From Fischerella sp. PCC 9431 (GTDB lineage Bacteria; Cyanobacteriota; Cyanobacteriia; Cyanobacteriales; Nostocaceae), in assembly GCF_000447295.1 (NCBI RefSeq), contig NZ_KE650771.1, positions 1,947,004 through 2,011,003 of the forward strand: a stretch of DNA of 64,000 nucleotides, written 5' to 3'. Positions 1 through 64,000 of this stretch are shown here, in pieces; the stretch's first letter is position 1; each line of letters starts with the position of its first letter. A program made the translations under genes and the position numbers. The notes under the pieces are model-generated. The model searched no databases, was not told the DNA's origin, and saw only the letters and a program-made list of their open reading frames with translations.

Positions 1-2
1 TT

Positions 3-1832
3 CTAGACCTAGACTTACTCCGCAAAACAACTATTGGTAATACCACCCCATCCCAAGAATACTTATTACCCAATAGCGGTCTTATCTATGCAACTCGTGA
101 TGGCGCTTTGCCAGACATGAGCGCAGATATTACAACACTTCCCCTACCCACAAGTAATTCAACCCCAACAGAGGCAAACAAGCTAGTCAGTCCTGTGGAC
201 TATAGACTTGACCCTACTCGTCGTCCTAACGCTATTATGCTAGTCAATGGTGATAAGCTTTGGCGGACAGAAACTTACCGTGATGTAGAGAAAGGATTGA
301 TTTTAGCTACCAATTTGCCTGTGTATATTAAGGGTAACTTTAATAGACACACCAAAGAGGAGTTTGAACAACAACTAAACGATGACTGGAGTCAGAATTT
401 CTACTCTCGTTCCACACTGGATAAAAACTTTGCCTGCCGTAAAGGTGATCCAAGATTAATAGATTGTACCACTGGTGATGAATGGCGACCTGCCACTGTC
501 TTAGCAGATGCTATTACCTTACTTTCTGGAACTTTTAAAGAGGGATTCCGCGATCAAGGTGACTATGACTGGAGTCATAACAACCTAGCCTCAGTACCAA
601 CTGGTTTCTCAAAATACAATAACTTTGTCACCAATACTAAATGGTATGACGACACGGGTAAACCCAACTATTTCAGTTCCTATTTAAATAACTTTGTTAC
701 ACCCGTTCTTCTAAGGACGGTACCAGGTGCATATTTGACAGAAGTTTGTCCTGTAACCAATGGAAAAGGAACAATAGGAACAGGAAACAGCGCAATACAA
801 GTAGACGCAGAAGTATTCTGTAGTGATCCCAAAAACTGGACTATTCAGACATCCTGTGGTGAGGGTGGAGGTAACACCTATCTCAATGACAAAATTGTAG
901 GTAAAAATGGAGATCCTAGTAACAGTAGGATTAAAACCGGATATATTTTCGATGATCCAGAAAGCTTTGGAGAGGAAAATAATAAAGGGCCAAAATGTTT
1001 CGATGATAATGCTCCCCGCAGAATAGCCTTTGTTAGAGATTCAATTACAGGAAACATAACCTCACCACTTCAAGTCTTTGGTGTGGATAAAACTGGGAAT
1101 GTCCAAAGATTCGATTTTGGATCTTCAAAATCAAAAATTGGCACAGAACTAATGTCTCCACCTAACGGCGTAACCATGCCTTGGTTACAGCCAACTATAA
1201 CTCTTGGCAATATCACGGCACTTACACCGATATTACAACTCAGACAACCCTTTGCTACTCCTTCTAGCCCAACTAACACTGACACTATTTCAGGAAACAA
1301 AGACAATCGAAAATGGTTACAAGAAGCTGCTGATACTACTTTCAACTTAATTATAGTTGCAGGAGATAGCCCAGCTCGTTCTGACGGAAATAATTCTGAA
1401 GATAACGGTGGTCTGCATAATTTCGTCCGCTTTATGGAAAATTGGCAACCAACAAGTGGTAATTCAAAAGCCAGAATTAGCGGATCTTTCATGCAGGTGA
1501 AAAAGAGTGCTTACGCTACAGGTCCATATACTACAGCTTTCTCCGATGGAACCAATAATGAACTCAAATATGCCATTGAGATAAGTAGCGGTAGAGGTAC
1601 TGGTTACCTTCCCCCTACAAGACAATGGGGTTATGATGTAGCACTGCTGTCTCAAGCTCCTGACTTATTTGCCAACAAACTGATACTAACACCACCTGAT
1701 TTACCAGATGAATATTTCCGCGAAGTTGGTCGAGATGACAAATGGGTAGAGACATTGTTATGTGCTAAAAATGGCGCAGATAATACTAATGCCATAGCTT
1801 CAGATCAGCGTCCTTCAACGTGCAAATCATAA
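3..1832 (+). CDS. hpsA: Hormogonium polysaccharide protein HpsA, C-terminal part (5' end outside window)
   Basis: The reading frame is open from the first complete codon at base 3, with no stop upstream, so this is the C-terminal 609 residues of a larger protein; the in-frame TTG at 108 is not a true start. The segment near the end with the motif GGLHNFVRFMENW, followed by RWGYD and LPPD-rich text, is the conserved C-terminal block I recognise from HpsA proteins of filamentous cyanobacteria. HpsA is needed for hormogonium polysaccharide accumulation and motility, but its biochemical role is unknown. The next gene, a pseudopilin, starts 23 bases after its stop, matching the hpsA-hpsB order. 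Identification rests on the C-terminal block and neighbours. Confidence 0.87.
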   Translation, partial: LDLDLLRKTTIGNTTPSQEYLLPNSGLIYATRDGALPDMSADITTLPLPTSNSTPTEANKLVSPVDYRLDPTRRPNAIMLVNGDKLWRTETYRDVEKGLILATNLPVYIKGNFNRHTKEEFEQQLNDDWSQNFYSRSTLDKNFACRKGDPRLIDCTTGDEWRPATVLADAITLLSGTFKEGFRDQGDYDWSHNNLASVPTGFSKYNNFVTNTKWYDDTGKPNYFSSYLNNFVTPVLLRTVPGAYLTEVCPVTNGKGTIGTGNSAIQVDAEVFCSDPKNWTIQTSCGEGGGNTYLNDKIVGKNGDPSNSRIKTGYIFDDPESFGEENNKGPKCFDDNAPRRIAFVRDSITGNITSPLQVFGVDKTGNVQRFDFGSSKSKIGTELMSPPNGVTMPWLQPTITLGNITALTPILQLRQPFATPSSPTNTDTISGNKDNRKWLQEAADTTFNLIIVAGDSPARSDGNNSEDNGGLHNFVRFMENWQPTSGNSKARISGSFMQVKKSAYATGPYTTAFSDGTNNELKYAIEISSGRGTGYLPPTRQWGYDVALLSQAPDLFANKLILTPPDLPDEYFREVGRDDKWVETLLCAKNGADNTNAIASDQRPSTCKS

Positions 1833-1855
1833 AACTGAGAAGCTGGTGATAAGTC

Positions 1856-2596
1856 ATGATTAAAAACAAACCACAGCAAAAAACTTCATCTTCCAGTGAT
1901 TCTGGTTTTACGATTATTGAGTCACTTTTAGCGATAGTTTTAGTTGCCATTTTATTGGCAGCTATATCCCCTGTCCTTGTCATGTCAACAGCTATCCGTG
2001 TCCAATCTCGACGGATAGAAAAGGCAACTCAGGCTGCAAATACATTCATTGATGGTGTTAGAACTGGCTCAATTAAACCACCAGGTGAATACAGTAATAA
2101 CAACAAAATTATATTAGACCCAGCAACCGCAGATAATCCTAGAAGCCTGGAAGATAATTTACTTAGTCTCACACAAATGCCAGTTCCTAATACAAAAAAT
2201 GATAATGATTTGTATCTCTTGAAAAAAGATGGCACTATTTGTCATATCAGTGAGACAGATTGTACAAAAAACTCAGACAGCCCCTTTGAGGAATTTTACA
2301 TTCAAGCTCGTCAAATTATAGTCAAAAACAGTACAGCGAACGACGGTTATCGTCTAGGAATTCGAGTTTATCGGTCAGATGTTGATTTTAATAAACCTCT
2401 CCTGGCTAGTACAAAAGACAGTTCAGGAAATAGCACTAAACAAACAGCCTCAACTGTTACTGCAAGTATAGGTAACAAGCAAGCACCAGCAATAGAAAGA
2501 ACAGTGGATATTGGCAATATTACTACTACATTTCAGGCTTTATGTAAGCGTCTTGGTCTAGTACCTGACAACAATAAAAACCAAAACTGTCAATAA
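1856..2596 (+). CDS. hpsB: Pseudopilin HpsB (type II secretion/type IV pilin-like)
   Basis: A 246-residue protein with a type IV prepilin N-terminus: a short hydrophilic leader ending in Gly17, then FTIIE with the conserved Glu at +5 and a hydrophobic helix of about 20 residues. Prepilin peptidase should cut after Gly17. The rest is polar and ends in a Cys-containing tail (CKRLG...NCQ) that could form a disulfide. In the hps locus of Nostoc punctiforme, minor pilin-like proteins follow hpsA and are thought to drive polysaccharide export like a type II secretion pseudopilus. It lies 23 bases after hpsA, so cotranscription is likely. Confidence 0.85.
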   Translation: MIKNKPQQKTSSSSDSGFTIIESLLAIVLVAILLAAISPVLVMSTAIRVQSRRIEKATQAANTFIDGVRTGSIKPPGEYSNNNKIILDPATADNPRSLEDNLLSLTQMPVPNTKNDNDLYLLKKDGTICHISETDCTKNSDSPFEEFYIQARQIIVKNSTANDGYRLGIRVYRSDVDFNKPLLASTKDSSGNSTKQTASTVTASIGNKQAPAIERTVDIGNITTTFQALCKRLGLVPDNNKNQNCQ

Positions 2597-2641
2597 TTAT
2601 AATTAGCCAGAATAATATATTGCACCATTGTCAATCACTGT

Positions 2642-2660
2642 AGGGTGGGCATTGCCCACA
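2642..2660. repeat. Short interspersed palindrome in hpsB-hpsC spacer
   Basis: The short palindrome GTGGGCATTGCCCAC is of a kind scattered through cyanobacterial spacers. It lies downstream of the hpsB stop and could act as an RNA hairpin, but no T-tract follows. Confidence 0.4.
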
Positions 2661-2765
2661 AAGTAAAAATAAGGTTTTGAGTCAACAGGAAACATTCTTT
2701 ATCTTACACGCAACAAATATACTCGTAGAAGATGTGAACAAACATAATTAACAGTCAAATAAAAA

Positions 2766-2937
2766 TGGGAGCATCCCAAATGTTCAAAAAACCCGCCTGC
2801 GATTGAAATCGCAGTCTCATAGTAAAAGTCTGCTTAAGCAGACTAGTTGATTTAGTTGAATTGTCTTCAGACGACTTGTGCTATTAGCTAAGGGTTTAAA
2901 CTCAAGCACAGTATATTGAAAAATTGGGATGCTCCCA
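2766..2937. repeat. MITE-like element with perfect 14-bp terminal inverted repeats
   Basis: The left end TGGGAGCATCCCAA (2766-2779) is the exact reverse complement of the right end (2924-2937), giving a 172-bp element. Both ends are flanked by TAAAAA (2760-2765 and 2938-2943), which looks like a 6-bp target-site duplication. The inside holds further palindromes (for example AGTCTGCTTAAGCAGACT) and no reading frame. It splits hpsB from hpsC, leaving a spacer of nearly 500 bases in an otherwise tight locus. The same 14-bp end recurs at 58585-58598. Confidence 0.82.
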
Positions 2938-3091
2938 TAAAAATCTTGTTTATAGTGAAAATTTATATCTTCAGATAATAATTTTGGTAATAAAAGTCTT
3001 GATGATAATCTTTCTGTTAATTTATTTTTCTTAAAAGATTGAAAAAACTGAAAATTTGCAAGCGGTGTATCTTCAATATAAGGATGATTTT

Positions 3092-4060
3092 ATGATGATG
3101 AAGACACTCCAATTTATACTTAGGAGCCAAATTAAAAGCTCTAAAGTTATTCATAAACCTGGTGGTTTTACTCTCATTGAATTGTTAGTAGCTTTATTAA
3201 TAGCTTTTTTAATCATTACACCATTATTAGGCTTCATGATTAATGTGATGAGTACAGAGAGGCAGGAGCAAGCTAAAGCTAATTCTGAGCAAGAGATCCA
3301 AACTGCACTCAATTACATTTCTCGGGATTTACAACAGGCAGTGTATATCTATGATGCTGCCGGTATTGAAGCAATAAAATCTCAATTGCGTTACCCAAAT
3401 GATTCACAGAAGCTGCCCTTATTAGTTTTTTGGAAACGAGAATTAGTTAATAGTGTAATCGCAGCAGCCGATAATTCAAAAGATGATATTTTTGTTTACT
3501 CATTAGTTGCTTACTATTTAATTAAAGATAGTAATACTACTTGGTCAAAAGCTGCTCGCATCGCTAGGTGGCAAATTAAAGATGGTGTGAGAACTACAAG
3601 TGGTGGTGTAGATTGTACAGGGTATACTGGCAAGTATGTCAATGCTGATAACTGTCCCAGTCCAGGTTTTGCTCCTTTTGAAGACCAGTTTGATGAGGTT
3701 GACAGTTTAGAGCAAGGGATGAACAAATGGAAAAAAGCGTCTGGAACTTATAATACTGATGCTGCAGTCTTGATTGACTATGTTGATCAAAGTACCGATT
3801 CACCACGACCAGATGCAGCTTGTCCTCCTGACTCCACAACACCTGCAATCACATGGTCAAAAATAATACCAACAAACAATATAACAGGATTTTATGTTTG
3901 TGTAGATAGAGCTAACACAACAGCACAGGTATTCATTCGAGGTAATGCACTGGCTCGTCTTGACAGCGATCCCAATAGAATCAAATACAATGCTGCTAAA
4001 AAAACTTATTTCCCCGCAACAAGTGTAAGAGTTCAAGGACGGGGATATTTATTTAGGTAA
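3092..4060 (+). CDS. hpsC: Pseudopilin HpsC (PilW/GspJ-like)
   Basis: A 322-residue prepilin-like protein. I chose the ATG at 3092 because AAGGA stands 7 bases upstream; the frame is open from a TTG at 3056, but that has no such site. The leader ends with Gly25, followed by FTLIELLVALL, the classic type IV pilin signal and helix. The large polar C-terminal domain with paired cysteines resembles GspJ/PilW minor pseudopilins. It sits between hpsB and hpsD and ends 25 bases before the next start, so it is probably cotranscribed with hpsD. Role by family: part of the pseudopilus-like polysaccharide secretion apparatus of hormogonia. Confidence 0.82.
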   Translation: MMMKTLQFILRSQIKSSKVIHKPGGFTLIELLVALLIAFLIITPLLGFMINVMSTERQEQAKANSEQEIQTALNYISRDLQQAVYIYDAAGIEAIKSQLRYPNDSQKLPLLVFWKRELVNSVIAAADNSKDDIFVYSLVAYYLIKDSNTTWSKAARIARWQIKDGVRTTSGGVDCTGYTGKYVNADNCPSPGFAPFEDQFDEVDSLEQGMNKWKKASGTYNTDAAVLIDYVDQSTDSPRPDAACPPDSTTPAITWSKIIPTNNITGFYVCVDRANTTAQVFIRGNALARLDSDPNRIKYNAAKKTYFPATSVRVQGRGYLFR

Positions 4061-4085
4061 ATGCTTTAAATACAGGGAGCAACCA

Positions 4086-4763
4086 ATGGCTGCTGACTAC
4101 ACAATAGAAAAGCTGAATGTCAGGTTATTACAGCTTCACCACAGGAATGCAAAAAGTAAATTACGAGGTTTAGCATCTGAATACAATCAGCGCGATGCTG
4201 GTTTTAGTTTGCTAGAAGTCCTAGTAGTGATAGTAATGATAGGAGTTTTATCAGCGATCGCAATTCCTAGTTGGCTAGCTTTTGTAAAACGGCAGCAGGT
4301 CAATAAGGCTAATGATGCTGTTTTAGCAGCCTTACAAGATGCACAACAAGAGGCGAAAAAGAAAAAAGTTAGCTACAGTGTCAGTTTTAGAACTGACAAC
4401 AACACTCCTCAAATAGCGATGTATCAAGGTTCAACCCCAACAAACTGGCTTGATTTAGGGAGAGATTTAGGAATTAAACCAAAACAAATCGTACTTGGTA
4501 CAAATCTGAGCAACCTTAATACAAACAGTGGTTCTGTCACATACGCTTCCGCCTTTAATACCAATGCACCACAAACTATTACTTTTGACTACATGGGTAT
4601 TTTGGCACCTAAAACTAACAATAATGCTCCTGATACAGATTTAAAAGTTGTAGTTGCCATACCACAAGCAGGAAACAATAGTGCTGGTCAGGTAAAGCGA
4701 TGTGTGATTATGGAAACCCTCATTGGGGGAATGCGGACAGCTAAAGATACATCATGCAGCTAA
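4086..4763 (+). CDS. hpsD: Pseudopilin HpsD (GspH/FimT-type)
   Basis: A 225-residue protein with an unusually long 39-residue leader before the prepilin site Gly39, then FSLLEVLVVIVMIGVLSAIA. The mature part matches GspH/FimT pseudopilins and ends with a short Cys-containing tail (KRCVI ... TSCS). An AGGGAG stretch 7 bases upstream supports the ATG. It is a paralogue of the pseudopilin at 8163-8711: both share PSWLAFV after the hydrophobic helix and the KRCV motif near the end. The role is inferred from its place among hps genes. Confidence 0.8.
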   Translation: MAADYTIEKLNVRLLQLHHRNAKSKLRGLASEYNQRDAGFSLLEVLVVIVMIGVLSAIAIPSWLAFVKRQQVNKANDAVLAALQDAQQEAKKKKVSYSVSFRTDNNTPQIAMYQGSTPTNWLDLGRDLGIKPKQIVLGTNLSNLNTNSGSVTYASAFNTNAPQTITFDYMGILAPKTNNNAPDTDLKVVVAIPQAGNNSAGQVKRCVIMETLIGGMRTAKDTSCS

Positions 4764-4899
4764 ACAAATTCTGTCCGTGAACAAACATTAGCAAAAATTC
4801 CATAAAAATACGGTACATAAAACTAAACCTAAAGAGCAAGAATGTAAAAACGGGTGCAGTTTTTGTATTTGATATATTACTCATTTTTCAGTAAAAGAC

Positions 4900-5090
4900 T
4901 AGCCATATAGCAGGGCTATTTTAGCCTAGACATAAACCTCCCTGAACTAAAGTTCCGGGCTAATAGTTTAAGTCCCCTAAAACGGACTAAATTACCAATC
5001 AACAGTCGGTGTTAACCGAGTTTTGCTATTGCCTCACCAATTAATTCTGAGGCGCGTTGGATGAAAATGAAATAGCCCTAGCCCTGGCTA
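4900..5090. repeat. MITE-like element with imperfect inverted ends
   Basis: The left end (4900-4921) reads TAGCCATATAGCAGGGCTAT and on. The right end (5070-5090) is close to its inverse, ending GCCCTGGCTA. The roughly 190-bp interior is non-coding and rich in small palindromes, including one around TCGGTGTTAACCGA. It separates the pseudopilin genes hpsBCD from the glycosyltransferases. It looks like a non-autonomous element, with ends less well conserved than those at 2766-2937. Confidence 0.6.
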
Positions 5091-5167
5091 CATAGTATAT
5101 CTTTGAATACTTAATATCGACTAGACACCCTTGAACAGCTACTTCGTAGAACTATAACTTTTACACT

Positions 5168-6133
5168 ATGATTCAAAGCATTGACTTTACTGTAGCGATA
5201 CCAACTTACAACGGTGCTAGTCGTTTACCTGAACTATTAGAACAGCTAAGAAATCAACTTGAGACTGAAAATATATCTTGGGAAATTATTGTTGTAGATA
5301 ATAACAGTACTGATGATACCGCTAAACTTATTAAAAATTATCAAAAAAATTGGCAATTTTCTTACCCTTTGAAGTACTACTTTGAACCTCAACAAGGAGC
5401 AGCTTATGCACGTAAAAAAGCAGTTACAGAAGCAAAAGGCGAATTGATTGGGTTTTTAGATGATGACAATTACCCATTATCCAACTGGGTAGCCACAGCT
5501 TATAATTTCGGTAAAAAATATCCTCAAGCAGGAGCTTATGGAAGTCAAATTCATCCTGACTGGGAAGTACAACCACCAGAAAACTTTAAAAGGATAGCCC
5601 CATTTTTAGCAATTACAGAACGAGGAGATTTACCTCTGCTCTATGAACCTAAGAGAAAATTACTACCCCCTTCTGCTGGACTCGTTATTCGTCGAAAAGT
5701 TTGGTTAGAAAGTGTGCCTAATCAGCCTATTTTAACTGGCAGAATTCCTGGCAATATGCTGACTAGTGAAGACTTAGAAATGTTGTTGTATATCCAAAAA
5801 AGAGGGTGGGAAGTTTGGTATAACCCAGAAATGGAAGTTTATCACAAAATAACAAGTAACCGTTTACAAAAAGACTATTTAATACCATTTTTTCGCGGTA
5901 TTGGACTTAGCCGTTATGTAACACGAATGATAAATGTCCAACCTTGCCACAAACCGATTGTTTTCTTTGCTTATATTATCAATGACTTGCGTAAAATTTT
6001 ATTGCATATAATTACACATGGAAATAAGTTACAAAGTGATTTAGTTGCTGCTTGTGAAATGCAATTATTTTTAAGTAGTTTTATTAGTCCATTTTATCTA
6101 TGTATTAATGGATATTTAAAAACAAATAAATAA
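5168..6133 (+). CDS. hpsE: GT2 family glycosyltransferase HpsE
   Basis: A 321-residue GT-A fold glycosyltransferase. The nucleotide-binding N-terminus (TVAIPTYNGASRLPELLEQL) is followed by VVDNNSTDDT and by the metal-binding DDD in GFLDDDNYP. A C-terminal hydrophobic region suggests membrane association. It should transfer a sugar from a nucleotide-sugar during assembly of hormogonium polysaccharide at the inner membrane. It opens a run of three glycosyltransferases, 6 bases before the next gene, and is clearly a tandem paralogue of that gene. The symbol is given by locus order and similarity; the sugar substrate cannot be read from sequence. Confidence 0.8.
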   Translation: MIQSIDFTVAIPTYNGASRLPELLEQLRNQLETENISWEIIVVDNNSTDDTAKLIKNYQKNWQFSYPLKYYFEPQQGAAYARKKAVTEAKGELIGFLDDDNYPLSNWVATAYNFGKKYPQAGAYGSQIHPDWEVQPPENFKRIAPFLAITERGDLPLLYEPKRKLLPPSAGLVIRRKVWLESVPNQPILTGRIPGNMLTSEDLEMLLYIQKRGWEVWYNPEMEVYHKITSNRLQKDYLIPFFRGIGLSRYVTRMINVQPCHKPIVFFAYIINDLRKILLHIITHGNKLQSDLVAACEMQLFLSSFISPFYLCINGYLKTNK

Positions 6134-6139
6134 AATTAT

Positions 6140-7120
6140 ATGAATATTTTATTAAATAACAAAGTAGACTTTACCGTAGCTATTCCTACATATAATGGGG
6201 AAAAACGTTTACCGAAGGTTTTAGAAAATCTTTTAAACCAGACGGGATTAGAAGACCTCAAATGGGAAATTATTATTGTAGATAACAATAGTTCAGATCA
6301 AACAGCCCAAGTAATCAGTCACTATCAAAATAAATATAATGAAAAACTTACCATAAAATATTTTTTAGAAAAACAACAGGGAATAGCTTTTGCAAGACAG
6401 AGATCTGTAACTGAAGCTAAAGGAGATTTTATTGCTTTTTTAGATGATGATAACCTGCCTGAAAAAGATTGGATTTTACAGTCTTATATTTTTGGTAAAA
6501 ATTATCCTCATGCAGGTGCTTGGAGTGGTCAAATTCATGGTGAGTTTGAAGTAAATCCACCAAAAAATTTTAAAAGAATTCAAGCTTTCCTAGCTATTAG
6601 AGAACATGGAGAAGAAGCACATTTATTTGATGCAAATTCTTTAAAACTTCCTCCTGGGGCTGCACTTGTGGTTCGTAAACAAGCTTGGTGCGAAAGTGTC
6701 CCGAAACAATTAATTTTTAAGGGGAGACTAGGAAAATTTATGATTAGTGGTGATGACACAGAAGTACTATTGTACATGCATAAAACAGGTTGGCAAATTT
6801 GGTATAATCCTGCAATGCATGTTTTTCATCAAATACCACATTGGCGACTTGAAAGAGATTACTTGTTAAATCTCGCTTTTGGATGTGGTTTATGTATTTT
6901 TCCGCTACGTTTAATAAATAGTAAAATTTGGCAAATACCAATAGTTTTTATCAAGACTATTTTGGGAAATATGCGCCGTATACTACATCACATTTTTATA
7001 TACAAAATACAAAATAAAAATGACTTAATAGTAATTTTTGAAATTCATTTTTATTTAGCTAGTTTGCTAAGTCCCTTTTATTATTTAAAATATTGCTTTA
7101 ACAAAGCATACAACACATAA
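6140..7120 (+). CDS. hpsF: GT2 family glycosyltransferase HpsF-like
   Basis: A 326-residue GT2 enzyme that parallels its upstream neighbour along its whole length: TVAIPTYNGEKRLPKVLENL, VDNNSSDQTA, and the metal site FLDDDNLP. Shared blocks after the catalytic core (KNFKRI, PPGAALVVR-type and YNPAMHVFH-type motifs) show the pair arose by tandem duplication. The start lies 6 bases after the previous stop, so the genes are almost certainly cotranscribed. Predicted role: a second, perhaps differently specific, transferase for the hormogonium polysaccharide. The letter in the symbol is assigned by order only. Confidence 0.75.
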   Translation: MNILLNNKVDFTVAIPTYNGEKRLPKVLENLLNQTGLEDLKWEIIIVDNNSSDQTAQVISHYQNKYNEKLTIKYFLEKQQGIAFARQRSVTEAKGDFIAFLDDDNLPEKDWILQSYIFGKNYPHAGAWSGQIHGEFEVNPPKNFKRIQAFLAIREHGEEAHLFDANSLKLPPGAALVVRKQAWCESVPKQLIFKGRLGKFMISGDDTEVLLYMHKTGWQIWYNPAMHVFHQIPHWRLERDYLLNLAFGCGLCIFPLRLINSKIWQIPIVFIKTILGNMRRILHHIFIYKIQNKNDLIVIFEIHFYLASLLSPFYYLKYCFNKAYNT

Positions 7121-7129
7121 ATACGTAAA

Positions 7130-8098
7130 ATGACTAAAATAACACAAATACATCCTAAGATTTCTGTGATCATAGCAGCATATAATAGCGAAAAAACAAT
7201 CCGCCAAACTATAGAATCTGTTTTAAAACAAACATTTAATGATTTTGAATTAATTATTATTAACGACGGTTCTACCGATTCAACATTAGAAGTAATTTTA
7301 CAATTTCAAGACTCAAGAATAAAAGTATTTTCCTTTGAAAATGCTGGTGGTAATGTTAGTCGTAATCGTGGGCTTGAGCGAGCTAGTGGAGAATTTGTAA
7401 GTTTTTTAGATGCGGATGATATTTGGACACCTGATAAACTTGAAAGTCAGCTTCATGCTTTACAAGCAAATCCCCAAGCAGCAGTGGCTTATAGTTGGAC
7501 TGATTATATAGATGAACAAGGAAAATTCATAGTTTCAGGTACACATATTACTGCTAATGGAAATGTTTACGAACAGCTAATAGTAAGTAATTTTTTAGAG
7601 AATGGCTCTAATCCATTAATTCATAGAGAAGCATTAGTTCAATTAGGTGGATTTGATGAAGAGTTACCTGCTGCTCAGGATTGGGATATGTGGCTCAGAT
7701 TAGCTCAAAACTTTGATTTCATAGCAGTGCCATGTGTACAGATATTATACAGAATTAGTGCGAATTCTTTATCTACAAATCTTGCAAGGCAAGAAAAAGC
7801 AAGCTTAAAAGTGCTTGATAAAGTTTGCCATACATATATAAATAACCTAACTGATATTAAAAATAAAAGTTTGACAAATCTCTATAAATATCTTACATGT
7901 AAAGCCCTACAACAGCCTTTCAATAGACAAAAAGGTTTAACAGCAGCTAGATTCTTATGGAAATATATCTTTTACAACTATGCAAGATTTAATTATACTA
8001 ATTTAATATTAAAATTTTCACTAAAAATAGTCTTAATTGTGATATTACCTTGTAATTTATCCACAGCATTATTAGCATCTATGAAGACTAATGATTAG
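7130..8098 (+). CDS. hpsG: GT2 family glycosyltransferase (HpsG-like)
   Basis: A 322-residue GT2 glycosyltransferase: SVIIAAYNSEKTIRQTIESV at the N-terminus, INDGSTDST, then the DAD metal site in SFLDADDIW, and the later WDMWLRLA acceptor-domain motif typical of GT2 enzymes. It is only distantly related to the two upstream transferases. It starts 10 bases after the previous stop and so continues the same unit. The gene body is AT-rich, as in its two neighbours. Function is inferred as sugar transfer in hormogonium polysaccharide synthesis; the symbol follows position among three transferases. Confidence 0.7.
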   Translation: MTKITQIHPKISVIIAAYNSEKTIRQTIESVLKQTFNDFELIIINDGSTDSTLEVILQFQDSRIKVFSFENAGGNVSRNRGLERASGEFVSFLDADDIWTPDKLESQLHALQANPQAAVAYSWTDYIDEQGKFIVSGTHITANGNVYEQLIVSNFLENGSNPLIHREALVQLGGFDEELPAAQDWDMWLRLAQNFDFIAVPCVQILYRISANSLSTNLARQEKASLKVLDKVCHTYINNLTDIKNKSLTNLYKYLTCKALQQPFNRQKGLTAARFLWKYIFYNYARFNYTNLILKFSLKIVLIVILPCNLSTALLASMKTND

Positions 8099-8162
8099 AA
8101 AATGCACACAGAATTAATATGAAAAAAATAAAAAATAGAGATTGTTATTGAATTTTATTTAT

Positions 8163-8711
8163 ATGTCTAAATCAATGGATAGTAAAATTTTAAAAAATCA
8201 CTCTAGTAGTGGCTTTACACTACTAGAAAGTATGGTAACGATTTTAATAATTGGTATCTTGAGTGCGATCGCATTACCTAGTTGGTTAGCTTTTGTTGAT
8301 ATTCAACGCCTCAATACTGCTCAAAGTGAAGTTTACCAAGCCATGCGCCAAGCTCAAAGAGAAGCTAAAAGAGAAAAATTGACTTGGCAATTCAGCTTGA
8401 ATGAACAAAATGGTATTGTTCAGTGGGCAACTCATCGTGCCGATATGAATGTAGATAATGCCATATGGAATAAGCTGAATGCAAACGTGCGTCTAGATGG
8501 GGAAACAACTTTACAACAAGCAAATGGTGTTAGGCGAATTCAGTTCGACTACGAAGGAAATGTTAATAAGCCACCACTGGGACGAATTACATTATCTAGT
8601 AGATATGGCGGTAAAGCAAAGCGTTGTGTGTATGTTTCGACAATTTTAGGAGCAATCCGAATAGCTAAAGAACGTCCGCAAGCAGACGAAAGCGGCAAAT
8701 ATTGCTATTAA
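8163..8711 (+). CDS. GspH/FimT-type pseudopilin in the hps locus
   Basis: A 182-residue prepilin-like protein. The ATG at 8163 is preferred over an upstream TTG at 8142. The leader ends SSSG (Gly17), followed by FTLLESMVTILIIGILSAIA. After the helix comes PSWLAFVD, then a polar domain ending KRCVYVSTILGAIR and a last Cys, closely resembling the HpsD-type protein at 4086. The pair probably gives two related minor pseudopilins for the same apparatus. It may be the gene called hpsH in Nostoc punctiforme, but I am not sure of that letter and leave the symbol empty. Confidence 0.75.
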   Translation: MSKSMDSKILKNHSSSGFTLLESMVTILIIGILSAIALPSWLAFVDIQRLNTAQSEVYQAMRQAQREAKREKLTWQFSLNEQNGIVQWATHRADMNVDNAIWNKLNANVRLDGETTLQQANGVRRIQFDYEGNVNKPPLGRITLSSRYGGKAKRCVYVSTILGAIRIAKERPQADESGKYCY

Positions 8712-8743
8712 TATATTCTTGGTTGAATTCAAAAATATATGGT

Positions 8744-9379
8744 GTGCTGAAATCACTCAAAATTGCCAAGCAGCACTTAATAATTTTCACTCGCTATCCA
8801 GAACCAGGTTTGACCAAAACTCGGTTGATACCTGCTTTGGGATCTGAAGGTGCTGCACATCTTCAGCGCCAAATGACTGAATATACTCTATTGAAAGTTC
8901 GAGAATTGCAAAAAGCGATCGCCATCTCCATTGAAGTGCGCTTTAGTGGTGGAAATTTGGAATTAATGCAAAGTTGGTTGGGGAATGATTTAATTTATCA
9001 ATCTCAAGGTGAAGGAGATTTAGGAAAACGGATGGAGCGATCGCTTGAATATGCTTTTAGTGCAGGCGCATACCAAGTGATAATTATCGGCACTGATTGC
9101 CCTGACGTCAATATCCAGATTCTTGCCAAAGCTTTTACAAATCTCCAGCACTGTGACATAGTAATTGGCCCAGCAGTAGATGGTGGTTATTATTTAATCG
9201 GTTTGCAGCGTCCTTTTGGAGAATTATTCGTTGATATCAATTGGGGAACTTCCCAAGTGTTGCAACAAACAGTGGATATTTGCCATCAACATAATTTATC
9301 AATAGATTACTTACCAACTTTAGCTGATGTTGATCGTCCAGAGGATCTGCCTATTTGGGAAAAAATGTTTGATGGTTAG
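8744..9379 (+). CDS. TIGR04282/DUF2064 family glycosyltransferase-like protein
   Basis: A 211-residue protein of the family often labelled arsenosugar biosynthesis glycosyltransferase. The start is taken as the GTG at 8744, giving a family-like N-terminus (VLKSLKIAKQHLIIFTRYPE) and no overlap with the upstream gene; the frame stays open to a TTG at 8702. Diagnostic motifs are FTRYPEPGLTKTRL, a nucleotide-binding loop, IIGTDCPD, and GPAVDGGYYLIGL. The fold is that of nucleotidyl and glycosyl transferases. No arsenic gene is nearby; it sits inside the hps locus, so a polysaccharide-related role is as plausible as arsenosugar synthesis. Confidence 0.75.
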   Translation: MLKSLKIAKQHLIIFTRYPEPGLTKTRLIPALGSEGAAHLQRQMTEYTLLKVRELQKAIAISIEVRFSGGNLELMQSWLGNDLIYQSQGEGDLGKRMERSLEYAFSAGAYQVIIIGTDCPDVNIQILAKAFTNLQHCDIVIGPAVDGGYYLIGLQRPFGELFVDINWGTSQVLQQTVDICHQHNLSIDYLPTLADVDRPEDLPIWEKMFDG

Positions 9380-9620
9380 TTGTTTGTCAAAGGTCAAGTG
9401 TCAATTGTCGTTAGTTATAGTCCTGAATCGATATGTCCCTTTTTACCTGAAGACATACTAAATCGCAAGTGTTAAATTGGTGTATTCACAAAGGTACGTA
9501 AAAATAAGTACCAAGCTAAAAAATACTTCAGGTATTCAATAGTTGCTCAGGTCTAGGGAACAATATGTAGGTAAATTGACATAAAATAATCACTCATTCT
9601 TTATTGATTCAAGATGAATT

Positions 9621-10460
9621 ATGAATAACAATTTTGCTGCCGTCACTGCTGCTCGTACACTTAAGGTAGTTGGGATAATATTAATTTTGTCTTTTGTGCT
9701 GGATTTTGTCATTCTGTTGTTTCCCTTCCAGCCTACAAACCGTCTTTGGCAAATTGATTTAGCAACAAATTTAGTTGATCGGGGAATTGTACCTTTAGTA
9801 GGGCTGGCAATGTTATTTGCTGGATACTGGGCAGATATTACTGAAGATGGTCACCCCTCTGGAATAGACTTGAGATTCCCAGCATTAATATTGGCTAGTC
9901 TCTTGGGCTTGATGTTCTTGTTGATTTTTCCACTGCACTTGAATAATGTACGTCAAGCTAGCGTCCAACAGGTAGATCAAATTAATAAACAAGCAGATCA
10001 AGCAGAAAATCAACTGCAAAATCAATTATCGCAGGTACAAGCTCAGTTAAATAACGAGCAAGTCAAAACTGAGTTAGACAAGCAAAAAGCTCAAGTGAAA
10101 GCTCAATTAACCGAAATACTCAAAGATGAGCAGAAGTACAAACAAGCACTAGAAAGTCCTAATGTTCCTCCAACTGTAAAAGAAGTACTACAAAAAGCCA
10201 AACAGAATCCTCAAGAGCTTGATAAGTTTATTTCACAGCAAAGTGATCCGCAACAAGTTGCAAATCAACGACTCAACCAAATTCGTCAGAGTAAGGAAGA
10301 TGCTGAAAAACAAGCTAAAGAAAGAGCTTGGAAGTCTGGAATGCGAATTGGTATGAACAGCTTATTGCTATCTATTGGGTACATTATTATCGGCTGGACA
10401 GGTTTAAGAGGTATGGGTTCAGCACAAGGTAACGGTGTACGTAAAGCAACTGCACGCTAG
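9621..10460 (+). CDS. hpsJ: HpsJ family membrane protein
   Basis: A 279-residue protein with two N-terminal membrane segments (about residues 15-35 and 57-70), a third near 90-110, a long Gln/Lys-rich coiled coil (about 115-230), and a final membrane helix near 250. This layout, with the LWQIDLATNLVDRGIVPLVG stretch, matches what I know of the HpsJ family of the hormogonium polysaccharide locus. It probably scaffolds the export machinery in the cytoplasmic membrane, but no enzymatic motif is present. The 240-base spacer upstream suggests its own promoter. Confidence 0.78.
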   Translation: MNNNFAAVTAARTLKVVGIILILSFVLDFVILLFPFQPTNRLWQIDLATNLVDRGIVPLVGLAMLFAGYWADITEDGHPSGIDLRFPALILASLLGLMFLLIFPLHLNNVRQASVQQVDQINKQADQAENQLQNQLSQVQAQLNNEQVKTELDKQKAQVKAQLTEILKDEQKYKQALESPNVPPTVKEVLQKAKQNPQELDKFISQQSDPQQVANQRLNQIRQSKEDAEKQAKERAWKSGMRIGMNSLLLSIGYIIIGWTGLRGMGSAQGNGVRKATAR

Positions 10461-10546
10461 TTTTAGATACTGGCGAGTAAAAAATTAAAAATAAAAAATG
10501 GTGTGGGGAGGTGGGGTGATGGGAGGTTTGAGAAGAATAGATAGTA

Positions 10547-10592
10547 ACCAATGACTAATGGCTAATGACTAATGACAATTGACAATTGACTA
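10547..10592. repeat. Short tandem heptamer-type repeats
   Basis: Degenerate repeats of AATGACT/AATGGCT and AATTGAC units fill the end of the spacer between hpsJ and the next glycosyltransferase, directly before its start codon. Short tandemly repeated repeats of this type are common in spacers of filamentous cyanobacteria. Confidence 0.6.
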
Positions 10593-10602
10593 ACAGTTTC
10601 AA

Positions 10603-11451
10603 ATGTTCTCAATCTATATATTGACTCATAACGAAGAACTAGATATTGCAGCTTGTATTGAGTCAGCAATGCTATCAGATGACATTATTGTTGTGGACTC
10701 ATGCAGTAGCGATCGCACTGTGGAAATCGCTAGTCGCTATCCTGTTAGGGTTATGCAACATGCTTTTGAAAGCCACGGTCGTCAACGTACTTGGATGCTA
10801 GAAAATATACCACCAAAACACGAATGGGTGTATATTCTAGAGGCTGACGAGCGCATGACGCCAGAACTGTTTGCTGAATGCAATCAAGCACTGCAAAATC
10901 CAAGTTACATTGGCTACTATGTTGCCGAACGTGTCATGTTCATGAATACCTGGATTCGCCGTAGTACTCAGTATCCTCGTTATCAACTGCGGCTTTTCCG
11001 TCACGGTAAAGTTTGGTTTACAGATTATGGTCATACAGAGAGAGAAGTTTGTGACGGAGCCACAAGCTTTTTAAAGGAAACCTATCCCCACTACACTTGT
11101 GGCAAAGGCTTGAGCCGTTGGATTGAAAAGCACAACCGTTATTCCAATGATGAAGCCAAAGAAACGCTGCATCAACTAGAAAATGGAAAAATTCGCTGGT
11201 GGGATTTGTTTTTCGGTCAGTCAGAAGTTGAACGCCGTCGCGCCCTCAAAGATTTATCTTTGCGTCTACCCGCAAGACCTTTGCTACGTTTTATATATAT
11301 GTATTTTATCTTAGGTGGCTGCTTGGATGGACGCGCTGGGTTGGCATGGTGTTCTTTACAAACCTTTTACGAGTATCTAATTTTACTCAAAATCTGGGAA
11401 ATCAAACACATGCCTAAAGCGAATCCAGACGTTCAATCTCCTTTTATTTAG
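10603..11451 (+). CDS. GT2 family glycosyltransferase (WaaE/KdtX-like)
   Basis: A 282-residue GT2 glycosyltransferase of the lipopolysaccharide core type. Features are FSIYILTHNEELDIAACIES, VVDSCSSDRT, and the metal-site region ILEADERMTPEL where GT2 enzymes carry DxD. The C-terminal half has RWIEKHNRYSNDEA and LPARPLLRF, typical of WaaE-like enzymes. It is the last gene of the hps cluster here and probably supplies another sugar transfer for the same polymer. It may correspond to hpsK, but that letter is uncertain and is not assigned. A 490-base spacer follows. Confidence 0.75.
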   Translation: MFSIYILTHNEELDIAACIESAMLSDDIIVVDSCSSDRTVEIASRYPVRVMQHAFESHGRQRTWMLENIPPKHEWVYILEADERMTPELFAECNQALQNPSYIGYYVAERVMFMNTWIRRSTQYPRYQLRLFRHGKVWFTDYGHTEREVCDGATSFLKETYPHYTCGKGLSRWIEKHNRYSNDEAKETLHQLENGKIRWWDLFFGQSEVERRRALKDLSLRLPARPLLRFIYMYFILGGCLDGRAGLAWCSLQTFYEYLILLKIWEIKHMPKANPDVQSPFI

Positions 11452-11942
11452 TTGTGGCTTGGTGGTTGGTTAGTTGTTGGTGCTTATTAACCATTCCCAA
11501 TTCCCGATTTTCACACTTTTGTCAATAATTTTGTTAAGTTAATATAAATTCTACTAATTAATATTCTATAAATAAATTTTTGAGAACAATCAGCATTGCG
11601 ACTATGAGATTAACTGGCTAAAAAAATAAATTATCTAAGACTCTCTATAAAATACTTTATAGACTACTTTATAGAATAGTGAGCAGCTTGGGATTGCACG
11701 CGGTAGTATTAGAGATAACCTTAAAACTTGCAACAATCGTTTACAAGCTTTAAAAAATAAAGTAATGCTCTGTTGAGACTATCCAACTGACATCACGGTT
11801 GGTAGAGATCTACATAATCTGTGTGGCTATGAGGAACTGCAAACCAATTAACTCCGTAAGTTAATCTAACGAGCATCTACACTGTTTATCCTTCATCCTT
11901 TTTGGCTGAGGTCTATCTTAGCTATTTGATCAAACTGCTGTT
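11452..11942. other. Spacer between hps locus and DUF502 gene
   Basis: No gene was found in these 491 bases. A small inverted repeat CTATAAA/TTTATAG lies at 11645-11662, with a second TTTATAG at 11668. The region probably holds the promoter for the downstream gene, but I see no convincing -35/-10 pair. Confidence 0.4.
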
Positions 11943-12716
11943 ATGAATATTGATAACAGAAATTCCACAAGCTTAAAAAAGGAGAATCAGCCCTTGGTAA
12001 TTGATCGCTGGAAGCAGGACTTAAAAAATGACCTGATTGCTGGGTTGTTGGTAGTGATTCCTCTAGCAACTACCATTTGGCTGACGATTACCATTGCTAG
12101 TTGGGTAATTAACTTTCTTACCCGTATTCCCAACAAATTAAATCCCTTTGATGGACTGCACCCCATCTTAGTGAGTGTACTCAATTTATTAGTGGGACTA
12201 ATGGTGCCACTACTAAGTATTCTCCTGATTGGCTTGATGGCTAGGAATATAGTGGGGCGGTGGTTACTAGATTTTGGTGAGCGAGTTTTACAAGCAATCC
12301 CCTTAGCTGGGCAAGTATATAAAACTCTCAAGCAACTTTTGGAGACAATACTCAAAGATACAAATAGCAAATTTCGCCGTGTAATATTGGTAGAGTATCC
12401 ACGTCAGGGAATTTGGGCGATCGCTTTCGTTACTGGCATGGTCAGCAACGATATCCAAGCTCATATGTCTCGTCCTATGCTGAGTATTTTTATTCCCACA
12501 ACACCTAATCCTACAACTGGATGGTATGCTGTAGTTCCTGAAGATGAGGTAGTCAACTTATCGATGTCGATAGAAGACGCCTTTAAAATTATTGTTTCTG
12601 GCGGTATTGTCGCCCCTAACACTCCCCTACCTCCTGTAATTATTACCAAAGACCGCAAATTAGAAGTATCACCTCTTGAAGCAAAACGGCAGGTTTTTCC
12701 TATCGAAGACACTTAA
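11943..12716 (+). CDS. DUF502 domain membrane protein
   Basis: A 257-residue protein with two hydrophobic spans (about residues 28-53 and 72-100) and conserved blocks PLATTIWLT, GLMARNIVGRW, PLAGQVYKTLKQ and TGWYAVVPEDEV. These mark the DUF502 family of cyanobacterial and plant (LCV-like) membrane proteins, whose biochemical function is not established. It precedes nusB by 102 bases on the same strand, an arrangement with nusB and ftsY that I think is common in cyanobacteria, so it may be part of a housekeeping unit. Confidence 0.82.
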   Translation: MNIDNRNSTSLKKENQPLVIDRWKQDLKNDLIAGLLVVIPLATTIWLTITIASWVINFLTRIPNKLNPFDGLHPILVSVLNLLVGLMVPLLSILLIGLMARNIVGRWLLDFGERVLQAIPLAGQVYKTLKQLLETILKDTNSKFRRVILVEYPRQGIWAIAFVTGMVSNDIQAHMSRPMLSIFIPTTPNPTTGWYAVVPEDEVVNLSMSIEDAFKIIVSGGIVAPNTPLPPVIITKDRKLEVSPLEAKRQVFPIEDT

Positions 12717-12818
12717 AGTTGTGAATGTAAATTAATGAGTAACCGCTACTGATATACTGTTAACTCCGTTGATATTCATCTGACAAAATACTCCTCATAC
12801 ATTTTTATTTAACTTAAT

Positions 12819-13451
12819 ATGCAAACCAGAAAACCCCGTCAAATTGCCCGTGAATTGGCACTTCTGAGCCTTTCTCAGCTTCCAGCCAATCCCAAAAAAT
12901 TAACTGAAGACCAACTACCCAAGTTGGTATTAGCAGCAGTACGTACCTTGCGTTCAGAAGTACAAGATACTCTCGATAGTGCTGTTGGCGAACTCCAACG
13001 CAGTAACGATCGCATCCTCAGTAGTGAAACTCGTACCAGTGACCTCAATATTGCTAGAACAATGTTGAAAGAGGCTATAACCTCTACCCAAACAGCTATT
13101 AACCAGTTGAGTGCAGCTGTTGAGTTTCCAGAATTAATTCAGTTAGCAAATCAAGACAAAGAAGTTGGTAGATACGCAATTGAAATAGTCAGGACAATCG
13201 ATGAAGAACGTAAAAATATAGATCAGCAAATCAGCCTAGCCTTAGTCGATTGGCAAGTGACTCGTCTGGCTCAAATTGACCGTGATATTTTACGAATTGC
13301 TGTAGCAGAAATGATGTATTTGGGAGTTCCTAATAGTGTTGCGATCGATGAAGCTGTGGAACTAGCAAAACGCTACAGTGGAGATGAAGGTCATCGATTT
13401 ATTAACGGAGTTCTCCGTCGAGTTACACAACAGCAAAAACAGCCTGTCTAG
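12819..13451 (+). CDS. nusB: Transcription antitermination factor NusB
   Basis: A 210-residue NusB, longer than the ~140 residues of E. coli because of an insertion in the first half, as in other cyanobacteria. The N-terminal [14 protein letters not shown] helix and the C-terminal block ([30 protein letters not shown]... [10 protein letters not shown]) are diagnostic. With NusE/S10 it binds boxA RNA and promotes rRNA antitermination in the cytoplasm. ftsY follows after about 160 bases of purine-rich low-complexity spacer. Confidence 0.92.
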
Positions 13452-13612
13452 AAATAGTAGGGATTGGGAGGTGGGAAGATGGAGAGATGGGAAGTGTGAA
13501 GAGTATGAAGGACAAGGGAGACAAGGAAAACAAGGGAGAAAACTAACCAATAACTACTAAGCACTAACCACCAAATAATCACTAACCACCAACCACTCAC
13601 TACCAAATAAAC

Positions 13613-15262
13613 ATGGCTTTTAATTGGTTCCGTCGTCAACATAACGATTCTTCTGATACTTCATCCCCAGAAAAAGAGGCACAAACTCCTTCTGTTTCAA
13701 CACCACCTCCCACAGAATCAGCCACAGCACCTACAACAGAAGCAGAGCAAGAGCAACCTGTGGCGACAGATTTACTTGCGTTTGCTAAAGCTGCTTATAA
13801 AAATATCCAGCAAAAGCAACAATCTGAGTCAGTAGAAACTCCATCTACAGAAACAACAACGGAAACAACTGAGACTACATCAGAAACACCAATATCAGAA
13901 GAAAGGACTGAAACTGTAGCTGAAGTTAGCGAAGTTGCACCACAAACACCAGAAGAAAGTACTGAAACTGTAGCTGAAGTTAGTGAAGTTGCACCACAAA
14001 CACCTGAAGAAGCTACTTCCCCAACGCCAGTCAACACATTAAAAGAAGACTCAGAAAATACATTAACTGAAAAAGTCACCCCACCACAAGAACCTGCTAG
14101 TTTATCCTTACTAGCAAAAGCAGCAGCAGAACGACAAGCGAAACAGGAACGTTTAATCGCAACTGCAATAGAAGTCACAGAACCGGAAGCAGCACAACCA
14201 GTGACATCTGCTGCGACTACGACTCCAGAAACAGCCGAGGTTATACCCGGATTAGAGTTCGATGAAGGATTTGTATGGTCAACAGAAGTATTAGCAGCTC
14301 AGGGAAGACGGGCGGAAGACGTTTCGATTGAAGAAATTACCTGGCTCAAAAGGCTAAGACAGGGTTTAGATAAAACCCGTCGTAATATTGTTAACCAACT
14401 CAAAGCTATTGTTGGTCAAGGACCCCTTAACCAAGCTGGGGTTGCAGAAATTGAAGCATTATTATTGCAGGCAGATGTCGGTGTAGAAGCCACAGATTAC
14501 ATCATCACCGCCTTGCAGAGCAAACTGCGTGAAGAAGCTTTACCACCAGAAGAGGCGATCGCCTACCTCAAACAAATCCTCCGGGATATGCTGGATCGAC
14601 CAATTCAAAAATCCCAAAGGCTGTTTTTTGCACCAGAAAAAGATTCTTTTAATATTTGGTTGATTACAGGAGTTAATGGAGCTGGTAAAACTACGACTAT
14701 CGGTAAAATTGCTCACTTGGCTCAAAAATCTGGCTATCAATGCTTGATTGGGGCTGCTGATACTTTTCGGGCTGCGGCTGTGCAACAGGTGAAAGTCTGG
14801 GGCGATCGCAGTGGTGTAGAAGTCATTGCCAATCCCGGCAAAAATACCGATCCGGCTGCTGTTGTGTTTGATGCGATCGATGCAGCAACAGCACGACAAA
14901 CAGAATTACTTTTGGTAGACACCGCAGGTAGACTGCAAAATAAAAAGAACTTAATGGAGGAACTCAGCAAAATCCGCCGGATTATTAACAAAAAAGCACC
15001 CAATGCCAAAATAGAATCTTTACTTGTATTAGATGCAACTTTAGGTCAGAATGGGTTGCGTCAAGCTGAAGTATTCTCACAAGCGGCAGAACTCACTGGC
15101 GTAGTCTTGACAAAACTGGATAGCACTGCTAAGGGAGGTGTAGCTTTGGCTGTCGTCCAGCAGCTAGGTTTACCAATTCGCTTTATCGGTGCTGGTGAAG
15201 GTATTGAAGATTTACGTCCTTTTTCGAGTTATGAGTTTGTAGAAGCACTTTTGAGTGGCTAG
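13613..15262 (+). CDS. ftsY: Signal recognition particle receptor FtsY
   Basis: A 549-residue FtsY, the membrane receptor that docks SRP-ribosome complexes at the translocon. The first ~200 residues form an acidic Thr/Glu/Pro-rich tail with a direct repeat (ETVAEVSEVAPQTPEE, two copies). The NG domain follows: P-loop GVNGAGKTTT from Gly353, DTFRAAAVQQ, DTAGR from Asp436 and TKLD from Thr500. Unlike E. coli FtsY, the A domain is enlarged by low-complexity repeats, as is common in cyanobacteria. It sits downstream of nusB on the same strand. Confidence 0.95.
   Translation: MAFNWFRRQHNDSSDTSSPEKEAQTPSVSTPPPTESATAPTTEAEQEQPVATDLLAFAKAAYKNIQQKQQSESVETPSTETTTETTETTSETPISEERTETVAEVSEVAPQTPEESTETVAEVSEVAPQTPEEATSPTPVNTLKEDSENTLTEKVTPPQEPASLSLLAKAAAERQAKQERLIATAIEVTEPEAAQPVTSAATTTPETAEVIPGLEFDEGFVWSTEVLAAQGRRAEDVSIEEITWLKRLRQGLDKTRRNIVNQLKAIVGQGPLNQAGVAEIEALLLQADVGVEATDYIITALQSKLREEALPPEEAIAYLKQILRDMLDRPIQKSQRLFFAPEKDSFNIWLITGVNGAGKTTTIGKIAHLAQKSGYQCLIGAADTFRAAAVQQVKVWGDRSGVEVIANPGKNTDPAAVVFDAIDAATARQTELLLVDTAGRLQNKKNLMEELSKIRRIINKKAPNAKIESLLVLDATLGQNGLRQAEVFSQAAELTGVVLTKLDSTAKGGVALAVVQQLGLPIRFIGAGEGIEDLRPFSSYEFVEALLSG
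13907..14014 (+). repeat. 54-bp tandem duplication inside ftsY
   Basis: Two adjacent 54-bp units (13907-13960 and 13961-14014) differ at only a few bases and encode the repeated acidic 18-residue block TETVAEVSEVAPQTPEE plus one residue. The in-frame copy number suggests slippage-prone, variable tail length in the FtsY acidic domain. Confidence 0.85.
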
Positions 15263-16090
15263 TAGTCAGCTTAAAGATAAAGGGGTATAAGGATAAATAT
15301 CCGTCCCCTTAACTCAATACAGTTCAGTTAGTCGAATAAATCTAAAAAAACCTAACTCAAAACAACAAGTTTTTGATAACGGGTGTAAAACCTCTGCTAG
15401 AATTGCAACTTAATACTTTACTTTGAACAACTCTTTGTATGGTTGTTAATTTTTATTGCACAATAGTTTACTAATCTAAGTTGATGCGAAAAGCTGTTTT
15501 CCTGCTTTGGTAACTATTGCTGTTTGACTTTTACCAAATATTCTCTGGAGGTAAATTAAAGATGTCAATTTAATAGCCGTATTTCAACATCATTTTTAAC
15601 GTGACGAAGAAAAATATTGAGCTATGATTTTTCGTGAGTCTTCCTTAATAACTTCAATAACTTCTATGAGTATGTGGCAAAACTTGGAAAACAGAAGTAA
15701 CTTGTATCAGTTCAACATGGTTAAGACTTTCATGAATTTCACCACTAGGTGCTAATCGTGACATCTACAAAGTTTATGTGTATATCCCAACTGGTTTTTC
15801 TATCTTAGGGTATATGAATTATTCATAAAGCTATGAAATAATCTATTACCTTCTAATACTGAGTAAAAATGGCTGCTAAGAAAGTATCAGTTTTAAACTA
15901 AAAAATATCCCTTAAAACACCTACAATTGATGAAAAAATTCGATAAAAAATGAAATACTCATAAAACTTACACTTACGTCTTTTTACTCTTGCTAAACTA
16001 ACGGATCTTATCTAAATATGGTTTAGCGATTCTGAGGCTAGCTCATTTATTTAGTAATCTCAAATTGCTTACTGAAGTTAAATAATACCT
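15263..16090. other. 828-bp spacer, including a hairpin after ftsY
   Basis: A hairpin with an outer AAGGGG/CCCCTT stem and an inner GGATA/TATCC stem lies at about 15280-15310, 20 bases after the ftsY stop. It lacks a clear T-tract, so it is only a possible terminator. The rest of this long AT-rich spacer shows no reading frame or RNA gene that I recognise; it is presumably the leader of the phosphatase gene. Confidence 0.45.
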
Positions 16091-17488
16091 GTGCCTGTGC
16101 CTAAACTGCCCTCTGAACCTACCGACAGTAATACTAGTGCCCCAACAGATGTGACTCCAGTTGTGGCGCTCAAAGAGCTCGTGGCGAGGCTGCACCGAGA
16201 GCAGAACAAAATCCAGGATTTACTCAGTTCTCTGGGATTTGCCCTCAGAAGCTTCAACAACTTAAACCAGTTTTTGGAGTTAATCCCGCTCATGGCGACA
16301 AGAGTAACAGACGCAGATGGTAGCGCCCTGTTTCTCTACAAACCAAATGGTCAAGTAAGGCTAGAACAGCTACATTGGCAGGACAGTCACCAAAGAAAAA
16401 ATATTCGTAAAGCATTAGAGACAGTAAGTAGTCAAATTACACATCAACAACATGCATCTGGGCTAGCAACTACGACCAGTATTTTAGACGCTCAGATGCA
16501 TTATCATTTGGGACCGGATGTACAAATTTTTGGTACGGCAATTCTAGTTAAGCATGTAGAAAGGGGATGGCTGTATGTTTTAAGCCGCGATCCTGAGTAC
16601 GGATGGACAGAAACCAGACAAAAATTAGTTAGGCTAGTAGCAGATCAAACCGCCGTCGCCATCGAAAATGATGAACTGGCTGTAGAATTAAGGAAAAAAG
16701 AACGTTTAGACCAAGAATTAGAAATCGGTGCTGAAATTCAACGGCGACTCTTACCACGTCAATGTCCCAGTATTCCAGGAGTTGTTCTCGCTGCACGTTG
16801 TAAACCAGCCAATCGTGTTGGTGGAGATTACTACGACTTTGTTCCTACAAATCACAACTTAATTTTACCGCCCAATGCCAAAGAAACTCTGGAATCCGTT
16901 CGTTGGGCTTTAGTGATCGGTGATGTGATGGGAAAAGGAGTTCCCGCAGGTCTGATTATGACTATGATGCGGGGGATGCTACGGGGTGAGGTGCTGCACA
17001 GCAACACCCCAGCACAGATTTTGCAAAACCTAAACCGAGTCATGTATGCGGATTTAGAAAATTCTAACCGCTTCGTAACTTTGTTTTATTCAGAATACGA
17101 CCCGAACAGCCAGATGTTATCCTACAGCAACGCTGCACATAATCCTCCTATGTGGTGGCACGCTAATACGAAAACAGTGACACGTTTAGATACTCTAGGG
17201 ATGTTGATTGGTTTAGATGCTAACAGCCAATACGAAGATGGTCAAGCACGTTTAGAACCAGGAGATACAATTATTTACTATACAGATGGACTGACTGATG
17301 CAGCAGCAGCCAGTGGCGATCGCTTTGATGAAGAAAATCTCATCAATGAATTCAGCCTCGCTTGTAGGTATTGCAACGGTCCAGAGGAAATACTAGACTA
17401 CCTATTTGAGCGAGTACAACAATTCATCGGTGCTGAAAAACAGAACACCGATGATATGACGTTGGTAGTTTTGCAAGTTAGTGATTAG
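16091..17488 (+). CDS. GAF domain PP2C (SpoIIE/RsbU-like) serine phosphatase
   Basis: A 465-residue protein read from a GTG start. An N-terminal coiled-coil region (about 25-55) precedes a GAF-like sensor domain (about 60-200) and a C-terminal PP2C phosphatase domain of the SpoIIE/RsbU type. The latter shows EIQRRLLPRQ, the metal motif GGDYYDF, VIGDVMGKGVPAG, and DGLTDAAAASGDRF. Such enzymes dephosphorylate anti-sigma-antagonist (STAS) proteins in partner-switching cascades; the substrate here is unknown. It stands alone after an 828-base spacer and faces a convergent gene 32 bases away. Confidence 0.87.
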   Translation: MPVPKLPSEPTDSNTSAPTDVTPVVALKELVARLHREQNKIQDLLSSLGFALRSFNNLNQFLELIPLMATRVTDADGSALFLYKPNGQVRLEQLHWQDSHQRKNIRKALETVSSQITHQQHASGLATTTSILDAQMHYHLGPDVQIFGTAILVKHVERGWLYVLSRDPEYGWTETRQKLVRLVADQTAVAIENDELAVELRKKERLDQELEIGAEIQRRLLPRQCPSIPGVVLAARCKPANRVGGDYYDFVPTNHNLILPPNAKETLESVRWALVIGDVMGKGVPAGLIMTMMRGMLRGEVLHSNTPAQILQNLNRVMYADLENSNRFVTLFYSEYDPNSQMLSYSNAAHNPPMWWHANTKTVTRLDTLGMLIGLDANSQYEDGQARLEPGDTIIYYTDGLTDAAAASGDRFDEENLINEFSLACRYCNGPEEILDYLFERVQQFIGAEKQNTDDMTLVVLQVSD

Positions 17489-17520
17489 TTGTTAGAAAGT
17501 TACCTACTAACCCTTAAACA

Positions 17521-18555
17521 TTAAAATACTGTAGTCCACCCTTCTTGTTGAGTATCTTTTTTAGTGTAGGAAATACCGTCAACTTTGAGACCCTCTTGAT
17601 TGAGGAGAGATAGAGTTCCACCTTTGTTGGATAGCTGCACGTCTTTTCCACTCAAAGGAACTCTGACAACTGCACCAGGTTCTATTTTAAATCCGTCTAA
17701 ACTGACTTTTTGTTGAAGTTGGTTGGCGATCGCCCAGCCTGTTAAATCTACTTTGTTTGGTGAAGGATTAATTAAAGTAATTGACTCTTTGCCGACATCT
17801 TCTCCACTAGGATTAAGTAGGGCGGCAATGATTCTTACCTGTGGCTTCACGACTGGAGTATCAGGTTTTTCAGGTTCAGTTCCCACATTTTTATCGATGG
17901 GATCACCTGTTTTGTCATCTGTATGGAAAGACTGAGATTGGAATGCAAAAAATGCAGCCACCCAATAATCTTGAATCTCAGATTTATAGTGAATCAATAA
18001 CCCTCCATCCTGATAAATTCCATTATCTTTTTGAAACTTACCACTGCTGCCTTGGTTCATGTGTATGTCATGAACACCTCTACCTGGTTTAAAACGAAAT
18101 ATTTTATCAGCCTTATCTTCTGGTCCCCAAGGTTCGCCAAAGGCGTAGATTTCAGCTTTAGTTTCAATTGCTCTTTGAATATATGAGTCAATAAACTCAT
18201 TGAGGTCGTTATTCTCTCCAGGAACACTATAAGGCAAAGCTTTCATCTCGTTGACTTTAAGCAAATTGCCCCGGATATAGTCTAGGGCAATTCCTCCTGC
18301 TTGTCTTTGAGAAACTTCAATTTTGTTAAACCCAAAGTCTAATGTTTTCAGCTTTTGGGTAATGTAGTGTTCAAAATTACTATCAATTAAGTACAACAAA
18401 TCATAGGGTTGCTGAACCGATCTAACATTGATTGCTAAACGATAATCAAACTTCCCGTCGTTAACATGTACTTGATAGTGCGGAGAATCGTCGTCTAGTT
18501 CCATTTTGCCAGCGATCGCATGACATTTTAATACACCGTAATCTTTCAACCCCAT
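17521..18555 (-). CDS. DUF2278 (YukJ-like) protein with C-terminal lamin-tail domain
   Basis: A 344-residue protein. The first ~220 residues match the DUF2278/YukJ family: GLKDYGVLKCHAIAGK, HYQVHVNDG, and the GRGVHDIHMNQGSSGKF stretch. After a Pro-rich linker (about 225-240) comes a lamin-tail domain (about 243-344) with LNPSGEDVGKESITLINPS and VDLTGWAI, the usual Ig-like signature. No signal peptide is visible. DUF2278 function is unknown; some lamin-tail proteins bind nucleic acid or sit at the cell surface. It is divergent from the amylase gene and convergent with the PP2C gene. Confidence 0.8.
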   Translation of the reverse strand: MGLKDYGVLKCHAIAGKMELDDDSPHYQVHVNDGKFDYRLAINVRSVQQPYDLLYLIDSNFEHYITQKLKTLDFGFNKIEVSQRQAGGIALDYIRGNLLKVNEMKALPYSVPGENNDLNEFIDSYIQRAIETKAEIYAFGEPWGPEDKADKIFRFKPGRGVHDIHMNQGSSGKFQKDNGIYQDGGLLIHYKSEIQDYWVAAFFAFQSQSFHTDDKTGDPIDKNVGTEPEKPDTPVVKPQVRIIAALLNPSGEDVGKESITLINPSPNKVDLTGWAIANQLQQKVSLDGFKIEPGAVVRVPLSGKDVQLSNKGGTLSLLNQEGLKVDGISYTKKDTQQEGWTTVF

Positions 18556-18987
18556 AGAAAACTCCTTGTTATGAAAATGGCTATGATTTTTTGAGTTACT
18601 TAAGTCTAATGTTTGCTAATCAAGGTAAAAATTAGGTTAAGAATCGCAGTTGCTATTCAAACTACAGTCTCATATATTACTTTGCTTTTCCTGGTTCAGC
18701 TCAGTTTTTAATTCTTCGTTAAGTATATTTGTTTACTTGAATTATTTAGGCTAATTACAAATGGAAGAAGTATCTAGCACTGGTGCAGCCGATGAAGTTA
18801 TTTGTAAACCCTGCACCCTTCCCTTGTCTCCGTACTCTACAAGAAGCCGCTTGCGCGTCTACGCGAAGCGTCTCCTCTGGAAAATCCCTGATCCCCTCTA
18901 CCCCAAACAAAATTTTTCTACCACAGGTGTGAGACACAATTAACCCAGTATCTGCAACGATCGCGATGGAGATAGACAGGACAACAC
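18556..18987. other. Divergent spacer with interspersed palindromic repeat
   Basis: This 432-bp spacer serves two divergent genes. At about 18847-18877 it contains GCGCGTCTACGCGAAGCGTC, a sequence dispersed in many cyanobacterial genomes, followed by a CCCCTCTACCCC run. A 60-codon frame across it has no homology that I can see and is not called. Confidence 0.45.
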
Positions 18988-20448
18988 ATGGAGATTTGTA
19001 CACCAGACTGGGTTAAACATGCTGTTTTTTATCAAATTTTTCCTGATCGCTTTGCCAAAAGCAAGCAACCACATAAGCGATTGTTACATAATGCGACTTG
19101 GGAAGATTGGGATGCGATCCCTACACTCCAAGGTTACAAAGGAGGAGATCTATGGGGTGTCTTAGAACAGTTAGATTACATTCAAGATTTGGGAATTAAT
19201 GCGATTTACTTTACGCCGATTTTCCAATCTGCAAGTAATCACCGTTATCATACCCACGATTATTATCAAGTTGATCCGATGTTGGGCGGTAATCCGGCTT
19301 TTAAGGAATTGCTAGATGCAGCCCACGCCCGCAATATCAAAATAGTTTTAGATGGAGTATTTAATCATTCGAGCCGTGGGTTTTTCTTTTTCCACGATAT
19401 TTTGGAAAATGGCCCCTATTCGCCTTGGGTGGATTGGTTCAAAATAGAGGGTTGGCCCTTATCGCCTTACAATGGCGAGTTTCCTGCTAACTATGTAGGT
19501 TGGGCTGACAATCGGGCTTTACCAGTATTTAACCACGACAATCCAGAAGTACGTGAGTACATTATGGAAATTGCCGAGTTTTGGATTAAATTTGGCATTG
19601 ATGGTTGGCGGTTAGATGTACCGTTTGAAATTAAAACTCCTGGTTTTTGGCAAGAGTTTCGCGATCGCGTCAAAGCAATTAATCCGGAAGCTTATATTGT
19701 GGGTGAAGTTTGGGGAGATTCCCGCGAATGGTTGGATGGTACACAGTTCGATGGTGTGATGAATTATTTGTTTGCAGCACCAACAATTGCATTTACCGCA
19801 GGCGATCGCGTAGACATGGAACAAGTACAAGATCGTTCCTATCATCCGTATCCACCATTATTTGCAGCTGAATACGCTACCAAAATCCAGGAACTGCTAC
19901 AACTTTACCCTTGGGAAATTCAACTCACCCAATTAAATTTGCTAGCAAGTCACGATACCGCGAGGTTGATTTCTATTGCTGGAGGTGATATTCCCAGTGT
20001 AGAACTAGCGACTCTACTATTACTGACTTTTCCTGGTGCTAGTAGTATTTATTATGGCGATGAAGTAGGTTTACCAGGTCGTCTTGATCCCGATTCTCGG
20101 CGTGGTTTTCCTCTGGAAGCCAATTGGAACCGAGAAATTTTCGACACTCATCGCCAATTAATTGCTCTACGCCATGCTTATCCTTGCTTACGTATCGGAG
20201 ACTACCAACTTTTACATGCCTTCGGACAATTTTACGTATTTGCCCGTAGTTTAAATCAGGAGGAAATTATAGTAGCAGTTAACGCTGGTACTGCATCGGC
20301 AAAAGCAAATATAGATATTAACTTGCATAGCCAACCCAACAAACTTTTATATGGTAACGCTGAGATCGAATGGCACAATCAGGGAGAAAGCAAACAATTA
20401 AGTTTAAATGTTCCTCCCCGCAGTGGTTGTATTTTGGGTATGGTTTAG
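18988..20448 (+). CDS. GH13 alpha-amylase family glycoside hydrolase (neopullulanase/cyclomaltodextrinase-like)
   Basis: A 486-residue (beta/alpha)8-barrel GH13 enzyme without signal peptide, so cytoplasmic. The four conserved regions are present: DGVFNHSS; GWRLDVP with nucleophile Asp210; IVGEVW with acid/base Glu240; and LLASHDTAR with Asp323. YQIFPDRFA and the short substrate loop resemble neopullulanase/cyclomaltodextrinase-type enzymes, but the usual N-terminal CBM34 domain is missing. It probably hydrolyses glycogen-derived maltodextrins. It is not next to other glycogen genes; two intrinsic terminator-like hairpins follow. Confidence 0.87.
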   Translation: MEICTPDWVKHAVFYQIFPDRFAKSKQPHKRLLHNATWEDWDAIPTLQGYKGGDLWGVLEQLDYIQDLGINAIYFTPIFQSASNHRYHTHDYYQVDPMLGGNPAFKELLDAAHARNIKIVLDGVFNHSSRGFFFFHDILENGPYSPWVDWFKIEGWPLSPYNGEFPANYVGWADNRALPVFNHDNPEVREYIMEIAEFWIKFGIDGWRLDVPFEIKTPGFWQEFRDRVKAINPEAYIVGEVWGDSREWLDGTQFDGVMNYLFAAPTIAFTAGDRVDMEQVQDRSYHPYPPLFAAEYATKIQELLQLYPWEIQLTQLNLLASHDTARLISIAGGDIPSVELATLLLLTFPGASSIYYGDEVGLPGRLDPDSRRGFPLEANWNREIFDTHRQLIALRHAYPCLRIGDYQLLHAFGQFYVFARSLNQEEIIVAVNAGTASAKANIDINLHSQPNKLLYGNAEIEWHNQGESKQLSLNVPPRSGCILGMV

Positions 20449-20508
20449 GCTAATCATTGAGATCGCCTTGGGATAAATTCCAAGGCTAATTGCATAAATC
20501 TACTTTAG

Positions 20509-20545
20509 TAGACTGACTAAAAGCTTAGTTAGTCTAGTCATTTTT
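20509..20545 (+). terminator. Terminator-like hairpin after amylase gene
   Basis: TAGACTGACTAA pairs with TTAGTTAGTCTA (one wobble) across an AAGC loop and is followed by a short T-run (20541-20545). It lies 60 bases after the stop of the GH13 gene. Confidence 0.6.
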
Positions 20546-20564
20546 GAGATGAGTTTTGCTATCA

Positions 20565-20593
20565 GCCTGCAATTTAACGCAGGCTATTTTTTT
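20565..20593 (+). terminator. Intrinsic terminator
   Basis: A GCCTGC/GCAGGC stem with an 8-base loop is followed directly by TATTTTTTT. This classic intrinsic terminator, in the plus direction, should end GH13 transcripts before the convergent fasciclin gene. Confidence 0.75.
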
Positions 20594-20601
20594 CCAATTT
20601 T

Positions 20602-21021
20602 CTATTCTGCCACAACTAGTGCAGGCATCAAAACTTGATCAATAATATGGATAACGCCATTGTCAGCCAAAATATCTGTTTTGAGAATATTGGCGTTATT
20701 GACCTGTAATTTATTATCAACTGATGCGATCGCCACCACCGATCCTTCTACTGTCTGTACTTCATCAATTTGCGCCAAATCATCAGATCTGATATCTCCA
20801 AAAGCAGCATGATAAGCAACAATTCTCTTCAACTTTGGAATATTTACTAACAAAGCATCTAATATTCCTTCTGGAAGATTCGCAAAAGCATCATCAGTGG
20901 GTGCAAAAAGTGTATAAGGGCCTTCACTTTTAAAAGTCTCTAATAATCCACTGGCTTCAACAGCTTTGATTAGGGTATTGAAATTACCTGTATGAACAGC
21001 AGTCTCTACAATATCAGCCAT
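20602..21021 (-). CDS. Fasciclin (FAS1) domain protein
   Basis: A 139-residue single FAS1 domain. The H1 box (GPYTLFAPTDDAFANLP) and the H2-like end (NGVIHIIDQVLMP) are both clear, as is the central YH motif. FAS1 proteins mediate adhesion or ligand binding, usually outside the cell, but no signal peptide is evident here, which is common in short cyanobacterial members. It is transcribed alone, convergent with the amylase gene and divergent from the hydantoinase gene. Confidence 0.9.
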   Translation of the reverse strand: MADIVETAVHTGNFNTLIKAVEASGLLETFKSEGPYTLFAPTDDAFANLPEGILDALLVNIPKLKRIVAYHAAFGDIRSDDLAQIDEVQTVEGSVVAIASVDNKLQVNNANILKTDILADNGVIHIIDQVLMPALVVAE

Positions 21022-21182
21022 GAGGTTTTTACTTCGTTAAATTTGTTTTATAAGTCACTTATAAAATGAGTAAATAGTTGTCAACCTCTATCAAGGGATA
21101 TGTAATTAAATAACTATTTAAAGTAGAAACACTCTCAATTCAACTGCTATCCTACTTCTAGACCATTAACAAATGACTAATT

Positions 21183-23303
21183 ATGTTAAAAGTCTTTGCC
21201 GATCGCGGTGGTACATTTACAGATATTGTTGCGGTTACTGATAATCAAGTCATCATAGACAGACTTTCACAACACCAGGAACGTTTTTTAATTGTTCCTC
21301 TTCCAAATCAACAATATATTATAGTTTACAAACTCCTCTCGGAAAATCCCGAACAATATCAAGATGCAGTAATTCAGGGTATTCGAGATATTATCGGGCT
21401 TTCTCGTGATCAAAGCATCCCATCAGAGGGTATTGAAGTAGTAAAAATGGGAACAACAGTAGCCACAAATGCTTTGTTAGAAAGACATGGCGATCGCGTT
21501 GTGCTGCTGATTACCAAAGGTTTTAAAGATGCATTGCGAATCGGCTACCAAAATCGCCCTCACATCTTCGCCCGACATATCATCTTACCCACAATGCTTT
21601 ATGAGCAGGTAATTGAGGTAGACGAACGCTATGATGCTAAAGGTAACGAATTAACTCCCGTTAATATTGAACAGGTTAAAACAGACTTACAAACAGCTTA
21701 TAACATAGGCATTCGTAGTTGTGCCATTGTATTTATGCATGGCGATCGCTATCCCAATCATGAACAACAAGTTGCCCAAATTGCCGAGGAAATTGGTTTA
21801 ACGCAGATATCTGTATCCCACCAAGTTAGTCCTTTAATGAAACTGGTTAGTCGTGGCGATACAACGGTCGTCGATGCATATTTAACTCCGATTTTGCGGC
21901 GCTATGTCAACCAAGTAGCTAGTCAGTTACCTGGCGTCAGATTAATGTTTATGAAGTCGGATGGTGGATTAACCGACGCACAACAATTTCAAGGCAAAGA
22001 TAGTATTTTAAGTGGTCCGGCTGGTGGTATTGTTGGCGCAGTTCAAACTAGCAAAAGAGCAGGTTTTGACTTAGTTATCACCTTTGATATGGGCGGAACA
22101 AGTACAGATGTTGCCCACTTTAAAGGAGAATACGAACGTCAACTAGAATCAGAAATTGCTGGCGCCCGGATGCGAGTTCCCGTATTAGCAATTAATACTA
22201 TTGCTGCTGGCGGTGGTTCAATTTTGTTTTTTAATGGTTCGAGTTATCGTGTCGGACCAGAATCGGCGGGATCAAATCCAGGCCCTGCTTGTTACCGTCG
22301 TGGTGGCCCGTTAGCTGTCACCGATGCGAATGTCATGTTAGGCAAAATTCACCCCCAATATTTTCCCTCTGTGTTTGGGGCTGATGGCAATTTACCTTTA
22401 GATAAAGATATTGTCGTTCAAAAATTTACTCAATTAGCTGAAGATGTCAAAAATACTACAAATGACACCCGTACTCCCGAACAAGTAGCCGCCGGATTTA
22501 TTGCGATCGCTGTCGAGAATATGGCAAACGCAATTAAAAAAATCAGTCTCCAACGAGGTTATGATGTCACTCGATACGTGCTTTGTTGTTTTGGTGGTGC
22601 AGGTGGTCAAGTTGCTTGCTTAATCGCCGATACTTTGGGAATGAAAAAAATATTTTTGCATCCTTACGCGGGAGTACTTTCAGCTTATGGTATGGGATTA
22701 GCTGATGTGAGAGCAATCAGAGAAAGCGGAGTAGAACAGTCTCTTACCCAAGAATTAGTCCCACAATTACAACAATTAATGCAAGTTTTAGAAAGCCAGG
22801 CTAGACAAGAATTACCTCTTTCTACTAATAGCACAGATGGAATTAAAGCAAGCAACGAAGAGGAAATAGTCCGAAAAATTAACTTGAAATATGAAGGGAG
22901 TAACTCTATTTTGACTATTAATTTTGCCTCAGATGTAGCAGTGATGCGGCAAGAATTTGAGGTAGAACATAAATCTCGCTATGGTTTTATTCAAATCGAA
23001 AAAACCTTAATAGTTGAATCCGCTTCAGTAGAAGTTATTCAGAAAATGGATACTCCTGAAGAACCATTAATTACTCGTACTCGTCCTAAAAATCAACCTT
23101 CCGCATCTGTTGAGATAGTACAAATGTTTACTGCTGACCAATGGCATGATACCCCAGTTTATCGACGAGAAGATTTACAATCAGAAGATCATATCAATGG
23201 GCCAGCAATCATTGTCGAAAAAATCAGCACAATTGTAGTTGAACCTGAATGGCAAGCAAGCTTAACTGAACGTAATCATTTAGTGTTGCAACGTGTTAAT
23301 TAG
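21183..23303 (+). CDS. hyuA: Hydantoinase/oxoprolinase subunit A (HyuA/OPLAH N-terminal type)
   Basis: A 706-residue ATP-binding subunit. The phosphate-binding motif FADRGGTFTDIVAV lies at the N-terminus (hydantoinase_N), and the central ATPase core has ITFDMGGTSTDVAHF, GGGSILFF and SAGSNPGPACYRRGG. The family couples ATP hydrolysis to opening of 5-oxoproline, hydantoin or related rings, together with a B subunit. That partner is encoded at 25028, separated by two unrelated genes. Substrate cannot be told from sequence; 5-oxoproline (glutathione recycling) is the most general guess. Confidence 0.85.
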   Translation: MLKVFADRGGTFTDIVAVTDNQVIIDRLSQHQERFLIVPLPNQQYIIVYKLLSENPEQYQDAVIQGIRDIIGLSRDQSIPSEGIEVVKMGTTVATNALLERHGDRVVLLITKGFKDALRIGYQNRPHIFARHIILPTMLYEQVIEVDERYDAKGNELTPVNIEQVKTDLQTAYNIGIRSCAIVFMHGDRYPNHEQQVAQIAEEIGLTQISVSHQVSPLMKLVSRGDTTVVDAYLTPILRRYVNQVASQLPGVRLMFMKSDGGLTDAQQFQGKDSILSGPAGGIVGAVQTSKRAGFDLVITFDMGGTSTDVAHFKGEYERQLESEIAGARMRVPVLAINTIAAGGGSILFFNGSSYRVGPESAGSNPGPACYRRGGPLAVTDANVMLGKIHPQYFPSVFGADGNLPLDKDIVVQKFTQLAEDVKNTTNDTRTPEQVAAGFIAIAVENMANAIKKISLQRGYDVTRYVLCCFGGAGGQVACLIADTLGMKKIFLHPYAGVLSAYGMGLADVRAIRESGVEQSLTQELVPQLQQLMQVLESQARQELPLSTNSTDGIKASNEEEIVRKINLKYEGSNSILTINFASDVAVMRQEFEVEHKSRYGFIQIEKTLIVESASVEVIQKMDTPEEPLITRTRPKNQPSASVEIVQMFTADQWHDTPVYRREDLQSEDHINGPAIIVEKISTIVVEPEWQASLTERNHLVLQRVN

Positions 23304-23585
23304 GATTAATTTAGTGATCAATACTTGATTTTCAATACATAGAGCAAAACTATTTAGATTAAATTAAGTATTAGAGGTTATTTATCAAGTAAAAAGAAAA
23401 TCAATGTAGGGGAGCCAGTACGTTGCTTTAGTTCCCAAAGTTGTAGCAATTGGCGTTGCATTAGGCGCGTATTTTAATCTCATTTTTCATGAAACCGCTT
23501 TTTGCCTACTCTACTTATATATTTACTTTATAAATACTCTCTTCGCCTCATTTCCAGCTAATTCAGCTAAAAGACGAGATTAAAT

Positions 23586-24317
23586 ATGAGTTTAGATCAT
23601 CAGCCGAAACATATATCTTTTGATGACTACGAAGCTTTTGCAGAAGCTTACGTGAAGATTACAGAGTCTAATTCTCACAATGCTTACTATGAAAGACCAG
23701 CGATGTTTTCTCTTTTACCAAATGTCAAATTTAAGCGAGTATTGGATGCTGGTTGTGCAGGTGGAGTATATTCCGAATGGTTGATTAACCATAGTGCTGA
23801 TGTTGTCGCTATTGACATCAATAAGAAGATGGTACAGTTGACTAGACAAAGGCTACAAAATCGGGGTCAAGTTCACCAAGCTGATCTAAATAAATCCCTT
23901 GATTTTTTAGATGATCATTCATTTGATATAGTCTTAAGCTCATTAACTCTCCATTATTTAAAAGATTGGGAAAGTGTTTTCAAAGAATTTCACCGCATTC
24001 TATTACCTCAAGGATTACTATTGTTTTCGACTCATCATCCTTTCATGGATTTCCAATTTTTTGAAAAAGCTGATTATTTTGCCACAGAACTCATAGAAGA
24101 CTCTTGGCAAAGCTTTGGTAACACACCTGTGCGCGTACGCTTTTATCGCCGTCCATTAAGTGCAATGACTTCCGCACTCAATAATACAGGATTTGTCATC
24201 AAAAAAATTGTTGAACCACGCCCTACCGAAGAGTGTAAACTACTCTATCCTCAAGACTATGAAAAACTCTCAACCAAACCTTGGTTTCTCATTATCCTTG
24301 CTCAGAAGGAATATTGA
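23586..24317 (+). CDS. Class I SAM-dependent methyltransferase
   Basis: A 243-residue methyltransferase with the SAM-binding motif I VLDAGCAGGVYSEWL, an acidic residue at the end of beta2 (VVAIDINKKM), and motif III-like SFDIVLSSLTLHYLKDW. These place it in the UbiE/Methyltransf_11 group of small-molecule methyltransferases. The substrate is unknown. It lies between the two hydantoinase/oxoprolinase subunit genes and 90 bases upstream of a dual-specificity phosphatase, so it may share their transcript. Confidence 0.85.
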   Translation: MSLDHQPKHISFDDYEAFAEAYVKITESNSHNAYYERPAMFSLLPNVKFKRVLDAGCAGGVYSEWLINHSADVVAIDINKKMVQLTRQRLQNRGQVHQADLNKSLDFLDDHSFDIVLSSLTLHYLKDWESVFKEFHRILLPQGLLLFSTHHPFMDFQFFEKADYFATELIEDSWQSFGNTPVRVRFYRRPLSAMTSALNNTGFVIKKIVEPRPTEECKLLYPQDYEKLSTKPWFLIILAQKEY

Positions 24318-24406
24318 TCCTAGTGGTTCATAGCAAAATTTTTGATAGGTTTGTAGTAAGCACTTTAGTGCTTAAATATCATAAATTTAGTTTCAATAAA
24401 AACAAT

Positions 24407-24952
24407 ATGTACAACTTTGCTGCGGCTTGTGAAACTGAAACAATTGTATTTGGTTCTGCACGGCCTGGATACAGTAATGATCGAGTCAAGCAGTGGATTG
24501 AGTTTATGCAGAGTCAAAACATTAAACGTGTTTGCTGTTTGCTTCCTCAAACTCAGCTAACTCGTTATTCAAATTTACTTCAAGTCTATCGACAAAAATT
24601 TGGACTTGAGCAAGTTTGTTGGACACCGATCACAGATTTTCAACTGAGCGATCGCACAACCCTAACCCAGCAAATTTTACCCTTCTTAGCAGTTGCAAAT
24701 CAACGAAATGAGAAAGTAGTAGTTCATTGTTCTGGTGGAATTGGACGTACAGGACACATCTTAGCTGCTTGGTTAGTTAGTAAACGTGGGTTCTCAAATC
24801 AACAAGCGATCGCAGCAGTAAAACAAACTGGAAAAAATCCTTATGAAGCAGCAATTGCTGGTATCTTTAAAGGTCGAAATCCCTGGAAAGTTGTTGCGGA
24901 ACTAAACGCACTTTTAGATGATTGTCGTTATGCTGGAGAAACTTTAGTCTAG
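24407..24952 (+). CDS. Dual-specificity phosphatase family protein
   Basis: A 181-residue phosphatase taken from the ATG at 24407; the frame is open further upstream but overlaps the methyltransferase gene without homology. The Cys-based signature HCSGGIGRTG has its nucleophile at Cys108, with a WITDFQL-like general-acid Asp region before it. This is the tyrosine/dual-specificity class also found acting on phospholipids or nucleotides in cyanobacteria. Its substrate is unknown. It lies between the methyltransferase and HyuB genes. Confidence 0.82.
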   Translation: MYNFAAACETETIVFGSARPGYSNDRVKQWIEFMQSQNIKRVCCLLPQTQLTRYSNLLQVYRQKFGLEQVCWTPITDFQLSDRTTLTQQILPFLAVANQRNEKVVVHCSGGIGRTGHILAAWLVSKRGFSNQQAIAAVKQTGKNPYEAAIAGIFKGRNPWKVVAELNALLDDCRYAGETLV

Positions 24953-25027
24953 TTTGAGCCAGATAACCAACCCATACTCTACTCTCTCCATTCTCTGCGT
25001 CTCTGTGGTTTTTTCTAAATAAAATTT

Positions 25028-26578
25028 ATGTACAACACTACTCAACCCGACCCCGTTTCCCTTGAAATCTTCAAAAACCTCTATCAATTTATTGCAGAAC
25101 AAATGGGAATTGTTCTGCAAAACACAGCAGCATCAGTAAATATTAAAGAACGTCTAGATTTCTCCTGCGCTATTTTTGATGCTTCAGGATTACTAGTTGC
25201 TAATGCCCCTCATATTCCTGTACATTTAGGCTCAATGAGTGAAAGTATTCGTAGTTTAATTAATGATCAAAGCGACACTCTCAAACCAGGAAATGTGTAC
25301 TTATCCAATAATCCTTACAATGGCGGAACCCATCTCCCTGATGTCACAGCAATTACTCCTGTTTTTGATGAAAACGAAAAACAAATTATTTTCTATGTAG
25401 CTTCCCGTGGACACCAAGCCGATATCGGAGGAATTACTCCTGGTTCGATGCCTCCTCATAGTACCACAGTCGAAGAAGAAGGAATTATCTTTGATAATTT
25501 TCTCTTAGTTGAGCAAGGCAATTTTCGAGAAACTCAAGTACGAGAAATACTCTTAAGTCACCGCTATCCTGCTCGTAATCCTAACCAAAATATCGCTGAT
25601 TTTAAAGCACAAATAGCTGCCAATGAAAGAGGAGTACAAGAACTGCGGAAAATGGTTTCTCAATATGGACTCGAAACAGTCCAAGCTTATATGAAATTTG
25701 TTCAAGATAATGCCGAAGAATCAGTGAGAAGAGCAATTGATGTTCTCAAAGATGGCTCATTTATTTACGAAATGGATAATGGCGCACGCATTCAAGTAAA
25801 AGTCACAATCAACCAAGAAAAACGTAGCGCGACTATTGATTTTACAGGCACATCTGGACAATTAAATACTAACTTTAATGCTCCTAAAGCCGTCACCCAG
25901 GCAGCAGTTTTATATGTCTTTCGGACTCTCGTCGATGATAGCATACCCTTGAATGCTGGCTGTCTGAAACCACTAGAAATAATTATTCCTGCTGGCTGTA
26001 TGCTCAACCCAACCTATCCAGCAGCAGTAGTAGCTGGAAATGTAGAAACATCCCAAGCCATTGTCGATGCTTTGTATGGTGCTTTGGGTGTCATGGCTGC
26101 TTCTCAGGGAACGATGAATAATTTCACTTTTGGTAATGACCGCTATCAATATTATGAAACGATCTGCGGTGGTGCTGGCGCAGGGATTAATTTTGATGGT
26201 ACTGATGCAGTTCATACTCACATGACTAACTCCCGGTTGACCGATCCGGAAGTTTTAGAAACTCGCTATCCTGTTTTAGTAGAAAGCTTTAGTTTGCGTC
26301 CCGATAGCGGTGGTCAAGGAAAACACTCAGGTGGAGATGGCGTCATCCGTCGTATCAAATTTTTAGAATCGATGACAGCTAATATCCTCTCTGGACATCG
26401 AGTGATTCCTCCCTTTGGGTTAAATGGTGGAGAAGCAGGACAAGTAGGATGCAACTGGATACAACGTCAAGATGGAACCCAAGAGAATTTAGATAGCACA
26501 GCGACGGTGGAAATGGAACCAGGAGATGTTTTTATTATCGAAACCCCTGGTGGGGGAGGATTTGGGCAAAAAAGTTAA
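25028..26578 (+). CDS. hyuB: Hydantoinase/oxoprolinase subunit B (HyuB type)
   Basis: A 516-residue HyuB family protein. Conserved stretches include [45 protein letters not shown], the [18 protein letters not shown] region, and a Gly-rich end (TPGGGGFG). With the A subunit it forms an ATP-dependent ring-opening amidohydrolase (5-oxoprolinase, N-methylhydantoinase or related). The usual adjacent A-B arrangement is broken by a methyltransferase and a phosphatase gene. An upstream spacer of 75 bases keeps all four genes in one direction. Confidence 0.87.
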
Positions 26579-26663
26579 GAGTTAAAAATTAGATATATCT
26601 GCAAATGAGTATCAAAGTCTTGTACAGCAAAGTTTAAAACCTAATTGTTGGATCAGTCTATTA

Positions 26664-26760
26664 GGAGTTACCACCTGATCACCAACAGAAAATCTATTTG
26701 TATCCATTGCTGCTAATATGTGTGCATTGGTATTCGATTTTCAGGTCAAAAGGTAACTCC
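26664..26760. repeat. 97-bp sequence bounded by GGAGTTACC inverted repeats
   Basis: GGAGTTACC (26664-26672) and GGTAACTCC (26752-26760) are perfect inverted ends; just inside them CCTGA and TCAGG also match. The interior is non-coding. It may be a tiny palindromic element or a structured RNA leader or trailer in the 334-base spacer after hyuB. Confidence 0.5.
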
Positions 26761-26912
26761 AAATTCTTGAACCATAAACTAATTTATTAATTATTAGTAT
26801 TTATTTACATACTTCTGAGAATCTATTTCAGTTTGTAACTATTTGCCTATATCCTTATATATATTCCTTTAGACTGATCTAAAACAGAGAAAATTTTTCA
26901 GGATAAAGAAAA

Positions 26913-27233
26913 ATGCCTTCGGTAAACTTTATTTGTCATAATTTTTTTGTTGCTGTTTCTTTTGTAGCTTGTATTATTGGTTTGTTTTTACTGTGGGATA
27001 ACAAACAGCAAAAAGATGATGCAGATGCAACAGAGGTAATTTTATTTAGAATGACCTTTTGTTATTGGTTAGTTTACTGTGTTGCTTTTGGGATTGAAAA
27101 ATTAGTATTTCCTCACTGGGAAGCCATACATATGACTTTGAGGATTACAACAGCTTTGTCATATTTTTTAACATTCTCATGTATTATTAGTCTGCCTCTA
27201 CACAAGTTTGCAGTCCACCAAGTTGAGGAATAG
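26913..27233 (+). CDS. Small membrane protein of unknown function
   Basis: A 106-residue protein that I do not recognise. Three hydrophobic segments (about residues 10-28, 47-62 and 75-97) suggest a small polytopic inner-membrane protein; the loop between the first two is charged (DNKQQKDDADA). A CAGGA stretch 9 bases upstream of the ATG supports the start. It stands alone after a 334-base spacer and is followed by hairpin-rich non-coding DNA. Its presence beside the TetR-petD region may be chance. Confidence 0.55.
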   Translation: MPSVNFICHNFFVAVSFVACIIGLFLLWDNKQQKDDADATEVILFRMTFCYWLVYCVAFGIEKLVFPHWEAIHMTLRITTALSYFLTFSCIISLPLHKFAVHQVEE

Positions 27234-27288
27234 TGATTTGTCTCCCCGTAGACTAGAAGTCTGTTGCTCTAAAAATGAAGTCAGCTTT

Positions 27289-27310
27289 CACAGACTCATT
27301 GTAGTCTGTG
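27289..27310. repeat. Perfect hairpin CACAGACT/AGTCTGTG
   Basis: An 8-bp perfect stem with a 6-base loop lies in the spacer between the small membrane protein and the TetR gene. Without a T-tract, its role is unclear. Confidence 0.45.
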
Positions 27311-27330
27311 TAGAGCGGCTATGTTTGTGT

Positions 27331-27383
27331 AGCCAGACCAGTGCTTTGCGGGGTTTTCCCCGTTGTATCATCTGGCTATTTTT
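27331..27383 (+). terminator. Two-tier hairpin with T-tract
   Basis: An outer stem AGCCAGA/TCTGGCT (27331-27337, 27371-27377) encloses an inner stem CGGGG-TTTT-CCCCG (27349-27362). It is followed by ATTTTT, which makes a plausible terminator for the small membrane protein gene. The same form is frequent in dispersed cyanobacterial palindromes. Confidence 0.5.
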
Positions 27384-27517
27384 CAAAAATAGAGACTTGT
27401 AAAACATAATTACCTCGCACCCTTCAAAGGGTGAGAGGGAATACTTTGGTTTTTATACGCAGACTTACTTAACTATCTTGTTAAAAAATATCCGGATAAT
27501 GTATTGCGGCACTTATT

Positions 27518-28114
27518 TTACCTTGCTTTCATTCCATTAGTAACAAGTATGGAAGCAGCTTTGCGAGCAGATTCCAGCGCTGCAATACCAGCAGATTTAC
27601 CTTGCAAGTTTGCAATCATAGTACAGCCTCCAATTAAAAGTATCACATATTGTGTAAACTCTTGATAGTTATGAATTCTAGCTTCCTCACTCAATCTCAA
27701 CAGAAAGCTATAAGATGCAGTCATAGGTTCAATACAAAACTCGAGTGCTGGATGATTGGTACTCGCTAGTTCAGCAGCAGTAGTACTAAAAGGACATTTC
27801 TGAAAATCAGAATTACTAAACCACTCTTCCATGACATCAAAAATGGCAAGAAGTCGTTCTACCGGAGTTCCTTCACGTTTATTCATCGATTCTCTAAACC
27901 AATGTTGCCACTCTTCAGAGCGATAACGCATAACCTCCACAATTAGCTGATCTTTTGATGGGAAATACTTGTAGAGAGTCATTTTGGCAACTTCAGATGT
28001 AGCAGCTATCTCATTGACACCGACATTATGGACACCTTTACGATAAAAAAGATCCGCAGCAGTAATCAAAACTTTTTTCTTTAAATCGCTGGTCTTAAGA
28101 TTCATAAATTTCAA
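27518..28114 (-). CDS. TetR/AcrR family transcriptional regulator
   Basis: A 198-residue TetR-type repressor. The DNA-binding domain fills residues 8-60, with ITAADLFYRKGVHNVGVNEI, then helix-turn-helix SEVAKMTLYKYFPSKDQLI. The C-terminal ligand-binding domain is of the AcrR type and includes Cys residues (KCPFST), as in several stress or drug-sensing members. The start could also be the ATG at 28105. It is divergent from the orphan petD and lies next to an isonitrile cluster with an RND pump, so regulation of petD or of the cluster by its product is a reasonable inference. Confidence 0.87.
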   Translation of the reverse strand: MKFMNLKTSDLKKKVLITAADLFYRKGVHNVGVNEIAATSEVAKMTLYKYFPSKDQLIVEVMRYRSEEWQHWFRESMNKREGTPVERLLAIFDVMEEWFSNSDFQKCPFSTTAAELASTNHPALEFCIEPMTASYSFLLRLSEEARIHNYQEFTQYVILLIGGCTMIANLQGKSAGIAALESARKAASILVTNGMKAR

Positions 28115-28198
28115 CTATTTACTTATACTACAAAAATTAATTTTTGTTAACTAAAATATTAACTTGCATTTAGACAGACTTGTATGTATATTTATATT

Positions 28199-28236
28199 GA
28201 GGTAAAAACAAGCATATATGAGGTAAGAACAAGCAT
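28199..28236 (+). promoter_or_regulatory. Two direct repeats phased by 21 bp in the tetR-petD divergent spacer
   Basis: GAGGTAAAAACAAGCAT (28199-28215) and GAGGTAAGAACAAGCAT (28220-28236) match at 16 of 17 positions and start 21 bp apart, about two helical turns. The second copy also has a near-inverse just downstream (TTTTTCTTGCCT). This phasing on one face of the helix is what paired operator sites show. The binding protein is inferred, not known; the TetR protein is the obvious candidate. Confidence 0.5.
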
Positions 28237-28379
28237 GTTTTTCTTGCCTACGTTGTTGTTTGTCTTAACCATAATAGATTGCCGACTAATAATTTTAGTC
28301 AGCTAAATTTATGTAGCTAGTCATGGCAAACACATCCAGATTGAAAGTTTTCCTCTAACAGATTTAAACATTAGTAACT

Positions 28380-28865
28380 ATGGCAACAATATCCAAAAAG
28401 CCAGATTTGAGTGATCCAAAGCTACGCGCCAAGCTTGCTCAAGGACTTGGGCATAGCAGTTACGGTGAACCAGCTTGGCCAAATGAACTCCTCTACATGT
28501 TTCCAGTAACGATATTAGGAGCTTTTGCCTGTTGTGTAGCTTTAGCTGTATTAGATCCGGCGATGATGGGTGAACCAGCTAACCCCTTCGCTACGCCACT
28601 GGAAATTTTACCAGAGTGGTATTTGTATCCCGTCTTCCAGATTTTACGCGTAGTACCCAACAAGTTACTAGGAGTTGTAGCTATGGCTGCAATACCTTTA
28701 GGTCTAATGCTTGTTCCTTTCATTGAAAGCGTAAACAAGTTCCAGAATCCATTCCGTCGTCCAGTTGCAATATCTGTCTTCCTGTTTGGAGTGATTGTAG
28801 CTTTATGGCTTGGAATTGGTGCAACTTTTCCTATTGATAAGTCATTGACATTAGGCCTATTTTAG
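28380..28865 (+). CDS. petD: Orphan, divergent cytochrome b6f subunit IV (PetD)
   Basis: A 161-residue, full-length subunit IV with three membrane segments. The Qp-site motif PEWY is intact at residues 78-81, as are [29 protein letters not shown] and the end SLTLGLF. Petunia to cyanobacterial PetD is usually 160 residues; here one residue is added near the N-terminus. Compared with what I recall of cyanobacterial PetD it differs in SSYG for NYYG, LLYMFP for LLYVFP, RVVPNK for RSLPNK, and VIVALW. petB, normally directly upstream, is absent. It is probably an extra copy near an isonitrile cluster and a possible resistant target variant. Confidence 0.9.
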
Positions 28866-28879
28866 TTAATCAGTTCAAT

Positions 28880-29154
28880 AGTGACAAGTTAGCGCAAGTG
28901 TAGGCGGCAATTCTAAATTTAGGGCAACACAATCCTTTAAGATTGTAAAGTTCATAAACTTTCACTTTTTTTTGTACATTTCGGCTCTCTAGAACTAAGT
29001 TCTGAGACCACAAATGTCAAAAAAGTGATTGTTTGAGACTTTCACCGCAATTATCTGCAATAATTCTCATTTTTTCCATTTGTATCAACGTTAGAGTGTT
29101 ACAACAGTTCAAATTTAGAATTGCTGAAAATCTGTTTTTACTTAACTTGTCACT
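28880..29154. repeat. 275-bp inverted-repeat element (MITE-like) between petD and isnA
   Basis: The left end AGTGACAAGTTA (28880-28891) and the right end TAACTTGTCACT (29143-29154) are perfect inverses. Inside them GCAATTCTAAATTT (28907-28920) matches inversely at 29111-29124. A second nested pair (around CACTTTTTT...AAAAAAGTG) lies in the middle. There is no reading frame. It looks like a non-autonomous transposon or the ends of a decayed insertion sequence; AAT on both sides may be a 3-bp duplication. Confidence 0.7.
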
Positions 29155-30289
29155 AATGTTTCTATAATTTAAGCTGAAATGTGTAGGCAGCTTTGATTTG
29201 AATTGTCTTGTTTTATTTAAAGGTAAAAGTTGAAAGTTGTCTCATCTAGTCGAATACTAGATTAAGAAGAGAAGACACCGAAATTTTTCAAAGTCCGAAA
29301 TCAACTAACCTGATAGTAACATCCTAGAATATTTGTGTCAACCTCTGCGTTTCTTTGCGTTTAAAAATAAACTCAAACGTTATGCGAATGCTCACTCCAG
29401 GAAACTAATTTCATTGAAATACATTTTCAAGAATTACTGTTTGATTGAGTTCATCAAAATATCATTTTAAGAGATCTCGTTTTAAGAGATCGTACATGTT
29501 GGTAAATTGGTAATCACAACTGATACGAATGTGATTTTGATTTCTCTTTAACTTTTTCTTCTCCCAAACTTGAGTAGATATTTAGACCTACAGTATCCAT
29601 ATCGCATACTAGACAACCCAAACTCATCCCTTTATTATCCAAAGCCTAATAAACTTTAATTAATTATCTAGTCAAACCATCTGTACATTTTTAGTAATAG
29701 GTGTGCGATTTTAGATAATATTTTAGGCATTGAGTAATGGGGTGTAAAGAAGCGAGTATTTCAAAAAGATTTAGTTCCCTGTTCCCTATCTATACTAGCT
29801 ATTCAAGAATCAAATCGTATTGCGATAGACTGTTTTACTCAAGGGATGTTAACTTAAGTATTGGGTGTTAATAATGCTTTTTCATGACTCTACCTAGAGT
29901 ACAAAAACGAAAGAATCATTAGATCATACAAGAATAGAAAAGGCGAAGTTAGCTCAATTGGTTTATTTAGATTTATCTGCAAACAGAAGACGCTTGCAGA
30001 CAGCTGCCACAAATAAGAATGAGAAAATCTATAACGAGAAGTAGAATCTCAAGTGCCACACCATAACTGGGGCAGACAGCTTGTACAAAGTACAGAGAAA
30101 CCATTGAGCAAACGACCAACGGTCTAATGACTAACTGCTGCTGGAGAAGATTCCTCTAGCTGGTATTTCCAGGACATTGATTCAGAGCCTGGCTACAAAG
30201 CTTATATCAACACCAAATATCAGACAGCGCCTACCTAAGTAAAGTGTGGGCTAAAAATAGTAACGCTTGACAGTTTCATACAACTAGAT
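29155..30289. other. 1.1-kb spacer upstream of the isonitrile cluster
   Basis: I find no intact gene. CTCGTTTTAAGAGATC-type direct repeats (TTTTAAGAGATC twice) occur near 29465-29490. The segment 29940-30240 is less AT-rich than the rest and reads like decayed coding sequence in several frames, but I recognise no protein. TTGACA at 30267-30272 lies just before isnA without a matching -10. Confidence 0.4.
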
Positions 30290-31246
30290 GTGATCAAAAG
30301 TATGCATATATATTCCACGCCTGTTCAAATTCTTCATTGCGTGTTAAAGTATCGACGCCTTCTTCAAGAAAACGAGTCTAATCGGCTTCTCTACTTACCT
30401 TCCCACCTTCAGAAGATCCAGTTCTTCGTTGACAATAATAAACCAGTCCATTTCGTATTACCCGCCTTTCCAGCAAAATCGCCTAATCCGCAGAAAGTTC
30501 TTGGACCACTACCAGACATGGGAGAGAGATTATCACTCCAGTTTCTTCAATCTCTTTGTGATGAGATTGAAGGGATTTATCCACCTGGTGCAAGGATCAC
30601 AATTTGCTCAGATGGTCGTGTATTCAGCGACCTTGTTTGTGTAACCGACGAAAATGTCACGGCATACGGCGAGGAAATCAAACATATACTCAAGGACATC
30701 AATGCTACTTCGCTAGATGCATTTGGCATGGAGGATATTTTCAATTGTAATAGCTTTGCAGCAATGCGACAAAAGCTTGTCCAGGAATATGCTGCCTCTG
30801 TAGACGAAGTTCGCAACCTGATCAAGACTGAATTCAACCATAGATGCCTGTTCAACGGCATTCACCGCTTCTTATTTGAAGACTACTTGGTATTGCAACC
30901 TCATAAGACATCCAATAAAGTTCGCGCTGAGTGTAAAGAGATAGCATACCATGTAATTCAACGCAGCAATGCTTGGAGCAATCTGATAGCAGAACAGTTT
31001 CCCTATGCGATAAGGCTTTCTATACATCCTCAACCAAGAGACGCTGAGAAAATAGGCATTCATTTGATCAAAACTGATAATAATTGGGGTACACCTTGGC
31101 ATAATGTAGCAGTATATGATGGCACCGAATTTAGTTTGATGAAAAGAAGTAAGGCAGAAGAAATGAATGCCACGCTCGCTTATTATAAAGGTCGTCCTAG
31201 CCATTTCACACTTGCAAACACTACACAAAAAGGGTTAGTGATGTGA
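30290..31246 (+). CDS. isnA: Isonitrile (isocyanide) synthase, IsnA/PvcA/DIT1 family
   Basis: A 318-residue enzyme of the DIT1_PvcA family, which turns the alpha-amino group of tyrosine or tryptophan into an isonitrile using ribulose-5-phosphate carbon. Recognisable family blocks are FVLPAFPAKSPNPQKVLGPL, LPDMGERLSLQFL, the ITICSDGRVFSDLV segment, and the C-terminal YAIRLSIHPQPRDAEKIGIH and WGTPWHNVAVYDG. The GTG at 30290 or the ATG at 30302 could be the start; neither has a strong ribosome site. Its stop overlaps the start of the next gene by 4 bases, showing translational coupling with the oxygenase. Tyr versus Trp specificity cannot be told by eye. Confidence 0.92.
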   Translation: MIKSMHIYSTPVQILHCVLKYRRLLQENESNRLLYLPSHLQKIQFFVDNNKPVHFVLPAFPAKSPNPQKVLGPLPDMGERLSLQFLQSLCDEIEGIYPPGARITICSDGRVFSDLVCVTDENVTAYGEEIKHILKDINATSLDAFGMEDIFNCNSFAAMRQKLVQEYAASVDEVRNLIKTEFNHRCLFNGIHRFLFEDYLVLQPHKTSNKVRAECKEIAYHVIQRSNAWSNLIAEQFPYAIRLSIHPQPRDAEKIGIHLIKTDNNWGTPWHNVAVYDGTEFSLMKRSKAEEMNATLAYYKGRPSHFTLANTTQKGLVM

Positions 31247-32058
31247 CACTTAGCACTTATAATTTATCAAAGAGTATAAAATCAAAAGCTCTCAATCCTT
31301 TTGGTTTGCTCATTCAGGGCAATGGTTGCGATATTAGAGAAATTGAGGTTGCAGAAATTCGGCGACTAGCTTGGGAGTATCGCCTGATTGTCCTGCGTGG
31401 TTTCCAAAAACTTGATCGGCAGAATTTAACGGAATATTGTGCTAGCTGGGGAGATCTGCTACATTGGAATTTTGGTGTTATTTTCGATCTGGTTGTTCAC
31501 GAAAATGCTACTAACTACCTGTTGACCAGTGGTAGAGTTCCATTTCATTGGGATGGAGCATTCATAGAAACGGTTCCAAGCTTTGAGATTTTTCAATGTT
31601 TAAAAGCTCCAGTGCTTGGAACAGGTGGAGAAACTTTATTCTGCGACACAATCAAAGTTTGGGAAAATGCTACACCCAAGCAGCAAGAAGTTTGGAAAAA
31701 AATCGAAATTACCTACATCACTGAGAGTAACGCCGCTCACTATGGTGGAAAAATTACGGTTCCTTTAGTAAGTCAGCACCCTAAGACGGGAGTAACACGA
31801 CTTCGTTTTGGTGAACCCCTCGACCTAGAATATAATCACTTAACACGTCTTTCGATGGAAATTCAGGGGATACCTGCGTTGGAACACGAGGCATTTCTTA
31901 AAGAAATGCAACGCCTAATTTACAGTCCCCAAAACTGTATTGTTCACCAATGGCAGGATGGAGATCTAGTCATTGGTGACAATCATGCACTGCTGCACGC
32001 TCGCAATAAATTTTTAGCGACAACACCTCGGCACTTGCAGCGAGTGCATATCTTATAA
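31243..32058 (+). CDS. isnB: Fe(II)/2-oxoglutarate oxygenase, IsnB/PvcB type (TauD family)
   Basis: A 271-residue TauD-family oxygenase starting at a GTG inside the end of isnA. Iron ligands are the HxD pair His102/Asp104 (FHWDGAF) and probably His252 (LLHAR), with a later 2-oxoglutarate-binding Arg in LQRVHIL. Coupling to isnA is diagnostic: in PvcB and IsnB this enzyme acts on the isonitrile amino acid by oxidative decarboxylation and desaturation, giving a vinyl isonitrile or a retained-carboxylate variant. The WRLVVLRG-like N-terminal region is typical. Which outcome occurs here cannot be read from sequence. Confidence 0.9.
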   Translation: MTLSTYNLSKSIKSKALNPFGLLIQGNGCDIREIEVAEIRRLAWEYRLIVLRGFQKLDRQNLTEYCASWGDLLHWNFGVIFDLVVHENATNYLLTSGRVPFHWDGAFIETVPSFEIFQCLKAPVLGTGGETLFCDTIKVWENATPKQQEVWKKIEITYITESNAAHYGGKITVPLVSQHPKTGVTRLRFGEPLDLEYNHLTRLSMEIQGIPALEHEAFLKEMQRLIYSPQNCIVHQWQDGDLVIGDNHALLHARNKFLATTPRHLQRVHIL

Positions 32059-32225
32059 ATACCAAGTACGGCTGCATCTCTGTATCGACCTAAAATTGCT
32101 GATTTGAGGCAAAATATAGGTTTAAGGAAAGTTTTCTCTTAAAAGCTAACTTTTCTCAACTCTAACAGAATTGCATGACTATTGGTATGGACCCTTCATA
32201 TAAACATCAAAACAAGGACTAGCTT

Positions 32226-32639
32226 ATGTCATTAGACAAGTACAAAGAGCAAATTAAACAAGGTTTCCTACAATCTTTCAACAAAGGAGACTACAGCACC
32301 TTCGAGGATCTATTTGCTCCTGATGCAGTCAGTCTTGACCGTGCTAAACCTGTAGGAATAAAAGGACCTGAAGGAGCAAAACAGCTTGTCGAAAATTTCC
32401 GAAAAGCCTTTCCTGATATTCAGGTAGTCATAGAATCTCAGACAGCAGAAAGTGACAAGGTGATCACTCAGTGGAGTATGACTGGCACCCATAAAGGAGA
32501 TTTTTTAGGCAAAACACCAACGAATAAGCAAGTAAAACTGACAGCTTGCTCGGTAGATCGGCTGCAAAATGGCAAGATAATTGAATACACTACTTATCGC
32601 GATGATCTAGGTTTTATGCAGCAGATTGATGCTAACTAG
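32226..32639 (+). CDS. SnoaL-like/ester cyclase family small protein
   Basis: A 137-residue NTF2-fold protein. MSLDKYKEQIKQGFLQSFNKGDYSTFEDLFAPDAVS and the stretch FRKAFPDIQVVIESQTAESDKVITQWSMTGTHKG, here referred to by its ends only, follow the SnoaL/ester-cyclase pattern, with a cone-shaped pocket. In polyketide pathways SnoaL proteins close rings; others only bind or isomerise small substrates. Its position within the isonitrile cluster suggests it acts on, or protects, a pathway intermediate. It is separated by 167 bases from isnB and 186 bases from the flavoprotein, so it may have its own promoter. Confidence 0.8.
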   Translation: MSLDKYKEQIKQGFLQSFNKGDYSTFEDLFAPDAVSLDRAKPVGIKGPEGAKQLVENFRKAFPDIQVVIESQTAESDKVITQWSMTGTHKGDFLGKTPTNKQVKLTACSVDRLQNGKIIEYTTYRDDLGFMQQIDAN

Positions 32640-32825
32640 ATAAGAGCAAAATAAGACGTCTAAAAACAGTCAGAGTAAAAGTGTACACATATCAAGAACT
32701 CTTACTCTGACCTATTCTTTTCAATCAAGGTGGAATTATAAGTGTGTAGGCATGTAATGTTGTGGAAAGAGAAAAGAAAATGTTCATGCTCTACATTGAC
32801 ATTTAAGAGATGAGGAGTTACACAG

Positions 32826-34283
32826 ATGTCCTCTAATTATAAATTGGGTAAGCTAACCACCCCATTAGTTATTAACAGGTACACCTCAAATTCTACTCGA
32901 AACATTACTCTAGTTGGTGCTGGATTAACTGGGTGCCTTCTAGCTATTTATTTAGCAAAGCGTGGCTTTCATGTGGATATCTATGAGGGACGTCCTGATC
33001 TGAGAAAAACAAAGATCGGTGGTGGTCGCTCTATAAATCTGACTTTGGCAGCTAGGGGAATACAGGCATTAAAAGAAGTTGGCTTGTATGATCAAGTCAT
33101 GCAATTAACTATTCCTCTCAAGGGGAGGATTATTCATGCGCTCAATGGCAATCGAATATTCCAACCCTATGGTTACAACGATAGTGAAGTTCTCTATTCA
33201 TTACTGAGAAATGAGCTTAGTATACTCCTACTAAATGAATTAGAGAAATATAAAACAGTCCAGGTTTACTTCAATCAAAAATGTACAGGGGTAAGTTTTG
33301 AGCAAAGAGAACTTTACTTGCAGAACCAAACCACTAAGGAGCAGATCACAGTTAAAGTCAATCAAATAATTGGAACTGATGGTTCAGCTTCGGCTATCCG
33401 AGCAGCAATGCAGACAAAAGTAGGCTTTAATTTCTCACAAGCTTACCTTGATCATGGCTACAAAGAAATTACAATTCCTGCGTATCAAAGTAGCTTACCC
33501 GTTTTAGAGAGAAATGCTCTTCATGTCTGGCCACGCAAGCAGTATATGATCAATGGATTTCCCAATCAAGATGGGAGCATGACTTGCGTCTTATTTGCTC
33601 CTTTTGAAGGCGAAAATGGTTTAAATAATCTCAACTCAGAAAAGAAAGTACTTAACCTATTTCAAACTCAATTTCCAGATATTCTTTCATTTATTCCTGA
33701 CTTAGCACAAAGATACTTCTCCAGTAAAACAGGTCATTTAGTGACAATTAAGTGCCAGCCTTGGTATGTTGAAGATAAGGCTTTATTATTGGGGGATGCA
33801 GCCCATGCCATTGTGCCATTCCACGGACAGGGAATGAACTGTGCTTTTGAAGATTGTGCTTATTTGGACAAATGTATTGAAAAACATGGGACAGACTGGC
33901 AGTCTGTGTTTCAAGAATTTGAGCGATATCGAAAGGTCAATACCGATGCGATCGCTGACCTTTCCATTCAAAATTATCTTGAGTTGCGAGATCATGTTGC
34001 AGACTCCAGATTTTCACTAAAAAAGAAAGTTGAAGAAATACTTGCAGATAAGTACCCAGAGCAATTTATTCCCAGGTTCTCAATGGTATGTTTTCATCAA
34101 TTTCCCTACTCAATAGCTCAACATAGAGGAGCAATTCAGCAGAGTATTCTTGAAGAAATATGTCAAAACATTAACGATATTGAAGATATTAACTGGGAAA
34201 AAACAAATCGTCTCATCGAAGAGAAACTACCACAATTATGCCTACCCTTAGCACCACTGACTGGAACAAGCTCTGTAGCATAA
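32826..34283 (+). CDS. Kynurenine 3-monooxygenase-like FAD-dependent hydroxylase
   Basis: A 485-residue group A flavoprotein monooxygenase. The dinucleotide-binding motif VGAGLTG starts at residue 30, and the second FAD motif LLLGDAAHAIVPFHGQGMN contains Asp324 and the FHGQGMN loop typical of kynurenine 3-monooxygenase. Such enzymes hydroxylate aromatic rings ortho to an existing hydroxyl or amino group, using NAD(P)H and O2. In this cluster it should hydroxylate the aromatic ring of the isonitrile precursor or product. True kynurenine catabolism is unlikely because no other genes of that pathway are near. Its last 46 bases overlap the next gene. Confidence 0.85.
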   Translation: MSSNYKLGKLTTPLVINRYTSNSTRNITLVGAGLTGCLLAIYLAKRGFHVDIYEGRPDLRKTKIGGGRSINLTLAARGIQALKEVGLYDQVMQLTIPLKGRIIHALNGNRIFQPYGYNDSEVLYSLLRNELSILLLNELEKYKTVQVYFNQKCTGVSFEQRELYLQNQTTKEQITVKVNQIIGTDGSASAIRAAMQTKVGFNFSQAYLDHGYKEITIPAYQSSLPVLERNALHVWPRKQYMINGFPNQDGSMTCVLFAPFEGENGLNNLNSEKKVLNLFQTQFPDILSFIPDLAQRYFSSKTGHLVTIKCQPWYVEDKALLLGDAAHAIVPFHGQGMNCAFEDCAYLDKCIEKHGTDWQSVFQEFERYRKVNTDAIADLSIQNYLELRDHVADSRFSLKKKVEEILADKYPEQFIPRFSMVCFHQFPYSIAQHRGAIQQSILEEICQNINDIEDINWEKTNRLIEEKLPQLCLPLAPLTGTSSVA

Positions 34284-35278
34284 TGAATGGCTACATTTAC
34301 TCCATAGCATTAGCAACGGGATGCGAGCTAGACCTATTCACTTGGCTATCAAAACACCCAGGTTCTAACCAACAGCAAATTGCTGATGGACTGTCTTTAT
34401 CCCCTCATGCAACACGTGTGTTACTACTATCATGCTGTGCGGCACAGCTGATTGAACGAGATCCTGATACTCAAGGCTATTTCAACAGCGAACTTGCCAA
34501 TCACGTGCTAGTCTCAGATTCACCGTTGTCCATGCTCCCATTTATACAATTCAATCAACACGTTCAATTGCGAGGTTGTCTTCATTTCAGCACAGCTTTA
34601 CGCGAAGGCCGTAACGCTGGGCTAGATGAGTTTCCTGGAGCGGGTAAGACCTTGTACGAACGCCTCAGAGCATACCCACAAACAGAGCAACTATTTCAAG
34701 AAGGTATGGGTAACTATACCCGACTTTCCCCACAAATGATAGAGATACCTGAATTTGCTGGAGTAAAACACTTATTGGATGTGGGAGGTGGAGACGGAAC
34801 GAATGCTATTCGCCTTTGTCAACAATACCCATCTCTCAAAGTCACGATCTTAGAACTTCCCTCTGTCTGTACAATTGGCAAAAAAAATGTTGAAAGTTTG
34901 GGTTTGAGCAATCAAATCCATTATGTCGAAGCAGATATGTTTAAAGACCCCTGGCTCTTTGAGTGCGATGGTATTCTTATGTCGCATCTTGTAGAAATTC
35001 TTGCTGCAGAAAAAATTCTTTACTTGTACCGCAAGGCTTACGAAGTTCTACCAAAAAATGGTCTTCTTTTTGTCTGGACATTAATGGCAAATGATCTCGA
35101 AACGAGAGGGCTGCAAGCTGCAAAAGCCGCCATGTATTTATTTACAGTCGCCAGTGGCGAAGGAATGCCATGGCCAGCAGTAGAACACATTAGCTTACTC
35201 AAAAAGGCAGGATTTGATCACCTGATCCACCACGAAGCTCAAGAAATTGATCATGGAGCAATTGTTGCTAAAAAATAA
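34238..35278 (+). CDS. Acetylserotonin O-methyltransferase-like SAM methyltransferase
   Basis: A 346-residue methyltransferase of the plant-type O-methyltransferase (Methyltransf_2) family. It has an N-terminal dimerisation and winged-helix domain (about 1-110), then motif I LLDVGGGDGTNAIRL with Asp181, and a C-terminal GLLFVWTLM. The usual catalytic His in the HDW motif is replaced: the segment reads SHLVEILAAEKI. It may therefore use another base or transfer to a non-oxygen atom. It starts inside the flavoprotein gene (or, less likely, at the TAATG junction at 34283), showing tight coupling of hydroxylation and methylation. Confidence 0.83.
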   Translation: MPTLSTTDWNKLCSIMNGYIYSIALATGCELDLFTWLSKHPGSNQQQIADGLSLSPHATRVLLLSCCAAQLIERDPDTQGYFNSELANHVLVSDSPLSMLPFIQFNQHVQLRGCLHFSTALREGRNAGLDEFPGAGKTLYERLRAYPQTEQLFQEGMGNYTRLSPQMIEIPEFAGVKHLLDVGGGDGTNAIRLCQQYPSLKVTILELPSVCTIGKKNVESLGLSNQIHYVEADMFKDPWLFECDGILMSHLVEILAAEKILYLYRKAYEVLPKNGLLFVWTLMANDLETRGLQAAKAAMYLFTVASGEGMPWPAVEHISLLKKAGFDHLIHHEAQEIDHGAIVAKK

Positions 35279-35340
35279 ATACTTGAACAATAGAATTCAC
35301 ACTAAATAGTGAAACAACCTCTGAAATTACTTTAATTTAA

Positions 35341-35369
35341 CTAAAAACGGACGATCATAAGGTTTTTAG
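35341..35369. promoter_or_regulatory. Inverted repeat CTAAAAAC/GTTTTTAG upstream of the RND pump gene
   Basis: A perfect 8-bp inverted repeat with a 13-base spacer (35341-35348 and 35362-35369) lies in the 184-base gap between the methyltransferase and the efflux pump. It could be an operator or a weak terminator; the T-run further on (35384-35390) leaves both possibilities open. Confidence 0.4.
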
Positions 35370-35462
35370 TCGGTACGGCACTATTTTTTTCTGTCTGTTT
35401 GTACCAGGGTTACTAGCTAAAAATGCTAACTGTGAACAAGATTTGAGGTGTAAAACAAACGA

Positions 35463-38400
35463 ATGTTTGTTGATTTCTTTATTAGACGACCTGTCTTTGC
35501 TATCGTTTGTTCCCTAGTTATCGTTCTACTAGGCACAGTTAGCATTCCTACACTACCAATTGAGCAATATCCGGATATCAGTCCTGTCCAAATTGTTGTT
35601 TCTGCTAACTATATTGGAGCTAGCGCTGAAGTCGTAGAAGAGACGGTTACAAACGTTTTAGAACGGCAAATCAATGGTGTTGAAGGTATGAAGTATATGA
35701 CTTCAACCAGCGTCAATGATGGCGGTAGTACAATTAAAGTCATATTTAAACAGGGATATGACAAAGATAATGCTGTGGTAAATGTCCAGAATCGAGTCAA
35801 GATTGCTGAACCACAGTTGCCAGACACAGTGCAGCAAACTGGAGTATCTATCACCAAGCAGTCAAACAGTTCTGTTTTAGCAGTTGCTTTATATAGTGAA
35901 AATGACGTATATGATGATACTTTTTTAAGCAACTATGCAGATCTCTATATATTAGATATTCTTAAACGAGTAGAAGGGGTTGCCGACATTCGAGTTTATG
36001 GTGAACGTCGATATGCAATGCGTCTATGGCTAGATCCAAATCGACTGGCTAGCCGTGGTCTAACTGCTCAGGATGTTGTTGATGCGATCCAAAAACAGAA
36101 CTTACAATTGAGCGTAGGAAGGATTGGGCAACCGCCAGCATTTGATGGACAAAAGTATCAAATTGATATACTTGCACAAGGCAGGCTAAAAAAAGCAACA
36201 GAATTTGAGAACATTGTCCTCAAAAGAGGTTTAGATGGGACTTTGATCAAACTTAAGGATGTAGGTCGGGCTGAACTTGGTTCTGAAAATTATAGCTCGT
36301 TTGCACGATACAGTGGTCGCAACGCAGTAGCTTTTGAAGTGCTTCAACTTCCTGGCAGTAATGCTTTAAGTATTGCCAAGGAGGTGAAAGCTGAAATAGC
36401 GCAACTTGCTAAAAGTTTCCCATCAGGAATGAAATACGAGATTCCATATGACCCAACAATATTTGTAGTGGAATCCGGTAAGGAAGTGGTAAAGACTCTG
36501 TTGGAGTCTATTATACTGGTTATCATAGTAATTTTTATTTTCTTACAGAGCTGGCAAACAACTTTAATTCCAGCAATCACAATTCCAGTATCCCTCATTG
36601 GTACGTTTGCCTTTGTCAAAGTTTTTGGATTTTCCCTTAACAGTCTAACCTTGTTCGGGCTGACTTTGGCTACCGGCATGGTAGTTGATGACGCAATAGT
36701 CGTGGTCGAGAGTGTTACTACCTTAATCCAGACAAAAGGGATGAAGCCTCGTCATGCGACCTCAATAGCTATGGCTGAACTAACCGGGGCGTTGATTGCG
36801 ACTTCACTTGTACTTATGGCTGTGTTTATTCCAGTTGCTTTTTTCCCAGGCTCTGCTGGAATGCTTTACAAACAATTTGCCCTGACCATAGCTTTTTCTA
36901 TCGCAATTTCTACCTTTAATGCTCTAACTCTGACCCCTGCTCTGTCTGCTTTGTTGCTTCAAGGGCAACAACCCAAAGGCTGGCTTGGTTTGATATTTGA
37001 ACGGACTAACTTGATTTTTAATTTAATTCGAGAGGGATACCAGCGATTACTCTTACGGGCGACCCGCTTTAAAGAAATAGTTTTAGCGTTGTTTATCGCT
37101 TCATTAGGATTGACAAGCTGGCTTTACCTACATGTACCCACAGCATTTCTTCCTGACGAAGACCAAGGTTTTCTTATCAATCTTGTACAAGGACCAGAAG
37201 GAGCTTCATTAGAATACACGCGTCAAGTTTTCAATCAGGTTGATAAAGAAGTTCTGAAATTACCTGAAGTACAAGGTACTTTTTCTATGGGTGGCTCTAG
37301 TTTTAGTGGAAGTACTGCTAACAATGGCATTGCTTTTGTACCATTAAAATTTTGGAGCGAGCGAAAACAACCAGACCAGACAGCAAGTGCAATTCTTAAC
37401 AAGATTCGGGAACCACTCTCAAAAATAACAGATGCAAGAATAATTTCCATTAATCCTCCTACAATTCAGGGTTTAGCTAATGTTGGTGGATTTGTATTTC
37501 AATTGCAGGATCGAGGTAATAGCAGTTTAGACAGTCTGGTTAAAATTAGGGATGAATTGATTCAACGTGCTAATCAGCTACCCGAATTGCGAGGTGTATT
37601 TAGTACTTTTGCGGCCAACTCGCCTCAACTTTTGCTTGAAGTAGATCGAGATAAAGCCGAGGCTCTGCAAGTATCTGTAGATGATATTTTGAGTACATTA
37701 CAGATTTTTATAGGTTCACGATATGTAAACAATTTTAATGATTTTGGGCGAAATTATCGGGTTTATGTACAAGCAGACAAACAGTTTCGCTCTAATCCGG
37801 ATGATATTGGTAAGCTGTATGTTCGTTCTGCACAGGGTTCAATGATTCCATTGAGTAATCTCGTAAAGGTTACTTCCACTACTGGATCGCAAACGATTAA
37901 TCACTACAATATGTTCCGGTCAATTGAAATTAATGGTACGGCAGCTCCTGGTTTTTCCTCTGGACAAGCAATCCGAGCAATGGAGAAACTAGCCTCTGAG
38001 ATTCTACCAAGTAATATAGGTTATGAATGGTCAGGTATTTCTCTAGAAGAACTAAGTTCGACTAATCAAGCACCATTCATCTTTGGTTTGGGAATCATTT
38101 TTGTCTTTTTGGTTCTTGCTGCTCAATATAATAACTTCGTTGACCCCCTGATCCTACTTCTAGCTGTTCCCCTAGCTATTTTAGGAGCGCTATTAGCTCA
38201 GTCACTTCGTGGTTTATCGAACGATATATATTGTCAGGTGGGTTTAGTAATGCTGATTGGTTTAGCAAGCAAAAATGCCATTCTAATTGTGGAATTTGCC
38301 AATCAACTGCATGATCAAGGTCTTTCGCTTTATAAGTCAGTAATTGAAGCGGCGCAGCAACGCTTGCGACCCATTATTATGACTGCTCTTTCTACTCTTC

Positions 38401-38585
38401 TAGGGATTTACCCACTAGCAATTGCTGAAGGAGCAGGGGCCATTAGCCGACAATCTCTTGGGACAGCTGTCTTTGGCGGTATGCTTGTCGCTACTTTCTT
38501 AAGTCTGTTTGTAATACCAGTCTTATACATCGTCATTAAGACACTATATAAGGTATTACGTCGAGAACTCGTGAAAAGGGATTAA
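35463..38585 (+). CDS. RND-family multidrug efflux permease (HAE1/AcrB type)
   Basis: A 1040-residue inner-membrane RND pump with the standard duplicated layout: the N-terminal helix FFIRRPVFAIVCSLVIVLLG, porter domains, and two six-helix bundles (about 340-540 and 870-1030). The proton-relay acidic pair is Asp409/Asp410 in GMVVDDAIVVVES. The GLASKNAILIVEFAN and PLAILGALLA motifs are intact. It should export amphiphilic compounds with the fusion protein encoded next. Placement directly after the isonitrile genes suggests export of, or resistance to, their product. No TolC-type outer-membrane gene is in the window. Confidence 0.93.
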   Translation: MFVDFFIRRPVFAIVCSLVIVLLGTVSIPTLPIEQYPDISPVQIVVSANYIGASAEVVEETVTNVLERQINGVEGMKYMTSTSVNDGGSTIKVIFKQGYDKDNAVVNVQNRVKIAEPQLPDTVQQTGVSITKQSNSSVLAVALYSENDVYDDTFLSNYADLYILDILKRVEGVADIRVYGERRYAMRLWLDPNRLASRGLTAQDVVDAIQKQNLQLSVGRIGQPPAFDGQKYQIDILAQGRLKKATEFENIVLKRGLDGTLIKLKDVGRAELGSENYSSFARYSGRNAVAFEVLQLPGSNALSIAKEVKAEIAQLAKSFPSGMKYEIPYDPTIFVVESGKEVVKTLLESIILVIIVIFIFLQSWQTTLIPAITIPVSLIGTFAFVKVFGFSLNSLTLFGLTLATGMVVDDAIVVVESVTTLIQTKGMKPRHATSIAMAELTGALIATSLVLMAVFIPVAFFPGSAGMLYKQFALTIAFSIAISTFNALTLTPALSALLLQGQQPKGWLGLIFERTNLIFNLIREGYQRLLLRATRFKEIVLALFIASLGLTSWLYLHVPTAFLPDEDQGFLINLVQGPEGASLEYTRQVFNQVDKEVLKLPEVQGTFSMGGSSFSGSTANNGIAFVPLKFWSERKQPDQTASAILNKIREPLSKITDARIISINPPTIQGLANVGGFVFQLQDRGNSSLDSLVKIRDELIQRANQLPELRGVFSTFAANSPQLLLEVDRDKAEALQVSVDDILSTLQIFIGSRYVNNFNDFGRNYRVYVQADKQFRSNPDDIGKLYVRSAQGSMIPLSNLVKVTSTTGSQTINHYNMFRSIEINGTAAPGFSSGQAIRAMEKLASEILPSNIGYEWSGISLEELSSTNQAPFIFGLGIIFVFLVLAAQYNNFVDPLILLLAVPLAILGALLAQSLRGLSNDIYCQVGLVMLIGLASKNAILIVEFANQLHDQGLSLYKSVIEAAQQRLRPIIMTALSTLLGIYPLAIAEGAGAISRQSLGTAVFGGMLVATFLSLFVIPVLYIVIKTLYKVLRRELVKRD

Positions 38586-38761
38586 CCCTAAAAAATCAGT
38601 ATAGTTGTTAAGAAACTAGTTATTAAATAACTTTAAATCAGACACAGCAAGCATTTGAGTGATTTTTTAGGTTATTTTTCAACAAGTCTAGTAATTTCAA
38701 TATCACTTATCTTTGTTCCTGTTCCACGCATCGTTAATTTTGTTTTTAGTCTCTGCTAATC

Positions 38762-40090
38762 ATGACCACCCCGCAGCCTGACACTCAAGTTGAAAATTAT
38801 TCTCCACAGACAGACAGCCAGCCACCTCGTAAACAAAGCCGGTGGCTTTGGTTATTGTTGGCTCTAGTAGTCCTGACAGGAGGAGGAATCACTGTTTGGC
38901 GTGTGTTTGCTTCAGAAAATCAAACACCTGCAAATGCCGGTGCAAATGCTCAACCCCCAGCAATACCAGTGAAAGTATCTGCGGTTGAATCAGGCACAAT
39001 TGAAGAAAGTTCAGAATACATCGCGAGTATCGAATCGCGTCGTTCAGTAGCTCTGCAACCAAGAATCCAAGGTCAAGTGACTCAAATATTTGTCAGAGCA
39101 GGAGATCAACTCAAACAGGGAGATCCAATCATTCAAGTAGACTCAAGAGAGCAACAAGCAGCAGTCAGTGGTGTAAATGCTGCTGCACAGGCGGCGCGAT
39201 CGCAAGTAGAAAATACCAAAGCGACTCTGAGATCCTTAGAAGCAGACAGACAATCGTTTCTTGCAGATGTGAAGTTAAACCAGCAAGATTACGCTCGCTA
39301 TAGCGACCTTGCCAATCAAGGAGCCGTATCCCAACAAACAAAAGAACAGTATGCCAATAAACTAGCTGTAGCCCAAGCCGCTCTGAATGCGAATGAATCC
39401 AAAATCAAAGCGCAACAAGCCGCAGTCGCCGAAGCGGAAAAATCTTTACAGCAAGCTTTAGCTAATACCAATCAACAACAAGTACAACTCCAGTACTACA
39501 AAGTCACCGCTCCGTTTGCAGGTACTGTCGGCGATATCCCGGTAAAACTTGGTGATTTCGTCAACACCTCCACACAGCTAGCGACTATTACTCAAAATCG
39601 ACCATTAGAAATAAATATATCTGTACCAGTAGAACGTGCATCTCAATTGCGTAATGGGATGCTAGTAGAACTGATTAATGCTCAAGGTCAGACTATTGGT
39701 ACTAGTCGGGTATTTTTTATCTCTCCGAAAGCGAATAACGAAAATCGCATGATTCAAATCAAAGCTCTGTATGACAATCAGAACAATCAGCTTAGAGCAG
39801 ATGAATATATCCGAGCAAGAGTCATATTTAGTCAACGCTCAGGAGTAGTTATCCCCACATCAGCAGTAGCTCGCATCGCTGGACAAAACTTTGTCTTTGT
39901 TGAGCAAACCCAAAGATCACCCCAAGGTAAGTCCCAACTGGTGGCAAAACAAAAGCGCGTTAAGTTAGGCAATATCGCAGGTAATAACTATCAAGTATTA
40001 GAAGGATTACAACCAGGAGACAAAATTATCGTTTCGGGACTACTCAACCTTCAAGATGGAGCTCCCATTAATCCATCATCTCAAGAATAG
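38762..40090 (+). CDS. RND periplasmic adaptor (membrane fusion protein, AcrA/HlyD type)
   Basis: A 442-residue adaptor with one N-terminal membrane helix (WLWLLLALVVLTGGGITVW, about residues 28-48). A lipoyl/barrel-sandwich half follows (ALQPRIQGQVTQIFVRAGDQ), then a long coiled coil (about 120-245), the second lipoyl half (YKVTAPFAGTVGDIPVKLGD), and beta-barrel and membrane-proximal domains. It bridges the RND pump to an outer-membrane channel. Here it follows the pump gene, the reverse of the usual adaptor-then-pump order. The N-terminal anchor is a membrane helix, not a lipobox. Confidence 0.92.
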   Translation: MTTPQPDTQVENYSPQTDSQPPRKQSRWLWLLLALVVLTGGGITVWRVFASENQTPANAGANAQPPAIPVKVSAVESGTIEESSEYIASIESRRSVALQPRIQGQVTQIFVRAGDQLKQGDPIIQVDSREQQAAVSGVNAAAQAARSQVENTKATLRSLEADRQSFLADVKLNQQDYARYSDLANQGAVSQQTKEQYANKLAVAQAALNANESKIKAQQAAVAEAEKSLQQALANTNQQQVQLQYYKVTAPFAGTVGDIPVKLGDFVNTSTQLATITQNRPLEINISVPVERASQLRNGMLVELINAQGQTIGTSRVFFISPKANNENRMIQIKALYDNQNNQLRADEYIRARVIFSQRSGVVIPTSAVARIAGQNFVFVEQTQRSPQGKSQLVAKQKRVKLGNIAGNNYQVLEGLQPGDKIIVSGLLNLQDGAPINPSSQE

Positions 40091-40169
40091 GAATTACGCA
40101 TTGACAAATTAGACAAACAATGGGATGAGAACAATCAAGACAAACAGGCGATCGCTTAACTGATAACTG

Positions 40170-41450
40170 TTAACTGATTTTAATTTCTTGCTTAGAAACA
40201 CCTGTTGATTCAATTGCTGCACTATCAGCAATCATTGTATAGAACAAAGACTCATAGTGGTTTAAAGCTTGATCAAAAGAATATTGCTCAACAGCAAATT
40301 GACGACTGTTATAACCCAGAGTTTTAACTTTTTCGGGGTGTTGGTACAAATCAAAAATGGCTTTGGCTAGAGCATCGGGATCTTCTGGAGGAACGACAAC
40401 GCCACCGCCGCTTTGTCTAATTGCTCTTGCAGCAGTACCGTTATCAGGTACAGATGCAACTAACGCTTTACCACTGGCAAGTAACACTTGAATTTTGGAT
40501 GGCATGTTGAAGGATATCACATTTTTCTTTTGCACTACTAAGCCGACATCAGCAGCAGCCAACATTTCTGGTAATTGTTCGCGGGGTTGAAAAGGTAGAA
40601 GCAAAACGTTATCTGCACCACAGTTTTGACATTGTTGCTGCAATCTTTGTAGGCCTTTTGCCTCTCCTACAATCACAAACTTAATATCTGAAAGATGTTG
40701 CAATGTAGAGGCAGCTTTTACTACTGTTTCCAAGCCTTGAGTCAGAGCAATGTTACCAGAATATAAAACTAAAAATTTATCATTTAGTTGATGCTCGCTG
40801 CGGAAAGCATTATTTTCTTTTGGTAAAGGACGAATAAAATTGACATCAACCCAGTTGGGAATTTGTACAATTTTATTCGCTTTTACATTTTTATCTATCA
40901 AGTTTTCTACAAATCCATCAGCAATAACACTTATTTTAGTCGCAGTATGGTAGGCAAATTTTTCTAATGCTGTAAAGGCTCTAACAAGTAATTGATTTTT
41001 AATCAAGCCAACATGAATCGCTGCTTCTGGCAATATATCTTGTAGATTTAATACTACAGGACAATTTTGTAACCATCCTAATAAGGCTGTTGGTATACAT
41101 ACAGGTAAAGATGGTGAAGTCGCAAGAATCACATCTGGGCGCCAACCTCTCAAAGCTGGTAGAAAACTTGTAACAACAAAACTCGCATCTAGTAAAACCC
41201 GATCTAGTAGATTCGGTTGAGGACGAATCCAAACATAACTGCGTTGAATTTGAACGCCATTCTTATATTCGGTCAAATACAACTTTTTTTTATACCCGTC
41301 GTAAATTCGACGTTCTGGGTAGTTTGGCATAGCAGTTACTACACGTACCTGATGTCCTCGTTTAACGAGTCCCTCCGCTAATTCAGTCATTAGGGGAGCT
41401 ATGCCTATCGGTTCTGGATAGTAGTTATAAGAGTAAATTAAAATCCGCAT
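40170..41450 (-). CDS. GT4 family glycosyltransferase (WcaI/WbuB-like)
   Basis: A 426-residue GT-B glycosyltransferase. The N-terminal acceptor domain starts MRILIYSYNYYPEPIGIAPL, typical of WcaI-like fucosyl or colanic-acid-type transferases; the C-terminal donor domain has LYSGNIALTQGLETVV and the E-x7-E region PEMLAAADVGLVVQ... VVPPEDPDALAKAI. It probably adds a sugar to an exopolysaccharide or lipid-linked repeat at the inner membrane. It is convergent with the efflux adaptor gene (79 bases apart) and has no other polysaccharide genes beside it. Confidence 0.85.
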   Translation of the reverse strand: MRILIYSYNYYPEPIGIAPLMTELAEGLVKRGHQVRVVTAMPNYPERRIYDGYKKKLYLTEYKNGVQIQRSYVWIRPQPNLLDRVLLDASFVVTSFLPALRGWRPDVILATSPSLPVCIPTALLGWLQNCPVVLNLQDILPEAAIHVGLIKNQLLVRAFTALEKFAYHTATKISVIADGFVENLIDKNVKANKIVQIPNWVDVNFIRPLPKENNAFRSEHQLNDKFLVLYSGNIALTQGLETVVKAASTLQHLSDIKFVIVGEAKGLQRLQQQCQNCGADNVLLLPFQPREQLPEMLAAADVGLVVQKKNVISFNMPSKIQVLLASGKALVASVPDNGTAARAIRQSGGGVVVPPEDPDALAKAIFDLYQHPEKVKTLGYNSRQFAVEQYSFDQALNHYESLFYTMIADSAAIESTGVSKQEIKIS

Positions 41451-41800
41451 AGCAAAACAGTCAAAACAACCCTGGTTTTCGTTGAATTCAGCAAATTTTT
41501 CCTGAAATAGTTTTCAGGCAGAGATTGTGCTTCTATCTGAATTTTCTCCTTGGATTGTCTTAATGTCAGTGCTTTACTAATAAAATTTGGGTAAAATTTA
41601 TTACTAACGCCTAAAATGTACTAATATAAAACACTACTTAATATATGTACTAAAAAGAACTAGTTAATAAGTATTTTTAAGCAATCACTCTAAGAATGAT
41701 AGTAAAAAATAAAGTAGAGACGTTGCACTGCAACATCTCTACAAGCCCAAAATTATGATAAAAAATCCTTAAGCGAGCGGTATTTTATGATTTAGGAATG
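41451..41800. other. Spacer between the GT4 and UbiH-like genes
   Basis: These 350 bases contain the promoter side of the GT4 gene and the 3' side of the UbiH-like gene. Apart from the dispersed palindrome at 41714-41742 I see no feature. Confidence 0.4.
41714..41742. repeat. Dispersed palindrome of the GTAGAGACGTTGCA type
   Basis: GTAGAGACGTTGCA (41714-41727) and TGCAACATCTCTAC (41729-41742) form a hairpin with a one-base centre and one mismatch. I recognise this palindrome as one scattered in many copies in spacers of cyanobacterial genomes. Confidence 0.65.
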
Positions 41801-43063
41801 CTATACACGTTGAGCTAATTTCGGAGTGCGTCCCTTCAAACCAATCATCAATTTAAGAGTGTATATTTTCAAGATTGGTACTCGCTGCATTACCCATAAA
41901 CCCAGACGACGAATTAGCATTACGGCTAAGAATGTATTAGAAAAGACTCTATCTAATAAATCAGTAAAACCGAGAATAGTCAGGTTTTCCCTTTGTCGCC
42001 AATGTTCGTAGCGTTTGAGAATTTTGAGATTACCGATATCTTCGCCAGCTTGATGTGCTTGTTGAATTACTTGGGCTAAAGCTGCTGCATCGCGGATACC
42101 CAAGTTTAAACCTTGGCCGCCCACAGGATGACAATTGTGTGCTGCATCACCTACCAAAGCTAATCGATGTAGGACGTAACGATCGCTTTGCATAAGTTGT
42201 ACCTGAAAAATAAAGCGATCGCCTAGCAATTCTAGCTTACCCATCTGATTACCAAAACGACGGCTTAATTCTGTGAGAAATTCCTCATCATTCAAAGCAC
42301 ACAAGGCTTTTGCTTCTTCATGGGGGGCTGTCCAGACAATCCGACAACGATTTCCCGGCAAAGGTAAAATTGCGAAGGGACCACTAGACCAAAATTTTTC
42401 GTAAGCAGTATGATTATGTGGTTTTTCTGGTTTGACAAATGCCACAATACAAGACTGCCAATATTTCCAACCATGAGTTTTAATTCCAGCAGCTTGACGA
42501 ATCGGCGATCGCGAACCATCAGCAGCTACTACTAATTTGCTACGGACTGTCCGCATTTCTCCTGCAACTTTGATATCGACTGTGGCTATGTCCTGATAGT
42601 AATGAGTGCTTATGACTTCTGCTGGACATAAATAAGTCACATTTGGACATTCTTTGACAAACTCACGCAGAGGATACAACAACGCTTGGTGTTCCGCTAC
42701 ATAACCCAAATCTTGTTTGTTGATGTCTGCGGTGGTAAATTCCACCACATCTGGGTGATCAGCATCAGAAAGCCGGACACGACGGTAAGTTTCAATTTGG
42801 GGTAAGATTTTGTCCCAGACTCCAATACCTTGATAAATTAGCGCCGACAGCATATGCACGGCGTACGCTTGTCCCTTTGCTACTGCTGCGGATTCTGGTT
42901 TGGCTTCAATTAGGAGGATACTTAATTCTAAGTCCTTGAAAGCAGAGGCCAGGGTCAGGCCAATAATTCCGCCACCGACTATCACCAAATCATAGTCGTA
43001 TTCCGGTTTGCTTGTAGCTACCTGGTTAGGGGAAAAAGTTTGTGGAAGCTGTGCTTGCGCCAT
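41801..43063 (-). CDS. UbiH/Coq6-like FAD-dependent hydroxylase
   Basis: A 420-residue group A flavoprotein hydroxylase. It has the FAD dinucleotide motif IVGGGIIGLTLASAF (about residue 29), a DG motif (VVAADGSRSPIRQAAGI), and the second FAD motif LVGDAAHNCHPVGGQGLN. These are the signatures of UbiH/UbiF/Coq6 enzymes that hydroxylate ubiquinone rings. Cyanobacteria make plastoquinone rather than ubiquinone, so the true substrate is unclear; a prenylquinone or carotenoid-like ring is possible. It is conserved as a single-copy type in cyanobacteria and here has no pathway neighbours. Confidence 0.85.
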   Translation of the reverse strand: MAQAQLPQTFSPNQVATSKPEYDYDLVIVGGGIIGLTLASAFKDLELSILLIEAKPESAAVAKGQAYAVHMLSALIYQGIGVWDKILPQIETYRRVRLSDADHPDVVEFTTADINKQDLGYVAEHQALLYPLREFVKECPNVTYLCPAEVISTHYYQDIATVDIKVAGEMRTVRSKLVVAADGSRSPIRQAAGIKTHGWKYWQSCIVAFVKPEKPHNHTAYEKFWSSGPFAILPLPGNRCRIVWTAPHEEAKALCALNDEEFLTELSRRFGNQMGKLELLGDRFIFQVQLMQSDRYVLHRLALVGDAAHNCHPVGGQGLNLGIRDAAALAQVIQQAHQAGEDIGNLKILKRYEHWRQRENLTILGFTDLLDRVFSNTFLAVMLIRRLGLWVMQRVPILKIYTLKLMIGLKGRTPKLAQRV

Positions 43064-43392
43064 TGTTAAGACAAATTACAGCGTTTTAATTATTATTTTT
43101 ACGCGATCGCGCTGTGGAGGACAAGGGGGAGTAAACAATTAAAAATTAAAAATTAAAAATTTAAGAAGAGGGTATAAATAAAAATCCCTACTGGTGCATG
43201 AGAAACGCAGTAGGGTAAAAACCGTGTTTAAGTGTGTCGAAGAGTAAGATAAAGTTACTTGTTATTGGTTGTTAATGGTTAGTTGTTGGTTGCTTGGCAA
43301 TACCAGTTACTAACGTTTGGTCATCAACAATATCAATATCTCAAACTGATATGTCGGCACTGTGTAATTAATGTGAAATTCCTGTTTCAGCT

Positions 43393-44151
43393 TCAATAAG
43401 ACATAACGGCCATTAATTCTTCTGACATTTCAAAGTTGGCGGTGACGTTCTGCACATCATCCAAACCTTCTAGAGTATCTATTAATTTAAGTAGCGATCG
43501 CGCTTGTTCTGGGTTCTCAACTTCGACGTTGTTACTTGGAATCCAACGTAGTTCCGCATCTGTCACTTGAAAACTATTTTCTTTGAGGGCTTGGTTGAGA
43601 TTTTCTAGGTTTGTCACCTCAGTAAAAACCTCAGCAGTTTTCTCATCAGTCATTTCGTAAGATTCCGCGCCACCTTCTAGGGATGCTTCTAAAAGTTTTT
43701 CTTCATCTTCTACTTTCTCAACAATACAAACACCTTTTTGATCAAACATCCAACTGACACATCCTGTTTCACCAAGATTACCGCCATTTTTGCTGAAGGC
43801 GGCGCGTAAGTCGGCTGCTGTACGATTGCGATTATCTGTCAACGCTTCGATTAAAACAGCAACCCCTCCAGGACCATAACCTTCGTAACGAATAGCTTCT
43901 AGCTGAGATCCATCACCTGCAAAAGTTCCCGTACCTTTAGCGATCGCCCTTTCAATATTGTCATTAGGAATACCCGCCGCTTTGGCTTTGTTGATCGCTG
44001 TTCGCAGTTGGAAATTACCTGCTGGATCTGGAATACCATTCCTAGCAGCAATAATAATTGCCCGTGAAAGTTGAGTAAATGTCTTACCCTTTTTGGCATC
44101 CACTACTGCTTTTTGGCGCTTAATATTTGCCCATTTACTATGTCCTGCCAT
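43393..44151 (-). CDS. YebC/PmpR family regulatory/translation protein
   Basis: A 252-residue YebC/PmpR protein of normal length. [20 protein letters not shown] is the family's invariant start. Further conserved blocks are [39 protein letters not shown], and the C-terminal DALDDVQNV-like [13 protein letters not shown]. Members have been described as transcriptional regulators, and more recently as factors that ease ribosome stalling at proline-rich stretches. It is followed by lysS in the same direction, separated by a 280-base repeat-filled spacer. Confidence 0.94.
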
Positions 44152-44170
44152 ACCTTGAAACAGTTATCAT

Positions 44171-44222
44171 TTAGGGATTAGGGATTAGGGATTAGGGATT
44201 AGGGATTAGGGATTAGGGATTG
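44171..44222. repeat. TTAGGGA heptamer tandem repeat
   Basis: About seven perfect tandem copies of a 7-bp unit (TTAGGGA) start 20 bases upstream of the YebC-family start codon. Short tandemly repeated repeats of this class are a trademark of heterocystous cyanobacterial spacers; length changes by slippage could alter the promoter or leader of the gene. Confidence 0.9.
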
Positions 44223-44256
44223 GGGAAGGTGGGGTCCCCTTTGGGGAACTCGGGGC

Positions 44257-44282
44257 CCCCACTCCCTCAAGGGAGAGTGGGG
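44257..44282. repeat. GC-rich hairpin between two tandem repeat blocks
   Basis: CCCCACTCCCT and AGGGAGAGTGGGG-type sequence pair around a short loop (CCCCACTCCCTCAAGGGAGA through GTGGGG). It lies in a strongly GC-skewed block (44221-44300) that contrasts with the AT-rich surroundings. Confidence 0.55.
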
Positions 44283-44386
44283 ATTAGGGGCGAAGGGGTA
44301 ACGGGGATTCGGGCACACAAGGGGAGATGGGAGAATCATTGTAACAAGTTTCGTCCCGAACGCAAGTGCGTTTCAGTAAAGAGAAT

Positions 44387-44445
44387 TCCCGATCCCCGAT
44401 CCCCGATCCCCGATCCCCGATCCCCTATTCCCTATCCCTGATCTC
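44387..44445. repeat. CCCGATC heptamer tandem repeat running into the lysS stop codon
   Basis: About eight copies of a 7-bp unit (CCCGATC and CCTATTC/CCTATCC variants) occupy this stretch. The last units cover the 3' end of lysS on the minus strand, so the repeat supplies the final codons and the stop. Confidence 0.88.
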
Positions 44446-45955
44446 CGATTTGTTCAGATTTTTCTGGTTTGAGTAAGGGGAAGGCGATCGCATCCCGGAT
44501 GCTAGCACAGTCAGTTAGCAACATTATCAACCTGTCAATGCCAATACCTAATCCTCCTGTGGGAGGCATTCCGTATTCTAAGGCTGTCAAGAAGTCTTCA
44601 TCTACTCCTTGGGCTTCTAAATCACCTGCTGCTTTGCGGGCTGCTTGTTCTTCTAAGCGTTGGCGTTGATCAATGGGATCGGTAAGTTCTGAGAAACTGT
44701 TGGCTGTTTCGCGTCCGACAATAAATAATTCAAAGCGTTCTACCAAACCAGGTTGGGAACGGTGCGGTTTTGCCAAGGGTGAAATTTCGACGGGATAGTC
44801 AATGACAAAAGTAGGCTGAATGAGGTTAGCCTCTACTTTTTGTTCAAAGGCTTCATTCAGCAGCTTACCAATAGAAGGACAATCTTCTATTTTTTCTAAT
44901 CCAGCATTTCTAGAGGCAGTTTTAGCTGCTTCTAAGCTTGGGAAAGATTGAAAATATAATCCCGTATATTCTTTTACCAAGTCATGCATAGTTACACGAC
45001 GCCAAGGTGGTGTTAAATCAACTGCTTGTCCTTGGTAAGTAATTTGTAATGTGCCGAGTGTTTCTTGGGCAACGCTGGTAATAATTCCTTCCGTCAGCGC
45101 CATCATATCATTGTAATCAGCGTAGGCTTGATAAATTTCCACCGTTGTAAATTCTGGATTATGACGAGTAGAAATTCCCTCATTCCGGAAAACTCGTCCC
45201 AGTTCAAATACTTTTTCAAACCCACCAACAATCAATCGCTTCAGATGAAGTTCAGTTGCAATCCGCAAATACAACTCCATATCTAAGGTGTTGTGATAGG
45301 TAACAAACGGCCGCGCCTCCGCGCCTCCTGCTTCTGCTTGTAAAACAGGAGTTTCAATTTCCAAGAAATCACGTTCTTCTAAGTACCTACGAATACCAGC
45401 CGTGATTTGAGCGCGACGGCGGAAAGTTTGCCGAACTTCGGGGTTAACGATTAAATCTACGTAGCGTTGGCGATAACGTTTAGCTACATCTGTTAAACCA
45501 TGCCACTTATCAGGCAAGGGCAATAGAGATTTTGTTAATATTGTATATTCTTTAACGTAAACTGATAATTCGCCCTTTTCAGTCCGTTTAATTGTTCCTT
45601 TAGCACCCAAGATGTCACCAACATCTGTAAGCTGTTTGAGATGGTTAAAGGCATTAGCATCAATATCTGCCATGCTTGCTTGGATGCGATTTTTGTCTAA
45701 ATAAAGCTGAATTTTGCCAGTTTCATCTTCTATGTCGAAGAAAGCTAGTTTCCCGAAGACACGACGCACCATAATGCGTCCAGCCACCGCTACATCTATA
45801 TCTACTTCTTCTCCATTGGCTAAATCAGCAAATTTTTCCTGCAATTGCGCTGCGTGATGGGTAGATTCCCAACGATAGGCGTAGGGATTCATCCCTAACT
45901 GTCTAAACTGTTCTACTTTCTCTAGCCGCGTAGCACGGATATCTTCTTCCGACAT
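44432..45955 (-). CDS. lysS: Lysyl-tRNA synthetase (class II)
   Basis: A 507-residue class II LysRS that charges tRNA-Lys. The start at 45955 gives the usual [18 protein letters not shown]; the frame stays open eight codons further to 45979. An OB-fold anticodon-binding domain (about 50-150) precedes the catalytic core with motif 2 [15 protein letters not shown] and motif 3 [14 protein letters not shown]. The last residues (QIGDQG) and the TAG stop come from a tandem heptamer repeat, an odd C-terminus that should be harmless because it lies past motif 3. Confidence 0.95.
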
Positions 45956-46022
45956 AATTAACGAACTAACATAGGGCAAGAATTAATTATAGATGCTGGC
46001 AATGTCGGCAACACGATAACTG

Positions 46023-47111
46023 TTAAACAATACCGCCAGCTAATTCTTCTTGATAACCCAGGCGCGATCGCTCCTTCAAAAATAGCTGTTGCATTTCTTG
46101 CAGATAAGGCCACAATAACATCTTTTGTTCTGTATTCAGGTGATTGCTAATTTCATCTACTAAGATTTGACACCATTTTTCTGTCATTTCCCATTTAATA
46201 CCCACACCCTTGACAACCATCACACATAAAGATAAAAGTTCCCTTTCTATGGATTCCATACTTTTTTCTAAAAAGCACAGCCACAAATAAGCTTGAAACA
46301 TACTCAAGTCGCGAAGGCAAGAGTGTTTGATGCTAGGATGACTCAATTCTCCCCTACGGCTGTAGTGATTCGGTAATAACTCCACCAGTTGATGATAAAT
46401 AGATTCAGCTATCTCTGGTGTAGCTGACATCATCTGTTCTATAAGATTTAATTCCGGTGAATCTACCTCATACTTAGCAGCTTTAGCACAAAGTCGTTGC
46501 CAAGGCATAGCAACTTGTTCTTCAATAAATTTTAAGTAGGGAGTTAGTAATATTTTTTCTGTTGATGTAAGTTTTTTGAGGATTAACTGATTTGTAAAAT
46601 TGATTTGCGTAGTCATAAACCCAAGAGAACGCCAGTCTTTGGAAATTATGTGCTGCTCTTGAAATACAAGTAATACAGGTTCAAGCAAATAAGCTAATTT
46701 GGTGATTTCTGATATTCCCAATACAGAAATATCATGATTTTCCTTGATTTCTATTTGAGATAAATGTTCTTGAATAGAACTTTTTTCGTAAAATTCTAGA
46801 GTTTGTTTATATACTCGAAAAGCAAATTGAGTTATCAGTCTTGCTTCATTCAAATCTACAATGTTGGGGATATAACTATAAAATGTCTTAGCTTGTATAC
46901 ATCCCATCTGACAATTAATATCTAATAGATTCTTCTTCAATCTTGCAGATGTGAGAACTCGTCCTTCTGGTGAAGCATTTGCCACTAAATTAGTATAAAC
47001 ATGCTTATCTAACGAGATATGAGAAAAATCCAGTGTATAACGTCTTGTCCAAATCTTGACCAAGCGTTCTACGGCAGGAGTTTTAACAGTTTCTACTGTT
47101 TTAAGCATCAA
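46023..47111 (-). CDS. Hypothetical protein, 362 residues
   Basis: I do not recognise this 362-residue protein. It is largely helical by composition, soluble, without signal peptide or membrane span. It has scattered cysteines (ISxDK... NCQMGC near residue 80, CLRDL and CFLEK near 270-285) but no ordered metal motif. It begins MMLKTVETVKTPAVERLVKI and ends in a Glu/Leu-rich helix. The length and codon use look like those of a real gene. It is downstream of a 1.7-kb spacer and upstream of lysS on the same strand. Confidence 0.7.
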   Translation of the reverse strand: MMLKTVETVKTPAVERLVKIWTRRYTLDFSHISLDKHVYTNLVANASPEGRVLTSARLKKNLLDINCQMGCIQAKTFYSYIPNIVDLNEARLITQFAFRVYKQTLEFYEKSSIQEHLSQIEIKENHDISVLGISEITKLAYLLEPVLLVFQEQHIISKDWRSLGFMTTQINFTNQLILKKLTSTEKILLTPYLKFIEEQVAMPWQRLCAKAAKYEVDSPELNLIEQMMSATPEIAESIYHQLVELLPNHYSRRGELSHPSIKHSCLRDLSMFQAYLWLCFLEKSMESIERELLSLCVMVVKGVGIKWEMTEKWCQILVDEISNHLNTEQKMLLWPYLQEMQQLFLKERSRLGYQEELAGGIV

Positions 47112-48847
47112 TTTTTCCTTTCGAGTGTATTTTTAATTTTTCCGTAAAATTAATCAAACTTATATGGTTAATAAGGTATATTTTTTTGCCAATATAAGTA
47201 ATTATAATTTAAATTTTATTTTTTATAAATTATTTTCAGTAAACTGACTTGACTTTGTGGTTAATATAAGAAAATTTTGTTCTTACTATTTAGTACCCTT
47301 ATTAGGCTATTTTCTTGGTGTCATAAACCGCCCAAAAATAAATTTCAAAGTTGTGAGTAAAAGTTAAATTTTTGTGGAGTAAAAGACTTTTAATTCGTCC
47401 TTTTACTGATTTGATGGTAGAATTTCCCTGATTTATATGTAGAGTCAACCCAATCCAAAATTGTTAGACCGAGTCTCTCGTACTGAGCTTGTCGGAGTGT
47501 CGCGACAAAGCCCGAAATCAAACATTGAATGGCAGCTTAAGTTATTATTGATTTTATCTAACACAGATTTGTGAATACTAAAATTAATTCTCCAAATCAA
47601 AATATTCAGTATGTTAAATCGTGCTTTAACTATAGTATGGCTGTGAAATTGATATTACTAAGTCAAGATGAGTTGAATTTTTTGAACTCTACACAGGCAA
47701 TAATGTTGGCTGTTGCATCGGACGACGGTCAGTAGTGGTCAAACAGACAAAATCCGCTAGACAAAGGGTTTAAACTCTTGATTTCCCTGATAGACAGTGT
47801 TAGCGGACTTATTTTGTATAGCCATGCTAGGCGTACATAGTAGCTAGGTCGCGGAATTTAGCTTTATTATTTTTTAACTTGAATCCACACAAATAGGAGT
47901 TTTTCTATACAAACCCCTTTTAATTGTAAAGTACACAAACTTTCACTGGAATCCGGAAGATTTAAGAAAATTTTGGGAAATATTTGTTTTCCCCAATTGA
48001 TTTTATATAACAAATGTAACAATAGCTATAAAACAGTCCCCCATTTTAATATGAAAGACTTGTCTTATCTAGAGGTATTTGTGTAGCTAGTCAGTTTTTG
48101 TATCTACCAATTTCTGGGCGTGCGATCGCATTTCCACAGCAAGACACGAAACATCTAAAAGTTCGTTTTAGTCTATTCTGTGATTACAGTATTACATTGT
48201 TTGCAAATCTAATCAAAAAGTTTGATCAGTATACTTGCCAAACAATAAAGGGTTATTGTGCTACTATTTAGGATATGTAGCAATAACTAATTGATTAAAA
48301 GAATTACCAATCATCAAAGAGATTTGAAATGCATATATGACAATAGTTGATAGATGATTAAATTTGTTTTTGATTTTAAATAAACTATTTATAAATAGTT
48401 TATTTTATCTAATTAGGTATTCTTTGATGCACTATATAAATTATTTTATTTGAAGATTACAGTAAAATTAAACTTTAAAAATAAAACAAAAGACCCAAAG
48501 ATTAACAATAAAAAAAGGATTTTAAAATTACTGTTGCAGATTATGAAAAATAGTTATATTTTTTTATTATGTCAGTACATTGCTGATTTACAGCTAAATA
48601 GACTTATATAGTAATCAATTGTAATTGCTGCTAAAGTATTGAATTTTACAAAACATGAAGTACCTAATCGTCGATGTTTTTGTATGTTAAAAAGTAATTA
48701 ACTTCTAAGGAAATTCCAATTATTAAAGGATAAATTGAGCTTATTAAGAAAATCAATTTTTTTGCTGTTGATTATAAAAATGGCAAAGATATAAACTAAT
48801 GAAGTAAGTTGTATTTACCGTATTTTAAATTAAAAATAAAAATTTAT
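47112..48847. other. 1.7-kb gene-free spacer before the invertase gene
   Basis: No coding frame of note or RNA gene was seen in this very AT-rich stretch. It contains the small inverted-repeat element at 47747-47817 and fragments of dispersed repeats (for example GGAGTGTCGCGACAAAGCCC near 47496). ATTGTAAAGTACACAAACTTTCACT at about 47924-47948, given by its ends ATTGTAAAG and CTTTCACT, resembles text inside the 28880-29154 element. The length suggests regulatory DNA or decayed elements. Confidence 0.45.
47747..47817. repeat. 71-bp inverted-repeat element
   Basis: ACAAAAT-CCGCTA at the left and TAGCGG-ACTT-ATTTTGT at the right are inverse to each other with a short interruption. The interior is 40 bases long and non-coding. 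It may be a small dispersed palindromic element. Confidence 0.5.
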
Positions 48848-50305
48848 ATGGAGAAAAATAAGTATATGCAGTTAGAAGACTTGGAAAAAATTGAAAATGT
48901 AGAAAGAGAAGCATGGGAGGTGCTAGAAAAATCAATTATGTATTATCAAGGTCGTCCAGTTGGGACACTTGCAGCTATTGATAATACGTTAGATGCACTC
49001 AATTACGATCAATGTTTTGTTCGAGATTTTGTTTCTGCTGGTCTATTATTTCTCATTAAAGGTAGAACGGAAATTGTTCATAACTTTCTAGAAGTAACTT
49101 TAAAGTTACAGCCAAAAGAAAATCAATTGGATGCCTACAAACCTGGTCGAGGAATGATTCCAGCTAGCTTCAAAGTAGTTGTATCCCAAAGTGGTGAAGA
49201 ATATTTAGAAGCAGATTTTGGAGAACATGCGATCGCCAGAGTTACACCAGTAGATTCATGTTTTTGGTGGATGATTCTACTACGGGCTTATGTAGTAGCT
49301 ACAAAGGATTATTCATTGGTATATCAAAGCGATTTCCAACAGGGAATCAGGTTAATTATGGAACTGTCTTTAGCGACACGTTTTGATATGTATCCTACTC
49401 TGTTGGTTCCTGACGGTGCTTGTATGATTGACCGTCGTCTGGGTATTGCTGGTCATCCTTTAGAAATCCAATCTCTGTTTTATTCAGCATTACGTGCTGG
49501 GCGAGACTTGCTAATTTGCCAAGGTAATCAAGATATTGTGACAGCTATTGATAACCGTTTACCCGCTTTATGCGCTCATATTCGTAAACATTATTGGATA
49601 GACTTAAAGCGTCTCAATACTATTTATCGCTACAAAGGTGAAGAGTATGGCAAAGAGGCTGTGAATGAATTCAATATATATGTAGATTCGCTTCCTTATG
49701 CTGAATTAGATAGGTGGTTGCCAAAACAAGGTGGTTATCTAGCAGGAAATGTCGGCCCATCTCAAATGGATACCCGCTTTTTCACATTAGGAAACTTAGT
49801 GGCAATTATTTGTGATCTTGCTAGCGAAGAACAATCGCAAGCTATCATGAATTTAATCGAAAAACGCTGGGACGATTTAGTCGGAGATATGCCGATGAAA
49901 ATCTGTTTTCCAGCTTTAGAAAATGAAGAATATAGAATTATTACTGGCTGCGACCCCAAAAATATACCTTGGTCTTATCACAATGGTGGTAATTGGCCAG
50001 TTTTAATGTGGATGTTAGCAGCAGCAGCGATTAAAACTAAAAGAATATATTTAGCAGATAAAGCAATTAAAATTGCCCAAGAACGTCTTAAAGATGATGA
50101 ATGGCCAGAATATTATGATGGTAGAAGAGGGCGACTGCAAGGCAAACAAGCGAGAAAGTATCAGACATGGACAATTGCAGGCTTTTTATTAGCAAAAGAA
50201 TTGATTAAAAATCCCTCTTGTTTGCCATTAGTTAGTTTTGAGCAATTCGTAGCACAACAGGTTTCTAGGGCTTGTGAGTTTCAAATCAACAGCTTTGACA
50301 CTTGA
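48848..50305 (+). CDS. Neutral/alkaline invertase (glycoside hydrolase family 100)
   Basis: A 485-residue cytoplasmic invertase that hydrolyses sucrose to glucose and fructose. The ATG at 48848 is chosen over an open TTG at 48809; 48866 is also possible. GH100 signatures are the (alpha/alpha)6-barrel motifs [22 protein letters not shown]-like [34 protein letters not shown], and the C-terminal [19 protein letters not shown]. Anabaena-type InvA/InvB of this family supply hexose for heterocysts and growth. It is isolated behind a 1.7-kb spacer. Whether it is InvA or InvB cannot be decided here. Confidence 0.92.
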
Positions 50306-50392
50306 AAATTTTATGTAATTAGTGGTTAGTTGGTAGTTATTAATTATGACCAATGCCAACTTTCCATATTTTATTTGTGTTAATCCTAATCC

Positions 50393-50995
50393 TCATTTTT
50401 TCAACACTAACTGGAAAGAATTCAAGTACCCATTAATGGTTTTAGATAAAGTCTTGTGCTGCTTTGTAGTTGCGATCGCCATGACTTGATACAAACGTCC
50501 ATCAGCAACATACATCCGGGTTTTAGTGATTTTACCACCAGAGTTGACATACTCAATTTCTTTGCCGGGATGACCATTTGAACTGCTAATGCTACGTTGT
50601 TCAACTAAATTACTTTGGGTAGCTTTTATAGCCAGAGTTTGGGCATTGTTAAGTATTAATTGGGGATTAGTCATCTTACCATAGCTATGGGGAAAGTCAT
50701 TATATGCGACTACGTAAGCCACTTCTTGGTTAGCTAGTTGACCAACAAAGACTTGTAAATTTATTTCCCCCATATAGGTTTTTTGAGTTTGGGTACTAAA
50801 TTTAGGCATTCCCGGCATTAAGACAGTGAAGCTACCATCTGGGGAAGTGAATAGCTTCCATTCTGACTTAATTGGTTTATTTGGAGCTGGTTTGGTTGGA
50901 GAAAGGGGGCGCTGGGGGGGACGCGCCTCGACACGAGTAAATCCGCTACATAGTAAGGCGGTAGTAATTAGGGACAACAAAACTCTTTTTGTCAT
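50393..50995 (-). CDS. Secreted hypothetical protein
   Basis: A 200-residue protein read from the ATG at 50995, which gives a good signal peptide (MTKRVLLSLITTALLCSGFT); an in-frame ATG ten codons upstream gives a poorer one. A Pro-rich linker (about residues 25-42) leads to a compact domain with FTSPDGSFTVLMPGMPKF, the kind of motif seen in small cyanobacterial exported proteins of unknown function. It likely lies in the periplasm. It sits between the invertase and glucokinase genes but shows no link to sugar metabolism. Confidence 0.72.
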   Translation of the reverse strand: MTKRVLLSLITTALLCSGFTRVEARPPQRPLSPTKPAPNKPIKSEWKLFTSPDGSFTVLMPGMPKFSTQTQKTYMGEINLQVFVGQLANQEVAYVVAYNDFPHSYGKMTNPQLILNNAQTLAIKATQSNLVEQRSISSSNGHPGKEIEYVNSGGKITKTRMYVADGRLYQVMAIATTKQHKTLSKTINGYLNSFQLVLKK

Positions 50996-51117
50996 AGTTT
51001 TTGCTTTTACAGGTGTTAGGATCACGTAGGTTAATAAGTTTTGTTATAACTTAAAAAAATCTTTAGAAGCACCCGTAAAAATGTGTAAAAAGAGTATAAT
51101 CAGCCTACGTATATATA

Positions 51118-52143
51118 CTATAGCCTAGAAGCATAAATAGCAGCACCGATTAATCCAACTTGTTGATTTATGACAACATGTACTGGTATTTCTTCTAATA
51201 GAGAGCGCATTCTACCTTTATGGGTGAAGTTGAACAAAAACTCACTTTTTTGAATTAAAGACAGAATTTTCGGGGCTATACCACCAGCAACATATAAACC
51301 ACCATAAGGAAGAAGTTTGAGGGCAAGATTACCAGCTTCTGCACCATAAGCGTCTATAAATAACTGCATGGTTTGTTCACTCAGGCGATCGCTTCCTTGT
51401 AAAGCAGCATTACCAATGACAGCACCCGGATCAACGCTTTTTTCTTGTTTTCCTGCTTCTTGTTCCCAAGTTCTGACTATTTCAGCAATCTCTGGCGATT
51501 CGTTACTAATTTTGCGATCGCGTAAAAATTGGTAAATAGAAACAATTCCTAAACCAGAAACTACCCGTTCCACAGAAACGCGCTGGATACTGTGTTTATC
51601 CAACAGATATTTCAACAGTTGAAACTCTAACTCAGTGCGAGGCGCAAAATCAGCATGTCCACCCTCAGAAGGAAAAGCTTGATAAAAATTTCCCTGTTTG
51701 ATTAAAAATCCTTGTCCTAAACCAGTACCAGCACCAATAATCCCGATGGGTGCATTTGAGTTTGGTTTACCAGGCTGAAGTGTATAAAAGTCCTGGGGTT
51801 CCAAACCTAAAATGCCATAGGCAACAGCAGTAAAATCATTAATTAAAGAGACATGAGTGATACCGAGTTGTTGTTGTAAACGTTCGGTCTCCAGAAACCA
51901 AGCCAAATTCGTCAGCTTGGCAGTATTGTGAACTATAGGCCCAGCGATCGCAAAACAAGCTTTTTCTGGTATTGGTGTGTTAGCTGCGGCTAAAAACTGC
52001 TGTACTATTGGCACTAAATCAGGAAAATCACCACTGCGGTAACGCTGTTCATACACTGTGCGTAAAAGAGGTGCTTCTGTTTCCTCCATCACTCGCAAAA
52101 TGGTTTTTGTGCCGCCGATGTCTCCTGCTAGTAGTAAAGTCAT
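51118..52143 (-). CDS. glk: Glucokinase
   Basis: A 341-residue glucokinase of the E. coli Glk type (hexokinase-like fold, not ROK). The phosphate-binding motif LAGDIGGTKT contains Asp8; the sugar-binding region has LINDFTAVAYGI and GIIGAGTGLGQGF, and a later GHADFAPRTELEFQLL and GGIAPK motif complete the family pattern. It phosphorylates glucose with ATP in the cytoplasm. Together with the nearby invertase it could feed sucrose-derived glucose into glycolysis or glycogen, although the two genes are on opposite strands. Confidence 0.92.
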   Translation of the reverse strand: MTLLLAGDIGGTKTILRVMEETEAPLLRTVYEQRYRSGDFPDLVPIVQQFLAAANTPIPEKACFAIAGPIVHNTAKLTNLAWFLETERLQQQLGITHVSLINDFTAVAYGILGLEPQDFYTLQPGKPNSNAPIGIIGAGTGLGQGFLIKQGNFYQAFPSEGGHADFAPRTELEFQLLKYLLDKHSIQRVSVERVVSGLGIVSIYQFLRDRKISNESPEIAEIVRTWEQEAGKQEKSVDPGAVIGNAALQGSDRLSEQTMQLFIDAYGAEAGNLALKLLPYGGLYVAGGIAPKILSLIQKSEFLFNFTHKGRMRSLLEEIPVHVVINQQVGLIGAAIYASRL

Positions 52144-52254
52144 AAATATATATTGGTAGTTGGTAGTTGCTAATTCTTAGTGAATCCTCTAACAGGATTT
52201 TGGATTACGGAATAATTATTGGTCACTGCGAAAAAGACATTTAGCAATTATCCA

Positions 52255-52902
52255 TTAATTAAACCGAACAAATTCCTCAACCTGTGTTAAATGGGAAGTA
52301 TCTCCCTTGAGTTCGAGAAACCATTCTGGATGTTGACGTACAACTTTTACTAAGCTACACAAAGATGCTTTAACTTCCGTTACAGCAATTTCACCAACAA
52401 GGCCCATCGCTGCGCCTAGTACAGATGCACCATGTCCCACCAGCAAAATATTGTCTGGAGAATATTCTGTAGCTAAACATCTAGCAGTTTGTCCGGAACG
52501 CGCCCGCACTTGTGGTTGAGTTTCTGGATATTTAGCAGCAATACGAGGGGTATAGCTAGTATCTATTCTAGGAAATAGTTCAGCCAGAGCAGGAATAGAA
52601 AGCCTTTCTGGTTCCTCAGTCATCCAAGCAGGATTGAGCCATTCACTCAAACCTGTTTCCAGTTTAATTGGTAAATCCATAACTTCTGCAACAGCATTTG
52701 CCGTTTGTACGGTTCGCAAGAAAGGCGAAGCGAAAATATGGGCTATTTTTTCTTTCTTGAGACGGTTAGCTAGTTGCTTGGCTTGTATAAAACCATCTTC
52801 AGACAAAGGGGGATCATAACGTCGTTCGGCGGTAAGAAACCAATCAGGGTTAACAAAATCAAGACGGTTAGCGTGTCTTGCTATCCAGATGATTTGACTC
52901 AT
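52255..52902 (-). CDS. Histidine phosphatase family protein
   Basis: A 215-residue histidine phosphatase. The phosphate pocket RHANR (about residues 9-13) carries the nucleophilic His in place of the usual RHGE/RHAE, and the second pocket appears as FASPFLRTVQTA and LLVGHGASVLGA. It resembles the eukaryotic UBASH/phosphoglycerate-mutase-like branch more than cofactor-dependent mutases. The substrate is not predictable from sequence. It is on the same strand as glk, 112 bases upstream of it. Confidence 0.87.
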   Translation of the reverse strand: MSQIIWIARHANRLDFVNPDWFLTAERRYDPPLSEDGFIQAKQLANRLKKEKIAHIFASPFLRTVQTANAVAEVMDLPIKLETGLSEWLNPAWMTEEPERLSIPALAELFPRIDTSYTPRIAAKYPETQPQVRARSGQTARCLATEYSPDNILLVGHGASVLGAAMGLVGEIAVTEVKASLCSLVKVVRQHPEWFLELKGDTSHLTQVEEFVRFN

Positions 52903-53176
52903 GGGTTGATTGCCAAGCGGATAAACTTTGCAGACTGCAAAGTTTATATCATCTCATGTTCTCTTTCCTGTAAAAATTCTGATTGCTGTCTTGGTGGATA
53001 AATCAAAAGCGAAGGCGAGTCTGGATCAACCAACCCATGCGCCATTCCTGTACCTGTTTCTCTAGTATTTACACAATTCATCTTGACTTTAATTCCTGAA
53101 AACTTTAAAGTCTAAAAAAAACAATTGCAATAAATTCGCATAAATACTGATAATAATTCCCAACGGAGAAGGACAA

Positions 53177-54151
53177 ATGAAAGTCACTAAACAGGGTGTA
53201 CTGGGTGTAGGTGTGGCATTTGTAGCCCTTACAGGTATGCTTGCCAGTACCTTGGGAGAAAAATCGGCGATCGCTAATCTAGTTCCCAATCAAAAAGAGC
53301 AAACTTTACTTGCTCAAGGAAAGACAAATGAATTAGTAGTAATCTTTCCTAGTCGCTCTGACTCTACAGATTTGCAAAATAAAGCCAATGCTGTAGCTAC
53401 ATTTTTGTCTAAACAGTTAGGAGTTCCAGTCAAAGCACAGATTGGTGATGACACCGCAGCAGTAGAAGCTTTGAGAGCCAACCGTGCTGATATCGCTTTC
53501 TTGAGTAGCCGTCCGGCGTTGAAAGCTGAACAATTAGCAAATGCTCGTTTGTATCTGGCTGAAGTCCGCCCGACTTATTCAGGGAAATATACCTATAATT
53601 CAGTATTTATTGTTCCCAAAAATAGTCCCCTGAAAACCCAGTCCACAGCCAAAGCCACTTTGTCACAATTGCGCGGTAAAAAAATAGCTTTCACTTCCCC
53701 CACTTCTGGGTCTGGGTTTATTTTCCCCACTGGTGAACTTGTGAAACAAGGACTTGTGCAAAACCGCGATCGCTTGAATAATTTCTTTGGACAAGTTGCC
53801 TATGGTGGCAATTACAGCAAAGCCATACAAGCTGTGTTGCGTGGTCAAGCAGATGTTGCTGCGGTGTCAGAATATGCACTTAATCCACCGTATATTACGG
53901 AAGCAGAAAGAAATCAAGTGCGAGTTCTTCACAAAATTTCCGGTGTTCCTGCCCACGGCGTTGCTATTGATGATGATGTTCCCAGCGCTACACGCGACAA
54001 AATCATCAACGCGATGTTGCTATTGAATCAGCCACAAAATAACCAATTGCTGCGTAACTTATATAACTCTACAGAATTGGTCAAAGTTGACCATAACCAA
54101 CATCTAGCACCTCTACGTACTGCCCTCCAACTAGCAGGAATTCAACCTTAA
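53177..54151 (+). CDS. phnD: Phosphate/phosphite/phosphonate ABC transporter, substrate-binding protein (PhnD-like)
   Basis: A 324-residue periplasmic binding protein with a signal peptide-like N-terminus (GVLGVGVAFVALTGMLAS). The PhnD-like fold shows LVVIFPSRSDSTDL, a central domain with AEVRPTYSGKYTYNSVFIV and the SPTSGSGFIFPTGEL pocket segment. The family binds phosphonate, phosphite or related oxyanions. It is the first gene of a phnD-phnC-phnE transporter set. AGGA lies just before the start. Which ligand is bound is unresolved. Confidence 0.88.
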   Translation: MKVTKQGVLGVGVAFVALTGMLASTLGEKSAIANLVPNQKEQTLLAQGKTNELVVIFPSRSDSTDLQNKANAVATFLSKQLGVPVKAQIGDDTAAVEALRANRADIAFLSSRPALKAEQLANARLYLAEVRPTYSGKYTYNSVFIVPKNSPLKTQSTAKATLSQLRGKKIAFTSPTSGSGFIFPTGELVKQGLVQNRDRLNNFFGQVAYGGNYSKAIQAVLRGQADVAAVSEYALNPPYITEAERNQVRVLHKISGVPAHGVAIDDDVPSATRDKIINAMLLLNQPQNNQLLRNLYNSTELVKVDHNQHLAPLRTALQLAGIQP

Positions 54152-54154
54152 AAA

Positions 54155-54336
54155 GTTAATGGGCATTGGGCATTGGGCATTGGGAAGAGACTTGTCAAAT
54201 AATTCTCCCCACACTCCAAGCACACCCCACACTCCAAGCAGACCCCACACTCCCCACACTCCAAGCACTCCCCAACTCTCCCCAAAGACCAATGCCCAAT
54301 GCCCCATGCCCCATGCCCCATGCCCAATGCCCCATG
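54155..54336. repeat. Heptamer and longer tandem repeats between phnD and phnC
   Basis: Three blocks follow each other. GGGCATT occurs three times from about 54160. CCACACTCCAAGCA-type units fill about 54206-54285. CCCATGC/CCCAATG heptamers fill about 54289-54336. The last block runs into the phnC start codon and contributes several in-frame ATG codons. Confidence 0.85.
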
Positions 54337-55065
54337 CATCCCGCTATTGAGTGTCACAATCTAAAAACAGCATACTCACCATCTTTACAGCGTCCCATCT
54401 TGAATGGGATTAGTTGCCAAATTCATCATGGTGAGTTTGTGGCTTTGCTAGGACTCAATGGTGCGGGTAAATCTACGCTGCTGCGATCGCTTATTGGACT
54501 AGTACCCTTAGAGCAGGGAAGCATCCATATTAACGATATACCGATGAATCCTCGTACTTTAACGCAAATTAGGCGAGACATCGGCATGTTATTTCAAGGT
54601 GGGGGATTAATTCCCCAACTCCCAGCAATTGATAATGTTTTGTGTGGAAAACTTGGTATACGCACAACTTGGCAAACTTTGTTTGGTTTTCCTAAACGCG
54701 ATCGCCGTCAAGCATTGGAGATATTAGAACAATTGGGTTTAAGAGGACAAGCTGATCAAAAAACTAGTTTACTGAGTGGTGGACAGCAACAACGGGTAGC
54801 GATCGCTCGTGCTTTAATTCAATCTCCCCAAATTCTTTTAGCCGATGAACCGATTACAGGTTTAGATGTCATGGCCTGTAAACAGGTGATGGATACTTTG
54901 TTTGAATTACATTCTCAGCAAGGCATAACCATTGTCACAGTTCTGCACGATTTGGGTATTGCAGCAGAATATGCCCAACGAGCGATCGTCTTAGATAATG
55001 GACGTATTGTTTATGATGGTCATTGTGAAAATTTGCAAGCCCAGTTTTCTGTAATTAAAAATTAG
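54334..55065 (+). CDS. phnC: Phosphonate/phosphite ABC transporter ATP-binding protein (PhnC-like)
   Basis: A 243-residue ABC ATPase. The ATG at 54334 is used because homology begins there; the frame is open back to 54166, but that part is tandem repeat. Walker A GLNGAGKST spans residues 40-48, the signature is LLSGGQQQRVAIARAL, and Walker B is ILLADEPITGLD. It powers the PhnD/PhnE-type transporter encoded around it. The start lies within a heptamer repeat (CCATGC), so the N-terminus could vary between strains. About 70 bases separate it from the permease gene. Confidence 0.9.
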   Translation: MHPAIECHNLKTAYSPSLQRPILNGISCQIHHGEFVALLGLNGAGKSTLLRSLIGLVPLEQGSIHINDIPMNPRTLTQIRRDIGMLFQGGGLIPQLPAIDNVLCGKLGIRTTWQTLFGFPKRDRRQALEILEQLGLRGQADQKTSLLSGGQQQRVAIARALIQSPQILLADEPITGLDVMACKQVMDTLFELHSQQGITIVTVLHDLGIAAEYAQRAIVLDNGRIVYDGHCENLQAQFSVIKN

Positions 55066-55137
55066 AAGAAAAAAGCATTAATCAGAATTAATATCATGTT
55101 CGCTTAGATTAATCGTTGGTGACTGAGTAGTATAAAA

Positions 55138-55926
55138 ATGAAGTATTTTGTAACTTTCTGGAAGCGTTTTGCTTGGCTGAGTCGCCTATTGATATTTTGC
55201 TTGATAGTAACAATTTACGCTTGGGCTTTGCAGGGTCTGAAGGTAGATTTTGAACTTCTTAAGAATAGTTGGCCGTATATAACTGATTTTATTTCGAGAT
55301 TATTTCCGCCAGACCCGGCTGTTTTAGATATTGCTATTCAAGCATTAGTTGAAACCATACAAATGTCTTTGTGGGGAACGACTTTAGGAGCAATTCTTTC
55401 TCTACCAATTGCTATTGCTAGCGCTCGTAATGTTGCTCCTGTTTGGTTACAATGGTTGGCTAATCTCTTACAAAATATAGTGCGTTCGGTTCCTTCGATT
55501 ATTTTGGGTTTGATTTTTGTCGCAGCAACCGGACTAGGTGCGCCTGCTGGTACTTTGGCTTTAAGCATCTATACAATTGGCTACCTTGCCAAGTTTTATC
55601 AACAAGCGATCGAAGCAGTAGACTCTCGTTCTATAGAATATTTACAAGTAACCGGAGCATCAAGATTACAAACAGCACAGTATGGCATTTTACCCCAAGT
55701 CTTGCCTTTGGGTTTAGGATATACATTGTGGATGTTTGAGTACAATATCCGCGCTGCTTCTGTGTTGGGTGTAGTTGGAGCAGGTGGTATTGGTTTTCAG
55801 TTGAAAAGTTATATAGATGGCTTTGAGTATAACAAAGCCACAACCATGATGTTGGTGCTACTGATAGTCGTAACTCTCATAGACTTCTTTAGCAGCCAGT
55901 TACGTAAACGCCTTGATTCTATGTAG
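55138..55926 (+). CDS. phnE: Phosphonate/phosphite ABC transporter permease (PhnE-like)
   Basis: A 262-residue permease with about six membrane segments and the BPD_transp_1 EAA-like loop (EAVDSRSIEYLQVTGASRLQ, here about residues 160-180). GLIFVAATGLGAPAGTLAL and VVGAGGIGFQLKSY are typical of PhnE. It closes the phnD-phnC-phnE set. Without phosphonate-lyase or ptxD genes nearby, import of phosphite, phosphonate or plain phosphate is equally possible. Confidence 0.9.
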   Translation: MKYFVTFWKRFAWLSRLLIFCLIVTIYAWALQGLKVDFELLKNSWPYITDFISRLFPPDPAVLDIAIQALVETIQMSLWGTTLGAILSLPIAIASARNVAPVWLQWLANLLQNIVRSVPSIILGLIFVAATGLGAPAGTLALSIYTIGYLAKFYQQAIEAVDSRSIEYLQVTGASRLQTAQYGILPQVLPLGLGYTLWMFEYNIRAASVLGVVGAGGIGFQLKSYIDGFEYNKATTMMLVLLIVVTLIDFFSSQLRKRLDSM

Positions 55927-56179
55927 AGAGTTTTCAGACATTGGGCATTGGTTATTCTCCCTGATCCCTTGCTTAAATATCAAAACATTACTGGTTTGAG
56001 AACTGGTTTTAGACTTAGTATTCCGTATAAAGACTAAGTTAACCGTCAAACTCAGTGCATTTTTTATATCAAAAATTCACAAATTTTACTTAATTCTTGC
56101 ATTTATCTTTATAAAAGAACATTGCTAGTTAGTAGATAGTGGTCAGTAGTAAATAACTAATAACCACTAATAATTAAAT

Positions 56180-56977
56180 CTAAAGCTGATTCAGCATCTT
56201 ATGTGTTTGAGGTATTACCCGCACCTGCTTAACGAAGCGCTTGATCAAAGCTTGCCACATCAATACCTGTTCTGGAGAAGGGGCAAGCACAGGATTTTCA
56301 GTGAATTGTTCAGAAGCAGGCAAAGGAGTAACAGGTTGTAAAAATACTGGGATCGATGGACTTACCTGTGCCACAAGTAAAGCGGAACGCTCCAACTCAG
56401 CCGGGTTTGTTTCGTCGGAAATGATTATTTTGACAAAAACTTCTACTTGTGATTCATAACAAAGTTGGAGAAATTTGCTGTGTTCTTGCCAATGATTTTC
56501 ACCACTAGTACTGGGTAATTTCAAATCCATACCTACAGAGTCTAAATAGGGCAAAATCATTGCCAACTGTTCTGGACGGTGTCCACCTGTTTCCAGGTAT
56601 ACAGATAATCCAGTAATTGCGCGTATTTGTGGTAAAAACTCCACCAAAAACCCAGCATGAAGTAAAGGTTCGCCACCAGTCAAGCTAATGCTATCGTGTA
56701 AAGAAGGTATATTTTGCCGCTCGATCCATTCGAGTAATGTAGGTAACGAGACAGGATTTGAGTAAAATTCAAAATCACGTCTTCCTGGCGATCGCTCTAT
56801 CCTACAGGTAGTGGGTGCATTCCACGTATGAGCGCTATCACAGAATTGACAGCGCAAATCACAAAGAGCAAAGCGAATAAAAATCTGACGTGTCCCGACA
56901 TTGAGTCCTTCGCCTTGAATAGCGGAAAAGACCTCTATCAGGCGTGCTGTGGGTGTAATACCAATTTTAGTAGTCAT
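56180..56977 (-). CDS. queE: 7-carboxy-7-deazaguanine synthase QueE (radical SAM)
   Basis: A 265-residue radical SAM enzyme from the ATG at 56977; the frame is open upstream to 57070 but those residues show no family features. The QueE hallmark is the cluster motif CX3CX2C at Cys39, Cys43 and Cys46, preceded by EVFSAIQGEGLNVGTRQIFI. Later blocks are SLTGGEPLLHAGF and LETGGHRPEQL. It converts carboxytetrahydropterin to 7-carboxy-7-deazaguanine in queuosine synthesis. It stands alone on the minus strand, divergent from the STAS-sugar transferase gene. Confidence 0.92.
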   Translation of the reverse strand: MTTKIGITPTARLIEVFSAIQGEGLNVGTRQIFIRFALCDLRCQFCDSAHTWNAPTTCRIERSPGRRDFEFYSNPVSLPTLLEWIERQNIPSLHDSISLTGGEPLLHAGFLVEFLPQIRAITGLSVYLETGGHRPEQLAMILPYLDSVGMDLKLPSTSGENHWQEHSKFLQLCYESQVEVFVKIIISDETNPAELERSALLVAQVSPSIPVFLQPVTPLPASEQFTENPVLAPSPEQVLMWQALIKRFVKQVRVIPQTHKMLNQL

Positions 56978-57281
56978 TTGATGATCAAAAGGCGTATGCG
57001 CCCTTTCGGCATAAAGCAGGGATATTTCTGAAGTCCTAGTTCTATTGTGAACTTTACTGGCAGTCTCCAATTTAAACTCCAGTAACTAGCCTTCCGGAAA
57101 AGACACTTTCACGGGTGGAGCAAAAGTAAAGGGGTACTATCCTTTGATCTTTTCTCAATTTCAATCCGTTTATAACCTGGGTAGCGGACTACTGGCGATT
57201 AGTTATTATTTGAACTGATCGCATATCAGTTTAAGTGATTCACTAAAACTAATTAATGTTTGGCATATTACATTGACTGAC

Positions 57282-58307
57282 ATGGCAATGAAGGTGCAGG
57301 GTTTCATGATTAGCCAACCCCAAGAGGTAGATTTTCCAGTGATGTTCTTACATGACACGGCAATAGTGCAGGTATCAGAGCGATTAAGCGTGCTAGAGGC
57401 AGTAGCCTTTAAGCAAACTTGCCAAAATATCACCAAAACACAACCAATCCCACAGAAAATTATCATTGACTTTCAGCAAACTACTTTCATGGATAGTAGT
57501 GGTTTAGGTGCTTTGGTCAGTAATTTTAAAATCGCTCAAGATCAGGGGATAGAATTTATACTGCGGAATGTAACCCCGCAAGTCATGGCTGTACTCAACC
57601 TAACAGGACTGGAAAAGGTTTTTCCCATTGAGTCTAGTAATTCAGTCCCATTACCTTCTAAAAATCAACTCGAAGAACAGCTACCGACGACACATCCTTC
57701 TGTCCGTTCTTGGATGAAACGGATCATCGATATTGTTGGAGCGTTCGTAGGTTTAGTCATTACAGGAATTTTGTTTATTCCTATTGCTACTGCGATCGCA
57801 ATTAACGATCCCGGCCCCATTTTCTTTAGTCAAATTCGTTGTGGTTGGATGGGTAAACGCTTCCGCATTTGGAAATTCCGCTCCATGTATGTTGATGCTG
57901 AAGCCAGAAAGGCTGAATTAGCCAAACATAACCAAGTACAAGGGGCATTTTTTAAAATTGACAATGATCCCAGAATTACTAAAGTCGGACGCTTTTTACG
58001 GCGTACAAGTTTAGACGAATTACCACAATTTTGGAATGTTCTCAAAGGGGAAATGAGTCTAGTCGGTACAAGACCACCCACACCCGATGAAGTAGAACGT
58101 TATGAAGTACCAGAATGGCAGCGTTTGGATGTAAAACCGGGTATGACTGGAGAATGGCAAGTCAATGGACGATCTAGCGTACGTAAATTTGAGGATGTAA
58201 TTCGTCTGGATTTGCAATATCAAAAAAACTGGAGCTTGCTGTACGATTTGAAACTAATTATCAAAACAGTAACTATCCTGTTTCATAAAAACAGTGGTGC
58301 TGTCTAG
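57282..58307 (+). CDS. STAS domain-sugar transferase fusion protein
   Basis: A 341-residue two-domain protein. Residues ~20-115 form a STAS/anti-sigma-antagonist-like domain with FQQTTFMDSSGLGALVSNFK, including the Ser that is phosphorylated in that family. Residues ~145-341 are a bacterial sugar transferase (WbaP/PglC class): one membrane helix, then RIWKFRSMYVDAE, DPRITKVGRFLRRTSLDELP and LVGTRPPT. Such transferases start exopolysaccharide by loading a sugar phosphate on undecaprenyl phosphate. The fusion hints at direct control of that first step by a partner-switching phosphorylation, for instance by a kinase and a PP2C enzyme. Start could also be 57306. Confidence 0.85.
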   Translation: MAMKVQGFMISQPQEVDFPVMFLHDTAIVQVSERLSVLEAVAFKQTCQNITKTQPIPQKIIIDFQQTTFMDSSGLGALVSNFKIAQDQGIEFILRNVTPQVMAVLNLTGLEKVFPIESSNSVPLPSKNQLEEQLPTTHPSVRSWMKRIIDIVGAFVGLVITGILFIPIATAIAINDPGPIFFSQIRCGWMGKRFRIWKFRSMYVDAEARKAELAKHNQVQGAFFKIDNDPRITKVGRFLRRTSLDELPQFWNVLKGEMSLVGTRPPTPDEVERYEVPEWQRLDVKPGMTGEWQVNGRSSVRKFEDVIRLDLQYQKNWSLLYDLKLIIKTVTILFHKNSGAV

Positions 58308-58835
58308 CTTTCTTCTACAAAGATATTCTTACAGAGGTTTAGGGGCATAATTACCGCAAAATACAATGTTACGAAGTTATTTTTTTGATTGCCCCACCTC
58401 TCTAAAAATAAACATTTGAAAGACTAACTCCTTGTATTTTTTAGATTGACCAGTACATAACGCAATTTTATTTTTGCAATCTATATTTTTAAGTTTATTT
58501 CATTAAAAAAATAATAAAATTTTGCACGGTTGTGATTAACTGTGGTTTTAGCTTATTGCTATATAGCAATCCGATTTGATTTGGTGGGAGCATCCCAATT
58601 TTTTCAAAACACCGTAAAGCAAAGGGTTTAAACCCTTTGCTAGTAGCGTAATTGGTCTGAAGACGACTTCATAAAATTAAATAGGAGTCCTATCTAACCT
58701 GCAAAAATACGTTTAAAAAAGCAAATTCAGTATCTTCACTGTAAAAATACGTGGGCTTTCTGCTTGTAATCGTGTAAACTGGCAGACAAATTAAAGCTAT
58801 GATTACATGGCTCTGGGTTCTCGGCATATGTGACA
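58308..58835. other. Spacer with a single MITE end
   Basis: The spacer of 528 bases holds TGGGAGCATCCCAA at 58585-58598, then AAGGGTTTAAACCCTTTGCT and TCTGAAGACGACTT, which resemble the interior of the 2766-2937 element. No inverted right end is present, so this is a one-ended remnant. No gene was found. Confidence 0.6.
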
Positions 58836-61193
58836 ATGGAACACTGGCAATTTCTCATACAGAAACAGGGCGATCGCTCGTGGGATTCCCTAAAATCGCC
58901 AAATGTTGAAATATTGGAAGGTAAGTATAGAGTTGTAGCTCGATCTAACCTTACCAATGTTGATGTGGAAGTGCGGGTAACTCACTACTCAAGTTTAGAA
59001 ATTCCGCCAAAGCGCCGTGTTCAAAAGCGATCGCGTCGGACAAATGCTGAAGGCTTAATGGCAGTCATGCCTTTTACTTATCTCCAGCCTGGACTTTGGG
59101 AGTTACAATGTTCTGGCGATTTAATGTCAAATTTTTTTGGTCAGTCTTGGCAACATAGTATACAATTGCAAGTCTTGCCTCTGGGAAAAGATGGGGTAAT
59201 GGGCAAATTGGGAGATGGAGAGAGTGAATATAAAGAAATCTCCACAATCACCCAAAATAGCAAGATTGAGAAAGAAGATCCGATTATCAATCAGCCTGTC
59301 AGCCCAGTTTGGCTACAAGAACAGACAGCAGAGCAAATATTACAACACCTAGTAGAGTTAGTTTTACCCGCTTCTGAGCCTTTAGTAGAAAATGAAGTTA
59401 TAGAAGATTCACCTCCACTTATTCCAGAACAACCATTACTGCTGAGTTTAGAACCAGAAAACTATATCGCTCGTTGGGGAGAAATTCTCAGTATTGACGG
59501 ATGCGTGGAGTCACGAGAAACATCGACTCTCCCGAAGTTATTGACTAGAGAACTACACCTGGAATTGCGATCGCCTCAAAGCTTAGAAATATTAGCCCAA
59601 AGACGCGAAACTTTACCAGAAAAACTACTACCCTTTTCGATCAAATCTTCAATCGAAATTCCTGCTGATTGTGAGTCAAAACTTATTTTGGGTGAAATTA
59701 CTTTGTATGGCGCACTCACCCCGTCAGGTGAAACTACAGTCTTAGCTAGTCAATCTTTTACAATCACGGCTGATATTACGCAATTACTCGCAACTAATAC
59801 ACCAGCAACAACCACTGAACCAGAACCAGCACCAACACCACAAACCGAAGTAACGCCAGAAGCATCTGTCAAGCTGGATCTAGAACTTTTTAATATTGTC
59901 AAATCTCAAAAAATAGCTCAGTCTTCATTTACTGAACCTACTCCTAACATTCTGCCTCCATTAGTTACACGTTCTCATAAATCAGCTAATTTTCGTTCAC
60001 CACAACTACCTAAGTTTCCTCAAAAGCAGACTCCTGTTGCTGTTTGCGAACCCCCTACTCAAAAAGAGTCTGTGGAAACACAAGATTCTGTAAAGGTTGA
60101 GCAGGTGGCAACAATGGATACCAGCGCAATTGTTCTTGCTTCCGCAACTCCCACACAGGTACAGCCTTTATCTAAAGAAATTTCTTTTGCCATTGTCAAG
60201 CGTAGAGCAAAGAAAGACAGTACTTTTCCCTTCTTAAGACGAATCAAAAACTTACCAGGCGATCGCGAAAAAATCACAAGCAATGTACCAGAAACATCAC
60301 AATCGCGTTTGCAGGAAAACTCTGTTCCCAGTCACAGTAATGGTGTTGTAGAAGATACATCGGAATTAGCAACAACTCCCAATGATTCTTTGAATGACTC
60401 TGTAGCATTAGTTGTACAACGCCATTCTGAATTGTTAGCAGTAGAAACTTCCAATATCTCGCCTTTGATTAGAAAGTGGATGCAAAGTCATGGCTATACT
60501 TTGCCCGAACCTATCGATGTAGAGTATGAAGATTACGATCTTTCTGTCAATACCCACGAAGAAATATCCGAACCACAAACTTTGTCCTCAATCGAAGCGG
60601 AAACCTCAGAAGTAGAAACTAAAGAACAATTACCACTCCCCCCCATCCCTGCTTCCTCCCCACTCCCCCTTCCTCCTCCACCCTCGCCATTTCGTATCCG
60701 CCAATTCAAAACACCACCTGCTTGGTTAGCTAGAGAAATTGTCGTGGATGACACTGAGGAGCAAGAAAAAGTAGGTGATTTATTACAGCAAGACGAAGAA
60801 GTTTCTGTTGCGATCGCTCCTACAATCATTGAACCATTACCAATTCCACAATTATATGTACCAGAAGGCGAACTGATCTCTGGTAAGTTTGTGAAAGTAC
60901 GTGTACAGCTAGATTGTGTACGTCCTAACCTTGCTATTAAGCTATGGGTTAAAGATTGTCAAACGCGCTGCATACTCGATGGGCCATGTTTACTCACTAA
61001 TTTCCTCCCTACAGTTTCCGGGTTAGAGGTGATTGACCAAATCTATATTCCTCTTGGTTGTTTAGAAATTCGTATAGAAGCGATCGCTGTAGATACAACC
61101 AACCAACACGAAAGCCACAAAGCGACTGTCTTCAGAAGCGTGATTCCAGAAGACTTACCAACTCTGCAACTAGATGAACTCCTGGATATTTAG
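58836..61193 (+). CDS. Large low-complexity cyanobacterial protein of unknown function
   Basis: A 786-residue protein that I do not recognise beyond its cyanobacterial look. The first ~120 residues form a beta-rich domain (MEHWQFLIQKQGDRSWDSL ... GLWELQCSGDLMSNFFG). Long Pro/Glu/Thr-rich stretches fill the middle (for example TTTEPEPAPTPQTEV and LPLPPPPSPF). The last ~110 residues form another compact domain (VPEGELISGKFVKVRVQLD ... QIYIPLGCLEIRIEAI). There is no signal peptide or membrane helix. The proline runs come from repeat-like DNA. It may be a scaffold-type protein; function is unknown. Confidence 0.75.
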   Translation: MEHWQFLIQKQGDRSWDSLKSPNVEILEGKYRVVARSNLTNVDVEVRVTHYSSLEIPPKRRVQKRSRRTNAEGLMAVMPFTYLQPGLWELQCSGDLMSNFFGQSWQHSIQLQVLPLGKDGVMGKLGDGESEYKEISTITQNSKIEKEDPIINQPVSPVWLQEQTAEQILQHLVELVLPASEPLVENEVIEDSPPLIPEQPLLLSLEPENYIARWGEILSIDGCVESRETSTLPKLLTRELHLELRSPQSLEILAQRRETLPEKLLPFSIKSSIEIPADCESKLILGEITLYGALTPSGETTVLASQSFTITADITQLLATNTPATTTEPEPAPTPQTEVTPEASVKLDLELFNIVKSQKIAQSSFTEPTPNILPPLVTRSHKSANFRSPQLPKFPQKQTPVAVCEPPTQKESVETQDSVKVEQVATMDTSAIVLASATPTQVQPLSKEISFAIVKRRAKKDSTFPFLRRIKNLPGDREKITSNVPETSQSRLQENSVPSHSNGVVEDTSELATTPNDSLNDSVALVVQRHSELLAVETSNISPLIRKWMQSHGYTLPEPIDVEYEDYDLSVNTHEEISEPQTLSSIEAETSEVETKEQLPLPPIPASSPLPLPPPPSPFRIRQFKTPPAWLAREIVVDDTEEQEKVGDLLQQDEEVSVAIAPTIIEPLPIPQLYVPEGELISGKFVKVRVQLDCVRPNLAIKLWVKDCQTRCILDGPCLLTNFLPTVSGLEVIDQIYIPLGCLEIRIEAIAVDTTNQHESHKATVFRSVIPEDLPTLQLDELLDI

Positions 61194-61382
61194 AAGGTGA
61201 GGGTGTCAGGGTGTAAGGGTGTGGAATAATAACACACGACAAATGACAAATGACAAATCACTTTTAATATTTATTTACAAATAGCTTTTCTGTGTTAAAA
61301 ATCTTTAGAAATTACAAATTTAGGTGGAGAATTGCAGTAAGCTCATTTTGAATTGTAGTGTGCTTTAAGAGGAATCTTTACT

Positions 61383-61517
61383 ATGGTGACTTCACTTTTG
61401 GCTTCATATGCTGCTTCATTCTTGTCTCCAATTCTCGTTTACAGTATTGGTTGGATTGTGCCAATTGTTGTATTCTCGTTTCTGCTGATCTACATTGAGC
61501 GCGAAGATATTGCCTAA
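61383..61517 (+). CDS. psaI: Photosystem I reaction centre subunit VIII (PsaI)
   Basis: A 44-residue single-helix protein read directly from the sequence. MVTSLLASYAASFLSPILVY is followed by a hydrophobic helix and the diagnostic end YIEREDIA, the PsaI C-terminus. It sits at the PSI trimer contact near PsaL. An AGAGGAATC stretch lies shortly before the ATG. It is convergent with psbJ, separated by a strong terminator hairpin at 61646. Confidence 0.88.
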   Translation: MVTSLLASYAASFLSPILVYSIGWIVPIVVFSFLLIYIEREDIA

Positions 61518-61554
61518 ATTAGTCATTAGTCATTAGTCATTAATCATTAGTCAC
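61518..61554. repeat. TTAGTCA heptamer tandem repeat after psaI
   Basis: About five copies of ATTAGTC/TTAATCA units start right after the psaI stop. Inverse units (AATGACTAATGAC) occur at about 61600, so the transcript tail could fold into a long hairpin. Confidence 0.75.
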
Positions 61555-61645
61555 CTTTTTAAACTGGGTAATTTACTGGTTAGAATTAATTAACTTTTGA
61601 CAAATGACTAATGACACAGGACAAATGACTAAATCATAAATTAAT

Positions 61646-61677
61646 ACCGCCTATCTCTTGGAGATGGGCGGTTTTTT
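61646..61677 (+). terminator. Intrinsic terminator between convergent psaI and psbJ
   Basis: ACCGCCTATCTC and GAGATGGGCGGT form a 12-bp stem with one wobble and a 3-base loop, followed directly by TTTTTT. It is oriented to end psaI transcripts; the A/T-rich flank on the other side could also help end psbEFLJ transcripts. Confidence 0.85.
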
Positions 61678-61740
61678 AATGATGATTTCTAAACAAATTG
61701 CTAGAAAATTGCGGCTTTTAGTATTAGGTTCGCGTCAATT

Positions 61741-61860
61741 TTAGACAGAAGAACCCATTCCGGCGTAGGCTCCATAGAAGAAAATACCTACAACAGTAAT
61801 CACACCTAATCCTGCGATTGTAGCAACAATCCACAAAGGAATTCTCCCACTTCCAGACAC
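61741..61860 (-). CDS. psbJ: Photosystem II protein J (PsbJ)
   Basis: A 39-residue single-helix PSII subunit: [20 protein letters not shown], then [19 protein letters not shown], a textbook PsbJ. It starts at GTG, preceded by GGAGGAGAAAACA, a good ribosome site. It is the last gene of psbEFLJ, but is separated from psbL by 126 bases that carry a tandem repeat. Confidence 0.93.
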
Positions 61861-61899
61861 TGTTTTCTCCTCCCTAAACGCAAAATCAACACAGATTAA

Positions 61900-61938
61900 T
61901 TATCAGTTATTAGTTACCAGTTATCAGTTATCAGTTAT
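61900..61938. repeat. TTATCAG heptamer tandem repeat in the psbL-psbJ spacer
   Basis: Five or more copies of TTATCAG/TTACCAG units lie between psbL and psbJ. They widen the gap inside an otherwise tight operon. Confidence 0.8.
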
Positions 61939-61986
61939 ATAACTTTGAGATAACTGTTTACTGCATTAAGCAGCAAAATTTCCCAG

Positions 61987-62106
61987 TTAGTTAAAGAAGT
62001 AACTGGAAAATAGAATTCCTAGAACAAAAACTAGCAATAGTCCCAGGTATAGTGAAGTCCGGTTAAGTTCAACCGGCTGGTTGTTGGGGTTGGGGCTTCT
62101 TTCCAT
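61987..62106 (-). CDS. psbL: Photosystem II protein L (PsbL)
   Basis: A 39-residue single-helix PSII protein: [20 protein letters not shown] at the N-terminus and [11 protein letters not shown] at the end, the PsbL consensus. It lies 9 bases after the psbF stop, as in other cyanobacteria. PsbL sits near the QA site at the PSII dimer interface. Confidence 0.95.
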
Positions 62107-62115
62107 GATTTTCTC

Positions 62116-62256
<141 letters not shown>

Positions 62257-62505
62257 CTACTTGCCAATAAATTCTTCTACTTGTTGTTTTGCGTCATAAC
62301 GGTTATTCACAATCGGCAATTCTTGCCGTGCTTGTGGATAATACTCGTTGGGGCGAGGTGTGCCAAACACATCGTATGCCAAACCGGTGCTGACAAATAA
62401 CCAACCTGCTATGAACAATGCTGGAATGGTAATGCTATGAATTACCCAATAGCGAATGCTGGTAATAATATCCGAAAACGGACGTTCTCCAGTACTTCCT
62501 GACAT
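62257..62505 (-). CDS. psbE: Cytochrome b559 subunit alpha (PsbE)
   Basis: An 82-residue PSII core subunit. [20 protein letters not shown] leads to the helix with heme ligand His23 ([17 protein letters not shown]), and the lumenal tail has [12 protein letters not shown]. It opens the psbE-psbF-psbL-psbJ operon, 240 bases downstream of ycf48. The normal length and motifs leave no doubt. Confidence 0.96.
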
Positions 62506-62745
62506 TTAGATTCCTACCTGTCTTTTCAAAGATGTTTTAATGCGTAGACTTCTTGGTCTTACCCAAGTACACTACATCTCATCTGGATGTTTGCCCCCAG
62601 ACGGGACTACTACACACTCGCCCGATTGGGTTCGTGTCTATGTGGATTTTTTACATGAATTCATTATCCTACAAAGTTAAGAAAGAGTTACATCTTGCAA
62701 CTTCTTTCTCAGAAATAAGTAATGAATTCTTAAAGTTTTGTTACA

Positions 62746-63756
62746 TTAAGCGGCATCAGTTTTGGCAACAGCAGCAATATCTGGTTGATACTTTAATAAA
62801 TAACCGCGATCGCCAATTACAAATCCCTGCTCAGGTGAAAAGAAAACTATTTTGTATAAGTTAGCAGGAATTCCTTCCACATCACGATCTTTTTCCCAAG
62901 TTTTGCCACCATCAGAACTGCGTAACAAATTACCGCTACCACCACTAATCCAAAGTTCATCGGGAGTGCGATAAGCCATATCAAGCAAGCCCCAACTTGT
63001 AGCTAGTTCAGGATTTTGTGCTTCTTGCCATTTTTCCGCATCAGCAGTTTCGCTAAACTGCACCTGTCCTCCCCGCGCCAGCATCCACAACTGTCCATCT
63101 TGGGTAAAACCCATATTTTCTACACGTCGGGAACTATTGCGGTTGTGAGGAACCCATGCTTTTTGTCCAGGTTCCCAAGTTGAGTAAAAATTTCCTTTAG
63201 CAGAAACAGCAACATACTTACCATCGGGGGAACGTTCCATATTCCGCACCACACCGACTGCTTCTTCTACTTGAGCTTTCCAATTTTGACCGCCATCTGT
63301 GGTTTTGTAAATTGCTCCCACATCGGTAGCCATTTCGGCTGAATTTCCTCCTTGAGCAAGAATACTAACTGGATTTCCAGGTAGTTTTTCACTCACAGGA
63401 ACTCGCAACCACGATTTACCCTCATCAGTACTGTGCAGCAACAAAGAAGGTTCACCAACAATCCATCCTTCGTCACCTTTAAAACTGACAGAGTTAAAGC
63501 GGTACTTGCTATCGTCTAATTGCAGTTTAATCGGTTGCCAAGTTTCGCCCCCATCTTTGGTTTCCAAAAGAGTAGCGTCACTACCTACCAAAAATCCATG
63601 CTGAGGATTGCCCGTAAAAGCAAGATCTAATAATTTGGCATCTGTGCCTACAGAAATTATTTCCCAAGGATTGTAACTTGTTGAGGGAACCTTACTACAA
63701 CCGACACATACGAGAATAACTGCAAACAGAGCAATTAGTTTTTGCCAAATTTTCAT
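62746..63756 (-). CDS. ycf48: Photosystem II assembly factor Ycf48 (HCF136)
   Basis: A 336-residue seven-bladed beta-propeller lipoprotein. The signal sequence ends in a lipobox with Cys20 (VCVGC), so it is anchored on the lumenal or periplasmic side. Repeating SxDxGxTW-type motifs (KDGGETW, TDEGKSW, TDGGQNW, SDGGKTW) mark the propeller blades. Ycf48 stabilises newly made D1 during PSII assembly and repair. It lies upstream of psbEFLJ in the same direction. In many cyanobacteria rubA is just upstream of ycf48; that gene is not visible in the 244 bases left in the window. Confidence 0.95.
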   Translation of the reverse strand: MKIWQKLIALFAVILVCVGCSKVPSTSYNPWEIISVGTDAKLLDLAFTGNPQHGFLVGSDATLLETKDGGETWQPIKLQLDDSKYRFNSVSFKGDEGWIVGEPSLLLHSTDEGKSWLRVPVSEKLPGNPVSILAQGGNSAEMATDVGAIYKTTDGGQNWKAQVEEAVGVVRNMERSPDGKYVAVSAKGNFYSTWEPGQKAWVPHNRNSSRRVENMGFTQDGQLWMLARGGQVQFSETADAEKWQEAQNPELATSWGLLDMAYRTPDELWISGGSGNLLRSSDGGKTWEKDRDVEGIPANLYKIVFFSPEQGFVIGDRGYLLKYQPDIAAVAKTDAA

Positions 63757-64000
63757 CGCAATTTGTATTTATTAGTTTTTTGTTAATTTAGTTTATGCTT
63801 GCTCAGTTAGGGAAGGCAGCGCTTTGGACAGTGGTCTTAGTAGTACACCAAGCCAATTTTGCTGAGTGTAAATATTCTCCCTTGTCCCCGTGTCACCGAG
63901 TCTGGAGCGTCAGTCTCCACCCGTCAATTTTGGGTTGGTCGAGTACTAGTTGTCGCAACTGCCGTATCCCTTTCTAAGAGCGCGTCCTATTGTAAGCCAT
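63757..64000. other. Upstream region of ycf48 to window end
   Basis: No rubredoxin frame is present on the minus strand, which hits stops in all frames that I translated. A 60-codon plus-strand frame (63795-63977) shows no homology. The text around 63900-63960 looks like dispersed cyanobacterial repeat. The ycf48 promoter should lie here. Confidence 0.4.

Follow-up and report, generated by a model that had tools for sequence, protein, structure and literature searches.

Gene content of the locus

The window, a 64,000-nucleotide stretch of DNA from Fischerella sp. PCC 9431, contains an isonitrile operon on the forward strand. It opens with isnA (30290–31246), which encodes an isonitrile synthase of the PvcA/IsnA family (PF05141, 280 bits with a cut-off of 26.4; PvcA 3e59, 261 bits), followed by isnB (31243–32058), encoding an Fe/2OG oxygenase of the PvcB/IsnB family (TauD, 139 bits; 7tcl, 187 bits; PvcB 3eat, 178 bits). 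Both genes are listed with a GTG start, and they overlap by 4 bases (31243–31246), as an earlier, sequence-only reading of this DNA had stated. That reading also placed a series of further genes behind isnAB on the same strand, and all of them were recovered: a SnoaL-like small protein (32226–32639; PF07366, 111 bits), a flavin hydroxylase of the kynurenine 3-monooxygenase (KMO) type (32826–34283; FAD_binding_3, 70 bits), a SibL-like methyltransferase (34238–35278; Methyltransf_2, 83 bits) whose gene overlaps that of the flavoprotein by 46 bases, an RND efflux permease (35463–38585; TIGR00915, 1324 bits) and an RND adaptor (38762–40090; TIGR01730, 198 bits). The E-values of these family matches in the profile searches are far beyond chance.

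Upstream of the operon lies petD2 (28380–28865, forward strand), an extra gene for subunit IV of cytochrome b6f (TIGR01156, 308 bits with a cut-off of 127). The gene is complete, and its ATG at 28380 is the coordinate at which the interval described in the earlier reading began, where the gene itself went unmentioned. PetD2 is 80% identical to housekeeping PetD (in a comparison with 31 housekeeping PetDs, L042 left out), and the housekeeping petB–petD operon sits elsewhere in the genome. Divergent from petD2 is a gene for a TetR-family regulator (27518–28114, reverse strand; TetR_N, 50 bits; 82% protein identity in Fischerella muscicola). The 1.4 kb between petD2 and isnA (28866–30289) is only partly alike in F. 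muscicola, and no listed ORF of at least 60 amino acids starts there. A decayed gene or coxB remnant in this gap was rejected (best tblastn E-value 0.88).

The region between TetR and petD2 (28115–28379) holds an operator-like candidate site (28171–28189), a motif that emerged when three TetR–petD intergenic regions were aligned. Since the pattern was derived from these same sites and shows no excess over control, it is not taken as firm evidence: there are 2 exact matches genome-wide, 21 with at most one mismatch versus 20 in the reversed control, and 2 in the window with at most two mismatches versus 3.69 expected. The TetR proteins from the petD2, petD3 (see below) and G169 isn neighborhoods are 43–47% similar. 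This likeness was discarded as a special link, given 42–43% relatives on other cyanobacterial plasmids and a TetR subfamily that is common.

Enzymes of the isonitrile pathway

The pathway is of the non-hapalindole type, in line with what had been proposed from the letters. Profile searches for the prenyltransferase, tryptophan and MEP-pathway families gave no match among the proteins of the window cluster, and these hallmark genes are present elsewhere in the genome. A hapalindole-type cluster (L007) lies at ~6.33 Mb, where two further isnA genes have an aromatic prenyltransferase gene and tryptophan/MEP genes as neighbors; the window cluster is a third isonitrile locus of this genome. Hapalindole-type identity was therefore rejected for the window cluster. 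The IsnA protein scores 299 bits with the tyrosine-specific model NF045653, below its cut-off of 600. Two IsnB positions are used to forecast whether a vinyl isonitrile or an isocyanoacrylate is formed; a passage of PMC9467999 gives them as Lys/Arg and Asn/His in PIsnB-type enzymes and as Leu and Cys in PvcB-type enzymes. Alignment with solved relatives shows Ile and Gly in the window IsnB, which matches neither type, so this rule is uninformative here.

The ten best solved relatives of the flavoprotein are all KMOs (best 6lkd, 319 bits), which bears out its earlier description as a KMO-like hydroxylase. Aligned with rat KMO over 400 residues, it is 39.8% identical; R85, Y99 and N363 of KMO are kept and Y398 is replaced by Phe. 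Arg85 and Tyr99 are carboxylate-binding residues of KMO (residue numbers follow the rat enzyme, assuming an offset of 2). Among solved relatives, the methyltransferase comes nearest to SibL (4qvg, 148 bits; next relative 96), an aromatic C-methyltransferase that uses Tyr134 as its base (PMC4426599). Its Tyr140 aligns with Tyr134 of SibL, Tyr295 is also kept, SibL Asp132 is replaced by Thr, and Glu-Ile occupies the positions of the His-Asp pair of the O-methyltransferase ASMT. Because SibL is the closest relative, its base is kept and Glu-Ile replaces His-Asp, this enzyme probably methylates a ring carbon rather than an oxygen.

Conservation in Fischerella

TetR, petD, the isn genes and the RND permease form a block that is shared with F. 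muscicola; its left edge is at 27476, beyond which the neighboring genes differ there. The stretch from isn to RND is 95% identical, and the permease has 95.6% protein identity; the F. muscicola contig ends at the RND gene. The petD gene is intact in the comparison, with 45 synonymous versus 7 other changes (dN/dS 0.036), and PetD2 is thus under strong purifying selection and is expected to be functional. Synonymous divergence is 0.54 for petD and 0.31 for TetR, versus 0.016–0.205 in the operon, so the TetR–petD pair has a history separate from that of the operon.

The isnAB-to-RND operon was not found in two other congeners (G001 and G003), in which adaptor copies with 88–90% DNA identity adjoin another RND pump. 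The earlier idea that the cluster has its own export pump thus stands for the permease, which belongs to the conserved block, and not for the adaptor, which is not cluster-specific. Independence from isnA, which that reading had set against its proposal, holds for the adaptor; the flavoprotein and the methyltransferase had no match in G001 or G003 among the matches listed. A simple empty site was dismissed for both genomes, where the left flank, adaptor and right flank are at different places.

Rarity of extra petD genes

Of the 217 genomes of the family, 2 have an extra full-length petD, namely the Fischerella genome and F. muscicola, the same two that carry this isnA branch; the other isn-bearing family genomes (12 of 14) have none. 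The IsnA tree was built from 13 of the 14 PF05141-bearing genomes of the family, leaving out G113, where the match spans only 50 positions. Fused IsnA–IsnB genes occur in G032, G105–G108, G110 and G081. One more genome (G238) was dropped as a third case of an extra petD: this petD is on a 77 kb contig and has beside it an incomplete petB and a frame for the C-terminal part of RNA polymerase alpha, a plastid-like gene order that marks the contig as probable plastid DNA. In a sample of the phylum, 184 genomes had a strong match to petD; more than one full-length copy occurs in 1 of them, the Fischerella genome itself.

The Fischerella genome has another TetR–petD pair (petD3), embedded in an NRPS/PKS cluster that is unrelated to the isonitrile operon and contains genes of the hydrazine type. 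A coxB (COX2_TM) fragment adjoins petD3, and no isonitrile gene is nearby, so the link between isonitrile genes and petD is not a general one. The three extra petD copies of the two genomes are each in or beside a biosynthetic cluster. Among the matches listed, with 2 candidates scored per genome, no hydrazine-type cluster was found elsewhere, which is a weak indication. Plasmid or phage carriage of petD was also discounted: the 21 plasmid records all have <60% identity, and phages gave no match.

Residue changes in PetD2

PetD2 differs at 6 of 94 sites that are invariant among 43 distinct cyanobacterial PetDs (47 rows; the plastid-like L099 left out, as were L098, L078, L081, L087, L088, L092 and L093 from the PetD set). 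These loci are best matches rather than a random sample, and overlapping stretches repeat identical rows. Four of the changes fall within residues 20–47 (M22L, N25S, Y26S and D35E); those on the side of Qn and haem c_n include N25S and D35E. PetD2 shows no change in its Qp loop. Clustering near the Qn side is weakly indicated (P 0.025, for a region chosen afterwards). Among the solved PetDs listed, Chlamydomonas has Thr26 and two have Ala140. PetD3 has D35E alone of the Qn-side changes of PetD2. Haem c_n is absent from cytochrome bc1. One passage in PMC13287000 suggests Asp35 as proton donor at the Qi site, and another, in PMC12112970, describes Phe40 as closest to the haem c_n iron.

Proposed self-resistance by a copied target

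An altered spare petD in the cluster suggests a compound that would block photosynthetic electron transport and from which the spare copy would shield the producing strain. We propose, with a probability of roughly 0.5, that the operon encodes an aromatic isonitrile pathway whose product inhibits cytochrome b6f and that TetR-linked PetD2 provides self-resistance. The starting amino acid, tyrosine or tryptophan, would be converted by IsnA to an isonitrile acid. Hydroxylation of the ring by the KMO-type enzyme and its C-methylation by the SibL-like enzyme would follow, IsnB would desaturate or decarboxylate the side chain, and the RND pump would export the product. The product may then inhibit cytochrome b6f, with the quinone-reduction (Qn) side as its likeliest point of attack; PetD2, under TetR control, would replace housekeeping PetD to give a less sensitive complex. 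A natural aromatic isocyanide is described, in a section of PMC12028611, as binding mitochondrial cytochromes and disrupting electron transport. Several observations weigh against this reading: both genomes are congeners, and the association may be a single event; 1.4 kb separates petD2 from isnA, and TetR–petD has its own history; the petD3 cluster is free of isonitrile genes, as 12 of the 14 isn genomes are of an extra petD.

We give clearly lower, though not negligible, odds to a different explanation: the isonitrile cluster is real, and TetR–petD is a cassette of its own, for stress or resistance, that has settled by biosynthetic clusters with no link to the product, serving for example in defense against the quinone-site inhibitors of others or in tuning of electron flow. 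The differing divergence of TetR–petD and the operon, the long and poorly conserved gap before isnA, and the paralogous pair in the NRPS/PKS cluster would all fit, and the coxB fragment beside petD3 hints at a broader electron-transport theme. A free-standing stress cassette would, however, be expected elsewhere too, whereas the extra petD is confined to two of the searched genomes, with all three copies in or beside biosynthetic clusters. Far less probable is a metal-binding isonitrile, akin to a metallophore or chalkophore, with export as the sole self-protection and petD2 as a bystander. The conserved block does include the RND permease, and isonitrile is called a potent and common iron ligand in part of PMC9467999, but this would leave unexplained why the block also keeps an extra petD under constraint.

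The chemistry itself could also differ. KMO and SibL, the closest solved relatives of the two tailoring enzymes, act in sequence in sibiromycin biosynthesis, and together with the retained KMO residues R85, Y99 and N363 this could point to kynurenine as substrate and to an isonitrile derived from 3-hydroxy-4-methyl-kynurenine. Yet of the residues with which SibL binds 3-hydroxykynurenine, Tyr99 is changed to Phe, Tyr288 to Gln and Asp292 to Ala, the last two being those that hold the amino-acid tail (role of SibL and its residues: PMC4426599), and KMO Tyr398 is Phe. Moreover, tryptophan 2,3-dioxygenase is absent from 4 of 4 genomes (IDO-type enzymes and kynureninase lay outside this search); kynurenine was therefore set aside as the default substrate, and we regard this route as improbable.

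Within the proposed self-resistance by a copied target, a more detailed and rather speculative version can be drawn from the residue changes. The product would be an aryl isonitrile, ring-hydroxylated and C-methylated, that imitates the head group of plastoquinone and binds at Qn, where its isonitrile carbon would ligate the haem c_n iron. The wall of this site would be rebuilt by D35E (in PetD2 and PetD3) and by M22L, N25S and Y26S (in PetD2), and TetR would switch cells to the resistant subunit. Under this version, finding petD among biosynthetic genes would signal a natural inhibitor of photosynthetic electron transport. If the proposed self-resistance as a whole holds, the molecular target of a compound, here a natural cytochrome b6f inhibitor, would have been predicted from DNA alone, and petD could serve as a marker for genome mining; one genome already carries it in two clusters that are unrelated to each other.

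Comparison with known systems

Isonitrile synthase clusters and self-resistance by a copied target are both known kinds of system. The window cluster shares IsnA and IsnB in a Fischerella-type cyanobacterium with the hapalindole, ambiguine and welwitindolinone clusters (hpi, amb and wel). These have two isnA genes, whereas the window cluster has one, whose product is only 50–59% identical, and they do not share its KMO-type and SibL-like enzymes or its petD. Like the paerucumarin (pvcABCD) and rhabduscin-type isnAB clusters, it encodes PvcA/PvcB homologs, and its flavoprotein may hydroxylate the ring. It differs from pvcABCD in that this flavoprotein is of the KMO type; PvcC belongs to another flavoprotein class. 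With sibiromycin biosynthesis it has in common the presence of both enzyme types, encoded one after the other by overlapping genes in the window, but here the pair is coupled to isnAB, the residues for the kynurenine tail are changed and the genome has no tryptophan dioxygenase. No cluster with a copied subunit of photosynthetic electron transport appeared among the literature listed by the searches. As in known cases of self-resistance by a copied target, a second, divergent version of an essential housekeeping gene is found next to a regulator within a conserved block, and the genome has the normal copy at another place; the difference is that here the copied target would be a membrane-embedded part of the cytochrome b6f complex of photosynthesis.

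Gene content of the isonitrile cluster

The genome of Fischerella sp. PCC 9431, a strain equated with Hapalosiphon welwitschii UTEX B1830 (excerpt of PMC4558948), comprises 7,167,426 bases in 8 contigs, with the window at 1947004–2011003 of C1. Gene calls and profile searches recovered every cluster gene that the sequence-only reading had named. On the forward strand, these are isnA (30290–31246) and isnB (31243–32058), whose reported 4-base overlap was confirmed, a SnoaL-like gene (32226–32639), a KMO (kynurenine 3-monooxygenase)-type flavoprotein gene (32826–34283), a methyltransferase gene (34238–35278) overlapping it by 46 bases, and genes for an RND permease (35463–38585) and an RND adaptor (38762–40090). 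The interval set by that reading begins at position 28380 with a complete petD gene left unnamed there (petD2, 28380–28865; TIGR01156, 308 bits). PetD is subunit IV of the cytochrome b6f complex. A TetR gene (27518–28114) lies divergent from petD2. Within the window, neither Rfam families at gathering score nor tRNAs were found.

Extra copies of petD

Extra petD genes are rare. The gene is present in 58 of 59 relatives, with three matches in PCC 9431, two in Fischerella muscicola and, in one other relative (G039), an additional match that covers 30 positions and is below the cut-off. Among family genomes, 216 of 217 carry petD, with extra matches in PCC 9431, F. muscicola and G238. The second copy of G238 reads as plastid DNA, and this genome was dismissed as a bacterial case because of its plastid-like contig (G238:C286). 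This 77 kb contig of a cyanobacterial assembly (loci L099 and L116) holds an RNA polymerase alpha C-terminal frame, petD and an incomplete petB. Across 386 genomes sampled from the phylum, an extra-PetD profile matched in 202 (184 strong, 18 weak); among the 184, PCC 9431 has three petD genes, and in G368 a further piece spans 58 positions, below the cut-off. Of the 217 family genomes, 14 carry the isonitrile synthase family PF05141; within these, both an extra bacterial petD and this branch of isnA (in a tree covering 13 of the 14) are confined to PCC 9431 and F. muscicola. As these are congeners, the co-occurrence may be one event.

A third copy, petD3 (C1:6243478–6243954 of the same genome), is likewise divergent from a TetR gene, whose product is 43% identical to the window TetR. 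It is flanked by a fatty-acyl-AMP ligase-like protein and an FAD oxidase, and adjoined by a cytochrome oxidase subunit II fragment (COX2_TM). Beyond these lie a lysine/ornithine N-hydroxylase, a class III aminotransferase, a cupin and a MetRS-like protein. On either side stand NRPS genes and genes of megasynthases that bear a ketoreductase. N-hydroxylase, cupin and MetRS-like protein form the gene set of a known N–N bond-forming system (excerpt of PMC8664883). The surrounding C1:6218000–6271000 (L072, L008 and L073) is a large cluster of NRPS/PKS type that includes hydrazine-type genes and holds petD3, its TetR and the COX2_TM fragment. Among the matches listed, with two candidates scored per genome, the full 13.3 kb petD3 region occurs in PCC 9431 only.

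PetD2 under constraint

Compared with F. muscicola, PetD2 has a dN/dS of 0.036 (45 synonymous and 7 other changes). The three extra PetDs cluster in the tree (92/79); a branch sets them apart from the others in 90% of 200 bootstrap trees, a bootstrap not fully settled. An N-terminal insertion of one residue and D35E are common to all three. Six of the 94 sites invariant across 43 distinct cyanobacterial PetDs are altered in PetD2 of both strains (M22L, N25S, Y26S, D35E, T137V/L and T140A); in a leave-one-out comparison, the same 43 have at most one such change each, and a plastid-like row has five. N25 and D35 are kept in 5/5 solved PetDs (5 of 6 sequences compared), Thr26 is found in Chlamydomonas 1q90, and Ala140 in 1q90 and 7r0w. 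The Qp loop (PEWY) is unaltered. Residues 20–47 hold 4/6 changes versus 22/94 sites, a weak excess (P 0.025) in a region picked afterwards, and there PetD3 has only D35E in common with PetD2. Asp35 has been suggested as proton donor of the Qi site (excerpt of PMC13287000), and Phe40 is the residue closest to the haem c_n iron (excerpt of PMC12112970), capping that haem (excerpt of PMC9342900).

A shared unit and its meaning

The block in common with F. muscicola starts at 27476, 42 bases past the TetR stop, and can be followed to 38701, at the end of the F. muscicola contig. Identity is 85% for TetR-petD and 95% from isn to RND, with only partial likeness in between (28897–29935). Left of the block, 24501–27242 has 90–95% matches at other places in three congeneric genomes (G001–G003); that of F. 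muscicola (G002) is on another contig than the block, and ParA-like genes lie upstream of its TetR. Because the left flanks differ and the block is common, TetR-petD belongs to a unit that is common to both genomes but differently placed in them. For the adaptor the picture is another one, as 88–90% identical copies in G001 and G003 adjoin another RND pump (69% to that of the window); in F. muscicola, 41 bases of the adaptor region are visible at the contig end.

Isonitriles ligate haem iron (excerpt of PMC10475101), and one aromatic isocyanide from nature disrupts electron transport in mitochondria and binds to cytochromes (excerpt of PMC12028611). Since the second copy of this b6f subunit is also under constraint, bound to the cluster and linked to a TetR gene, PetD2 is best read as a copied target conferring self-resistance against a b6f inhibitor, to which we give a probability of about one half. 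The main rival, somewhat doubtful, holds that TetR-petD is a stress cassette without a tie to the product of the cluster. The cassette does have its own history, distinct from that of the operon, since its dS against F. muscicola (petD2 0.54, TetR 0.31) exceeds that of housekeeping petD (0.18) and of the operon genes (0.016–0.205). In the portions of the open-licence PMC literature covered, no description of the isn operon or of petD inside a biosynthetic cluster was found.

Tailoring enzymes

The best ten solved relatives of the flavoprotein are all KMOs. Aligned with rat KMO over 400 residues, it is 39.8% identical; in this alignment, with an assumed numbering offset, R85, Y99 and N363, residues with functional roles in KMO, are kept, and Y398, another of these, is Phe. 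Its best NCBIfam model is VioC, at 205 bits far below the cut-off of 760. The dS of this gene against F. muscicola (0.016) is far under that of its neighbours, as if it had been exchanged recently.

The best solved relative of the methyltransferase is SibL (148 bits, 31% identity; runner-up 96 bits). Tyr134 and Tyr295 of SibL are kept, Tyr99, Asp132, Tyr288 and Asp292 are changed (roles in an excerpt of PMC4426599), and Glu-Ile stands at the positions of the ASMT His-Asp. This likeness and residue pattern make C-methylation of a hydroxylated aromatic ring likelier than O-methylation, and the changed SibL-aligned residues make 3-hydroxykynurenine an improbable substrate. A search of PCC 9431, F. 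muscicola, G001 and G003 gave no tryptophan 2,3-dioxygenase (0 of 4). At its two diagnostic positions, IsnB matches neither published type. Tyrosine and tryptophan are both candidate substrates.

Comparison with other isonitrile loci

Several isonitrile loci elsewhere have other arrangements. Single ORFs of 623–632 aa in genera g30 and g19 (L015, L018, L065–L070) are fused isonitrile enzymes, with a first half that matches IsnA and a second half that matches IsnB. In G024 (L029 9519–12873), a cytochrome P450 follows isnA-isnB. In G169 (L074 5143–13467), the pair is followed by rhodanese, fatty-acid desaturase and tryptophan-halogenase-like genes, a possible isothiocyanate pathway; upstream are exporter-like genes and a TetR 47% identical to that of the window. 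Outside the shared branch, the window isnA is closest, at 63% identity, to that of a Prochloraceae MAG, with isnA-isnB amid genes that look phage-like by eye (L026 9956–11811).

PCC 9431 has three PF05141 genes, two of them together at 6.336–6.338 Mb. These cluster with genes for tryptophan synthase alpha, indole-3-glycerol-phosphate synthase, anthranilate synthase, DAHP synthase, GcpE, DXP synthase, an Orf2-type aromatic prenyltransferase, IsnB and DXP reductoisomerase; indole-isonitrile and geranyl-pyrophosphate genes of such kind are described for hapalindole-type clusters (excerpt of PMC4236562). This hapalindole-type locus (L007, C1:6325000–6344999) also has a two-frame transposase (HTH and DDE_3), placed between isnA and the gene for DXP reductoisomerase. 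The window isnA is 50–59% identical to the two hapalindole-type genes and 95% identical to that of F. muscicola, with which it forms a separate branch of the IsnA tree (98/100).
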